From: an uncultured Mycoplasmatota bacterium
Lineage (GTDB): Bacteria; Bacillota_I; Bacilli_A; RF39; UBA660
Direction: 5' to 3'
DNA length: 46,876 bases
Assembly (NCBI GenBank): GCA_946528555.1
Contig: CAMMYS010000007.1
Coordinates: forward strand, 1 to 46,876
Below, piece after piece: positions 1 through 46,876 of this stretch (position 1 is the stretch's first letter; every line of letters starts with the position of its first letter). The notes under the pieces are model-generated. The model was not told where the DNA came from. It searched no databases and saw only the letters and a program-made list of their open reading frames with translations. The position numbers and the translations under genes are program-made.

Positions 1-633
1 TTTATATTTTTAATAATATTATTTTTAATAACTATTTCTATTAAATTATTATTTGATGTAAAAACTAAAAATATAATTATATTGAATAATAATTATTATA
101 GTGATGAACAAATAATAGAAGCTGCTAATTTAGAAAAATATCCTAAGTTTTTATTATTAAATAAATCTAAAATAAAAAACAAATTAAAGAAATTAGATTT
201 AGTTGAAGATGCTACTATTAATAAGAAAAAAGGATTTGTTTTAGAAATAGATGTTAAAGAAAAGAAAATATTATATTTAAAGAGAAGTATTAATCAATAT
301 GTTTTATCAGATAAAACTAATATTGGTCTTGAAAATGTAGTAGGTGTGCCAACACTTATAAATTTCTTAGAAGAAGATACTGAAAATAAATTTATAGAAG
401 AGTTTTCTAAAATAGATACAAGTATAATTTCATTAATAAGTGAAATTGAATATAATAAAACAGATTATGATAGTGAAAGATTCTTATTATATATGAATGA
501 TGGTAATGAAGTATACATAACAATATCTAAATTAAATAAGTTAAATAAATATGAATCTATTGTATCTAAATTAAATGGTAAAAGAGGAATATTGTATTTA
601 GATAGTGGAAATTATTTAGAAGTAAAAGAGTAA
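1..633 (+). CDS. ftsQ: Cell division protein FtsQ/DivIB-like, 5' end missing
   Basis: The frame is open from base 1, so the gene begins before the window. The visible part starts with a hydrophobic segment (bases 1-54, a single membrane span). A POTRA-like region follows with the family pattern: a hydrophobic strand ending in LNNNYYSDEQII, a helix, then LKKLDLVEDATI and LEIDVKEKKILY. FtsQ/DivIB proteins have exactly this order: short cytoplasmic tail, one membrane span, POTRA, then a beta domain, and they link the divisome (FtsB/FtsL) to septal wall synthesis. The TTG at 82 is not a start, because it lies after the membrane span within the domain. A strong terminator follows the stop, so this is the last gene of its unit, probably a division/cell-wall cluster to the left. 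The family call rests on topology and motif pattern, not on an alignment. Confidence 0.75.
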   Translation, partial: FIFLIILFLITISIKLLFDVKTKNIIILNNNYYSDEQIIEAANLEKYPKFLLLNKSKIKNKLKKLDLVEDATINKKKGFVLEIDVKEKKILYLKRSINQYVLSDKTNIGLENVVGVPTLINFLEEDTENKFIEEFSKIDTSIISLISEIEYNKTDYDSERFLLYMNDGNEVYITISKLNKLNKYESIVSKLNGKRGILYLDSGNYLEVKE

Positions 634-634
634 G

Positions 635-677
635 AAAAGTGTAAAATAAAAACAATTTTACACTTTTTATTTTTTAA
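635..677 (+). terminator. Intrinsic terminator after ftsQ-like gene
   Basis: A 13-bp perfect stem (635-647 with 655-667, AAAAGTGTAAAAT and its complement) has a 7-nt loop and is followed by a T-rich run to 676. It separates the division gene from the pilin promoter that begins at 681. Confidence 0.9.
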
Positions 678-680
678 ATA

Positions 681-709
681 TTGACTACTAAAAATATCAA
701 TGATACAAT
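681..709 (+). promoter_or_regulatory. Promoter of the major pilin-like gene
   Basis: The -35 box TTGACT (681-686) and the -10 box TACAAT (704-709) are separated by 17 bases, a near-consensus sigma-A promoter. The 5' leader carries an inverted repeat, GAGGTA-A-TACCTC (724-736), just after the expected start of transcription. It could be an operator or a small leader hairpin. A purine-rich ribosome binding site lies at 741-751, about 13 bases before the ATG. Confidence 0.75.
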
Positions 710-764
710 TTATCTATAAGGTAGAGGTAATACCTCACAGAAAGGAAAGGGATATTTAATTATT

Positions 765-1439
765 ATGAAAAAGAAAGGATTTACATTAGTTGAATTACTA
801 GCTGTTATTGCTATCCTAGCTATTTTAGTTATTATTGCATTACCAAACGTATTAGGAATGTTCAACCAAGCAAAGAAAAATACATTTGTTACTGAACTTC
901 AATCTATTTACGACACAGCTGCAACTCAATTTGTTAGTGACTCAATGGGAGACATGAGCAAATGGTCTGGTGGTATTACATATGCTAGAGTTAGTGGTAC
1001 AAGAGTAGCTCAATCAACAGAAACTGGATACAAATTATTAGATTTAAGTGGTACTAATGCAATTGATTATTATATTCACTTCAATCTTGCTGGTGAAGTT
1101 ACTGAGTTCTATGCTACTGACAAACAATATCAATTTATTTACAACGGTCCTGGTTTAAAGAAAGAAAGAATCGGTGCTACAAATATTGATAGTAAAGATC
1201 ATCAATTATCAAATGATGCATTAGATAACCCACCAACAAATCTTGTTGTAAGTGTTGAAGTAGGAACTGCTGGAACTACTGACGTAAATACTGGTGTTAT
1301 CACAATTGCTGATGCACAATCATATTTACCAAAAGCTTTCTCAAGAGTTGCTTTAACTCTTAAAGACAATGGTAAAACTGGTACAGAATTAGTTTCTAAC
1401 TATCAATGTGAAGTTGCATTAGCTGCTGACAGTGACTAG
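765..1439 (+). CDS. Type IV pilin-like protein (class III signal), probably the major subunit
   Basis: The protein has 224 residues. The N terminus is a textbook prepilin signal: three Lys, Gly5 as the cleavage site, then FTLVE with Glu at mature position 5, and a hydrophobic helix to about residue 30 ending in LPNVLGMF. A prepilin peptidase would cut after Gly5 and methylate Phe. The soluble head (about 35-224) is Asp/Thr/Ala-rich and has a single Cys. The gene has its own near-consensus promoter and its own terminator, and it uses more C-ending codons (AAC, TTC, GAC, ATC) than most neighbours, the usual mark of high expression in an AT-rich genome. It is therefore the best candidate for an abundant filament subunit; a GspG/ComGC-like pseudopilin is the alternative. 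No pilus motor or peptidase gene lies in the window. Confidence 0.85.
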   Translation: MKKKGFTLVELLAVIAILAILVIIALPNVLGMFNQAKKNTFVTELQSIYDTAATQFVSDSMGDMSKWSGGITYARVSGTRVAQSTETGYKLLDLSGTNAIDYYIHFNLAGEVTEFYATDKQYQFIYNGPGLKKERIGATNIDSKDHQLSNDALDNPPTNLVVSVEVGTAGTTDVNTGVITIADAQSYLPKAFSRVALTLKDNGKTGTELVSNYQCEVALAADSD

Positions 1440-1463
1440 TAAATAATACTATTTATAAGAATA

Positions 1464-1494
1464 AATAAGAAAGATAAAATCTTTCTTATTTTTT
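1464..1494 (+). terminator. Terminator after the pilin-like gene
   Basis: A 12-bp perfect stem (AATAAGAAAGAT, 1464-1475, with 1479-1490) has a 3-nt loop and is followed by Ts to 1494. It isolates the pilin gene from the downstream LRR-prepilin operon, so the two can be expressed at different levels. Confidence 0.9.
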
Positions 1495-1495
1495 A

Positions 1496-1523
1496 TTGTA
1501 ATAATATAATAATTTGGTATAAT
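1496..1523 (+). promoter_or_regulatory. Extended -10 promoter of the LRR-prepilin operon
   Basis: The -10 box TATAAT (1518-1523) has TG two bases upstream (TGGTATAAT, 1515-1523). A weak -35 TTGTAA (1496-1501) lies 16 bases away. Transcription would start close to the GAGGT ribosome binding site at 1532, giving a short leader before the ATG at 1544. Confidence 0.65.
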
Positions 1524-1543
1524 TAATAATAGAGGTAAATAGG

Positions 1544-2308
1544 ATGAAACGATATTTAGAATCACATATAAAAGTATTAAAAGGGGTGTATTATTTCTTA
1601 TTTATAATTCTTTTTGCTGAGTTAATTATTTTTGCATATTATCATATGGTTAATGAAAAGGCTGTAAAGATGTTACAAGGTGTAATTCACTATGATGGTA
1701 ATCATTCACTTGATTTTGATATAAATGAAGTGGTTGTTGATTTGAATGAAACAAGACCAAATATAATATATGTTGAAGATAATTCTACAAATCCTAGCAA
1801 GCCTAATAAAAAAACAAAGATTATTAAAAGCACAGTTTACAAATTTGAATATGATAATAATTATAATAAAAATTGTGAACTTGAAGAAGACTTTGTTTGT
1901 GCTAGTAGTAAAAAAATACTTGGTTATGCTGGTAATAAGTTATATTTAGATAAAATATATGTTAGTAGTGATAAAAGCGTAATAATTGGTTTATTTGAAC
2001 ATAATATTTATGCTTATAAGAAAATATATAATAATGAGAGCACATGTGCTGATAAATCTTTTGGAAAGTATGAAATTAAAAATAATAAACTATATTTAGA
2101 TGAAAAAGCTAGTGTATATTGTGATGGATGTGTAAATACTAATAAAACTAAAGATTATTCTTTTGAAATTAAAAATAAAACTATTAAAGATTCAATTAGT
2201 AATAAAGATTTAATACTACAAGAAAAATATAATGAATATGTAGTTAATATTGCATACGAACTTGGATATTTTGATGGAAATATCTTATGCAAGGATATTG
2301 GATTTTAA
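1544..2308 (+). CDS. Single-pass membrane protein of unknown function in the pilin operon
   Basis: The protein has 254 residues. A short basic N terminus is followed by one hydrophobic segment (about residues 13-33) and a mostly extracytoplasmic region containing several Cys, including the motif CDGC. The second half holds a beta-rich pattern, GKYEIKNNKLYLDE, which resembles the phrase GTYEYKDNTLYMNN in the lipoprotein at 37422. Both may share a small lipocalin-like beta fold, but that is inference. It lacks the G-FTLVE prepilin signal. The gene is first in an operon with the giant LRR-prepilin (15-base gap), which suggests a role in assembly, anchoring or folding of that protein. I do not recognise a family. 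Confidence 0.7.
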   Translation: MKRYLESHIKVLKGVYYFLFIILFAELIIFAYYHMVNEKAVKMLQGVIHYDGNHSLDFDINEVVVDLNETRPNIIYVEDNSTNPSKPNKKTKIIKSTVYKFEYDNNYNKNCELEEDFVCASSKKILGYAGNKLYLDKIYVSSDKSVIIGLFEHNIYAYKKIYNNESTCADKSFGKYEIKNNKLYLDEKASVYCDGCVNTNKTKDYSFEIKNKTIKDSISNKDLILQEKYNEYVVNIAYELGYFDGNILCKDIGF

Positions 2309-2323
2309 GAAAGAAGGTTTATT

Positions 2324-5300
2324 ATGAAGAAAAAAGGGTTTACATTAGTTGAATTACTAGCAGTAATTGCTATACTTGCAATACTTGTATTAATAGTACT
2401 TCCTCAAGTACTTGTTATGTTTAGAAAGTCACAAGATGATGCTTTCTTAATTGAAGCAAGAGCTATTATGAATGCTGCTGAAAAGAAATTGTCTCAAGAA
2501 ACATTTAAAGGAGATGTTGAAGATAAAATATATTGTTCATCTTCTGGAGAAATTATTAATGAGTTAGATGTCACAGGTAGACAAATATTCTACTTAATTT
2601 ATGTTAAGAATAGTAAGATTGTTATGTATGCTATATCTGATAATACAGAACATACAGTATTCAATATTGATGAAGAAAATGGTCTTACTGCTAAAGATAT
2701 AACTGAATTATATGATAACGTAATCGAAATAAAAGACTGCGATTTAGATTATTTAATGGCTACTAAAGGTATCAATCCTGAAGACCAATATGACTGGATA
2801 ACTTATAATTGTGATGATCAAGGAAACTGTATTCCAATCAAAGTTCCATATTCTGGATTTACTGGTTATTCTTGTCAAACATCTGGACTTGAACCAACAT
2901 CTGCTAAATGGTTTGAATTTGATAAAGCTACTAAAACAATAACTAATTATATGGGTGAAGCTAAGTCAGTTATTATTCCATGTAAGTGGGCAGGTGTCAG
3001 AGTAGAAAAAATTGCAAGCAATGCATTTAAAAATAAAGGTATTGAGCAATTATACATGCCAGATACAGTTAAAGAAATTGGTTCTCAAGCATTTTATGGT
3101 AATAATATAAATCAAGTTTATTTAGGAAATAATGTAACTTCAATTGGATGTGGAGCATTTGCTAATAATAAATTGAAATCTGTATTATTGCCAAGAGGAA
3201 TTACTTCAATTGGTACTACTAGTTGTGGTAGTGGAAATGGTGTTTTCCAAAACAATCCAAATCTTGAAGCTGTTAAGTTCCAATCTAATGCAATTACTAC
3301 TATTGGATCATATACATTCTATAATACAAAATTATCTTCAATAGATTTAAGTTCACAAAATAAATTAACTAGTATTGGAAATTATGCTTTTGCAAATAAT
3401 AGAAATCTTGGTGCTATAAGATTAGCTACAAGTGTTACATCAATTGGAGATTATGCTTTCTATGGTGCTGGATTAAAATCTATATACTTATCTAGTCAAA
3501 AGGGTGTAACAATTGGTCAAGAGGCATTTGCAGATAACTCAATTTCTAAAATAACATTGAGTGGAGTTAAGTCACTTGGACCAAATGCATTTAGAAACAA
3601 TCAAATGCCTGATAGTCAAGCATATATAATGAATGTAGATGCAAATGGAAAAGAAACAGGGGTGTTAAACTCTTATGCAGGAGCTTCAAGAACAAATTTA
3701 ACATTCCCAGCAAAAGTAAGAGATATATCTCAAGTTTCATTTAGGAATATGGGATTAAAAGGTACATTAGATACAGGAAACTCAATAGAAGTTATTCCTG
3801 GTACTGGATATTCTAGTGGAGCTTTCTATAATAATCAATTAACAACAGTAATAATAGGTTCAAGTGTTAAAACTATTAAACAATATGCTTTCCAATATAA
3901 TCAGATTAGTGAATTAGTATTTAGACCTGGAGCTTTAGAAAAAATAGAGTGTGGAGCCTTCCATAGTAATAAACTTGTCAGTGTTACATTACCAGATAGT
4001 TTAGTACAATTTGGTGAAAGCTGTTCATATGGTCCATTTGAAAGTAATAGTTTGTTAACTACAGTTAAATTTGGTAAAAACTTAGAATCAATTGGTAACT
4101 GGGCTTTCTCAGGATCTAAACTTACATCTGTTGATTTTAGTAAAACTAAATTAAAAACTATTGGTAATATAGCTTTTCGAAATAATAATATTTCTGAATT
4201 GGTATTTCCAAGTACATTAGAAAGTATTGGTTCTGAAGCATTTAAAAATAACAAATTAACTAAAGTACATATTAGTGGAAATAATTTAAGTATTGGAAAC
4301 AATGCATTTTCAAATAATCAAATCACAGAAGTAGAAATTAGTGGTAATGGTAATAGATTCGATAGTAACGTATTTAGTTCAAATAGCATTAATAAATTAA
4401 ATATACATGGAACTAATATTAGTATTGGAAGTGAAGTTTTTGCTAATAATCAAATTTCAGATTTTAGTATGAGTGGTGTTACATCATTAGGAACTAATGC
4501 ATTTAGAAATAATAAAATGCCACCTGAAACAGCATTTATAATGCAACCAGATTCTTCTGGAAAACCTACTAAAGTATTAAATAGTTATGGTGGAGCTGCA
4601 AGATCTAATCTTGTTATTCCTAATACGGTAACACAAAGTGGTTATACAGTTAATCTTGAAGAAATACCTGGAAATGCATTTTCTGGTCTTGGATTAACAG
4701 GAACTGTAACAATGGGTAATAACCTTAAAAAGATAGGTTCTTATGCATTTGCAGGCAATCAATTAACAGGTGCTACTTATCCTGCTGTTACATCATTAGG
4801 ATTAAATGCATTTAAGAGTAATAAGTTCCCTGCTGATAAAGCATTTGTCATGAATATTAATTCTGATAGAACTGAAACTTCAACATTAAATAGCTACGCA
4901 GGTGAGGGAAGAAGTAATATAACAATTCCTAATAAAGTTACACAAATTGATTCTACAAACTTCTATAATGGAAGTTATGCTATTACATTATCTGGTACAT
5001 TAAATACTGGAAATGGACTTACAGAAATACCAGATTATACATTCTATAGCAGTGGAATTACTTCATTAGCTTTAGGAACAAATGTTGAGACTATAGGTGC
5101 TAGAGCATTTGCGTATAATAGTTCTTTAAAAACAATTGACTTTAATAATAAATTAAAAACTATTAAATGGGGAGCATTTTATAATACAGGCCTTGAAACA
5201 TTAACATTACCAAATAGTGTTGAGTTTATAGGTGGTATTACAACAAGTAATAGTTATTATAATTCTTATAAGAGAGGATATGATTCTTATGTTCCATGGA

Positions 5301-6685
5301 GTTATAGCTATACAAGTAGTAGTCCATATTATGGTGCTTTCCAAGGTAATACTAAATTAAAGAGTGTAACATTTGGTAGTGGTATTCAAACTATGGAACC
5401 ATTAGCATTTTATGGATGCTCAAACTTAGAAACTATTGATATGAGTAAGATTAATAAATTATCTGTTATTCCTGACTTTGCATTTACTTATGGAAAATAT
5501 AGTAAAGTAACTATTCCTGCCTCTGTTACTAAAATTGGAGATTATGCATTTGATAGAACTACAGCTTTATCTGAAATATTTGTAAAAGGTAAAGCACAAA
5601 TAGAACAATTCGAAGAAGTTGGTAAGAGATGGAATGGTGATTGTACAAATATTAAGTTTGAAATTGAATCTTGCTTTGGACATAATGGTGCTGTGCTAAC
5701 AAATTATAATCCAACATGTTCTAAGAAAGCTGTAATACCAGAAACTATTGATGGTGTTAATATTACAACAATTGGTTCTAATACATTTAATGGATTGAAT
5801 TTAACTAGTGTTTATGTTCCAAATACAATTAAAAATTTAGAAGCTGGAGCATTTAATAATGCAACAGTAGATTATATAATGGCAGCAGGAAAAACAAATG
5901 AAAATAACTTTACTACACATCCAGAAGGATGGAATAATGGAAATCATGTTATATACGAAAAGGATCAATTAACTTGCTTAAAACTTGATAATAGAAATGT
6001 ATTAACTGGTTATTATTATGATGCTAGTATATGTGATAAGAAAGTTAAAATTCCTAATACTGTTACTGGTACTACTGCTGATGCATTAAAAGGTATGGCA
6101 TTAACAAATATTATTGTAGATGATGGTACAAGACTTACTACAAATGGTATGGGTGCTAGATGGAATGGATCTGTTCCATTTGTACAATTTAATGGTGATA
6201 GTTATGATTATAACTGCTTTACATTAAACGGAAGTACTATAACAAGTTACAGAGATTTCTGTAGACAAGATGTAGATTTAAATAGAACTGATGGAATTAT
6301 TCAAGGAGTTAAGATTACTAAGATTGGTGCTAATTCATTTAAAGAAACAGGAATTACATCATTTAAGTTTACTGATGATATTACTGAAGTTGGAGATAAT
6401 GCATTCTCTGGAAACTATGAGTTATCTGATGTTAAATTCCTTAATACAATTAATAATGATAGTAGTAACTTATATAAGATAGGTAATAATGCTTTCTATA
6501 ACTGTGATTTAGTTAGCGTAAACTTACCTGGTTCTCTAAAAATAATTGGCGATAATGCTTTTGATGATAATATTAAACTTTCAAAGATAATTGTTTTAAA
6601 TAAAACATCATTTGCTGAGTTTGAACATTTAGGAACAAGATGGAATGGTGATTGTACTACGATTGCATTCCAAAGAAATCGTTAG
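2324..6685 (+). CDS. Giant prepilin fused to BspA/Treponema-type leucine-rich repeats
   Basis: The protein has 1453 residues. Residues 1-30 repeat the prepilin signal of the gene at 765 (KKKG, then FTLVELLAVIAILAIL). After a short linker, from about residue 210 to the end, come many LRR_5 units of the form IGxxAFxxNxLxxVxLPxS, the BspA/Treponema pallidum LRR type found in bacterial adhesins. Three copies of a separate module begin at about residues 421, 725 and 828 (NAF, then ANNxMP-like, LNSYxGxxRxN and a proline-valine strand). The C-terminal third has two-Cys modules starting at about 1117, 1218 and 1298, and the phrase RWNGDC twice. Ordinary pilins have 120-250 residues, so this is an adhesin displayed by a pilin anchor, or a tip subunit. 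The start follows an AGAAGG site 15 bases after the preceding gene. Confidence 0.88.
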   Translation: MKKKGFTLVELLAVIAILAILVLIVLPQVLVMFRKSQDDAFLIEARAIMNAAEKKLSQETFKGDVEDKIYCSSSGEIINELDVTGRQIFYLIYVKNSKIVMYAISDNTEHTVFNIDEENGLTAKDITELYDNVIEIKDCDLDYLMATKGINPEDQYDWITYNCDDQGNCIPIKVPYSGFTGYSCQTSGLEPTSAKWFEFDKATKTITNYMGEAKSVIIPCKWAGVRVEKIASNAFKNKGIEQLYMPDTVKEIGSQAFYGNNINQVYLGNNVTSIGCGAFANNKLKSVLLPRGITSIGTTSCGSGNGVFQNNPNLEAVKFQSNAITTIGSYTFYNTKLSSIDLSSQNKLTSIGNYAFANNRNLGAIRLATSVTSIGDYAFYGAGLKSIYLSSQKGVTIGQEAFADNSISKITLSGVKSLGPNAFRNNQMPDSQAYIMNVDANGKETGVLNSYAGASRTNLTFPAKVRDISQVSFRNMGLKGTLDTGNSIEVIPGTGYSSGAFYNNQLTTVIIGSSVKTIKQYAFQYNQISELVFRPGALEKIECGAFHSNKLVSVTLPDSLVQFGESCSYGPFESNSLLTTVKFGKNLESIGNWAFSGSKLTSVDFSKTKLKTIGNIAFRNNNISELVFPSTLESIGSEAFKNNKLTKVHISGNNLSIGNNAFSNNQITEVEISGNGNRFDSNVFSSNSINKLNIHGTNISIGSEVFANNQISDFSMSGVTSLGTNAFRNNKMPPETAFIMQPDSSGKPTKVLNSYGGAARSNLVIPNTVTQSGYTVNLEEIPGNAFSGLGLTGTVTMGNNLKKIGSYAFAGNQLTGATYPAVTSLGLNAFKSNKFPADKAFVMNINSDRTETSTLNSYAGEGRSNITIPNKVTQIDSTNFYNGSYAITLSGTLNTGNGLTEIPDYTFYSSGITSLALGTNVETIGARAFAYNSSLKTIDFNNKLKTIKWGAFYNTGLETLTLPNSVEFIGGITTSNSYYNSYKRGYDSYVPWSYSYTSSSPYYGAFQGNTKLKSVTFGSGIQTMEPLAFYGCSNLETIDMSKINKLSVIPDFAFTYGKYSKVTIPASVTKIGDYAFDRTTALSEIFVKGKAQIEQFEEVGKRWNGDCTNIKFEIESCFGHNGAVLTNYNPTCSKKAVIPETIDGVNITTIGSNTFNGLNLTSVYVPNTIKNLEAGAFNNATVDYIMAAGKTNENNFTTHPEGWNNGNHVIYEKDQLTCLKLDNRNVLTGYYYDASICDKKVKIPNTVTGTTADALKGMALTNIIVDDGTRLTTNGMGARWNGSVPFVQFNGDSYDYNCFTLNGSTITSYRDFCRQDVDLNRTDGIIQGVKITKIGANSFKETGITSFKFTDDITEVGDNAFSGNYELSDVKFLNTINNDSSNLYKIGNNAFYNCDLVSVNLPGSLKIIGDNAFDDNIKLSKIIVLNKTSFAEFEHLGTRWNGDCTTIAFQRNR

Positions 6686-6694
6686 GAGGTTATT

Positions 6695-7576
6695 ATGGGA
6701 AAAAGAACTATTGTAATCATTGCTAGTATTGTTGCTATTGTTGGAGCAGTTGTATTCAGACTAGTCATGAATAATAAAACTGAAGAAGAACAAACAACAA
6801 GCGATAAAACATGTTTTAAATATAGTGGTACGAAAATTACAGGTTATTATTACAATTTATGTGGTAAAGAAGTAGTTATACCAAGAATATTAGGAGGAGT
6901 TGAAGTACAATCAATAGGGGAATCTGCATTTGAAAATATGCAAATTACCTCTGTAACTCTTCCTGATTCACTTCTTGAAATTGAACAATATGCTTTTAAT
7001 AAAAATTTAATTGAAAGTGTAGTTATACCAGAAAAAGTAACATCTATTGGAAAAAATGCTTTTTCTAACAATAAAATTTCTAATTTAGAATTTAAGAGTT
7101 CTAAAATAGATTTTGGTGAAACACCATTTAATAATAATTTATTAGATGATAAAAATGCATTTATATATGATATGTCAAGTGGTTTAGATACATCTTATAT
7201 TGTTAGTTATGCTGGTAAAAATAGAGATAATGTAAAAGTTCCAAATGGAGTTAAAAACATAGGACCATATGCTTTTAGTGACCAAGAAATCAAAAAAATT
7301 ACGCTAGATAAAGATTTAGTTGTAATTGGTAATGGTGCTTTTGTAGGAAACAACTTTGCTGAAATTACTATTCCTGGAAAAGTTGAATCATTAGGAGATA
7401 ATGCATTTGACTATAATATTCAACGAATAGTTGTTGAAAATAAAGGAAAGATTGATGACTTTAGTTATTATGGTATGCAAACATTTTTAGAAGATGTGTT
7501 AATATTTGATGGTAAAACTAAAAAAACTGAAAAAGAATTAGAACTTGAAAAAGTAGAAGAAGGTATTATTCAATAA
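6695..7576 (+). CDS. Membrane-anchored leucine-rich-repeat (LRR_5) protein
   Basis: The protein has 293 residues with a signal anchor at about residues 5-25. The outer part begins at Cys40 with CFKYSGTKITGYYYNLC, the same two-Cys module that occurs near the end of the giant prepilin. It is followed by LRR_5 units (IGESAF, IGKNAF, LGDNAF) and one copy of the SYAGxxRxN module. A lysine/glutamate-rich tail ends the protein. An AGGAGG site lies just after the stop of the giant prepilin (9-base gap), so the two are co-translated. The shared modules indicate that the genes arose by duplication, with the prepilin signal replaced by, or exchanged with, a normal membrane anchor. It may be a cell-bound docking partner for the prepilin adhesin (inference). 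Confidence 0.82.
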   Translation: MGKRTIVIIASIVAIVGAVVFRLVMNNKTEEEQTTSDKTCFKYSGTKITGYYYNLCGKEVVIPRILGGVEVQSIGESAFENMQITSVTLPDSLLEIEQYAFNKNLIESVVIPEKVTSIGKNAFSNNKISNLEFKSSKIDFGETPFNNNLLDDKNAFIYDMSSGLDTSYIVSYAGKNRDNVKVPNGVKNIGPYAFSDQEIKKITLDKDLVVIGNGAFVGNNFAEITIPGKVESLGDNAFDYNIQRIVVENKGKIDDFSYYGMQTFLEDVLIFDGKTKKTEKELELEKVEEGIIQ

Positions 7577-7591
7577 TATCTTCTTTTTTTA
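7557..7591 (+). terminator. Terminator at the end of the LRR operon
   Basis: A 14-bp stem (7557-7570 with 7572-7585, one G-T pair) overlaps the last codons and stop of the LRR gene and is followed by a T run. With a loop of only one base in the longest pairing, the real loop must be wider. Confidence 0.85.
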
Positions 7592-7625
7592 TTTGAAATA
7601 TTATAAAATATTATTGGTGAATATT

Positions 7626-8504
7626 ATGATTATAGGAAGTCATGTTAGTTTTAAAAATCAAGATCAATTATTGGGAAGTGTAAAAGAAGCATTAAGTTAT
7701 GATGCTAATACATTTATGTTTTATACTGGTTCTACTCAAAGTACTAGTAGAGGATTATTAAATGATGAATTAACATATGAAGCATATAAGTTAATGGTAG
7801 ATAATAATATTAATAGTGATAATGTTATTGTACATGCTCCTTATATAATAAACTTAGCTAATAGAGTAGATGAAGAAAAATATATGTTTTATGTAGATTT
7901 TTTTGCTGAAGAATTAAATAGAGTTAAAAAATTAGGTTTTAATAAAATAGTATTACATCCTGGAAGTGCTGTTAATTGTAGTAGAGAAGAAGGCATTAAA
8001 AATATTATTGATGGTCTTAATATAGTTTTTAGTAAAACTGAAGATACAATAGTACTTTTAGAGACTATGGCTGGTAAAGGTAATGAACTTGGTATTAATA
8101 TAGATGAAATAAAGGCAATTATAGACGGAATTAAAGATAAAAATAGAATAGGGGTATGTTTAGACACATGTCACTTAAATGACTCAGGAATTGATATAAA
8201 TGAGTTTGATAAATATTTAGATTTGTTTGATAAAGAAATTGGTATTGATAGAATTAAATGTGTTCATGTTAATGATAGTATGAATGAAATTAATTCTCAT
8301 AAAGATAGACATCAAAATATTGGATATGGAACAATAGGATTTGATGCTTTAAATAAAGTTGTTCATTCTAGTAGATTATCAAATATTCCTTTTATTTTAG
8401 AGACTCCTTGGGTTAATAGAAATACAAAAGATGAATATCCTCCATACAAGTTTGAAATTTATAACTTTAGAAACAATATTTTTAATGATTTTATAAAAAA
8501 ATAA
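7626..8504 (+). CDS. nfo: Endonuclease IV (AP endonuclease)
   Basis: The protein has 292 residues, the family size. It cuts DNA 5' to abasic sites in base-excision repair, using three metal ions. The start MIIGSHVSF matches the family N terminus (IGSHVS). Metal-site and active-site motifs follow in order: VHAPYIINLA, LHPGSA, LLETMAGKGNELG, CLDTCHLNDSG, HVNDS, HKDRHQNIGYGTIGF and the final LETPW. The ATG at 7626 is chosen over upstream TTG and GTG codons because a GGTGA site sits five bases before it and the family motif begins there. It is probably a single-gene unit between the LRR terminator and the promoter at 8505. Confidence 0.95.
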   Translation: MIIGSHVSFKNQDQLLGSVKEALSYDANTFMFYTGSTQSTSRGLLNDELTYEAYKLMVDNNINSDNVIVHAPYIINLANRVDEEKYMFYVDFFAEELNRVKKLGFNKIVLHPGSAVNCSREEGIKNIIDGLNIVFSKTEDTIVLLETMAGKGNELGINIDEIKAIIDGIKDKNRIGVCLDTCHLNDSGIDINEFDKYLDLFDKEIGIDRIKCVHVNDSMNEINSHKDRHQNIGYGTIGFDALNKVVHSSRLSNIPFILETPWVNRNTKDEYPPYKFEIYNFRNNIFNDFIKK

Positions 8505-8513
8505 TGTTATAAT
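8505..8513 (+). promoter_or_regulatory. Extended -10 promoter (TGTTATAAT)
   Basis: TGTTATAAT begins immediately after the stop codon of nfo and lies 26 bases before the ATG at 8540. No convincing -35 box is seen 16-18 bases upstream, as expected for an extended -10 promoter. Confidence 0.55.
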
Positions 8514-8539
8514 ATTTTTAGAATAGATAGGTGTTAGAT

Positions 8540-10111
8540 ATGAATAATACAAATGTACCAAATAATGATAATAGTGATGCTAGTGAATTAATAAATCCAT
8601 CATTTTTAAACGATGGTCCAACAAATAACGTTATGAATAATCAGGTTCCTAATATGCAACCTGAGTTTAATAATGTTCAACAGCCTATGCCTGAACCAGT
8701 TATGAATCAAAATATGGTTAATAATATGTATCAAGCACCAAATTCTATGATGAATCAACAAATGGTTAATAATACTTTTAATCAAACTCCTAATCCTATG
8801 ATGAACCAGCAAATGGTTAATCCCCAAGTAATGGGTGGAGTTAATTCTCAAGTAATGAATAATGTTGCCCAAAATGTATCAGCACAACCTGTTGCTGCAC
8901 CTGTGCAACAACCAATTCAAAATAATTCAGGTAATGTATATCAAGCACAAACTACAAAAGGTGAAACAGCTATTTCTAGAATACTTGATGGTACTGATGA
9001 TAAATTAACTGAGGATGAAGAATTATTACTTGCATTTATGAGTAAAAACTCTGAAAAATTTTTAGGTAAAAAGTTTAATTTTTCTGGTTTCTTCTTTGGA
9101 AGCTTATACTTTTTCTATAGAAAGATGATTTCAAAAGCAGTTTTATTAGTGTTATTTTCATTTGGTTTAACTATAGTACTATCTGCATTTATTAAAAGCG
9201 ATTTTGTTATTTCATCAATATATTTTTTAATTAGTATTATGATTGGATTTGCTACTAATAATAATTATGTAGATTTTGCACAAAAACAAGTTGCTAAAAT
9301 AAAAGAAGACAATCCAAATGCTACAAAAGAGCAATTAATATCTATATGTAAAAAAGAGGGTGGAACAAGTGCTGTTTGGGTAATACTAGGTATGCTTATA
9401 ACAGGAGCTATATCTTCAGCCATATCTACAATACTAACATTTTTTGGTTTAGTTACACTTATGAGTGATTATGTTAATCTAGGAGCAGGAGTTCAATTCA
9501 AAGATAATTCAAGTTATAACTATACAATTGATTATGGTGATACAAGTGTTGATATTAATACAAACACAAATACTAACACAAATACAAATACAAATACAAA
9601 TACTAATACTAATACAAATACTAATTCAAATCTTACAACAAATGCTGATAATGAATTTACTGGTGCATTTATTTATTCTGATGATGCAGTTATAGACAAG
9701 TTTGAAGTTACTCCAATAAAAGGATATGATTCTGAAAACTATTCTAATGGAATACATTATAATGGTAATGGAATTGAATATCAAATGAATGGATTACAAA
9801 AATTTAATAATGCTCAATTATTAGCAAATTCAGCATACATATATTATAAAAAAGGATATGATGATTCTGTTAAAGTATATATGAGTAATGGAATGACTAT
9901 ACCATCAACATATTTAGAACCAGTACAACCAGAACATAAGACTATAAATGGTATTGATTGGTATGTTGTTAGAAATTATTCATTTGGTGTTGCAGATGAC
10001 TGCTTTACTCAAAAAGGAAATACTGTATTTGTATTAAATATTAAAGCAGAAACTAAAGACATATTAGATAAGAATGAATCTCAAATATTAAATAGTATTA
10101 AGTCAAAATAA
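8540..10111 (+). CDS. Asn/Gln/Met-rich membrane protein (DUF2628-like) with a (TN)n linker
   Basis: The protein has 523 residues. Residues 1-140 are low-complexity (Asn, Gln, Met, Pro) with near-repeats such as MMNQQMVN. A short acidic patch follows, then KFNFSGFFFGSLYFFYRKM, the signature of DUF2628-type membrane proteins, and about four membrane spans between residues 180 and 320. Next comes a run of 11 Thr-Asn dipeptides plus Ser-Asn, encoded at 9557-9631. The C-terminal domain of about 150 residues (IDKFEVTPIKGYDSEN onward) is probably extracytoplasmic and unfamiliar. The ATG at 8540 is preferred over GTG 8531 because AGGTG lies six bases before it. The function is unknown. The floppy head and TN tether suggest a sensor or a surface-protruding domain. 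Confidence 0.75.
   Translation: MNNTNVPNNDNSDASELINPSFLNDGPTNNVMNNQVPNMQPEFNNVQQPMPEPVMNQNMVNNMYQAPNSMMNQQMVNNTFNQTPNPMMNQQMVNPQVMGGVNSQVMNNVAQNVSAQPVAAPVQQPIQNNSGNVYQAQTTKGETAISRILDGTDDKLTEDEELLLAFMSKNSEKFLGKKFNFSGFFFGSLYFFYRKMISKAVLLVLFSFGLTIVLSAFIKSDFVISSIYFLISIMIGFATNNNYVDFAQKQVAKIKEDNPNATKEQLISICKKEGGTSAVWVILGMLITGAISSAISTILTFFGLVTLMSDYVNLGAGVQFKDNSSYNYTIDYGDTSVDINTNTNTNTNTNTNTNTNTNTNTNSNLTTNADNEFTGAFIYSDDAVIDKFEVTPIKGYDSENYSNGIHYNGNGIEYQMNGLQKFNNAQLLANSAYIYYKKGYDDSVKVYMSNGMTIPSTYLEPVQPEHKTINGIDWYVVRNYSFGVADDCFTQKGNTVFVLNIKAETKDILDKNESQILNSIKSK
9557..9631 (+). repeat. In-frame hexanucleotide tract encoding Asn-Thr repeats
   Basis: Thirteen AAY codons alternate with eleven ACA/ACT codons and one TCA. 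The unit (AATACA/AATACT) is imperfect at third positions, which slows slippage but keeps the dipeptide. Changes in copy number would alter linker length without a frameshift, because the unit is six bases. Confidence 0.9.
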
Positions 10112-10133
10112 AAAAGCTTAATTAAGCTTTTTT
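10110..10133. terminator. Bidirectional terminator between convergent genes
   Basis: This is a perfect 24-base palindrome centred between 10121 and 10122, with A and T runs on either side. It serves the gene ending at 10111 (+) and the gene whose stop lies at 10122-10124 (-). Confidence 0.9.
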
Positions 10134-11336
10134 TATTTGATCAATTGCATTCATTATTGATAATTTACCATATTCGTATGTAAGAGAACCTTGTTGGAAT
10201 AATACATATGGTTCTTTTAATGGTGCATCACATGATAATTCAATAGATGAACCTTGAGTGAATGATGGTGATGCCATTATTATATTATCTTCATATCCAG
10301 GCATTGGAGCAGCTACTGGATTAACATGAGAATCAATAGCACCATTATTTTGAATTGCAGTAGCATATTTGATTACTTCATCCTCATTTTTAAAATATAT
10401 TAATTGAACTATATCAGCTCTTTTTTCATTATATTTTGGTGAAACCTTATAACCAATCTTTTCTAAGGCTAGGGAAGTAAGAATAGAAGTTTTAAGAGCA
10501 CTAGATACAACTGATGGTGCAAAGTATATTCCTTGTAAAAACATTTTATTGGCATTTTGAGATGGCCCAACATTTCTACCTTCACCAGGAACAGTTAATC
10601 TATCAGCACATAAATTAATTAAATCTTTCTTTCCTGCTATATAAGCACCATTTGATGCGATGCCAGCACCAAGATTCTTTATTAAAGAACCAGCACATAA
10701 ATCAGCACCTACTAGACATGGTGTTTTAGTTTCTACAAACTCACAATAGCAATTATCTACAAATATAATAATATCTTTATTAATATTTTTTATTAATTTA
10801 ATAACTTTTTCTAATTTATCAATTGTTAATGAATCTCTATAAGAATATCCTCTAGATCTTTGTATATGTACAACTTTAACATTGTTTAATGATTTTTCTA
10901 TTTTTTTATAATCAAAATCATTATTTAATAAATCTATTTCTTTATATTTAATTCCATAACTTATAAGAGAACTATTATTAGGTATAATTCCAATTACTTC
11001 TCTTAATGTGTCATATGGAGTACCTGTTATAGTTAAAAGTGTATCATTTGGTCTTAAAATGGCTTGTAATGCAATAGTTATAGCATGACTTCCTGAAATA
11101 AATTGATTTCTTACAATAGCATCTTCAGCATCAAGAATATATGCAAATATTTTATCTAATTTATCTCTTCCTTCATCGTTATATCCATAACCAGAAGTTC
11201 CATTTAAATCACTTTCACTTACTTTATATTCATGAAAAGCATCCATAACTTTTTTACTATTTAATAAAGCATTATCATCAATTTCTTTAAAAATACTTTT
11301 TAATTCTTTTTCGCATTCTTCAATAAAACTATTCAT
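10122..11336 (-). CDS. PLP enzyme of the methionine gamma-lyase / aluminium-resistance (YnbB) family
   Basis: The protein has 404 residues. The family is fold-type I, PLP-dependent and related to cystathionine/methionine gamma-lyases; members are often annotated as aluminium resistance proteins although the substrate is unsettled. The N-terminal half has YGYNDEGRDKLDKIFA and the phosphate-binding SGSHAI. VDNCYCEF (Asp194) should hold the pyridine ring, and GSLIKNLGAGIASNGAYIAG carries the probable Schiff-base Lys220. The C-terminal MPGYEDNIIMASPSF is also typical. The ATG at 11336 is chosen because it lies eight bases inside the end of the upstream dehydrogenase gene, behind a GGCGGTG stretch; a longer start at 11351 would add only five residues. 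The overlap implies translational coupling, so the two enzymes may act in one amino-acid or sulfur conversion (inference). Confidence 0.88.
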   Translation of the reverse strand: MNSFIEECEKELKSIFKEIDDNALLNSKKVMDAFHEYKVSESDLNGTSGYGYNDEGRDKLDKIFAYILDAEDAIVRNQFISGSHAITIALQAILRPNDTLLTITGTPYDTLREVIGIIPNNSSLISYGIKYKEIDLLNNDFDYKKIEKSLNNVKVVHIQRSRGYSYRDSLTIDKLEKVIKLIKNINKDIIIFVDNCYCEFVETKTPCLVGADLCAGSLIKNLGAGIASNGAYIAGKKDLINLCADRLTVPGEGRNVGPSQNANKMFLQGIYFAPSVVSSALKTSILTSLALEKIGYKVSPKYNEKRADIVQLIYFKNEDEVIKYATAIQNNGAIDSHVNPVAAPMPGYEDNIIMASPSFTQGSSIELSCDAPLKEPYVLFQQGSLTYEYGKLSIMNAIDQIKKA

Positions 11337-12063
11337 GTTTAACACCGCCATCTATTCTTATAATTGAATCATTTATATATGTTGATGTACTAATATTATA
11401 TATATCTTTAGCTATTTCTTCAGGTTCAGCAAATCTATTAAGAAGTATTTTATTTTCTTCTTGACTTTTATAATCTTTATCCATTTGTTTATTCATAGTA
11501 GTATTAATCCATCCAGGACATATTGCATTTACTCTTACATATGGAGAGTAGTGATTAGCAAGATTATGTGTAAGATTAATTACACCAGCTTTAGAAGCAT
11601 CATAATCAAGAGAATATTCATAATATTGATCAATTCCATTATTTGAAGAAATATTAATTATTTGACCTTCTTTTTGTTTATACATATGATCACCAAATAA
11701 TCTAGATACTAAAAAAGTACCTACTAGATTAACTTCTAATATTCTCATAAAGTTTTCTTTTGTTTTATCTTCAAATGTAGTATCAATTGCAATACCAGCA
11801 TTATTAATAAGAATGTCTAATTTATTAAACTTATTAATTATTTGATTATACATTTCTTTAATTTCATCTTCTTTTGTAATATCACACTTAATACATAATG
11901 TATCTAAATTATATTTTTCTTTAATTTCTTTTTCTAATTTTAAAGCTTCTTCCTTATGATTAACATAGTTAATAATAACATTATAGTTATTTTTAGCAAA
12001 TTCTTTAATAAGAGAAGCTCCTAAACCTAAACTAGAACCAGTAACTAATACAGTTTTATTCAT
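11329..12063 (-). CDS. Short-chain dehydrogenase/reductase (FabG-like)
   Basis: The protein has 244 residues, a classical SDR size. Visible motifs are the nucleotide-binding TGSSLGLG (8-15), CDIT (60-63), NNAG (87-90), the catalytic Ser in NISS, and YDASK with Tyr154 and Lys158. PGWINTTM follows, and the C-terminal IRIDGGVKH is the usual SDR ending. It probably reduces a 3-oxoacyl or keto group with NADPH, but SDR substrates cannot be read from sequence. The start follows an AAGGAG site seven bases away. It shares a transcript with the PLP enzyme, which overlaps its 3' end by eight bases. No other fatty-acid genes are nearby, so a dedicated FabG role is less likely than a side-pathway reductase. 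Confidence 0.88.
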   Translation of the reverse strand: MNKTVLVTGSSLGLGASLIKEFAKNNYNVIINYVNHKEEALKLEKEIKEKYNLDTLCIKCDITKEDEIKEMYNQIINKFNKLDILINNAGIAIDTTFEDKTKENFMRILEVNLVGTFLVSRLFGDHMYKQKEGQIINISSNNGIDQYYEYSLDYDASKAGVINLTHNLANHYSPYVRVNAICPGWINTTMNKQMDKDYKSQEENKILLNRFAEPEEIAKDIYNISTSTYINDSIIRIDGGVKHE

Positions 12064-12088
12064 AACTAACTCCTTTTTTTCTTTGCAT

Positions 12089-12117
12089 ATTTTATCATTA
12101 AATACAAAATAAGTAAA
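12089..12117 (-). promoter_or_regulatory. Promoter of the dehydrogenase/PLP-enzyme operon
   Basis: On the reverse strand, TTTACT (12117-12112) and TAAAAT (12094-12089) are 17 bases apart, and the -10 is preceded by TGA (TGATAAAAT, 12097-12089). The start codon is at 12063. Confidence 0.6.
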
Positions 12118-12166
12118 TTAAAATGTTTATAAAATACAGTTTTTACTTTATTTTTTTAAAAAATTG

Positions 12167-12175
12167 TGTTATACT
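12167..12175 (+). promoter_or_regulatory. Extended -10 promoter for tRNA-Lys
   Basis: TGTTATACT ends 18 bases before the tRNA 5' end. No good -35 box is present at 16-18 bases. Confidence 0.55.
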
Positions 12176-12193
12176 TCTTTTGTTATTCAAAAA

Positions 12194-12269
12194 GGCCCGC
12201 TAGCTCAGTTGGTAGAGCAACCGACTCTTAATCGGTGGGTCTAGGGTTCGAATCCCTAGCGGGCCACCA
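12194..12269 (+). tRNA. tRNA-Lys (anticodon CUU)
   Basis: The cloverleaf folds fully. The acceptor stem is GGCCCGC (12194-12200) with GCGGGCC (12259-12265), the D arm is GCTC/GAGC, and the anticodon stem ACCGA/TCGGT closes a loop with CTT at 12227-12229. The T arm is TAGGG-TTCGAAT-CCCTA. The discriminator A (12266) is followed by an encoded CCA (12267-12269). It is a single tRNA with its own promoter and terminator, in a GC-rich island relative to its surroundings as usual for tRNA genes. Confidence 0.97.
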
Positions 12270-12281
12270 ATTTAGTTTATG

Positions 12282-12311
12282 AAATGCTTTAATTTTTTAA
12301 AGCATTTTTTT
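12282..12311 (+). terminator. Terminator after tRNA-Lys
   Basis: An 11-bp stem (AAATGCTTTAA, 12282-12292, with 12297-12307) has a TTTT loop and is followed by a T run. Confidence 0.85.
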
Positions 12312-12370
12312 AATGATAAAAATGGTATTTATTGACTTATAAATATTAATGGCTTTTTTTAATATATAAT

Positions 12371-12379
12371 TGTTATAAT
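12371..12379 (+). promoter_or_regulatory. Extended -10 promoter (TGTTATAAT)
   Basis: TGTTATAAT lies 26 bases before the ATG at 12406. A second TATAAT is at 12365-12370. TTGACT at 12332 is too distant to be its -35 box. Confidence 0.55.
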
Positions 12380-12405
12380 AATTATATAAGTAATAGGTGA
12401 ATAAT

Positions 12406-12906
12406 ATGAAATATTTTAAATTAAATCATATAACAAATAAAGAGTTTAAAAAAATAAATGAAGATGATGTAATGTTTATCACACATCCTGGAAGAATGGG
12501 AGATGAAGATGGTTCTACATTTATAGTTAAAAATGGAAATAAATTCATAGCTTATAGAGTTAGTGGCTGGGAGTATAACCATGATAAATGTGAAGTTGAA
12601 TATGAAGAAATGCTAGAAGCATTTCCTAAATGGAATGAAGCATTAGATTATAAAGAAAAAGAAAATTATATAGGTAAATATAAATATTACTATATGGGTT
12701 TTGGAAATATTTTGTGTGTTGATAGGAGAATATCTAATATTTTTGATAAACACTTAGAAAAAACTATGATTAAATTAGCACCAGTGTATGAAACTACAAT
12801 GAAAGATTATGCTTTAAAATATAATTCTTGGAATGAAGCAGCTTATGAGACTGCTAAAGAATTAAATTATGAAATAGAGTATACTAGTGAAGAAACAAAA
12901 TTATGA
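12406..12906 (+). CDS. Hypothetical protein, soluble
   Basis: The protein has 166 residues with no signal peptide or membrane span. The N-terminal half contains VMFITHPGRMGDEDGSTF and NKFIAYRVSGWEY, a small beta-rich pattern. The C-terminal half is helical and charged. The ATG at 12406 follows AGGTGA by five bases; GTG 12397 is part of that ribosome binding site. It stands alone behind its own promoter next to the tRNA gene. I do not recognise a family. Codon use and base composition match the surroundings, so it is probably a real gene of this genome and not a recent arrival. Confidence 0.6.
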   Translation: MKYFKLNHITNKEFKKINEDDVMFITHPGRMGDEDGSTFIVKNGNKFIAYRVSGWEYNHDKCEVEYEEMLEAFPKWNEALDYKEKENYIGKYKYYYMGFGNILCVDRRISNIFDKHLEKTMIKLAPVYETTMKDYALKYNSWNEAAYETAKELNYEIEYTSEETKL

Positions 12907-12980
12907 AAGTATTTATTATTAAGTCACTTTTAATTTTCTGCTAACAATAGTATAATAATTATAAGAGTAGGAGATATGCA

Positions 12981-14621
12981 GTGGATAATTCAAATTTATA
13001 CAATTCATTAATAGATAATTTTGGAACAGTTACTGTTTTAGATAATGGATATTATTTTGCTATTGATAAAGCTGGCAATAGAATGTATATTAATCCAAAT
13101 TCTAGCTCTAACGTTAATTTAGTTGCATATTATCCTGGTAATGGTGGTTTAACAGTAAATAGTACAGGTGGAATATTTTCTAAATTGGAAGGAAATAATC
13201 CTCCTGATTATTGCATTATATTATCAAGTAATAGAGATGACCCAAGTAACATTCTAAAAAGAGCAACTAGCATTTTAAATGATAATAATTATAACATTAC
13301 TAATTTAATAACCTCAGGTAATAGTGGCAGTGGAGGAACTGTTTTAACGAGAACTGCTGATTATTTGACTTCACATCCAGAATTAGCATCATCCACAGTA
13401 ATAGATATAAATGATGGGTATAATATGCCATTTAATTATAAAAATTATGATGTATTAAAAAATAATAATGTTCCAATACTGTTTGTTTCACCATCAAAAG
13501 AATATTGTTCATCTAGAGCAAGAGGGGTTAATAAATTTATATTACCTTTTGCGCAATCTGGTTTTAATCTGATAAGTATTAATACTGATGATTGGAATCA
13601 TGCAGGAATATGTAATTATTTTTTTATAAATGGAATACCACAATATATTTTTGGAAGTTCTAATGAAATAGGTAGTGATTATGTAGTTAGAAGCCCTAAT
13701 TATCAGGCATATAAGTATAATCCACAAACAAATAAATATGAATTAGTGGATATAAGTCAAATTAAATTAAATACTATTATTAAGCCAGAAAATATAGAAA
13801 TATTTGATCCAAGTACTTATTTAAATGAGGATAATTATTCTTTTAAAGAAATATCTTTGAAATCTAGTAGTAATTTTGATGATTTAAAAGATATAGGCGG
13901 TGTTAGTATTAATGTTCCAAATAAATTAGTTAATACAGAACAAATAAAATCAAATATAGATTTTATAACTAATGCTATGAATTCTATTAGAAGTAATATT
14001 AGTAGTTCTAATTTTTTAGGAGATATTAGAATACCAAGTTTTAGAAGTTTTAATGGTATACCTGGATGTATAGGGGAATATATTGATAAATATTATGATT
14101 ATGTTGGAGATTTAATGGACTTGCTAACTGAAGAAACAGAAGCAATAACAAGTTTAGGCCAAGTAATGGTAGATATGGATAATGATTTGGCTGAAAGAGG
14201 AAGCGTTCTAGGTAGCATTAAAGAAATTGAAAGGACTCCAAAGACAAGAAACAAAGAGCCTTTAAATCAAATAGAAAAAAATGTTAACATAGTAAAAGAA
14301 CATTCTCAAGAAAAATCAATTTCTAAAGAAAGCAGTAAAATAGAGACAATTAATATAAATGATTATTTACAGTATAAAAGAAATGATGGTAGCCTTTTAT
14401 TAATAAAACAGGATAATGATAAAATAAAAGAAGTATTATATAAATACGATTATAAAACTGAAGCACAGGCAAAATATATGTGTGATAAATTTAAAGATAA
14501 ATATAAAGGTAATAATGACATTTCAAATATAATGTATGAAGATAAAAATGTATATATTATATTTAAAGAAAATGTATTTAATAATATGTCTTTAAATGAA
14601 GTAAAAGAAAAATATAAATAG
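12981..14621 (+). CDS. Large protein: hydrolase-like N domain, helical middle, charged C domain
   Basis: The protein has 546 residues. Residues 35-235 look like an alpha/beta-hydrolase-type domain: NLVAYYPGNGG strand-turn, TSGNSGSGGT (111-120, a candidate nucleophile elbow with Ser117), a strand VPILFVSPS and DWNHAG with His207. Residues 315-415 are long helices (IDFITNAMNSIRSNI, YDYVGDLMDLLTEETEAI) reminiscent of WXG/LXG-like secreted proteins. A Lys/Glu-rich linker and a small alpha/beta C domain (about 455-546) follow. GTG at 12981 is the start: GTAGGAG lies seven bases before it. The next gene starts eight bases after the stop and is all-helical, so the pair resembles a type VII-type substrate with its partner. 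No type VII core gene is in the window, so this is inference. Confidence 0.6.
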   Translation: MDNSNLYNSLIDNFGTVTVLDNGYYFAIDKAGNRMYINPNSSSNVNLVAYYPGNGGLTVNSTGGIFSKLEGNNPPDYCIILSSNRDDPSNILKRATSILNDNNYNITNLITSGNSGSGGTVLTRTADYLTSHPELASSTVIDINDGYNMPFNYKNYDVLKNNNVPILFVSPSKEYCSSRARGVNKFILPFAQSGFNLISINTDDWNHAGICNYFFINGIPQYIFGSSNEIGSDYVVRSPNYQAYKYNPQTNKYELVDISQIKLNTIIKPENIEIFDPSTYLNEDNYSFKEISLKSSSNFDDLKDIGGVSINVPNKLVNTEQIKSNIDFITNAMNSIRSNISSSNFLGDIRIPSFRSFNGIPGCIGEYIDKYYDYVGDLMDLLTEETEAITSLGQVMVDMDNDLAERGSVLGSIKEIERTPKTRNKEPLNQIEKNVNIVKEHSQEKSISKESSKIETININDYLQYKRNDGSLLLIKQDNDKIKEVLYKYDYKTEAQAKYMCDKFKDKYKGNNDISNIMYEDKNVYIIFKENVFNNMSLNEVKEKYK

Positions 14622-14629
14622 AGGTAAAT

Positions 14630-15283
14630 ATGGATATACAAGTATATGCTGATGAAATATCAGCTTTAAAAAATTCTAGTGTATTTTCATCATTAAAATA
14701 TGATTCTAGTGAATCTATGAATATGGATAGAACAATTACAAATTTTATTTCAACTGCTAAAATTAAATTAAGTGGAGTTGGATGGAATGAAACATATAAT
14801 AAATTAATTGAATTTGAAAAATTATTAATTAAAAGAACTGAAGTTGCTGAATCATTGTCTAATGCGATTGAATCTGCAATGACACTAATATCTAGTTATA
14901 TGGTTGGGTATCCATATTTAGATTTATCAAAATTAGGCGAAATTAAGTCTTTAAAAAAACAATGTGAAAATAACATATCATATATTGAATCAGTAATGTA
15001 TTCTAAAAAATCTGAAGAAATATTTGATTCAGAAACAGAAGAAATAATAACAGTTACTAAAAACACTTATACAGATTCTGAAATAAATGATTTTAAATTA
15101 AGTATTAATAAACTAAAACAATCAATTGATGAGATACAAAAATTAATAGATAAATTAGAAGGATTAGAAGCTATTTATAGAGAAGCAGAAGGAATATTAC
15201 AATCCGCATTTGAAGAAATTGAATCATTCGGAAAAGAAGTAAAAAATATTATTCCTAATAATAAAGTTGTTTATATAAAATAA
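14630..15283 (+). CDS. Helical partner protein (WXG/LXG-associated-like)
   Basis: The protein has 217 residues and is almost entirely helix-forming, with heptad-like coiled coil at about 95-215 (LKQSIDEIQKLIDKLEGLEA). An SGVGWNETY turn at 49-57, with Trp52 between two helices, recalls the helix-turn-helix of WXG100/ESAT-6-related proteins, although the order is G-W and not W-x-G. It has no signal peptide or membrane span. A GAGG site precedes the ATG and the gene follows the hydrolase-like gene by eight bases, so the two should be made together. A chaperone or co-secreted partner for the upstream protein is the most economical reading. An unrelated coiled-coil structural protein cannot be excluded. 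Confidence 0.55.
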   Translation: MDIQVYADEISALKNSSVFSSLKYDSSESMNMDRTITNFISTAKIKLSGVGWNETYNKLIEFEKLLIKRTEVAESLSNAIESAMTLISSYMVGYPYLDLSKLGEIKSLKKQCENNISYIESVMYSKKSEEIFDSETEEIITVTKNTYTDSEINDFKLSINKLKQSIDEIQKLIDKLEGLEAIYREAEGILQSAFEEIESFGKEVKNIIPNNKVVYIK

Positions 15284-15317
15284 ACAATTAAAACAAATAG
15301 AAATTTAACTTTATGGG

Positions 15318-15346
15318 TTGTTAAATAGTCAAATTTGATATATACT
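15318..15346 (+). promoter_or_regulatory. Promoter of the DUF285 prepilin gene
   Basis: TTGTTA (15318-15323) and TATACT (15341-15346) have a 17-base spacer. The -35 lies in the right arm of a small inverted repeat, ATTTAAC (15303-15309) with GTTAAAT (15320-15326), which has no T run after it and so could be an operator and not a terminator. Confidence 0.6.
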
Positions 15347-15371
15347 TATTAATAGAATAGGATGTTGCAAT

Positions 15372-18300
15372 ATGAGAAATATAAAAAAGAAAAAAGGGTT
15401 TACTTTAGTTGAATTATTAGCAGTAATTGCTATTTTAGCTTTACTTGTAATAATAGTTCTTCCAAATGTTTTAAGAATGTATAGAAATGCTAGAAAGGAC
15501 TCTTTTGTTACTGAAGCAAAGACTTTATTTAAGACAGTAACAAAACAAAACTTTTTAACTTATAATAAGCCACGTATTTTTAATACTGGTGATTTAGATA
15601 TATCTGGTGGTCCTGATCTTGAATACTCTGTATCTACTGATCAATTAGGTCAAGTGTTGTGTTTTCAAGTAGCAAATACTGATTTTATGTGGATATATAG
15701 AAATAATGGTCAACCACTTACTGATGAAGAATCAATAGCAAATGAAGATGAGATTACCGAAAGAGATCATGATATTATTATTGATTGTTCTGGTGCTCAA
15801 ATGTTTGATACTACTATTCCTGCTACACTTGGAACTGGTGAATCTTGGTGGGAAGGCGATTATGATAAAACACAAATAGAAAGAATTATATTTACATATT
15901 CAAAAACAGAAGATAATTATGATCAAACTTTCTATAGTGATGCAGAAAAAGTAGGTGGATTAACTACTTATATTAAAGGAAAAATAGCTTATATTGTAAT
16001 AAATAGAAATAAGAGAAAAAGTAAATCTATTGTGATGCCTGAAGATTCATCAAATACTTTTGCTGGATTTACTAATTTAAAAAATATTCAAGGTTTAAAA
16101 TTATTAGACTTTAGTGGTGTTAAAAAAATGGATAACTTCTTTGGAAGATATAGCAATGGGGAAGTTATTAGTGGTTTAACTTCAATAAATGGTTATGATA
16201 CATTTAATACTTCTAATGTAACAAGTGCTAAATATGCATTTGCTGGTGTTAAACTATCAGCAATTGATTTAAGTAATTGGAATGTTGGTAAATTAATGGA
16301 TGCAACTGGAATGTTTTATAAATCAGGTGCTACTTTAATTAACTTATCTGGATGGAATTTACAAAGCTTAGTACATTATACTGATATGTTTGCAGGAAGT
16401 AATAAACTTGAAAGTATTAATCTTAACGGATGGAATACAAATCCTAATGCTAATTATGGTGGTATGTTTAATGATTGTACTAATTTAGTTTCTGTTAGTA
16501 CTGGTAGTGGCTTTAAAGTTAATAAGACTGATACAGTTATGTTTAAAAATGATTCTAGAATTACTGGTGGTCATGATACTACATTTATTAATGATAAGAG
16601 TTTATATGCTAGAGTAGATGGTGGAGAAAGTTCTCCTGGATATTTCTCATCAAATAATAGTGATGGAGTAGTTTCTGCTAAGTTATATGATTCTGGAACA
16701 GTATCTGGTTCATATACTGATTTAACTAACACTGGAGCAGTTCCTTCTGATTGGGATTATTATGTAGGAGCTAGATTACTTGAAGTTAAAGTTTATTCTA
16801 TGAAAACAGGCTCTCAAAAGACATTAGAAATTTCTGTTCCTGCAGGTATGTATATAGTAAATAATTCTTGGACTAAATCAGGTGGTGGTATATCAAGTGT
16901 TAACTTTACTAAACTTGCTAATCAAGGAACTGGATCTTATTCAAATGCTAATACAGGTACTTTAAAATATACATTTGGATCTTCAGCAACATCAGGTAGT
17001 GTTCAAATGTTAGTAATGTTTGATAGAGCAATTTGGGATAAAAATAAAAAGAATGCTTCTGCTTTTGGAACTGATAATATGACTTTAACAGCTCCAATAG
17101 TAGTTAATTATAATAATGGTAGTGTAATAAGAAAGATTTCTAATATACATAGTGCTGTAAGTATTGGTAAAGCTAGTAATGGAATGGGTTATTCATTCTA
17201 TACTTATGATTACAATAGTAATATTTATATTGATGATGCTACTACATTACTTGCAAGTAATTCATTATTGTCTTCAGATCAATCTGGAAATCCATATTTC
17301 TTTAAAAAGGTTACTTATGAAACTTATGCAACATTTAAAGATACTAGTGGTAAAGTTAAATATGCTACAATTGAACAAGGTGTAGTACCTAGTAATTTAG
17401 GAACTAATGTTTCAAATGATAGTAATGAAACTTATTATGCAGGTGAATGGAATAATGTTTATAGTTCAAGTGGACTTGCATTCCCAAGACCTAAATACAA
17501 AGTTAAATCAGAAGATAATCCAAAACTTGGAACTAATTTAACTGTATATATTAAAGCTAAAGTTACAAGTTTATCTGGTCAAACTAGGTCATTATCGGCT
17601 ACTAAAAATTATATTATAAAATCTAAAGATTTAGATTTAACAGACTTTATTATAAGTAGTGGTGAAAAGGCTTCACCTTCAGAAAGTTATTATGGAAATT
17701 CTGGATATTCTGGAATACTTGGTGTATTCACTATGTATAATAAAGGATATGAAGATATAAATAATGTTAAAGTTGTATTTGAATATGATACAGGTACTGC
17801 TAAAAATCAACCTCCTGGAATGAAAGTTTTAGCAGCAAGACCTTTCTTACAAAATGGACAAGAAGTTAATGCTAAAATAACGTTAGTTAGTGATACTGGT
17901 GCTGAGGTTGAAGTACCAAGCTTTAAGATTAAATCAACAAGTAATACTAATGGAGCATATGTCTCACATGCTGCAGTAGCTGCTTCAGTTGGCTTAGGTT
18001 CAAATTATTATTTGAAAAAGATTGAATATACTATTCCAGTAGTAAGTGGATTTGATAAGAAAACAGGACAAATTAATTACCTATATCATAGTCAAGGAAG
18101 CCATTCACAATCTAGTGGTGGAAACTTTATAGGTGTTGTTTCAAAACAATCTACATCTAAATGTAGTGTTTACTATAACAATAATTTAGTAAAAACAGTA
18201 ACGTCTACTTCTAAGGTAACTAATACTCCAGGATTTAGTGGATTTATTAATAGAATTAATACACCACTTGGAACAGAGTTTACAGCAGGAGATGATATTG

Positions 18301-18830
18301 AACTTGCAATTAATGTTTCTAGCTGTTCATATCCATATACTAATACTCAAGCATTTAGCAAGCCTGAAGTATATTTAGTTCTTCCTTTTGGAATTAATGT
18401 TGATAGTGTTCTTATTGGTAATTCAGCTGCAATTTCAACTTCTGAGACACCACCAGTGGTAACAAAAGTTAAAACAATGAGTGTAGGGGATGTATTAAGT
18501 AACGTATATAAAATAACTACAAGAGATAATATATGGTTTGGTTATTTAAATGCAACTAGTACAGGCGCTACAAGCGGACAATATGCTTCAAAATGGTTTA
18601 GAGTTAAATTAACAACAGATTTATCTATGGAATATACAAGTATTAATTTAAGAGATAGTGTATATTTTAAAGATGCATCTGGACATATATCTATAAGTGG
18701 ATCTTATGCTCAATATTCTATTAGTGACCAATTTGATGTTGATAATGATGGATCTACTAGTGATAGATATGGTACTACTAATAACGCTAATCAAATAATC
18801 AATATATATGAAGCAAGTGAGGATGAATAA
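15372..18830 (+). CDS. Giant prepilin with BspA-type (DUF285) repeats and beta-rich stalk
   Basis: The protein has 1152 residues. It starts MRNIKKKKG, then FTLVELLAVIAILALLV: a prepilin signal cut after Gly9, with Glu at mature position 5. After about residue 215 come DUF285/BspA repeats with the pattern MFxxxxxLxxINLxxWN (for example SAIDLSNWNVGKLMDATGMF). These end in the typical LYARVDGGESSPGYF. The rest, to 1152, is a long Ser/Thr/Asn-rich beta region that probably folds into several Ig-like domains. The C terminus has DVDNDGSTSDRYG, an Asp-rich loop like calcium sites in dockerin or EF-type repeats. It is probably displayed by the same machinery as the pilins at 765 and 2324. A lipoprotein gene follows almost without a gap. 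The start ATG follows a modest AGGA site. Confidence 0.87.
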   Translation: MRNIKKKKGFTLVELLAVIAILALLVIIVLPNVLRMYRNARKDSFVTEAKTLFKTVTKQNFLTYNKPRIFNTGDLDISGGPDLEYSVSTDQLGQVLCFQVANTDFMWIYRNNGQPLTDEESIANEDEITERDHDIIIDCSGAQMFDTTIPATLGTGESWWEGDYDKTQIERIIFTYSKTEDNYDQTFYSDAEKVGGLTTYIKGKIAYIVINRNKRKSKSIVMPEDSSNTFAGFTNLKNIQGLKLLDFSGVKKMDNFFGRYSNGEVISGLTSINGYDTFNTSNVTSAKYAFAGVKLSAIDLSNWNVGKLMDATGMFYKSGATLINLSGWNLQSLVHYTDMFAGSNKLESINLNGWNTNPNANYGGMFNDCTNLVSVSTGSGFKVNKTDTVMFKNDSRITGGHDTTFINDKSLYARVDGGESSPGYFSSNNSDGVVSAKLYDSGTVSGSYTDLTNTGAVPSDWDYYVGARLLEVKVYSMKTGSQKTLEISVPAGMYIVNNSWTKSGGGISSVNFTKLANQGTGSYSNANTGTLKYTFGSSATSGSVQMLVMFDRAIWDKNKKNASAFGTDNMTLTAPIVVNYNNGSVIRKISNIHSAVSIGKASNGMGYSFYTYDYNSNIYIDDATTLLASNSLLSSDQSGNPYFFKKVTYETYATFKDTSGKVKYATIEQGVVPSNLGTNVSNDSNETYYAGEWNNVYSSSGLAFPRPKYKVKSEDNPKLGTNLTVYIKAKVTSLSGQTRSLSATKNYIIKSKDLDLTDFIISSGEKASPSESYYGNSGYSGILGVFTMYNKGYEDINNVKVVFEYDTGTAKNQPPGMKVLAARPFLQNGQEVNAKITLVSDTGAEVEVPSFKIKSTSNTNGAYVSHAAVAASVGLGSNYYLKKIEYTIPVVSGFDKKTGQINYLYHSQGSHSQSSGGNFIGVVSKQSTSKCSVYYNNNLVKTVTSTSKVTNTPGFSGFINRINTPLGTEFTAGDDIELAINVSSCSYPYTNTQAFSKPEVYLVLPFGINVDSVLIGNSAAISTSETPPVVTKVKTMSVGDVLSNVYKITTRDNIWFGYLNATSTGATSGQYASKWFRVKLTTDLSMEYTSINLRDSVYFKDASGHISISGSYAQYSISDQFDVDNDGSTSDRYGTTNNANQIINIYEASEDE

Positions 18831-18831
18831 C

Positions 18832-19377
18832 ATGAAAAAAATACTAATAATTATCGCTTGCTTGCTTCTATTAGCAAGCTGCAAAAAAGATGAAGTAAAT
18901 CCATCAAATGAAACAAAACAATCTGGTGAAATTATTAATGTTAAATCAGATGATGGAAATTGGACTACAATTAATGAAACATATATTGATTCATTAAATA
19001 ATAAAGAATTAATAGGTGAATATGTAATGTCTATTCCAGATTGGAAAGTATATAGAACAGAAAATAATGTTGTTTTTAAGAATGATAAAACTTTATTAGT
19101 AATTCTTTATAAAAATAGTTATTATTCAAATAAAAATATTACTGGTTATAGTAAAATTAATAGTAAACAAGACTATATAGGTTCATTTGATGTTAATTAT
19201 GAAGATGGTAAAGTAAATTATAATAATAGTAGTTCTAATTATGTTTCATATTATATTAATGAAGATGATATTACTATTAAAATAGTTGGTATTACTAGTG
19301 AAAATAAGATTAAAGAATTAGATGAAATGATTAAAGCTATGATTGAATCTTTGGAAAAAGAAAATTTTGCTGAATAA
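18832..19377 (+). CDS. Small lipoprotein coupled to the DUF285 prepilin
   Basis: The protein has 181 residues. The start is the ATG at 18832, one base after the upstream stop, giving MKKILIIIACLLLLASC: a lipoprotein signal with lipobox LASC and the lipid-bearing Cys at 17. A GAGG site lies inside the 3' end of the prepilin gene. An upstream in-frame ATG at 18808 would bury the signal. The mature part (IPDWKVYRTENNVVFKNDK) looks like a small beta-sandwich with a final amphipathic helix; I do not recognise the family. Coupling to the prepilin suggests a membrane-surface helper or anchor for it. A terminator follows directly. Confidence 0.75.
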   Translation: MKKILIIIACLLLLASCKKDEVNPSNETKQSGEIINVKSDDGNWTTINETYIDSLNNKELIGEYVMSIPDWKVYRTENNVVFKNDKTLLVILYKNSYYSNKNITGYSKINSKQDYIGSFDVNYEDGKVNYNNSSSNYVSYYINEDDITIKIVGITSENKIKELDEMIKAMIESLEKENFAE

Positions 19378-19397
19378 AAGTCCTTATAGGACTTTTT
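19376..19397 (+). terminator. Terminator after prepilin-lipoprotein unit
   Basis: A 9-bp stem AAAAGTCCT (19376-19384) pairs with 19388-19396 and is followed by Ts. Confidence 0.85.
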
Positions 19398-19478
19398 ATT
19401 ATGTTTTTAAATATTAATAAAGAAAATAGTATTCTATTTTATATTTTTTGTGGTATATTATAAATAGGAGGCGATAGT

Positions 19479-19883
19479 ATGAAGAAGAACTTTGATGAAA
19501 ATGATGGCTTTAGAGAACTTGGAAAAGGCTTTGGAAAAGCTGAGAAGATTCTTGAAGACGAAGATAAGCTTGAAAAGTTTTTAGATAAGCTTGAACATAA
19601 GCTTAAGAAAGTTCCTGTCGGTGGTGAAATTTTATCAATGCTACCAGTAATGGTTTCTATGTTAAGAAGTTACTTCAAAAAAGAGTACAAAGATATTCCT
19701 ATTGGGACAATGATTGCCTTAATCAGTGCCTTATTATATTGGGTTACTCCTATTGATGTTTTTCCTGATGCCCTTCCTGTTGTAGGGTATGTTGATGATG
19801 CCACTGTCATTGCCGCCTGCTTAAAATTAATTAATGATGATTTAAAAGATTATACTGAGTGGAAAGAAAAAAATAAAAAATAA
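19479..19883 (+). CDS. YkvA-like (DUF1232) membrane-associated protein
   Basis: The protein has 134 residues. The family core is IPIGTMIALISALLYWVTPIDVFPDALPVVGYVDDATVI (residues about 67-105), where P-x-D-x-x-P-D and GxxDD are the hallmarks. A charged helical N terminus precedes it. The exact role of YkvA/DUF1232 proteins is not established; they are small proteins with one hydrophobic hairpin. An AGGAGG site lies nine bases before the ATG. Codon use is distinctive: several GCC alanine codons and CTT leucines, which are rare in neighbouring genes. That suggests either strong expression or relatively recent transfer. Confidence 0.85.
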   Translation: MKKNFDENDGFRELGKGFGKAEKILEDEDKLEKFLDKLEHKLKKVPVGGEILSMLPVMVSMLRSYFKKEYKDIPIGTMIALISALLYWVTPIDVFPDALPVVGYVDDATVIAACLKLINDDLKDYTEWKEKNKK

Positions 19884-19904
19884 ATAATAAATGAGGTGAT
19901 TAAT

Positions 19905-20465
19905 ATGAAAATAACATTAGTTACCGGTAATTGGGCTAAGATTGCTCAAGCTAAAGAAGTTTTAGAACCATTAGGCATTAAAGTAGATAATGTTAAAATG
20001 GATACAATAGAAATACAAGCTGATACAGTAGAAGAAGTTGCTGCTTATTCAGCTAAATGGGCTAGTAATGAATTAAAAACAAATGTAGTTAAAAACGATA
20101 CTGGAATAATGGTAGATGCTTTAAAGGGATTCCCAGCAGCATATACTCATTATTGTGCAGACACAATTGGAGAAGATGGCCTATTAAAATTAATGAAAGG
20201 TGTAGAAAATAGAAAAGCTAAATTTGTTCAAGCATTAGCATTTTGTGAATATGGAAAAGAACCAGTTGTATTTACTTCAATAACAGAAGGAGAAATTGCT
20301 AAAAGAAAAAGTGGTAAATATGGATGGGCTTGGGATTTTATATTTATACCTAAAGGTCAAACTAAAACTTTAGCATCATTTCCAGATGATAAAAGATTTA
20401 AATTATGGAATGATACCGGATATAAACAACTAATAGATTATTTGAAAAAAAATAATTTAATATAA
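19905..20465 (+). CDS. HAM1/ITPA-family nucleoside triphosphate pyrophosphatase, divergent
   Basis: The protein has 186 residues. The family cleans the nucleotide pool by hydrolysing ITP, XTP and dITP to monophosphates. Motifs: TGNWAKIAQAKEVL near the N terminus (substrate-binding TxNxxK), NDTGIMVDALKGFPAAYTHY in place of the usual DDSGLxVDALxGxPG, then FTSITEGEIAKRKSGKYGWAWDFIF. The layout GFPxxYxxY...GEDGLLKLM is closer to the archaeal/eukaryotic ITPA form than to bacterial RdgB, and the usual C-terminal S-H-R motif is missing (it reads DDKRFKLW). A changed substrate range is possible. The ATG at 19905, behind AGGTG, is preferred over GTG 19896. It forms a probable unit with the YkvA-like gene 21 bases upstream. 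Confidence 0.85.
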   Translation: MKITLVTGNWAKIAQAKEVLEPLGIKVDNVKMDTIEIQADTVEEVAAYSAKWASNELKTNVVKNDTGIMVDALKGFPAAYTHYCADTIGEDGLLKLMKGVENRKAKFVQALAFCEYGKEPVVFTSITEGEIAKRKSGKYGWAWDFIFIPKGQTKTLASFPDDKRFKLWNDTGYKQLIDYLKKNNLI

Positions 20466-20468
20466 TAA

Positions 20469-20497
20469 AAAAGAGTAATTGTTTTAATTACTCTTTT
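20469..20497 (+). terminator. Terminator after HAM1-family gene
   Basis: A 12-bp stem AAAAGAGTAATT (20469-20480) pairs with 20486-20497; the right arm itself ends in Ts. Confidence 0.85.
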
Positions 20498-20512
20498 AAT
20501 TTTCTAGTTGTA

Positions 20513-20521
20513 TGTTATAAT
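20513..20521 (+). promoter_or_regulatory. Extended -10 promoter (TGTTATAAT)
   Basis: TGTTATAAT lies 22 bases before the ATG at 20544, with only a poor -35 candidate inside the preceding terminator. Confidence 0.55.
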
Positions 20522-20543
20522 ACATAAATGTAGGGGTGATAGT

Positions 20544-21773
20544 ATGTTGTTTTATAATAAAAAAAGTAAGGATTATAATTATTTTAAAATATTTATAGCT
20601 GTTTTTGCAGCAATATCTGCTAGTATATTATTATATTTTATATTTTCTAATTTTAGTTATATAAGTTCATTTTTTAAAAAAATATTTATTATATTATCAC
20701 CTGTAATAATTGGTATATTATTTGCATATTTATTAAATCCATTAGTTAAATGGTTTGAAAACTTTTTTGATAAATATGAAAAAATAAGAAAAAAGAAAAA
20801 ATTATCTAGAGTATTAGGGATATTTGTAACATATTTAATATTAGTAATCATAATTGTTTTATTTATATGGTTCTTTATTCCAAATTTATTTGAAAGTATA
20901 AATATAATGCTTACAAATATACCTAAATATTTAGAAAATATATTTGATTGGATTAGAAAAGTATGTAATAAATATAATATTAGTTCTAAATTCTTGGATA
21001 ATTATATTAAAGAAGTAAATAATGTTATTAAAGATAGTGTATTACCTAATTTAGATGTTATTGTAAATAATCTAGCTTCAGGTATTACTAGTGTTGTTAA
21101 ATGGATAATTAATATAATAGTTAGTATAGTTATATCAGTTTATTTAATATATGATAAAGAATTATTTTCTGATGGAATAGATAAAGTATTAAAAGCTTAT
21201 TGTTCACCAAAATTATATAATGGAATAGTTGATTTCTTTAAATATATTTATAAAATATTCTGTGGATTTATGATTGCTAAAATAATAGATTCTTTAATAA
21301 TTGGATTTATTACATTTGTATTATTAATTATATTTAAAGTACCATATGCTTTATTAATATCATTTATAGTTTGTGTAACAAATGTTATTCCTTTCTTTGG
21401 ACCATTTATTGGAGCAATTCCTTGTATTGGATTATTATTAATGATTAATCCTGCTAAAGCACTTGTTTTTGGTATCTTAATTTTAATTATTCAACAATTT
21501 GATGGAAATATACTTGGACCTAAATTAATAGGGGATAAGATAGGTATAAAGAGCTTCTGGGTATTATTTGCAATTCTATTATTTGGTGGATTATTTGGAT
21601 TTGGTGGTATGATCTTAGCAGTTCCGTTATTTGCAGTAATTAGTGAATTATTATCTAAAAAAGTTAATGAAAGAATAGAAGTAAAAAAAGAAATAGAAGA
21701 AAAAGAAAAAGAAGAATTAGCTAAGAAGAATAATAAAAGAGGAATTCTAAGAAGAAAAAAAGTAACTGAATAA
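20544..21773 (+). CDS. AI-2E transporter family (PerM/TqsA-like) membrane protein
   Basis: The protein has 409 residues with about eight membrane spans. Family marks: the cytoplasmic NPLVKWFE after the second span, a long extracytoplasmic helical part (residues 120-190), GPFIGAIPCIGLLLM, then GNILGPKLIGDKIGIKSFWVL and FGFGGMILAVPLFAV. Members of this family export autoinducer-2 or act as Na+/H+ antiporters. Which applies here cannot be told from sequence. The C-terminal tail is highly charged (Lys/Glu) and cytoplasmic. The ATG at 20544 follows AGGGGTGA. An upstream in-frame start at 20508 would place the -10 box inside the gene and is rejected. Confidence 0.9.
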   Translation: MLFYNKKSKDYNYFKIFIAVFAAISASILLYFIFSNFSYISSFFKKIFIILSPVIIGILFAYLLNPLVKWFENFFDKYEKIRKKKKLSRVLGIFVTYLILVIIIVLFIWFFIPNLFESINIMLTNIPKYLENIFDWIRKVCNKYNISSKFLDNYIKEVNNVIKDSVLPNLDVIVNNLASGITSVVKWIINIIVSIVISVYLIYDKELFSDGIDKVLKAYCSPKLYNGIVDFFKYIYKIFCGFMIAKIIDSLIIGFITFVLLIIFKVPYALLISFIVCVTNVIPFFGPFIGAIPCIGLLLMINPAKALVFGILILIIQQFDGNILGPKLIGDKIGIKSFWVLFAILLFGGLFGFGGMILAVPLFAVISELLSKKVNERIEVKKEIEEKEKEELAKKNNKRGILRRKKVTE

Positions 21774-21800
21774 AAAACTTCAATTTATATTGAAGTTTTT
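21773..21800. terminator. Bidirectional terminator between convergent genes
   Basis: A 12-bp stem AAAAACTTCAAT (21773-21784) pairs with 21789-21800 around a 4-nt loop, flanked by A and T runs. It overlaps both neighbouring stop codons. Confidence 0.9.
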
Positions 21801-23625
21801 ATATTTTATTAAGTAATTCATTTAAATCATATTCATTAAATGGTTTTTCAATAAAGAAGTCATATCCTTCTTCTATATATTTTTTTCTTGTATAAGATAC
21901 TGTATTAGCAAGTATAGCAATTACTTTATTTGATATACCTTGATGAATTGGCATTATTGATTTTAATGTTTTAGCCATATTTTCATTTGTTAAATCAATA
22001 GTAGGATTTAATAATACTGTAGTAATTGTTTCATCTAATTTTATTTTATTGATACATTCTTCAAAATTATTAACTACTTCATAATTTATATTATTATATT
22101 TGTTTAATAAATATTTTAATTCATTAGAATTATTATCAACTATTAATATCTTTCTATTAGCTATATTAATATTATAATCAACTTCATCAAAAGTTATATC
22201 ACCAATTTTTGATTGATTAATTATTTTTTGTTCAAAGTTAATTGTAACGTTATTTCCAGCACCAATATTTGAAGAAATAACATATGTTCCGTTTATAAAT
22301 GATAAGTATTTTTTAGATATATAATAATTTTCTATCATTGGGATTTCTGCATCATTAATAGTATCACTATTTATTTTATTTACTATATTTTCATCAAGAC
22401 CATTACTAGTATCAGATACATCAAATCTTAATAAAACTCTATTATTTACGAAATTACATCTAAGTTTAAATGTAATTTTTCCAACATTTGTATTATCAAT
22501 AGCAGTACTTAAACATGTAGATAGTGTTTGATAAATAATATTTTCATCTCCATATAATGATATAGGTAAAAATGGATCTATTTCAAATGATAATTTAATA
22601 TTTTTATTTTTTATTTTTTTTAAAGAGTTAAAGTATAACTTATTTAATAATGTTTTAGTATTATATTCATATTCAAAAGTTTTAGTATTATCTTCATCAA
22701 TAGTAAGAGTATTAAATACGCTTTGCATACCATGAATAACATCTACTAGATTAGTTAAATTATTATTTGTTTCTTCTTTTGATGATTCTCTATCAGAATT
22801 ACTAATGGCATTATATAAGTTTTGATTAATTGATAATACTTTGTTATTAGTAACTTGAGTTTTTAAAGATAATATATATTCTTTATGAATACTTGTATAT
22901 TCTAATGCTTTTTTAGTTTCTTCTAATTCTTTAGCAATATATAAATCAGGATTTTCTAATAAGAAATAGCATCCTAGTAATAAAACTGCCATAAGTGTTG
23001 GTGAAAATGCAACATTTAACCAAATTATTTGTAATGCTAAATCAACAGTAGGGACACATAAGAATAATATAATAAATTTCTTTTCATTTTTAGTTTTATT
23101 CTTCTTTTTAATATATTTAAAGAACGTAATCATAACTATTATTACTGCATATGCAAATACTATATAAGCAGGCATACCAGGTAAATAAGATAGTGCATGA
23201 TAATCTAAATCTTTAAATTGAATTATGCAAAAAACTATAGTAAAAATAAGTGTAATGATGTTTATTATTTTTGCTTCTTTTCTTTTAAACATAAATTCTT
23301 TTTTATCAATATCATTTATATTTTTTAAGTGTGCATCTGCATAAAAGTAGAATGCATGAAAATACATAACTCCTGTATACCAGTGAAATTTTAATAATAT
23401 TTCACCAAGAATAGGGTTTAATTTATCATATAATAGAAAACTACTTATTAATTCACTGATTATTAATATTGCATTTATTATAATTGTATATCTATATAAA
23501 TCAGCTTTAATACCAGTTCTTCTATCTTGAAAATAATATACAAAGTATAATAGTAATAATATAAAAAATGTTCCAATTGTGAAGGCAAGTCCTACTAATA
23601 GATTCCTCATAACAAGTTCTTCCAT
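21799..23625 (-). CDS. Multi-pass membrane protein with degenerate histidine-kinase and receiver domains
   Basis: The protein has 608 residues. The N-terminal 225 residues form about seven membrane spans, followed by a coiled linker starting at KELEETKKALEY. Residues about 330-470 resemble a GHKL ATPase: YGDENIIYQTL, then STCLSTAIDNT where the N-box asparagines should be, and DVSDTSNGLDENI where DTGxG is expected. No convincing H-box is seen. Residues 490-608 are receiver-like: KILIVDNN with Asp497, LLNPTIDL with Asn540 at the usual phospho-acceptor Asp, and IEKPF with Lys594. It is therefore most likely a pseudokinase/pseudoreceiver hybrid that signals by conformation or binding. The start overlaps the stop of the neighbouring 7-span protein by one base (TAATG), with GAGGTGA seven bases upstream. 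Confidence 0.75.
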   Translation of the reverse strand: MEELVMRNLLVGLAFTIGTFFILLLLYFVYYFQDRRTGIKADLYRYTIIINAILIISELISSFLLYDKLNPILGEILLKFHWYTGVMYFHAFYFYADAHLKNINDIDKKEFMFKRKEAKIINIITLIFTIVFCIIQFKDLDYHALSYLPGMPAYIVFAYAVIIVMITFFKYIKKKNKTKNEKKFIILFLCVPTVDLALQIIWLNVAFSPTLMAVLLLGCYFLLENPDLYIAKELEETKKALEYTSIHKEYILSLKTQVTNNKVLSINQNLYNAISNSDRESSKEETNNNLTNLVDVIHGMQSVFNTLTIDEDNTKTFEYEYNTKTLLNKLYFNSLKKIKNKNIKLSFEIDPFLPISLYGDENIIYQTLSTCLSTAIDNTNVGKITFKLRCNFVNNRVLLRFDVSDTSNGLDENIVNKINSDTINDAEIPMIENYYISKKYLSFINGTYVISSNIGAGNNVTINFEQKIINQSKIGDITFDEVDYNINIANRKILIVDNNSNELKYLLNKYNNINYEVVNNFEECINKIKLDETITTVLLNPTIDLTNENMAKTLKSIMPIHQGISNKVIAILANTVSYTRKKYIEEGYDFFIEKPFNEYDLNELLNKI

Positions 23626-24563
23626 TATTTTCTCACCTCTTTTTCATTATCAAGTATTTGTTTCTTCTCAATAGATTTGAAAATATCATAAATATTTTTA
23701 GTTTCATTATATATATGAATTTTTTCATTATTGAAATCTGTTTCTGATATATTAGGATCATTTAATATTCTTTGATGATATAAAATTGTACTTAAATGAT
23801 CATTTAATGTAGTTGATAAATTATTTATTTTTGTGTTTTCTTCAGCGTTTAATTTTTCAAAATCTTTTTTTGACTCTTCTAATTCTTTTCCAAGTAGATA
23901 AGATGAACTCTCTGAACTAAAATATAATGCTATTGGAATAATACATATAATATAAGTGAAATAATTAACATCCCATTCAGTAAAGAATCTAAATATTGTC
24001 ATTATTAATAATATAATTAATATCATTGAGTGCATTATTAATTGTGTTTTATTCATTTGTTTATGTTTTAATATAGGACATAATAAGTAAATAGTACCTG
24101 TTAATGCAAATTCTACATATAGTGGAATTAATGCTTTGCCACCAATCGCATATATTGTTCTATGATGATATTCTAATTCTAAGAAACATGATACTAAGAA
24201 CAATAATATATTGAAAGTATAAAGTATTATTTTAATAGTTCTTAATTGCTTTTGTGTAGGGTTATTTAACATAAATGTCACTATTAAATAATATGAATAT
24301 GTAGAAGCCCAAAGCATTGTGGAAAGAATATATGCTCTTGCAAAAATACCTTCTAAGCCTTTAAATCCTACAACACCATCTGTTCCAAAAAAATCAAAGA
24401 ATAGTGTTAAAGTAGTAGTTATGGTAAAAAAGAGCAGAACTCTATATATTTTATTAGAATATGTGTTATATCTTTTATTTGAATAATACATAAATAATAT
24501 ATACATAAAGAATACAAATGCTACCAAAGGGTAACTGATACTATCAAACAATCTACTGAACAT
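23625..24563 (-). CDS. Seven-span membrane protein with cytoplasmic coiled coil, partner of the pseudokinase
   Basis: The protein has 312 residues. About seven hydrophobic segments occupy residues 10-220, then KELEESKKDFEKLNAEENT begins a coiled-coil tail of about 90 residues. The overall N-terminal plan and the KELEExKK linker match the 608-residue protein that follows, so the two look like paralogues, this one lacking ATPase and receiver domains. A one-base stop/start overlap predicts co-translation at similar levels, and a heteromeric sensor is a reasonable inference. It is the first gene of the unit. AGGTGG lies before the ATG, and a TATAAT sits upstream on the reverse strand in the divergent intergenic region. 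Confidence 0.7.
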   Translation of the reverse strand: MFSRLFDSISYPLVAFVFFMYILFMYYSNKRYNTYSNKIYRVLLFFTITTTLTLFFDFFGTDGVVGFKGLEGIFARAYILSTMLWASTYSYYLIVTFMLNNPTQKQLRTIKIILYTFNILLFLVSCFLELEYHHRTIYAIGGKALIPLYVEFALTGTIYLLCPILKHKQMNKTQLIMHSMILIILLIMTIFRFFTEWDVNYFTYIICIIPIALYFSSESSSYLLGKELEESKKDFEKLNAEENTKINNLSTTLNDHLSTILYHQRILNDPNISETDFNNEKIHIYNETKNIYDIFKSIEKKQILDNEKEVRK

Positions 24564-24640
24564 ATGACCACCTCATTATCTATTATAAATTAATAATATC
24601 ATATAATATATTAAAGATAAATAATTTTTGGTATCAATTT

Positions 24641-24669
24641 TTGACAAAATTGCTGATTTTTGATATAAT
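24641..24669 (+). promoter_or_regulatory. Consensus promoter, TTGACA-17-TATAAT with TG extension
   Basis: TTGACA (24641-24646) and TATAAT (24664-24669) are both perfect, with a 17-base spacer and TGA directly before the -10. It is one of the two strongest promoters in the window and drives the unknown gene at 24697. It lies in the gap that also holds the divergent promoter of the pseudokinase unit. Confidence 0.85.
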
Positions 24670-24696
24670 ATAAAGCACTTATTTGTGGGGGAAGAA

Positions 24697-25473
24697 ATGA
24701 AAGAAAAAATAGATTCTGAATTTATGAAAAATTATAATGAGTTTATTCATCAAATAAATATTAGACACGCAGGAGAAATAATTAAACCTAGTGGTGATGA
24801 AGTTAGTGTTTTTGATATGGTACAAGCTTTATCTAAGAAATTTGGTGAATATAATAACAAGTTTTTTGGAAAATATAATAAGAAATTATATTCTTTAATT
24901 AGTTTATTTAATAGAAGAAATGGTTATAATGCATTAAATCTATTTGATATTGATAAAGGATGTAGAAGAATTGGAAACATAGGTTTTTATGTTGAAGAAG
25001 ATGGATATTATTACTGTAAATTAGAATATTGTGATCAAAGAGGAAGAAAAATAGGAGAAGGTATCATTGATAATACAGTTAAAGTAGATGCTTGTGATGA
25101 TGAAGCAGTTAAAAATAAAAAAGAATTAATGCATTTTTTAAGTATTTTAGCTGACTTTGCTAGTAAAAATCCTAATATGAGTTTTAGATGGGATTTATTA
25201 AATCCTCAAGTTGGAACATTTAATGTTGGAGATGAATTACTAAGCTTCGCTATTAATATATATAGTTTAGAAGGAATTCAACCATATTTTAAAAATTCAC
25301 ATGATGTTTCAAATTATGCTGATTTTAATCATAATTTTGCTAATGATTTAATTGGACAATGTTCAGTTGATTTTATGAAAAGAATAAGTGTTAATTTAAA
25401 TGATATAGATCCATTATTAGCAGATATTGTTAGAAAAGAATATAATCTTGAAGCACAAAAACTTGTAAAGTAA
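24697..25473 (+). CDS. Hypothetical soluble protein with a very strong promoter
   Basis: The protein has 258 residues with no signal or membrane span. The N-terminal half is helical (FDMVQALSKKFGEYNNKFFG). A beta section follows with FYVEEDGYYYCKLEYCDQRG, then a helical C-terminal half (ILADFASKNPNMSFRWDLLN). I do not recognise a family. The ATG at 24697 is used because GGGGGAAG lies just before it; GTG 24685 is part of that site region. The gene stands alone between a consensus promoter and a terminator overlapping its stop, so it is expressed separately and probably strongly. Confidence 0.65.
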   Translation: MKEKIDSEFMKNYNEFIHQINIRHAGEIIKPSGDEVSVFDMVQALSKKFGEYNNKFFGKYNKKLYSLISLFNRRNGYNALNLFDIDKGCRRIGNIGFYVEEDGYYYCKLEYCDQRGRKIGEGIIDNTVKVDACDDEAVKNKKELMHFLSILADFASKNPNMSFRWDLLNPQVGTFNVGDELLSFAINIYSLEGIQPYFKNSHDVSNYADFNHNFANDLIGQCSVDFMKRISVNLNDIDPLLADIVRKEYNLEAQKLVK

Positions 25474-25494
25474 CCTTTACAAGTTTGATTTTTT
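25459..25494 (+). terminator. Terminator overlapping the stop of the hypothetical gene
   Basis: A 12-bp stem AAACTTGTAAAG (25459-25470) pairs with 25475-25486, with the TAA stop in the loop and Ts to 25494. Confidence 0.88.
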
Positions 25495-25504
25495 AAAGGA
25501 CGAT

Positions 25505-25513
25505 TGTTATAAT
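25505..25513 (+). promoter_or_regulatory. Extended -10 promoter (TGTTATAAT)
   Basis: TGTTATAAT lies 35 bases before the ATG at 25549 with no clear -35 box. A three-codon open frame (ATG at 25522) lies in the leader. Confidence 0.55.
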
Positions 25514-25548
25514 AGATAACATGCCGCTTTAAAAATGGAGTTGTTAAA

Positions 25549-26115
25549 ATGCAAAGTATATTAATTATAGTATCTATATTAATAGGCTTAAAGTATGATG
25601 AACCTGAAGATATAGATTATAGTTATTTAGATAATCAAATTAGTATTTCAATGGAAAACTTTGAAAATGAATATGAAGAATATCAAGAGTATTATAAAAC
25701 TCATTATTTCAAAGGAGAACATGTTGATGATATTGCTAAAAAAATAGAAAAATATTTTAATTCTACTCTTAATGGAAAAGGCTATTTTGTTGCTGAGTAT
25801 TCTATTAAAGTGGGATTAGATCCTTATTTAGCTGCTGCTGTTATGTTACAAGAAACAGGATGCTATTGGACATGTAGTGGACTTGTAAAAAAATGTAATA
25901 ATGTTGGTGGCCAAAAAGGAAGACCATCATGTAATGGTGGTAGTTATAGAAAATTTAATACTTTAGATGATGGACTTAGATTCACAATTAATAAATTAAA
26001 TTCTTATTATAAAAAAGGTAAAAAAACACCTAAAGAAATTAATCCATATTATGCTGAATCTAATACATGGCATACTAATGTAGAAAGATATATGAAGAAA
26101 TTGAAAAAGGGGTAA
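25549..26115 (+). CDS. Exported muramidase/glucosaminidase-like protein
   Basis: The protein has 188 residues. A short hydrophobic N terminus (2-14) is probably a signal or anchor. An acidic stretch follows (EYEEYQEYYK), then a lysozyme-like domain from about 60 to 188: VGLDPYLAAAVMLQETG, with Glu102 the likely catalytic acid, CSGLVKKCNNVGGQKG and YRKFNTLDDGLRF. This pattern is typical of Lyz-superfamily enzymes that cut the glycan strands of peptidoglycan. Four Cys between 105 and 128 may form disulfides outside the cell. It is first in a two-gene unit with the unknown gene at 26120. A role in wall remodelling is likely; a dedicated secretion-passage function is possible. Confidence 0.8.
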   Translation: MQSILIIVSILIGLKYDEPEDIDYSYLDNQISISMENFENEYEEYQEYYKTHYFKGEHVDDIAKKIEKYFNSTLNGKGYFVAEYSIKVGLDPYLAAAVMLQETGCYWTCSGLVKKCNNVGGQKGRPSCNGGSYRKFNTLDDGLRFTINKLNSYYKKGKKTPKEINPYYAESNTWHTNVERYMKKLKKG

Positions 26116-26119
26116 AATT

Positions 26120-26767
26120 ATGGAAAAGGGGATTTATTTACATAGTGTCGGATACTTGCCAGGTCATTATTACTATGATCCTGAAAATCAAGAAATAATT
26201 TTAAAAAGAATTTTAGATAGCGGAGCATTATTATCTTTAAGAAGACAAGGACAAATACGTAATAATGGTTTTAATGGACCAGATTTAATATCATTATGTG
26301 ACTATGATAGAAGATTTGAATATAATGATAGAAGAACTAAATATAATGGTTATAATCAATATGTTATTGAATCATTATCAATAGTTTTTGATAAAGAAGA
26401 AGTTAAAAAAGAAGTAGATATCATAGTACCAAAATTAGTATGTAAAATACCTAATAATGTGGATGGCTTTATTGAAATGAATAATTTAGGTAAGAGTGGA
26501 GATTATTATTCTGATTTACCTGATGAAGTATTTGTTGAAGATAGATTATCTTTAGATGGTATGACATCTCTTACTTTTCCAACTAGAGTATTTAAAAGTT
26601 TATATTTTTTTAAAAGTAAAAGTAAGAAGATTCAACTAATAAAAGATGAAATTAATAGATTAAAAGAAATACTTGATAAAAGAGGATATGATATAGGAAT
26701 ATATGATATTGAAACGTTTGATGAATTGACTGATGAAAATATTGAAAGATTAGTCTTAAAACGTTGA
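26120..26767 (+). CDS. Conserved-looking hypothetical protein, possible ADP-ribosyltransferase-like fold
   Basis: The protein has 215 residues, cytoplasmic. The N terminus reads IYLHSVGYLPGHYY, then IILKRILDSGALLS and GPDLISLCDYD. A histidine strand followed by an I-x-x-I-L-x-x-G helix is reminiscent of the start of ADP-ribosyltransferase/KptA folds, but the catalytic residues are not evident, so this is only a hint. The C-terminal part has RLSLDGMTSLTFPTRVFKSL and a charged helix. It follows the muramidase-like gene by four bases with an AAGGGG site. The next promoter starts inside its stop region (TTGACA at 26764). Base use is like its neighbours. Confidence 0.6.
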   Translation: MEKGIYLHSVGYLPGHYYYDPENQEIILKRILDSGALLSLRRQGQIRNNGFNGPDLISLCDYDRRFEYNDRRTKYNGYNQYVIESLSIVFDKEEVKKEVDIIVPKLVCKIPNNVDGFIEMNNLGKSGDYYSDLPDEVFVEDRLSLDGMTSLTFPTRVFKSLYFFKSKSKKIQLIKDEINRLKEILDKRGYDIGIYDIETFDELTDENIERLVLKR

Positions 26768-26792
26768 CAAAATAATAATTAAATAATATAAT
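26764..26792 (+). promoter_or_regulatory. Consensus promoter of the aspS T-box leader
   Basis: TTGACA (26764-26769) and TATAAT (26787-26792) are perfect, with a 17-base spacer. The -35 overlaps the TGA stop of the upstream gene. The expected transcript start is near 26799, matching the 5' end of the T-box leader. Confidence 0.88.
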
Positions 26793-26798
26793 TTTGAC

Positions 26799-27016
26799 GT
26801 AAGTGATGAAGGATAAGTAGATGTATATTTCACTTTATAGAGAGCTAATGGTTGGTGTAAATTAGTAATAAATATATATTCGAAAAAAATAATCGTGACA
26901 AAATCTGGAGCTTAAACGCATATTCTGCGATAAAGAAAAGAGATAGATAAAGAATCTATGAAGTAAGATGGCACAGCGTACAAACACGCTCTTACGATTA
27001 GATTCTTTTTGTTTTA
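26799..27016 (+). ncRNA. T-box riboswitch, Asp-specific, upstream of aspS
   Basis: The leader has the T-box order. Stem I includes AGAGAGC followed by the GGTTGGTG loop. The specifier region is CGTGACAAAATCTGGAG, with codon GAC (Asp) at 26897-26899. Stem III is ATAGAT/ATCTAT (26943-26959). The T-box AAGATGGCACAGCG (26965-26978) matches the consensus AGGGTGGNACCGCG at most conserved positions. The antiterminator folds in the standard way: GTAAGA (26963-26968) with TCTTAC (26990-26995), a 7-nt bulge UGGCACA, and GCG with CGC. The C after UGG would pair with G73, the usual discriminator of tRNA-Asp. A terminator can form from AAAGAATCTA (26949-26958) with 26999-27008 plus Ts. Uncharged tRNA-Asp should raise expression of the aspS-lysS unit. 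Confidence 0.88.
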
Positions 27017-27032
27017 TAGGAAGGTGATATTT

Positions 27033-28775
27033 ATGGAAAACAAATACAGAAATGTATATTGTGGTGAAGTAACTAAAAAATATTCTGGTAAGGAAGTAAG
27101 ACTTGCTGGATGGGTTGAAAATGTACGTAATTTAGGAGGATTAGTATTTATAACTCTAAGAGATGAAAAAGGAGTTGTACAATTAATTAGTAATGATGTT
27201 GATAAGTATTCTAATTTAAATAGAGAATGTACTGTAACAGTAACAGGTCTAGTTAAAGATAGAACACCAGATATGGTTAATAAAAATATGGCTACTGGTG
27301 AAATAGAAGTTGAAATTAAAACTTTAGAAGTATTAGGAGAAGTTTATAAGACTCTTCCATTTGAAGTTAAATCTTCTAAAACATCTAGTGAAGAGACAAG
27401 ACTTAAATATAGATATCTAGATTTAAGAAACAAAGAAGTACATGATAATATATTATTTAGAACAAAAGTAATTGATTTCATTCGTAAAACAATGAAAGAA
27501 ATGGATTTTACAGAGATACAAACTCCAATTATTACAGCATCATCTCCTGAAGGAGCTAGAGACTTTATTGTTCCTTCAAGAAAGTTTAAGGGTAAATTTT
27601 ATGCTCTTCCACAAGCACCACAAATATTTAAACAATTATTAATGTGTAGTGGATTTGATAGATATTTTCAAATAGCACCATGCTTTAGAGATGAAGATCC
27701 AAGAAGTGATAGATTATATGGTGAATTTTATCAATTAGACTTTGAAATGTCTTTCGCAACACAAGAAGATGTATTTGAAGTAGGACAAAAAGTATTCTAT
27801 GATGTGTTTACTGAATTTGGTCATAAAGAAGTATCACCAATTCCATTTAGAAGAATACCATTTAAAGAAGCTATGGAAAAATATGGCAGTGATAAACCAG
27901 ATTTAAGAATTCATTTTGAAATAGAGAATTTAACTGAATTATTAGGTAAAAATGAAAGTGTTGTTTTTAAAGATAAAGAAGTTAAAGCAATGAAAGTTGA
28001 ATCTAGTGATAAATCTAATTCTTGGTATAAGAAACTTGAAGAAGAATATAAGGAATTAGGAGCATCATCTTTAGGATTTATTAAATATGATAATAATGAA
28101 ATAACTGGTTCAATGGCTAAATTATTTAGTGATAAAGAAAAGACTGAATTAACTAAGTTATTTGATCTTAAGGATGGAAATGTTGTATTTATTATTTGTG
28201 GAACCAAGGGAGAAAAATTTGACAAATTATGTGGTAATTTAAGATTAAAAGTTGCTAATGAATTAAATTTAGTAGATAAATCTAGACATGAATTTTGTAT
28301 TATTTGTGATTTTCCAATGTATGAATGGAATGAAGAAGATAATAAATATGATTTCACACATAATCCATTTACAATGCCTAAAGGTGGTTTAAAAGCATTA
28401 GAAGATATGGAACCTGGTGAAATAGTAGCAAATCAATATGACTTTGTATGTGATGGATTAGAAATGGCAAGTGGTGGAGAAAGAAATTATAGTCCAGTTA
28501 TTCTTAAAAAAGCATTTAGTATAGCTGGTTATGATGAACAAGTAGTTGAAAGTAAATTCCCATCACTATATCAAGCATTTCAATTTGGAGCACCTCCTCA
28601 TGCTGGAATGGCTCCTGGACTTGATAGAATTTTAATGACACTTAAGGATGAAGAAAATATTCGTGAAATGGTAGCATTCCCAATAAGTGCAAATGGTAGT
28701 GATCCAATGATGGGATGCCCAAATGAAGTATTTGAAAAACAATTAAGGGAGACACATATTAAAATAAGAGATTAG
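27033..28775 (+). CDS. aspS: Aspartyl-tRNA synthetase
   Basis: The protein has 580 residues, the bacterial AspRS size. It charges tRNA-Asp. The N-terminal OB fold (RLAGWVENVRNLGGLVFI) reads the anticodon. The class II core contains FTEIQTPIIT, motif 2 FRDEDPRSDRLYGEF at about 217, and motif 3 within APPHAGMAPGLDRIL at about 528. The bacterial GAD insertion sits between (about 290-420). The ATG at 27033 follows AGGAAGGTGAT; a TTG upstream would start inside the T-box terminator and is rejected. It is controlled by the Asp-type T-box directly upstream. The next gene begins 14 bases after the stop with no terminator. Confidence 0.97.
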   Translation: MENKYRNVYCGEVTKKYSGKEVRLAGWVENVRNLGGLVFITLRDEKGVVQLISNDVDKYSNLNRECTVTVTGLVKDRTPDMVNKNMATGEIEVEIKTLEVLGEVYKTLPFEVKSSKTSSEETRLKYRYLDLRNKEVHDNILFRTKVIDFIRKTMKEMDFTEIQTPIITASSPEGARDFIVPSRKFKGKFYALPQAPQIFKQLLMCSGFDRYFQIAPCFRDEDPRSDRLYGEFYQLDFEMSFATQEDVFEVGQKVFYDVFTEFGHKEVSPIPFRRIPFKEAMEKYGSDKPDLRIHFEIENLTELLGKNESVVFKDKEVKAMKVESSDKSNSWYKKLEEEYKELGASSLGFIKYDNNEITGSMAKLFSDKEKTELTKLFDLKDGNVVFIICGTKGEKFDKLCGNLRLKVANELNLVDKSRHEFCIICDFPMYEWNEEDNKYDFTHNPFTMPKGGLKALEDMEPGEIVANQYDFVCDGLEMASGGERNYSPVILKKAFSIAGYDEQVVESKFPSLYQAFQFGAPPHAGMAPGLDRILMTLKDEENIREMVAFPISANGSDPMMGCPNEVFEKQLRETHIKIRD

Positions 28776-28789
28776 TTAGGGGGAATATA

Positions 28790-29287
28790 ATGGATACGAT
28801 AGATGTTAAAGATGTAAAACGTATAGAGCTTTTATCTTTATTAGAAGATACCAAGCGTTCTAGTGATGAAGAAGAAAGCCTAAGTAGCGATTTTACAATA
28901 TTTGATGTAGTTGATCATGATATCGAACAAGCTATTTATGGAATAGGACTTGATCAAGCAATGGTTGGTTTTTCTGGAGATGCAGCAAAATATAGAGCTA
29001 TTTTAGATAAATATGCTACTGAGTTCTATTCTGAAAAGATTAAAAATATTGATGATATTTCTAATAGAGCTTATGCATATTATTCAAATAAATTAAATGA
29101 TGCATGTGTTTTATACGATGGAACATATTTTGTAGAACATGAAGATAGTGTAAAAGGTTCTTTAGTTGTATGTGCTTTATATGATAAGTTTAAAGATCAA
29201 CTTCATGGTTATAATTATTTAAGTAAGTTTGCAGATTATTATTTGCATATGAGTGATGGAAAATCTTTAGAAAGGGTGAGAAAATGA
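28790..29287 (+). CDS. Hypothetical protein between aspS and lysS
   Basis: The protein has 165 residues, soluble and acidic, mostly helical (KYRAILDKYATEFYSEKI; YYSNKLNDACVLYDG). There is no signal, membrane span or recognised motif. An AGGGGGAAT site precedes the ATG. The stop overlaps the start of lysS (ATGA at 29284-29287), so its translation feeds directly into lysS. Position inside the T-box unit suggests some link to aminoacylation or amino-acid stress, but nothing in the sequence proves it. Confidence 0.65.
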   Translation: MDTIDVKDVKRIELLSLLEDTKRSSDEEESLSSDFTIFDVVDHDIEQAIYGIGLDQAMVGFSGDAAKYRAILDKYATEFYSEKIKNIDDISNRAYAYYSNKLNDACVLYDGTYFVEHEDSVKGSLVVCALYDKFKDQLHGYNYLSKFADYYLHMSDGKSLERVRK

Positions 29288-31173
29288 ATAAAGAATTATC
29301 GGAACAAGAACAAATTAGAAGAGAAAAACTAGAAGCAATAAAAGAGGTATGTAATCCATACCCAGAAAATTATGAAAGAACTCATTCATTAAGTGAAGCT
29401 AGAGAACTTAACGATGGAGAAAAAGATGTAAGTATTGCTGGTAGAATTGTATTTATGAGAAAGATGGGTAAACTTTCTTTTGTAAAGATTCGTGATTTAG
29501 AAACTATGATGCAATTAGAAGTTAAAATTGATGAAATAGGTGAAGAAAATTATGAATTCTTTAAAAAACAAATTGATACTGGTGATTTTATAGGAGCTAA
29601 AGGAGAAATATTTACTACTCAAACTGGTGAAAAAACACTAAGAGTACATGAATTAACTTTCTTAGGTAAAGCACTTAGACCATTACCTGAAAAGTTCCAT
29701 GGACTAACTGATATTGAAGAAAAATATCGTCAAAGATATGTTGATTTAATAATGAATGAAAGCTCTAGAAAAGTATTTTTAGGAAGAAGTAAGTTCTATT
29801 CATTCTTACATAGATATTTAGATAGTCATGGTTTCTTAGAAGTTGAAACACCAATATTACAAAATAGTGTAAGTGGAGCTAGTGCTAAACCATTTTATAC
29901 TCATCATAATGCTCTTGATATGGATTGTACTTTAAGAATAGCACCAGAAATATATTTAAAAGAATGCATTGTTGGTGGATTTGATAAAGTATATGAAGTT
30001 TCTAAGTGTTTTAGAAATGAAGGAATGGATCCACAACATTTACAAGAGTTTACTCAAGTTGAATGGTATTGTGCTTACTGGAGATATGAAGATAATATTA
30101 AATTCTTTACTGAGTTTATTCAAAATGCATTAAGAGAATTAACTGGTAGTGAAATATTAAATTATCAAGGACAAGAAATTGATTTTTCTGGTAAAGAATG
30201 GAAAAGACTTGATTATTGTAAAGAATTAAAGAATATTTTAGGATTTGATGCATTAAAAATAACTGATCCTAAAGAATTAAAAGATAAAATAGTAGATGCT
30301 GGATTATTTAGTTATGCTGATTTAGAAGAAACTAAATCATGTGGACAATTAATTGATTTTGTATATAAGAGAAAGATTAGAGAAGGCATTTTAGAACCAA
30401 CTATTATATATAATTATCCAGCTGTATTAAAACCTCTTGCTAGAAGAAATGATGAAGATAAAACAAGAGTTGATGTATTCCAAGTTGTAGTAGCAGGAAC
30501 AGAATTGTGTAATGCATATTCAGAACTTGTAAATCCTATACAACAAAGAGAAGCTTTTGAAGATCAATTAAAAGCTAAATCTGAAGGTGATGAAGAAACA
30601 ATGGATTTAGATGAAAATTATCTAAATGCTATGGAAATGGGTATGCCACCTATAAGTGGACTTGGATTTGGCATTGATAGATTAATGATGTTAATATTTG
30701 ATCAACCTTCAGTAAGAGATGTTGTATTATTCCCACAAATGAAAAATGTTAATGGTGTTAAAACAATAAATGTTAATAATAATACTAAAAAAGTAATTGA
30801 TTTTTCTAATGTTGAGATAGAACCTTTATTTGAAGATTTTGTTGATTTTGAAACATTTAGTAAATCTGATTTTAGAGTAGTTAAAGTATTAAATTGTGAA
30901 GCAGTTGAAAAGAGTAATAAACTACTTAAATTTACTTTAGATGATGGTATTAGTAAAGATAGAATTATCTTAAGTGGAATACATGCTTATTATGAACCTG
31001 AAGAGTTAATTGGTAAAACATGTGTAGCTATTACTAATTTACCTCCAAGAAAAATGATGGGAATTGATTCATGTGGTATGTTAATATCAGCTGTGCATAA
31101 ACAAAACGGTGAAGATAGATTAAATCTTCTTATGTTAGATGATAGTATTCCAGCAGGAGCTAAACTATATTAG
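29284..31173 (+). CDS. lysS: Lysyl-tRNA synthetase (class II) with C-terminal tRNA-binding domain
   Basis: The protein has 629 residues; bacterial LysRS is usually about 490-510. Residues 1-500 are LysRS: an OB-fold anticodon domain (DVSIAGRIVFMRKMGKLSF), motif 2 CFRNEGMDPQHLQEF at about 241, and motif 3 GLGFGIDRLMML at about 458. Residues about 520-629 form an extra EMAPII/Trbp111-type tRNA-binding domain: SDFRVVKVLNCEAVEKSNKL, LSGIHAYYEPEELIGK, LPPRKMMGIDSCGMLISA. That domain is normally attached to bacterial MetRS. It should add non-specific tRNA affinity and perhaps dimerisation. The gene overlaps the preceding gene by four bases and sits under the Asp T-box. Confidence 0.96.
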   Translation: MNKELSEQEQIRREKLEAIKEVCNPYPENYERTHSLSEARELNDGEKDVSIAGRIVFMRKMGKLSFVKIRDLETMMQLEVKIDEIGEENYEFFKKQIDTGDFIGAKGEIFTTQTGEKTLRVHELTFLGKALRPLPEKFHGLTDIEEKYRQRYVDLIMNESSRKVFLGRSKFYSFLHRYLDSHGFLEVETPILQNSVSGASAKPFYTHHNALDMDCTLRIAPEIYLKECIVGGFDKVYEVSKCFRNEGMDPQHLQEFTQVEWYCAYWRYEDNIKFFTEFIQNALRELTGSEILNYQGQEIDFSGKEWKRLDYCKELKNILGFDALKITDPKELKDKIVDAGLFSYADLEETKSCGQLIDFVYKRKIREGILEPTIIYNYPAVLKPLARRNDEDKTRVDVFQVVVAGTELCNAYSELVNPIQQREAFEDQLKAKSEGDEETMDLDENYLNAMEMGMPPISGLGFGIDRLMMLIFDQPSVRDVVLFPQMKNVNGVKTINVNNNTKKVIDFSNVEIEPLFEDFVDFETFSKSDFRVVKVLNCEAVEKSNKLLKFTLDDGISKDRIILSGIHAYYEPEELIGKTCVAITNLPPRKMMGIDSCGMLISAVHKQNGEDRLNLLMLDDSIPAGAKLY

Positions 31174-31179
31174 AAAAGT

Positions 31180-31213
31180 AAAGTTATATCAAATTAATTG
31201 ATATAACTTTTTT
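31180..31213 (+). terminator. Terminator of the aspS-lysS unit
   Basis: A 12-bp stem AAGTTATATCAA (31181-31192) pairs with TTGATATAACTT (31198-31209) and is followed by Ts. The right arm begins TTGATA, which doubles as the -35 of the next promoter. Confidence 0.9.
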
Positions 31214-31225
31214 AAATGATATAAT
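31198..31225 (+). promoter_or_regulatory. Promoter overlapping the terminator, for the exported protein gene
   Basis: TTGATA (31198-31203) lies inside the terminator arm and TATAAT is at 31220-31225, with a 16-base spacer. Confidence 0.65.
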
Positions 31226-31241
31226 TATAATAGGTGATGAT

Positions 31242-32633
31242 ATGAATAAGAAATTATTTAAAATATTATTTATATTCTTATTAATGTTTGCTATTAATGT
31301 TAAAGCAGACTATATGTTTACAGGAATAGATGTAGATTATACAACTGTATATGGTGGAGATAAAATTAATTTTAGTTTAGGTAATGATTATGTATGGGAT
31401 AAATCAATAGTAATATCTAACTATGATGAAGACGCTGATGAATATGAATATGTAAAAACTGAAGAAGGAAAATATATAGTTGAACCAATATTTATTATTG
31501 TTGATAACGATGCTTTTGAAATTGATATTTCTAATAATAAAGTTGTAAATAGCAATTATAATTTTGTAGATTATAAAAGTACTACTGATGGAAATAAAAA
31601 TATTTATGAATTTGATTTTGAATTAAATAGTCTTAGAGATGAAGATGGAAATGAATATGATGGTAAGATTGATGATATTTTAGTTAAAAATTTGGTTTTA
31701 AATGTTAAGCCATTAGCAGAATATGGTACATATTTTATAGAAGTATTAAGAACATCTGATTTTGAAGAAGATTATAATGATGAGGATCGTGTTAGAAGTA
31801 TATTACCAGTTACAGTAATAGATAGTAAATTAAAAGAAGATTCTATTAGTGAAATTACTGTTAAAAGTAATTCTAATGGTATTTCAGGAACAATTGATAA
31901 GTCTGCAGATATTACTAAAGATAAAAATAATTATGAACTATTATTCTTTAATGATACTATTGATTATACTAATGTAGTATGTAATTCTAGATGCAAGGTT
32001 ACTCATATAGGAAATGAAGCTTATATTGAAGATGAAGCAAAATCATATAACTATAAAGTTACATATGAAAGTGGAAAGAGTGAAAAATATACAGTTACTA
32101 ATATATTAGATAAAGCTAATATTAAATGTCCTTGGTTAATGGATTTTAGTAAATCAGTAATTATTGTTGGAAAAGATTTAGGTAACACAGATGAATTAAT
32201 TAACTCAATAGCATCTTCAGTAGCAAATTATGAAGATGGATTTGAAAAGTTTGTTTATGATTATAATGGCTTAAATGATACAGATAAAGAACTACTTAAG
32301 TATTTAAAAGATGATTTTGGTGAACTTGAAGAACCATATATATTTGTAGTTGAAGATAATAAAATTATCTATGAACATCAAGGATATTTAAAAGATGAAG
32401 AATTATCTAATTTATCAAAAGAAATTATTAAAAGCAAAAATGGTGTTGAAAAACCAGGTGAAACAATTACTAGTTGTGATGATGGTACATGTAATATAAA
32501 TGAAGAAAAAAATGAGTTTAATATTAAAGATTATTATATGTATATTGTCATTATATTAAGCATACTAATAATTATTTTAATACTTACGATTACAGTAATT
32601 AAAAAGAATAAAAAAGATACTATGGATTTTTAA
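31242..32633 (+). CDS. Exported single-span membrane protein, possible thioredoxin-like domain
   Basis: The protein has 463 residues. A cleavable signal peptide (LFIFLLMFAINVKA, cut near residue 22) is followed by an extracytoplasmic beta-rich region to about 280. Next is a section with DFSKSVIIVGKDLG and EEPYIFVVEDNKIIYEHQGYL that has the strand pattern of a thioredoxin-like fold, without a CxxC pair in the usual place. Near the end, CDDGTC precedes a membrane anchor (about 432-453) with a basic tail inside. Function unknown. The gene is a single unit behind a promoter that overlaps the lysS terminator. AGGTGATG lies just before the ATG. Confidence 0.7.
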   Translation: MNKKLFKILFIFLLMFAINVKADYMFTGIDVDYTTVYGGDKINFSLGNDYVWDKSIVISNYDEDADEYEYVKTEEGKYIVEPIFIIVDNDAFEIDISNNKVVNSNYNFVDYKSTTDGNKNIYEFDFELNSLRDEDGNEYDGKIDDILVKNLVLNVKPLAEYGTYFIEVLRTSDFEEDYNDEDRVRSILPVTVIDSKLKEDSISEITVKSNSNGISGTIDKSADITKDKNNYELLFFNDTIDYTNVVCNSRCKVTHIGNEAYIEDEAKSYNYKVTYESGKSEKYTVTNILDKANIKCPWLMDFSKSVIIVGKDLGNTDELINSIASSVANYEDGFEKFVYDYNGLNDTDKELLKYLKDDFGELEEPYIFVVEDNKIIYEHQGYLKDEELSNLSKEIIKSKNGVEKPGETITSCDDGTCNINEEKNEFNIKDYYMYIVIILSILIIILILTITVIKKNKKDTMDF

Positions 32634-32643
32634 AAAATATAGT

Positions 32644-32679
32644 AAAGATTATATTAATATTATTGATATAATCTTTTTT
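32644..32679 (+). terminator. Terminator before polC
   Basis: A 15-bp stem (32644-32658 with 32662-32676, one G-T pair) has a T tail. Its right arm contains TTGATA, reused as the -35 of the polC promoter. Confidence 0.88.
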
Positions 32680-32691
32680 AATTTGTATAAT
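32663..32691 (+). promoter_or_regulatory. polC promoter overlapping the terminator
   Basis: TTGATA (32663-32668) and TATAAT (32686-32691) have a 17-base spacer. The start codon follows at 32709 with a GGTGAGG site. Confidence 0.7.
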
Positions 32692-32708
32692 AATTATGGT
32701 GAGGTAAA

Positions 32709-35700
32709 ATGAAAGACAATAAGTTAGTTAGGTTTTTAAATGCAATAAATTATGATGAAAATTTTACCGATGAATTAAAAGATGCTTCTGTTAAAGAAGT
32801 TCTTTTAAATAAAAAAATAAATAAAATGACGTTAATTATAAATAATAAAGAGAATATGACTATAGAAGCATTTAAGTCTTTATATGAAGCTTCTAAAACG
32901 TTTAAAGGAGCTTCTACAGTTAGATTTAAATTTATAGTTGAAGAAGAAAAATATTTTGAAGATTATTTTAATTATTATTTTGATATTTTAATAGAAAAAT
33001 GTCCGATGTTAAAATGCATTGATAGAGATAAAATTAAGTTTGAAGATAATAATATTACTATAAGTGTTTTAAATAAAGCAGAAGAAGATAAAATAAACTC
33101 TTTAGTAGAAAATATAGTTATATTTTTAACAGATATGGGATTTAATGATGTAAGTGTATCACCTTTAATAGATGATGCTCTTCATGAAAAATTTATAAGT
33201 GAAATGGAAGAGCCTGTTAAAGAAGTAAGTGCTAAAAAAGAAAATTTAATAATTAAAGGTAAAAGTGTTATAGGTGAAATAGTTAATCTTTCAGATGTTA
33301 TGGAAGAAACAATTATTTCTAAAGTAAGTGATGAAGATAATAATGAAGAAGAAAATTCTGATTTAACTGTAGTTGAACCAAAAAAGACTAATAAAAAAAC
33401 AAAAGTTAATATTTGTGTAGAAGTTTTTGATATTAAATCTGATACTATTACATCTAGAAAAGATGGAAAGATTTGGTATAAAGTAATTTTAAAGATTACT
33501 GATTATACAAACTCTTTATCAGCAACATTATTTACTGGTGATGAAGAGAAATATGATTTTTATAATTCAAATATTAAAACAGGTAAATGGTATAAAATGA
33601 GAGGATCAATTGAATTTAATACATTTACTAGAGAAGATGAATTTACTATTGATAGTATGGAAGAAGTAGAAAAAAGTGTTGTTGAATTAAAAGATGATGC
33701 TGAAGTTAAAAGAGTTGAATTACATGCACATACTATGATGAGTCAAATGGATGGACTTACTAAAGTGGATTTAGGTGCTCATACATGTGAATTAGTAACT
33801 AGATGTATTAATATGGGATATAGGGGAGTAGCTATTACTGATCATAATGGTTGTCAAGCTTTTCCTATTGCATATCAATTGATTAAAAAACATAATAAAG
33901 GTAAAGAAGATAAAGATAAGTTTAAAGGTTTATTCGGAACAGAACTTACTTTAGTTGAAGATGAAGTTAATATTTGTTTAAGAGAACAAGATATTCCATT
34001 TGCGGGAACTGAGTTTGTTGTTTTTGATACAGAAACAACAGGTTTTAATGCTGCTAGTGGAGATCAAATGATTGAAATAGGTGCAGTTAAATTAAAAGAT
34101 GGAAATATTATAGATAGATTCGATGAATTTATTAATCCTCATAGAAAATTAAATAAAAAAATAACTGAATTAACTCAAATAACAGATGATATGCTATCTG
34201 ATGCTAGAGATGAAAAAGATGTTGTTACAGACTTTGTTAAATGGTTTGGAGATGATCCTTTAGTAGCACATAATGCTAAGTTTGATATTTCATTTTTAGA
34301 AATAGCAATGAAGAGAAGTAATTTAGGTGATCTTAAAAATACTGTTTTAGATACATTAGAATTATCTAGAACATTAGATCAAGGATTTGCTCGTCATAGT
34401 TTAAGTGCTCTTGTTAAAAGATATGATGTTCCATTTGATGAAGAAGCACATCATAGAGCAGATTATGATGCTGAAGGAACAGCTTTAGTGTTTGCTAAAA
34501 TGATTAAGAAAATGGATAATCAACATATTGAAAAAATAACTGATTTATCTAAATTAGTATCTAAAGATGAAATGTATAAGTTTGGTAGAACATATCATTT
34601 TAATGCTATTGCTTTAAATAGAAATGGACTTAAAAATTTATTTAAAATAATATCTCTTGCTAATACTGTATATTTTTATAAAACACCAAGAATACCTAGA
34701 AGTGTATTATCAACACTAAGAGATGGTTTATTAATAGGTAGTGGTTGTTATGAATCAGAAGTATTTGTAGAAGCAAGAAGTAAAGAAGATGAAGAACTTA
34801 CAAATATAATTAATTTCTATGATTATGTTGAGGTTCAACCACCTGAAGTATATGGTCATTTAATACAAACTAGTGATTTTGCTAATGTTTTAGAACTTAA
34901 AAATTATATTTCTAAAATTATTGATGCTACTAAGAGTGCTGGAAAAATCATAGTAGCAACAGGTGATGTTCACCATTTTACTCGTGAAGACAAAATATAT
35001 AGAGAAATTATTATTAATCAAAAAGTTCCTGGTGGTGGAAGACATCCACTTGCTAAAAATGAGATTAAAGAAATACCATCTATGCACTTTAGAACTACTA
35101 ATGAAATGTTAGAAGACTTTAACTTCTTAGATCCAAAACTTGCATATGAAATAGTAGTAACAAATACAAATAAAGTACTTGATATGGTAGGTGAGTTTGA
35201 AGTTATTATTGATACAGGAGGAGTACCTTTTTCACCAAAAGTAAGAAGTGATGATGGTAAAAGCTATTTAGATTGTCCTAAAGTTGTTACTGAACTTGTA
35301 TTTAATAAAGCTGAAGAATTATATGGAAGCCCATTACCATATAATATTGAAGAAAGAATTAGCAAAGAATTATATGGAGATGCTATATATAAATATTGGA
35401 ATACAAAATTATTAAATGAAAATCCTAATATTGATAATGAAGAATTAACTAAAAAAACATTTGAAAATATTCATAATACATTAATTAAAGGTTTTGATGA
35501 AGTTAAATCTAAATTAAGAGAGTATGTTATTGATAATTGGAAAGATGATGATGGTGAACAAACTGATGAATCTATTTCTAAGAAAATTAAGAAAACTCTT
35601 GGAGGTATTATTGGTGGAGGATTTGATCCAATATATTTAATAGCTCAAAGACTTGTTAAACACTCTAATGATGATGGTTATTTAGTTGGTTCAAGAGGTA

Positions 35701-37412
35701 GTGTTGGTAGTAGTTTTGTTGCTACATTAATGGGAATTACTGAAGTTAACCCATTACCAGCACATTATAGATGTTTAAAATGCAAACATAGTATATTTGA
35801 TGATGAAGATGGAAGCGCACTTGGTTCTAAGTATTCAAGTGGTTTTGATTTACCTGATAAAGTATGCCCAAAATGTGGAAGTATGATGAAAAAAGATGGT
35901 CAAGATATGCCATTTGCTACTTTCTTAGGATTTAATGCAGATAAAGTACCAGATATAGATTTAAACTTCTCAGATTTAAATCAAGCAAGTGCTCACGAAT
36001 ATACTAAAGTATTATTTGGAGTAGATAATGTATATAGAGCTGGTACTATTGGTACAGTAGCTGATAAAACAGCATATGGTTTTGTTAAAGGATATTTTGA
36101 AGATAAAGGTATAGTTAATAAAAGTAATGCTGAAATTGAAAGACTTGCTATTGGAATAACTGGCGTTAAAAGAACAACTGGTCAACACCCTGGCGGTATA
36201 GTTGTTGTTCCAGATTACATGGAAGTATCTGATTTTACACCATTCCAATATCCTGCAGATGATGTAAACTCTGCATGGAGAACAACACACTTTGATTATC
36301 ACTCTTTAGAAGAAGATTTATTAAAATTAGATATTTTAGGTCATAGTGATCCAACTCAATTAAGACAAATACAAGATCAAAGTCATACTAATGTAACAGA
36401 TGTTCCTATGGATGATAAAGATACTATGAGTATTTTTTCTAGTACAGATGTACTTGGAGTTACTAATGAAGAAATTATGTGTCCTACAGGTACACTTGGT
36501 ATACCTGAGTTTGGTACTAATTTTACTATTGGTATGGTTAATGAAACTAAGCCAACTACATTTGCAGAACTTGTTAAAATATCTGGTCTTTCACATGGTA
36601 CAGATGTATGGCTAGGTAATGCAAGAGATTTATGTACTCCTGATGCTGATGGAAATATTAAAGTTCCATTTAAAGAAGTTATTGGATGTCGTGATGATAT
36701 AATGGTTTATTTGATGTATAAAGGTTTAGAACCAATTAAAGCATTTAAAATAATGGAATTTGTTCGTAAAGGTAAGGCATCTAAAGATAAAGCAACTTGG
36801 GAAGAACATAGAAAGACGATGGAAGAAGCTGGTATTGAAGATTGGTTTATTGATTCATGTCAAAAAATAAAATATATGTTCCCTAAAGCACATGCTGCTG
36901 CATATGTAACAAGTGCATTTAGAATAGCTTGGTATAAAGTACATATGCCAGTATATTTTTATTCATCATGGTTTAGTACAAAAGCTACAGACTTTGATAT
37001 TGAATCTATGATAGGTGGATATGATTCTATTAAAAATAGATTGATTGAAATTAAAGAAAAAGGATTTGATGCTACTAATAAAGAATCAGGTATTAAAGAA
37101 TGTTTAAATGTTGCACTTGAAATGGCAGCAAGAGGTATCAAAGTAGCTAAATTTGATTTATATAAAAGTAAAGGTAAAATATTTGAAGTAGAAGATGATA
37201 AAACTATAATACCTCCATTTATTACAATAGATGGTTTAGGTGAAACAGTTGCTATGAATATTGAAAATGAAGCTAAGAAAAAGCCATTTATTAGTATTGA
37301 AGATTTTCAAAATAGATGCAAAGTTTCTCAAACACTAGTTGATAAAATGAGAGGTATGGGTATATTTGATGGAATGAGTGAATCATCTCAATTATCGCTA
37401 TTTGATTTATAG
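32709..37412 (+). CDS. polC: DNA polymerase III alpha subunit, PolC type
   Basis: The protein has 1567 residues, slightly longer than the usual 1430-1470. It is the replicative polymerase of low-G+C Gram-positives with a built-in proofreading exonuclease. Order: an N-terminal domain and OB fold (to about 330), the first PHP part ELHAHTMMSQMDGL at about 337, the DnaQ-like exonuclease FVVFDTETTGF at about 435 with HHRADYDAEGT completing its site, and the second PHP part GKIIVATGDVHHF. The polymerase core follows with a zinc site (CLKCKH at about 1022, CPKCGS at about 1054), PDIDLNFSDLN at about 1081 (catalytic aspartates) and TTGQHPGGIVVVP. All catalytic motifs look intact. A lipoprotein gene follows after nine bases. 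Confidence 0.97.
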   Translation: MKDNKLVRFLNAINYDENFTDELKDASVKEVLLNKKINKMTLIINNKENMTIEAFKSLYEASKTFKGASTVRFKFIVEEEKYFEDYFNYYFDILIEKCPMLKCIDRDKIKFEDNNITISVLNKAEEDKINSLVENIVIFLTDMGFNDVSVSPLIDDALHEKFISEMEEPVKEVSAKKENLIIKGKSVIGEIVNLSDVMEETIISKVSDEDNNEEENSDLTVVEPKKTNKKTKVNICVEVFDIKSDTITSRKDGKIWYKVILKITDYTNSLSATLFTGDEEKYDFYNSNIKTGKWYKMRGSIEFNTFTREDEFTIDSMEEVEKSVVELKDDAEVKRVELHAHTMMSQMDGLTKVDLGAHTCELVTRCINMGYRGVAITDHNGCQAFPIAYQLIKKHNKGKEDKDKFKGLFGTELTLVEDEVNICLREQDIPFAGTEFVVFDTETTGFNAASGDQMIEIGAVKLKDGNIIDRFDEFINPHRKLNKKITELTQITDDMLSDARDEKDVVTDFVKWFGDDPLVAHNAKFDISFLEIAMKRSNLGDLKNTVLDTLELSRTLDQGFARHSLSALVKRYDVPFDEEAHHRADYDAEGTALVFAKMIKKMDNQHIEKITDLSKLVSKDEMYKFGRTYHFNAIALNRNGLKNLFKIISLANTVYFYKTPRIPRSVLSTLRDGLLIGSGCYESEVFVEARSKEDEELTNIINFYDYVEVQPPEVYGHLIQTSDFANVLELKNYISKIIDATKSAGKIIVATGDVHHFTREDKIYREIIINQKVPGGGRHPLAKNEIKEIPSMHFRTTNEMLEDFNFLDPKLAYEIVVTNTNKVLDMVGEFEVIIDTGGVPFSPKVRSDDGKSYLDCPKVVTELVFNKAEELYGSPLPYNIEERISKELYGDAIYKYWNTKLLNENPNIDNEELTKKTFENIHNTLIKGFDEVKSKLREYVIDNWKDDDGEQTDESISKKIKKTLGGIIGGGFDPIYLIAQRLVKHSNDDGYLVGSRGSVGSSFVATLMGITEVNPLPAHYRCLKCKHSIFDDEDGSALGSKYSSGFDLPDKVCPKCGSMMKKDGQDMPFATFLGFNADKVPDIDLNFSDLNQASAHEYTKVLFGVDNVYRAGTIGTVADKTAYGFVKGYFEDKGIVNKSNAEIERLAIGITGVKRTTGQHPGGIVVVPDYMEVSDFTPFQYPADDVNSAWRTTHFDYHSLEEDLLKLDILGHSDPTQLRQIQDQSHTNVTDVPMDDKDTMSIFSSTDVLGVTNEEIMCPTGTLGIPEFGTNFTIGMVNETKPTTFAELVKISGLSHGTDVWLGNARDLCTPDADGNIKVPFKEVIGCRDDIMVYLMYKGLEPIKAFKIMEFVRKGKASKDKATWEEHRKTMEEAGIEDWFIDSCQKIKYMFPKAHAAAYVTSAFRIAWYKVHMPVYFYSSWFSTKATDFDIESMIGGYDSIKNRLIEIKEKGFDATNKESGIKECLNVALEMAARGIKVAKFDLYKSKGKIFEVEDDKTIIPPFITIDGLGETVAMNIENEAKKKPFISIEDFQNRCKVSQTLVDKMRGMGIFDGMSESSQLSLFDL

Positions 37413-37421
37413 GAGGTTTTT

Positions 37422-38015
37422 ATGAAAAAGATATTATTAATATTATTTATGGTTTTAATATTATTTGGATGTAAAAAGGAAGAAATACCAGTTGAAGAAA
37501 ATAATACTACTGTTGTTGAAAGAACAGAAGAAGAAAAAAAGATGTATGATTTTCTTACAACTAATGTTCTTACAACATCTATACTTTCAGAAAATAGATG
37601 TTTAGTATTTACTGAAGATGGTAGATTTTTAAGATATTATAGTTCTGAATTATTGTTTCCAACATCTCAAAATGTATTATTAATTGCAGGAACTTATGAG
37701 TATAAAGATAACACTTTATATATGAATAATAAGGTACGTTATAGCCTTGATTATGATAAAGATACTAATAGTATTCTTTTTAATAAAACTGATGATAATA
37801 GAACATATAAATATGAGAATTATCCTTTAGTAGATAAAGAATCTTATGGGGAAAGACGTATATATGCTGGTGGATATAATATATTTAGATTAGATATAGC
37901 TGATCCAGAAAAAGTGCCTGAAGCATTATCTACATATTTGAAAAATAGTTTATTAAATGATTTGCAAGATTTTGATTTAGATAAGGTTAAATCACTAGAA
38001 GGGCCATTTGAATAG
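37422..38015 (+). CDS. Lipoprotein of unknown function
   Basis: The protein has 197 residues. MKKILLILFMVLILFGC is a lipoprotein signal with lipobox LFGC and Cys17. The mature part has a beta-rich core (LIAGTYEYKDNTLYMNNKVRY) like small lipocalin-type domains, resembling a stretch of the membrane protein at 1544. AGGAGG lies before the ATG, nine bases after polC, so it may be transcribed with polC. Its stop lies just before the next gene. No family was recognised. Confidence 0.7.
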   Translation: MKKILLILFMVLILFGCKKEEIPVEENNTTVVERTEEEKKMYDFLTTNVLTTSILSENRCLVFTEDGRFLRYYSSELLFPTSQNVLLIAGTYEYKDNTLYMNNKVRYSLDYDKDTNSILFNKTDDNRTYKYENYPLVDKESYGERRIYAGGYNIFRLDIADPEKVPEALSTYLKNSLLNDLQDFDLDKVKSLEGPFE

Positions 38016-38016
38016 T

Positions 38017-38766
38017 ATGAGGATAGTAGTTTTAGGAAGTAGTAGTAGTGGTAATTCTACGTTTGTAGAATTATCAAATAAAAAGTTTTTAATTGATGCT
38101 GGATTAGGATTCAATGATATTAAAAATAAATTATATGATATAGGTGTTTCTAGTGATGAATTAGATTTTATAATAGTGACACATGCTCACAGCGATCATG
38201 TTAAAAGCATTCATTCATTTAATAGAGTATATAATACGAAAATATATATTTCTAAAGATACTTTTGATGAATATGGTAAATCTGAATTAATAAAAAATTA
38301 TGAATTTATTGATGATGTTGATAATATTGATGATATTAAACTTATAAAAGTACCAATTAGTCATGATAAAAAAGGATATGGTTATATATTTGAAACTAAG
38401 GATAATTCACTTGCATATATAACTGATACTGGTATGATTCATTCTAAATATCATAAATATTTTATGAATAAACAAGTATATTTATTTGAAAGTAATCATG
38501 ATGTTGAAATGGAAATGAATGGTTCTAAAGATGAGATGACTAAAATAAGAAATATTGGTGATGAAGGACACTTATCTAATGAAGAATGCGCCATGTATTT
38601 AAATAGATTTATTGGTGATAATACTAAAATAATTTGTTTAATGCATATATCTGAAAATGACAATACTTATGAATTAGCATACAAAGTAAATAGGGAAGCA
38701 ATAGATAAAAATATAGATATAATTGTATCTAAAAAAGATGAAATAAGCGATATTATAGAAATATAG
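38017..38766 (+). CDS. Metallo-beta-lactamase-fold hydrolase, WalJ/YycJ-like
   Basis: The protein has 249 residues. The start MRIVVLGSSSSGNST matches the YycJ/WalJ N terminus. THAHSDH (55-61) is the metal-binding HxHxDH motif, followed by DTG (about 135) and the later CLMHISENDN. Members are predicted 5'-3' nucleases linked to cell-wall control or DNA repair. In many Bacillota the gene sits beside walRK, but not here. The ATG at 38017 is one base after the previous stop. TTG 38008 is closer to a GAAGGG site, but it would add only three residues before the family motif, so the start is slightly uncertain. Confidence 0.9.
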   Translation: MRIVVLGSSSSGNSTFVELSNKKFLIDAGLGFNDIKNKLYDIGVSSDELDFIIVTHAHSDHVKSIHSFNRVYNTKIYISKDTFDEYGKSELIKNYEFIDDVDNIDDIKLIKVPISHDKKGYGYIFETKDNSLAYITDTGMIHSKYHKYFMNKQVYLFESNHDVEMEMNGSKDEMTKIRNIGDEGHLSNEECAMYLNRFIGDNTKIICLMHISENDNTYELAYKVNREAIDKNIDIIVSKKDEISDIIEI

Positions 38767-38776
38767 AGGTGTTTAT

Positions 38777-39034
38777 ATGAATAAAATGGAAATTGTTTTA
38801 GATGATGGAACAACCATGGAATATGAAGTAATATTAATATATAAGTCTAGTATTACTGATAAACAATATATTGTTTATACTGATGGTAAAAAAACTATTA
38901 ATAATGAGAATAATTATTATATTTGTATTTTTAATAATAATTCTAAAACAAAATTGGAAGAAATTACTGATGAAAATGAATTTAATTTAATTAAATCAGA
39001 AGTAGAAAAGATTTTAGGTGATAAAAATGAATGA
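38777..39034 (+). CDS. DUF1292 family small protein
   Basis: The protein has 85 residues. The DUF1292/YrzB pattern is present: EIVLDDGTTMEYEVILIYK, then QYIVYTDG and YICIF near the middle, and a helical end. The family is common in Bacillota, usually near yrrK/ruvX and alaS, and has no established function. The location here, overlapping a membrane metallopeptidase gene by eight bases, is different. A GAGGT site precedes the ATG by six bases. Confidence 0.82.
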   Translation: MNKMEIVLDDGTTMEYEVILIYKSSITDKQYIVYTDGKKTINNENNYYICIFNNNSKTKLEEITDENEFNLIKSEVEKILGDKNE

Positions 39035-40139
39035 TGCATCATTATTAGAAATGCTACTTATTGGTTTTAGTTGCATTATTTTTGCAGCTCCAATCATAAG
39101 AACTTTTATTGTTAAGCAAGATAATGATATATTTTTAAAGGCAAAAGTTCCTGTAAATATAAAGGAAGTAAAATTTTCACCAGATGTTTTAAGACAAATT
39201 GATAGTTTTGATATAAATAATATACAAGAGAAATATAGAAGTGATATTAAATTATTTATAGAGACAATCAAGCAAAACTTTGATGATGAATCACTAAATA
39301 TTTTACATAACAATTTAAATACTTTTGCAGTTGAAGATTTTGAAAATCTTGATAATAAATCTAAGTATAAGATGAAACATACAGCTGCTGCATATTGGTT
39401 TGATGAAAATAAAGTTATAATATATCATCATGATAATTTACCAGTTTATTTACCTCATGAATTACTTCATTTATGTAGTACTATAGAAAAAGATGGTATA
39501 ACATATAGTGGTTTTGCTCAAGTAAATCCAGAAAAGGAAGTTTATTTTGGACAAGGATTAAATGAAGGATATACTCAATATTTATGTGAAAAATATTTTG
39601 TAAAAGATGAAAACAATAATTTTCATGGGTATTTTGTTGATAATGCTAGATTAATTGAAAATGTTGTTGGAAAAGATAAAATGCAATCATATTATATGAA
39701 AGCTGACTTGCGTTCTTTGATAGATGAATTAAAAAGATATTCTACAGAAGAAGAAATAATGCAATTTATTAATAATTTAGATTTAGTATATTTATTAACT
39801 TCTGAATTTGATCGTAATTTATCTAATATTAATGAAAAATTGTCAGATGTTATGAGAAATATTAGTTCATTTTTAGTACATATCAATATAGAAAAATATA
39901 AAGAATTAAATATTGAATTATATAATTCAGGGCAACATAATCTTATGGTTAAAAGTAAAGAAGATTTTATTGCATTTATTAATAAAACAATTGATGAATT
40001 GCCTGATTCATTTACATTTTATGGCATTTATCCATTTGATTTTAGTGTACGTAGAGAAGATTGTATTAACGAGTTTAATAATCATGTTGAAGAAGCTTGG
40101 CAGAGTATAGAAGAATTAAAAAACTCTAGAAATTTATAA
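39027..40139 (+). CDS. Membrane-anchored zinc metallopeptidase (HExxH, gluzincin-type)
   Basis: The protein has 370 residues. One membrane span (about 7-27) anchors a large domain. Residues 144-148 are HELLH (HExxH zinc site), and GLNEGYTQYL supplies Glu180 as a probable third ligand, 32 residues after the second His, typical of gluzincins. The region after residue 190 is helical. Whether the catalytic domain faces inside or outside is unclear. The ATG at 39027, behind AGGTGAT, lies eight bases inside the DUF1292 gene; GTG 39018 is rejected because it is part of that site. The substrate is unknown. It is the last gene before a terminator. Confidence 0.82.
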   Translation: MNDASLLEMLLIGFSCIIFAAPIIRTFIVKQDNDIFLKAKVPVNIKEVKFSPDVLRQIDSFDINNIQEKYRSDIKLFIETIKQNFDDESLNILHNNLNTFAVEDFENLDNKSKYKMKHTAAAYWFDENKVIIYHHDNLPVYLPHELLHLCSTIEKDGITYSGFAQVNPEKEVYFGQGLNEGYTQYLCEKYFVKDENNNFHGYFVDNARLIENVVGKDKMQSYYMKADLRSLIDELKRYSTEEEIMQFINNLDLVYLLTSEFDRNLSNINEKLSDVMRNISSFLVHINIEKYKELNIELYNSGQHNLMVKSKEDFIAFINKTIDELPDSFTFYGIYPFDFSVRREDCINEFNNHVEEAWQSIEELKNSRNL

Positions 40140-40140
40140 T

Positions 40141-40170
40141 AAAAGAAGTTATAGAAATAACTTCTTTTTT
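40141..40170 (+). terminator. Terminator after the metallopeptidase gene
   Basis: A 12-bp stem AAAAGAAGTTAT (40141-40152) pairs with 40157-40168 and is followed by Ts. Confidence 0.9.
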
Positions 40171-40181
40171 ATATGCATATA

Positions 40182-40190
40182 TGATAAAAT
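40182..40190 (+). promoter_or_regulatory. Extended -10 promoter (TGATAAAAT)
   Basis: TGATAAAAT lies 24 bases before the ATG at 40215. The same nine bases occur in front of polA (44072-44080) and, on the other strand, the dehydrogenase gene. Confidence 0.45.
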
Positions 40191-40214
40191 ATTAATAGTG
40201 GAGTTGTTTTAATT

Positions 40215-41861
40215 ATGGATAAAAAACTTAAGAAAAATAGTTTTATACAAGGTACTTTAATAGCAAGTATTGCTCTTATATTTATTAAAGTATTAGGTGC
40301 TGTATATGTTATACCATTTTATAAAATAGTAGGTGAAGATGGCGGTACTTTATATAGTTATGCTTATAGTATATATAATTTATTTTTAAATATTAGTACA
40401 GCTGGAATTCCTGTTGCGATGAGTATGATTATTAGTGAATATTTATCGCTTGAAATGTATGATGCTAAGGAAAGAAGTTACAAAGTTGGAAAATATATGG
40501 TTTTAATACTAGCAGTAGTATCTTTCTGTTTGGTATTTTTTGGAAGCGATTTCTTAGCAAGATTTATTTTATCTAATAAAACAGATGGTCATAGTATAGA
40601 AGATGTATCTTTAGTTATTAAATCTATATCATTTTGTTTATTAATAATTCCATTTTTAAGTATATTACGTGGATATTTACAAGGACATAAATACATTTCT
40701 TCTACTAGTATAGCTCAAGTAATAGAACAAGTAGTAAGAATATTAATAGTTATTTTAGGATCATATGTATCAATTAAAATATATAAAAGTAGTATTCCTT
40801 TAGGAGTAAGTGTTGCTCTTTCTGGAACATTCTTTGGTGGTTTATTTGCATATGTTTATTTAAGAAGAAAAATAGCTAATAATAAAAAAGCTTTTCCAGT
40901 ATCTGATAAGAGAAACAATATTAGTAATATGACTCTTGCTAAAAAGATTCTTACTTATTGTATTCCACTTGTAATAATTGCTGTAACAGATAATTTATAT
41001 ACTTTAATTGATATTAAACTTATTATCAAAGGTTTAAATATGGTTGGATATAATACTTTAACAGCGGAAACAATATCAAGTATATTATCTACTTGGTCTC
41101 CTAAAATATGTGCTGTTATAGCAGCTATATCTGTAGCATTAACAACTAATATTATTCCTCATGTTACATCTTATTTTGTATGTAAAGATTATAAAAATGT
41201 TATTGAGAAAGTTAATCAAGCAATATCTACAGTTCTTATTATAACTATTCCAATGGCTACATTATTATTCTTACTTTCAAATGAAGCATATTTTATTTTC
41301 TATGGTAATAGTGAATATGGACCATTAATATTAAAAACTACTGCTATTATACATGTATTTTTTAGTGTTAATGCTGTTTTAACTAGTAGTTTACAAGCTA
41401 TGAAAAAATTTAAAACTATTTATTTAAATACATTTATTGGTTTACTTACAAATGCTTGTATGGATATTCCAATGATATTACTTTTAAATAAACTTGGATT
41501 ACCAGCATATATAGGTACATCTTTAGCAACTATAATTGGTTATACAGTATCTATTAGTATGTCATTAATATATTTAAAGAAAAACTTAAATTTCAATTAT
41601 AAAAATGTATTAAAAACATTAGTTAAAACAATTTTACCATTTGCTTGTTTATTAGTTCCTGTATTATTATCTAAGATATTTATTAAATATGAATATAATT
41701 ATTTAACATCATTTGTATCATTAATAATTCATGGTTTATTTGGTATGTTTATATACTTATTTGTAATATATAAAAATGGAAACTTATCAGATGTTTTTGG
41801 TCGTGAATATGTTAATAGATTATTAAAAAAGTTTCACTTAATTAAGGAGAATCATGAATAA
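40215..41861 (+). CDS. Lipid II/oligosaccharide flippase, MurJ/SpoVB-like (MOP superfamily)
   Basis: The protein has 548 residues with about 14 membrane spans. The start SFIQGTLIASIALIFIKVLG, the following IPFYKIVGEDGGTLYSYAYSIYNLFL and AGIPVAMSMIISEY are typical of the SpoVB/YtgP (MurJ) group of Gram-positives, which moves lipid-linked cell-wall precursors across the membrane. LRGYLQGHKY is also a family phrase. It overlaps the alanine racemase gene by eight bases, supporting a wall-precursor role (MurJ) over an exopolysaccharide role. The ATG has a rather distant GTGGAG site. Confidence 0.9.
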   Translation: MDKKLKKNSFIQGTLIASIALIFIKVLGAVYVIPFYKIVGEDGGTLYSYAYSIYNLFLNISTAGIPVAMSMIISEYLSLEMYDAKERSYKVGKYMVLILAVVSFCLVFFGSDFLARFILSNKTDGHSIEDVSLVIKSISFCLLIIPFLSILRGYLQGHKYISSTSIAQVIEQVVRILIVILGSYVSIKIYKSSIPLGVSVALSGTFFGGLFAYVYLRRKIANNKKAFPVSDKRNNISNMTLAKKILTYCIPLVIIAVTDNLYTLIDIKLIIKGLNMVGYNTLTAETISSILSTWSPKICAVIAAISVALTTNIIPHVTSYFVCKDYKNVIEKVNQAISTVLIITIPMATLLFLLSNEAYFIFYGNSEYGPLILKTTAIIHVFFSVNAVLTSSLQAMKKFKTIYLNTFIGLLTNACMDIPMILLLNKLGLPAYIGTSLATIIGYTVSISMSLIYLKKNLNFNYKNVLKTLVKTILPFACLLVPVLLSKIFIKYEYNYLTSFVSLIIHGLFGMFIYLFVIYKNGNLSDVFGREYVNRLLKKFHLIKENHE

Positions 41862-43032
41862 AAAACAAACAGAAGTAATTATTAATTTAAAAAATTTAGA
41901 ATATAATGCTAAAAGTATTTGTGAAAAGTTTAAAGATTATAAATATAGAATAGGTGTATTAAAATCTAATGCTTATGGTCATGGATATAAAGTAGTAAAT
42001 AGTTTTATTAAAGGTGGTATTAACTATATAGCAGTTTCATATATTAGTGAAGCATTAGAAATTAGAAAATATAATAAAGATATACCTGTTTTATGTATGC
42101 AACCAATAGTATTAGATGATTTAGATATAGCTATTAAAAATAATATTACTTTAACTATACATTCTATTAATTATTTAAAAGAATTAATTAATATTTTAAA
42201 AGATAAAATAAAAGTTCATATTAAAATAGATAGTGGAATGAATAGACTTGGTTTAAAAGAAATAGATGATGTTAATGAATGCTATAAATTAATAAATAAT
42301 AATAAGTTTATTGATTTAGAAGGAATATATACACATTTATCTACTACTGGTATATTTGATAAAAATTGGGATAATCAAATTGATAAGTTTAAATATCTTA
42401 CTAAAGATATTGATTTAAAATCGATTCCAATTGTTCATTTATATAATTCTAATAGTTTATTAAATCATGATAAACTAGGTTTTGCTAATGGATTTAGAAT
42501 TGGTATTGCTTTATATGGATATAATGTGAATGCTCATTATTCAAATTCTGGTACTAAAAATAAATTACGTAATATGAGAACATTATATTTTAGAAAAAAA
42601 TATAATATTAGTAAAATTAATTATGATATAGATATTGATCTTAAAAGAGCTATGTTTATGAAAACATATTTATTAGATATTAAAAAAATCAATAAAGGTG
42701 AATCTATTGGATATGGTGCTAGTAAAATAGAAAAAGATATGTTAGTAGGAATCCTTCCAATTGGATATGCTAATGGAATAGGGCACTCTAGTAATAGATA
42801 TGTACTTATAAATGATAAAAAATATCATATGATTGGTCAAATGAGTATGAATATGATGATGATTGAAGTTGATGATAAAGTTAATATTAATGATGATGTA
42901 ATAGTTTTAGGTAAAAGTATTACAATTGGACAATTATCTAGATTTAATAATAAAGAAGTACCTGAAACTTTGTTAGAAGTTGGTAATTGCAATAATAAAA
43001 CTTATTTGGAGGATGATTCAATATGGGTGTAA
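41854..43032 (+). CDS. alr: Alanine racemase
   Basis: The protein has 392 residues. It converts L-Ala to D-Ala for peptidoglycan. The PLP lysine is Lys37 in LKSNAYGHG. The second catalytic Tyr is in SIGYGASK. Barrel motifs IKIDSGMNRLGL, EGIYTHLSTT and GFRIGIALYGY are present, and GQMSMNMMMIEV replaces the usual GxxxMDxxM, with Asn where Asp is common. A lysine/arginine-rich insertion (NKLRNMRTLYFRKKY) precedes the C-terminal beta domain. AAGGAG lies before the ATG inside the flippase gene. It overlaps the next gene by ten bases, so flippase, racemase and ATP-grasp protein form one coupled unit. Confidence 0.94.
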   Translation: MNKKQTEVIINLKNLEYNAKSICEKFKDYKYRIGVLKSNAYGHGYKVVNSFIKGGINYIAVSYISEALEIRKYNKDIPVLCMQPIVLDDLDIAIKNNITLTIHSINYLKELINILKDKIKVHIKIDSGMNRLGLKEIDDVNECYKLINNNKFIDLEGIYTHLSTTGIFDKNWDNQIDKFKYLTKDIDLKSIPIVHLYNSNSLLNHDKLGFANGFRIGIALYGYNVNAHYSNSGTKNKLRNMRTLYFRKKYNISKINYDIDIDLKRAMFMKTYLLDIKKINKGESIGYGASKIEKDMLVGILPIGYANGIGHSSNRYVLINDKKYHMIGQMSMNMMMIEVDDKVNINDDVIVLGKSITIGQLSRFNNKEVPETLLEVGNCNNKTYLEDDSIWV

Positions 43033-44042
43033 ATATGTGGTTACTTAGAAAATTTAAGACTATAGATAGAACTAGAATGAAAAAACACCTTGATGTTTTA
43101 GTTAAAGATAGTGGAAAATCTAAAGGATATATTTTATTTGATATGGCAAAAAACTTTTTAAAAAGAGGTTGTAGTTATACAGATTATTTTAGAGGAAACT
43201 ATTTAAATATTTCAGAAGAAGAAAAAGATACTTTTGTAACAGCGGGTTCTTTTAGAAAAATAGTTCATTATTTAAATGATCCTAAATATACATATATATT
43301 AAATGATAAATTAGTTTTTAATAAATATTATAAAGAATTCTTAGGAAGAGAATATATTAATTTGCAAAAGTCTTCTCTTGATGAATTTGTTGATTTTTTA
43401 AGAGATAAAAAAATAGTATTTGCTAAAAAATTACATGGTGAAGGTGGACAAGGTATTAGAAAAATAGAAGTTGAAAAAGAAAATCCTAAAACTTTATATA
43501 AAACTTTAAGAGACAATAAGCAATTCTTAGTAGAAGAAGCAATAAATCAATGTAAAGAATTAAATGAATTAAATCCAAATGTAGTAGCATCTTTTAGAAT
43601 AATTACTCTATATAAAGATGGTAAACCACATTTAATTGGTAATGCTCTTAGAATAAATCAAGATAGTAAAGATGTCATTGGATGCACTAATGATTTATAT
43701 TTTTCTTTGAATGATAAGGGTAAAATTAGTAGTAATGTGGTTGATGATTATGGAAATATTTATGAAGAGCATCCATTAACACATAAAAAATTTAGTGAAG
43801 TGGTTATACCTCACGTTAAAGAAGCTTTTGATATGTGTTTAAAAGCTGCTTATGATTTACCACAAGTAAGATATATTGGATGGGATGTTGCTTTTAGTGA
43901 TAAAGGGCCAATTTTAGTAGAAGGAAATGAATATCCTGCATATGGTTTAGTTCAATTCTATAAATTAAATAATAAAAGTACTGGTCATAAAAAAGAATTA
44001 GAAGCAATATTAAAAGATGAAATTAAAAGAATAGGTATTTAA
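43023..44042 (+). CDS. ATP-grasp protein (sugar-transfer-associated ATP-grasp family)
   Basis: The protein has 339 residues. The ATP-grasp pattern: KIVFAKKLHGEGGQGIRKIE (nucleotide-binding loop), FLVEEAINQ (hinge strand), VASFRIITLYKDGKPHLIGNALRI, and the C-terminal metal site YIGWDVAFSDKGPILVEGNEYP. This matches the ATPgrasp_ST group often found with polysaccharide genes. It should ligate a carboxylate to an amine, but the substrates are not known. GGAGGATG lies before the ATG within alr. The tight coupling to alr suggests a D-Ala-containing envelope compound (inference). A terminator follows. Confidence 0.85.
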   Translation: MGVNMWLLRKFKTIDRTRMKKHLDVLVKDSGKSKGYILFDMAKNFLKRGCSYTDYFRGNYLNISEEEKDTFVTAGSFRKIVHYLNDPKYTYILNDKLVFNKYYKEFLGREYINLQKSSLDEFVDFLRDKKIVFAKKLHGEGGQGIRKIEVEKENPKTLYKTLRDNKQFLVEEAINQCKELNELNPNVVASFRIITLYKDGKPHLIGNALRINQDSKDVIGCTNDLYFSLNDKGKISSNVVDDYGNIYEEHPLTHKKFSEVVIPHVKEAFDMCLKAAYDLPQVRYIGWDVAFSDKGPILVEGNEYPAYGLVQFYKLNNKSTGHKKELEAILKDEIKRIGI

Positions 44043-44043
44043 T

Positions 44044-44065
44044 AAAAGCACTTTTAGTGCTTTTT
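44044..44065 (+). terminator. Terminator after the flippase-alr-ATP-grasp unit
   Basis: A 9-bp stem AAAAGCACT (44044-44052) pairs with 44056-44064 around TTT and is followed by Ts. Confidence 0.88.
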
Positions 44066-44095
44066 AATTTATGATAAAATTATATTGGTGATATT

Positions 44096-46663
44096 ATGAA
44101 AAAAAGAGCAATTTTAGTAGATGGTAATAACTTATTATTTAGAAGTTATTATGCTACTGCATATACAGGAAACTTAATGAAAAATTCCAAAGGTGTACCA
44201 ACTAATGGATTATTTGGTTTTGTTAATATGATTAATAAAATAATTAATGAAGAAAAACCTGAATATATGATGATTGCTTTTGATAAAGGTCATAATTTTA
44301 GACAAGATTTATATGAAGGATATAAAGATGGTAGAATTCAAACTCCAGATGATTTAAAAATACAATTTCCAATAGCAAAAGAATTATGTAATTTAATGGG
44401 TATTAAATATATAGAACTTGATAATTATGAAGCTGATGATATTATTGGTACTTTTGCTAAGATGGCAGATGAAGATAAGAATTATAATGCAACTATTATT
44501 AGTAGTGATAAAGATCTTTTACAATTAATAAGTGATGAAGTAGATGTTAAATTATTAAAACAAAAAGACTACATAATGATGAATAAAGATACTTTCTTTG
44601 AAACATATGGTTTAGAACCTAAAAAGATGGTTGACATTAAATCATTAATGGGTGATGCTTCTGATAATATTCCTGGTGTTAAAGGAATAGGTGAAAAGAC
44701 TGCATTAAGTTTATTACAAAAATATGGTTCATTAGATGGTGTATATGAACATATTGATGAAATAAGTGGTAAAACTAAAGAAAAACTTATAAATGATAAA
44801 GATAATGCATATTTTTCATATAAATTAGCAACAATATATAGAGATATTGATTTTGACTATACATTTGAAGATATTAAATATAATGGTCCTAAAGTAAATG
44901 AATTAATTGAAAAATATAAAGAATTAGAATTTAATTCATTTCTTAAAACAATTAAACCTGTTAGTACTGAAGTAACTAATGATATTGAGATAGTTAAAAG
45001 TAAAATTAATATTGAAGGTAAATATAGTTTTTATTTAGAACTTGATAATGTTAATTATCATAAAGCTAATATGATAGGAGCATCTATTTATGATGGTAAA
45101 AAATCATATTATTTTGATAAAGCATCTTTAATGTTAAATAAAGATTTATTTAAAAATGTTTTAGTAACATTTGATAATAAAAAGAATAATGTTTATTTAA
45201 ATAAATTAAATATTAAAATAGAATCTAGTTTTGATACTATGATTGGAGCTTATTTATTAAATTATAATGTTAAGGATGATATATCTTATTTAAGTACTAC
45301 TTTTGGTATTGAAATACCTTATTATGATTCAATTATTAATAAGAAAAATTCACTTGATGAAGATAAAATTATTAATACAATTGTTATGAAAAGTAAATTT
45401 TTATATGATACATATGAAGAGTTTAATAATAAACTTAAGAGTGAAGAATTATATGATTTATATTATGATATAGAAGATCCTCTAATAGATGTACTTACTT
45501 CTATGGAAATTGAAGGTATTAGAGTAGATGGTAGTGTTATAGATGGTTTAAAAGAAAATATTAAAATTAAAGTAGATAATCTTACAAATGCAATCTATAA
45601 CTATGCTGGTGAAGAGTTTAATATATCTAGTCCTAAACAATTAGGATATATTTTATATGATAAACTTGGTTTACCTAAAGGTAGGGGTAAAAATGCTACT
45701 AGTACTGCTCATGAAGTATTAGTTAAATATGTTGATAAGCATCCAATTATTAATGAAATTCTTGAATATAGAAACCTTAATAAATTACTTACTACTTATT
45801 TAGAAACATTTAATGATTATATTATGGAAGATGGTAAGATACATACTATATATAAACAAACAGGTACAAGAACTGGTAGATTATCATCAATTGAACCAAA
45901 TCTTCAAAATATACCTGTTAGAAGTGAAGAAGGCAAAAAAATTAGAAAAGCTTTTTTACCTAGTGAAGATAGTGTTTTATTATCTAGTGACTATAGTCAA
46001 ATAGAACTTAGAGTTCTTGCTCATATTTCTAATGCAAAGAGTCTACAAGAAGCATTTATAAATGGTGAAGATATACATACACATGTTGCGAGTGATATAT
46101 TTGATGTTCCAGATGAAAATGTTACTCCTAATATGAGAAGAACTGCTAAGAGTGTTATATTTGGTATAGTATATGGTATTAGTGGATATGGTTTAGGAGA
46201 AAACTTAGATATTAGCCCAACTGAAGCTAAAAAATATATAGATAAATATTTAACTTTATATCCTGAAGTAGAAAAATATATGAAAGATATAGTTGAAAAA
46301 ACAAGAAATCTTGGATATGTAAGAACATTATTTAATCGTAAAAGAGAAATTGAAGAAATTAAAAATACTAATTATTTAATTAGATCTATGGGTGATAGAA
46401 TGGCTCTTAATACACCAATTCAAGGTACTAGTGCTGATATTTTGAAACTTGCAATGATTAAAATATATAATTTATTAAAAGAAAAGAATTATAAAACTAA
46501 AATGTTATTACAAGTTCATGATGAATTAATATTTGATGTTCCAAATGATGAATTAGATGAAATTAAAGAGTTAGTTAAAGATACAATGGAAAATATTTAT
46601 AAATTATCAGTACCATTAAAAGTAAGTATTGAATATGGTAAAAATTGGTATGAAGCAAAATAA
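44096..46663 (+). CDS. polA: DNA polymerase I
   Basis: The protein has 855 residues. It fills gaps and removes RNA primers. The 5' nuclease domain has VDGNNLLFRS, NYEADDIIG, SSDKDLLQL and GDASDNIPGVKGIGEKTA. The middle 3'-5' exonuclease domain is degenerate: the first motif reads FYLELDN and not D-x-E, and later Asp residues are lost, so proofreading is probably inactive, as in several Gram-positives. The polymerase domain is intact: motif A SSDYSQIELRVLAH (about 630), motif B RRTAKSVIFGIVYG (about 681) and motif C QVHDELIFDVP (about 807). GGTGA precedes the ATG. Confidence 0.97.
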   Translation: MKKRAILVDGNNLLFRSYYATAYTGNLMKNSKGVPTNGLFGFVNMINKIINEEKPEYMMIAFDKGHNFRQDLYEGYKDGRIQTPDDLKIQFPIAKELCNLMGIKYIELDNYEADDIIGTFAKMADEDKNYNATIISSDKDLLQLISDEVDVKLLKQKDYIMMNKDTFFETYGLEPKKMVDIKSLMGDASDNIPGVKGIGEKTALSLLQKYGSLDGVYEHIDEISGKTKEKLINDKDNAYFSYKLATIYRDIDFDYTFEDIKYNGPKVNELIEKYKELEFNSFLKTIKPVSTEVTNDIEIVKSKINIEGKYSFYLELDNVNYHKANMIGASIYDGKKSYYFDKASLMLNKDLFKNVLVTFDNKKNNVYLNKLNIKIESSFDTMIGAYLLNYNVKDDISYLSTTFGIEIPYYDSIINKKNSLDEDKIINTIVMKSKFLYDTYEEFNNKLKSEELYDLYYDIEDPLIDVLTSMEIEGIRVDGSVIDGLKENIKIKVDNLTNAIYNYAGEEFNISSPKQLGYILYDKLGLPKGRGKNATSTAHEVLVKYVDKHPIINEILEYRNLNKLLTTYLETFNDYIMEDGKIHTIYKQTGTRTGRLSSIEPNLQNIPVRSEEGKKIRKAFLPSEDSVLLSSDYSQIELRVLAHISNAKSLQEAFINGEDIHTHVASDIFDVPDENVTPNMRRTAKSVIFGIVYGISGYGLGENLDISPTEAKKYIDKYLTLYPEVEKYMKDIVEKTRNLGYVRTLFNRKREIEEIKNTNYLIRSMGDRMALNTPIQGTSADILKLAMIKIYNLLKEKNYKTKMLLQVHDELIFDVPNDELDEIKELVKDTMENIYKLSVPLKVSIEYGKNWYEAK

Positions 46664-46686
46664 AAGAGTGATTATTCACTCTTTTT
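46662..46686. terminator. Shared terminator between polA and the convergent gene
   Basis: A 10-bp stem AAAAGAGTGA (46662-46671) pairs with 46676-46685. A/T runs on both sides suggest it works in both directions. Confidence 0.85.
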
Positions 46687-46876
46687 ATATGGTTTATTTT
46701 TAATTTCTTCATTTAATATATCTTCATAAATAATTGAATAAATATTTGATACTCTTTTTTCTATATTTAAAACTTTATATTTTTCTGTATCATATTTATT
46801 TATTATAGGAACAATAATATCTTTTTTAATACTATTTAAATATTTTTGACCATTATTTGAAAAACCTAATATTCTT
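46672..46876 (-). CDS. C-terminal end of a tRNA(Met) cytidine acetate ligase-like protein (partial)
   Basis: The reverse strand is open from the window edge to a TAA at 46674-46672, giving 67 residues of a C terminus. It reads RILGFSNNGQKYLNSIKK, then PIINKYDTEKY, EKRVSNIYSIIY and a basic tail. The phrase R-I-L-G-F-x-x-x-G-x-x-x-L followed by P-I-I and E-x-R-x-x-x-I-Y is typical of the end of TmcAL/YlbM nucleotidyltransferase-like proteins, which acetylate the wobble cytidine of elongator tRNA-Met. The catalytic domain is outside the window, so the call is tentative. It converges with polA. Confidence 0.6.
   Translation of the reverse strand, partial: RILGFSNNGQKYLNSIKKDIIVPIINKYDTEKYKVLNIEKRVSNIYSIIYEDILNEEIKNKPYKKSE

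Follow-up and report, generated by a model that had tools for sequence, protein, structure and literature searches.

The window analysed here is a stretch of 46,876 nucleotides (GC content 25.5%) from an uncultured Mycoplasmatota bacterium, and the host is presumably Gram-positive. At positions 2324–6685 of its forward strand lies a reading frame, open throughout from an ATG start to a TAG stop, that encodes a protein of 1453 amino acids; a direct reading of the sequence finds AAGAAGG at 2311–2317, ahead of the ATG. Profile searches placed this protein (hereafter the giant) in two families, both at scores far beyond chance: residues 2–26 match the Pfam N_methyl motif (PF07963; E = 7e-7, 29 bits; cut-off 21.2), and the leucine-rich repeat family LRR_5 (PF13306) matches in 11 stretches (E = 1.3e-159, 523.3 bits against a gathering cut-off of 27.7). 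The N terminus also passes the NCBIfam prepilin domain TIGR02532 (28.7 bits; cut-off 16.3). The giant contains both a class III signal with Gly-1 and Glu5 and an additional non-pilus domain, two hallmarks of a modular type IV pilin, and its PF13306 score assigns it to the BspA-type LRR_5 proteins. An earlier note on this DNA, which had described a prepilin-type subunit of 1453 residues with a class III signal followed by a giant BspA-type LRR solenoid, is borne out by these matches.

The predicted leader peptide MKKKG (2324–2338) is expected to be cleaved between G5 and F6, as indicated by PF07963 and TIGR02532, by the conservation of Gly-1 and Glu5, and by PDB alignments of the related small pilin described below, where, for 7 of the 11 matches, profile position 6 is paired with the first residue of the solved pilin. 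It is followed by a putative pilin module of ~130 residues (residues 6 to ~145; 2339–2758), for which a long helix (residues 8–62) and beta strands are predicted; Foldseek searches with the models of the giant and the small pilin gave no usable match. A low-confidence linker (2720–2905; pLDDT < 50 at residues 133–162 and 171–191) leads to the BspA-type LRR_5 solenoid at residues ~195–1450 (2906–6673). The PDB sequence matches of the giant are mainly LRR structures (4fd0, 4fdw, 4gt6 and PcpA, 4cp6), together with two chains of geopilin that align at the N-terminal end. The only hydrophobic segment, in 19-residue hydropathy windows above 1.3, is found in windows starting at residues 1–19; the later chain has none. 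A simple pattern counted 36 LRR units and, since each repeat adds a rise of ~0.5 nm, ~35 such units would give a solenoid of the order of 15–20 nm. The LRR part is shorter than the 1400 residues previously estimated, at ~1255, because the pilin module stands before it. The idea of a recurrent insert within the repeats was dropped when a pattern search gave no match.

A search of all six frames of the window for the class III motif pattern identified three sites (768, 2327 and 15384), each in a separate open reading frame, and the giant is accordingly one of three prepilins rather than a lone case. The first is a small prepilin of 224 amino acids and a candidate major pilin (765–1439, on the forward strand, as are the three genes after it and the third prepilin); its first 22 residues are identical to those of the giant, and sequence comparison shows that the two pilin modules are homologous beyond the helix. 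VIA-align listed 25 entries as similar to the small pilin, but many, including the one ranked fifth, are unrelated. The small pilin is followed by a single-pass membrane protein without a Pfam or NCBIfam match and with one hydrophobic segment (1544–2308), by the giant after 15 bases, and, 9 bases further, by an LRR_5 protein tethered by an ordinary membrane anchor at its N terminus (6695–7576; PF13306, E = 2.7e-33, no PF07963), whose best BLAST stretch is 32% identical to the LRR of the giant. A deoxyribonuclease IV gene lies downstream of this block. Promoter-like sites in the window were not above shuffled sequences (44 against a mean of 52.4), and the terminator scan made no call at an inverted repeat that is visible on inspection past the end of the small pilin gene (~1464–1490). 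The third prepilin, a second giant of 1152 amino acids (15372–18830), carries DUF285/PARCEL-like repeats (PF07963, E = 7.4e-7; PF03382, E = 6.8e-30), the PARCEL models scoring below their cut-offs. Two proteins encoded upstream of it, at 12981–15283, have no Pfam match that passes its cut-off and by eye may resemble LXG/type VII substrates. Over the first 31 residues the three prepilins agree pairwise at 26–27 positions, only 11–17 of which use the same codon; the mostly different codons point to an old divergence under constraint at the protein level.

No gene for pilus assembly (PilB, PilC or PilD) was found by Pfam among 34 of the 36 reading frames of at least 100 amino acids in the window, the two omitted frames being antisense within other genes. 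A survey of type IV pili in Gram-positive bacteria reports the Mollicutes as devoid of such genes (PMC3244431), and PMC12306168 mentions type IV pili for a gut lineage whose genomes are reduced, with no link to the window.

The giant seems to be accompanied elsewhere by orthologues of its neighbours, the small pilin and the anchored LRR protein, given longest contigs of equal size: 53931 for P0005, P0038 and P0162, 8511 for P0002 and P0154, and 7258 for P0003 and P0037; no match in contig size with orthologues of either neighbour was seen for P0004. The giant itself has four database orthologues (P0002–P0005) that are 58–75% identical to the window's own protein (P0001). Across these five proteins, 34 of the 35 N-terminal positions are invariant, compared with 54/115 at positions 36–150 and 498/1303 beyond. 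The neighbouring LRR_5 protein at 6695–7576 served as a control; across six homologues, invariant positions number 5/27 in the anchor, 13/43 at residues 28–70 and 69/223 in the LRR.

These data bear on an alternative explanation, that the giant is a single-pass surface adhesin that stays in the membrane, processed or not, with the pilin helix serving merely as an anchor. An LRR_5 protein on just such an ordinary anchor adjoins the giant, the ectodomain of the small pilin also occurs in anchored form in P0155–P0159 (below), and the frames scanned in the window yielded no assembly gene, all of which would suit this explanation. However, an anchor would be expected to drift, as that of the neighbour does (42–50% identity, with 51–69% in its solenoid), yet in the same three orthologue pairs of the giant residues 1–26 are identical at 26 of 26 positions, Gly-1 and Glu5 included (58–78% at residues 27–200 and 54–72% in the rest); as these pairs draw on the same three genomes they are not independent, and their matching relies on equal contig sizes. 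The giant also shares with the small pilin a module that extends beyond the helix. An N terminus acting only as an uncleaved anchor, which the earlier note had named as evidence against a pilin, is thus argued against by this contrast in conservation; the N terminus appears to behave unlike an ordinary anchor, and the anchored adhesin is considered unlikely.

Relatives of the giant were sought with its residues 1–200, in a search that admits only proteins of ~800 amino acids or more. This search identified 32 proteins of 801–1487 amino acids among 448 candidates, and precomputed Pfam annotations assign LRR_5 to seven of them (the window's own included), DUF285 to seven, and other domains or PF07963 only to the remaining 18. 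Gly-1 and Glu5 are present in all 32, which were retrieved using this N terminus; among 26 relatives of the small pilin, retrieved without it, 19 have both. Of the seven exceptions, five are built on another anchor and two begin further downstream. P0155–P0159 lack a prepilin signal and carry the ectodomain of the small pilin (60–65% identical) on an ordinary membrane anchor. PF07963 is also joined to LRR_5 in the much smaller P0045 (368 amino acids) and P0067 (413 amino acids), both found among the homologues of the anchored LRR protein (120 listed of 308), and hence the combination recurs at several sizes. Genome contigs contained eight loci matching the giant, all from query residue 176 or later and thus in the LRR only, with no pilin start; in the six genomes behind them PF00437 was matched in four and was above cut-off in three, which is uninformative on the lineage of the window. 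In a sample of 398 genomes from the phylum of G001, with up to two candidates scored per genome, 132 had a match to the giant; among the matches listed, the top one shows 42% identity across residues 191–381 and the N-terminal ones fall in short reading frames.

Modular pilins number more than 1,200 in 264 architectures, in both monoderms and diderms, and the 15 most frequent include one whose extra domain is IPR026906, to which the survey assigns no clear function (PMC8179133); this entry is LRR_5 (PMC8613185, PMC5998147). The giant design, which had been called unusual for an adhesin, is therefore already known, and what is notable is its size and the membrane-anchored "twins" of the same ectodomains. 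In PMC8179133, the most extreme modular pilin by number of domains has 860 residues, and the longest one is not stated. No further LRR pilins were noticed in the paper listings, and the pilus terms sought are absent from PMC10868615, PMC7301438 and PMC9606305. PilB of Streptococcus sanguinis (PMC8179133) resembles the giant in having an N-terminal class III signal, a small pilin module (predicted for the giant) and a domain not specific to pili, but it displays a single vWA module in 454 residues after processing, compared with ~1255 residues of LRR_5. The giant DUF285 prepilins (15372–18830; P0009–P0012, P0014, P0016 and P0017) share the prepilin start and display a different repeat. HupY/LrrG and PcpA (4cp6_A, E = 5.3e-14) belong to the same repeat family and are attached to the cell by other means; in the giant, by contrast, LRR_5 is fused to a class III signal and pilin module, and the protein scores 250 bits against the cut-off of 1250 of the HupY/LrrG equivalog NF047961.

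The evidence as a whole favours, with reasonable though far from complete confidence, a modular type IV pilin that is processed and built into a filament consisting mainly of the small pilin (765–1439), with the LRR_5 solenoid facing outward for binding; the giant probably displays its LRR domain on a thin filament. The protein would cross the membrane via its class III signal, a prepilin peptidase would cut after Gly5, and the conserved helix would pack into a type 4 filament. The pilin module would then carry the solenoid outward, and the solenoid may bind a protein or glycan on a host or neighbouring cell. A position at the tip or, given the low-confidence linker, rarely along the side is suggested by analogy with PilB, for which modelling favours the tip owing to steric clashes in the filament body, the body being possible if the linker is flexible (PMC8179133). 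Glu5 forms a salt bridge to the neighbouring subunit, and a tip complex is capped by a subunit without Glu5 (PMC10191384); in contrast to that subunit, the giant retains Glu5.

It is improbable that the giant instead serves as a minor pseudopilin within a competence or type II-like pseudopilus, acting in DNA uptake or secretion rather than adhesion: ComGE, ComGC and GspG of NCBIfam do match its N terminus, but at 24.6, 21.5 and 21.5 bits they fall far below their curated cut-offs of 49, 75 and 88.85, ComGD is not listed, and a solenoid of ~1255 residues would presumably be superfluous for either task. That the lineage lost its pilus machinery and kept the signals for another reason, as the absence of such genes from the frames scanned in the window and their reported absence from Mollicutes (PMC3244431) might suggest, is very improbable in view of the strong N-terminal constraint across the five orthologues and the near-identical starts of the window's three prepilins.

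If the giant is a filament pilin, a chassis with more than 1,200 displayed residues would test the load limit of filaments and tip-only placement. Modular pilins account for the way in which simple filaments acquire many functions, and a combined filter considered in the Gram-positive survey, which keeps proteins of fewer than 350 residues (PMC3244431), would overlook giants such as this one. A speculative and rather doubtful extension is a two-mode display, in which one conserved pilin chassis brings exchangeable giant ectodomains, such as LRR_5 and DUF285, to the filament and paralogues anchor the same kinds (LRR_5; the small pilin head in P0155–P0159) on the membrane. Each binding surface would then have a far-reaching form for capture and one at the cell surface for subsequent docking.

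Among mobile elements, 35 plasmid records match the giant, the 30 listed beginning at residue 179 or later, and none matches the small pilin; 14 loci on viral contigs match within residues 1–47 at most. PF00437 had no match in six of these viral records, nor PF01478 in three of them and in three plasmid records. Eight viral-classed IMG/VR contigs of 31–34% GC (L016–L023) carry a prepilin-like protein of 306 amino acids that is nearly identical across the first 70 residues shown. The AspRS of the window matches all 299 genomes sampled from the phylum of G001, with 48–52% identity in G228, G148 and G075 compared with 37–42% in the other matches listed, and G228 has a second AspRS-like gene. These identities place the bacterium probably outside that phylum, and it may be a low-GC member of the class Bacilli. 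At 40215–44042, genes for a flippase-like protein, an alanine racemase and a sugar-transfer-associated ATP-grasp protein stand in a row.
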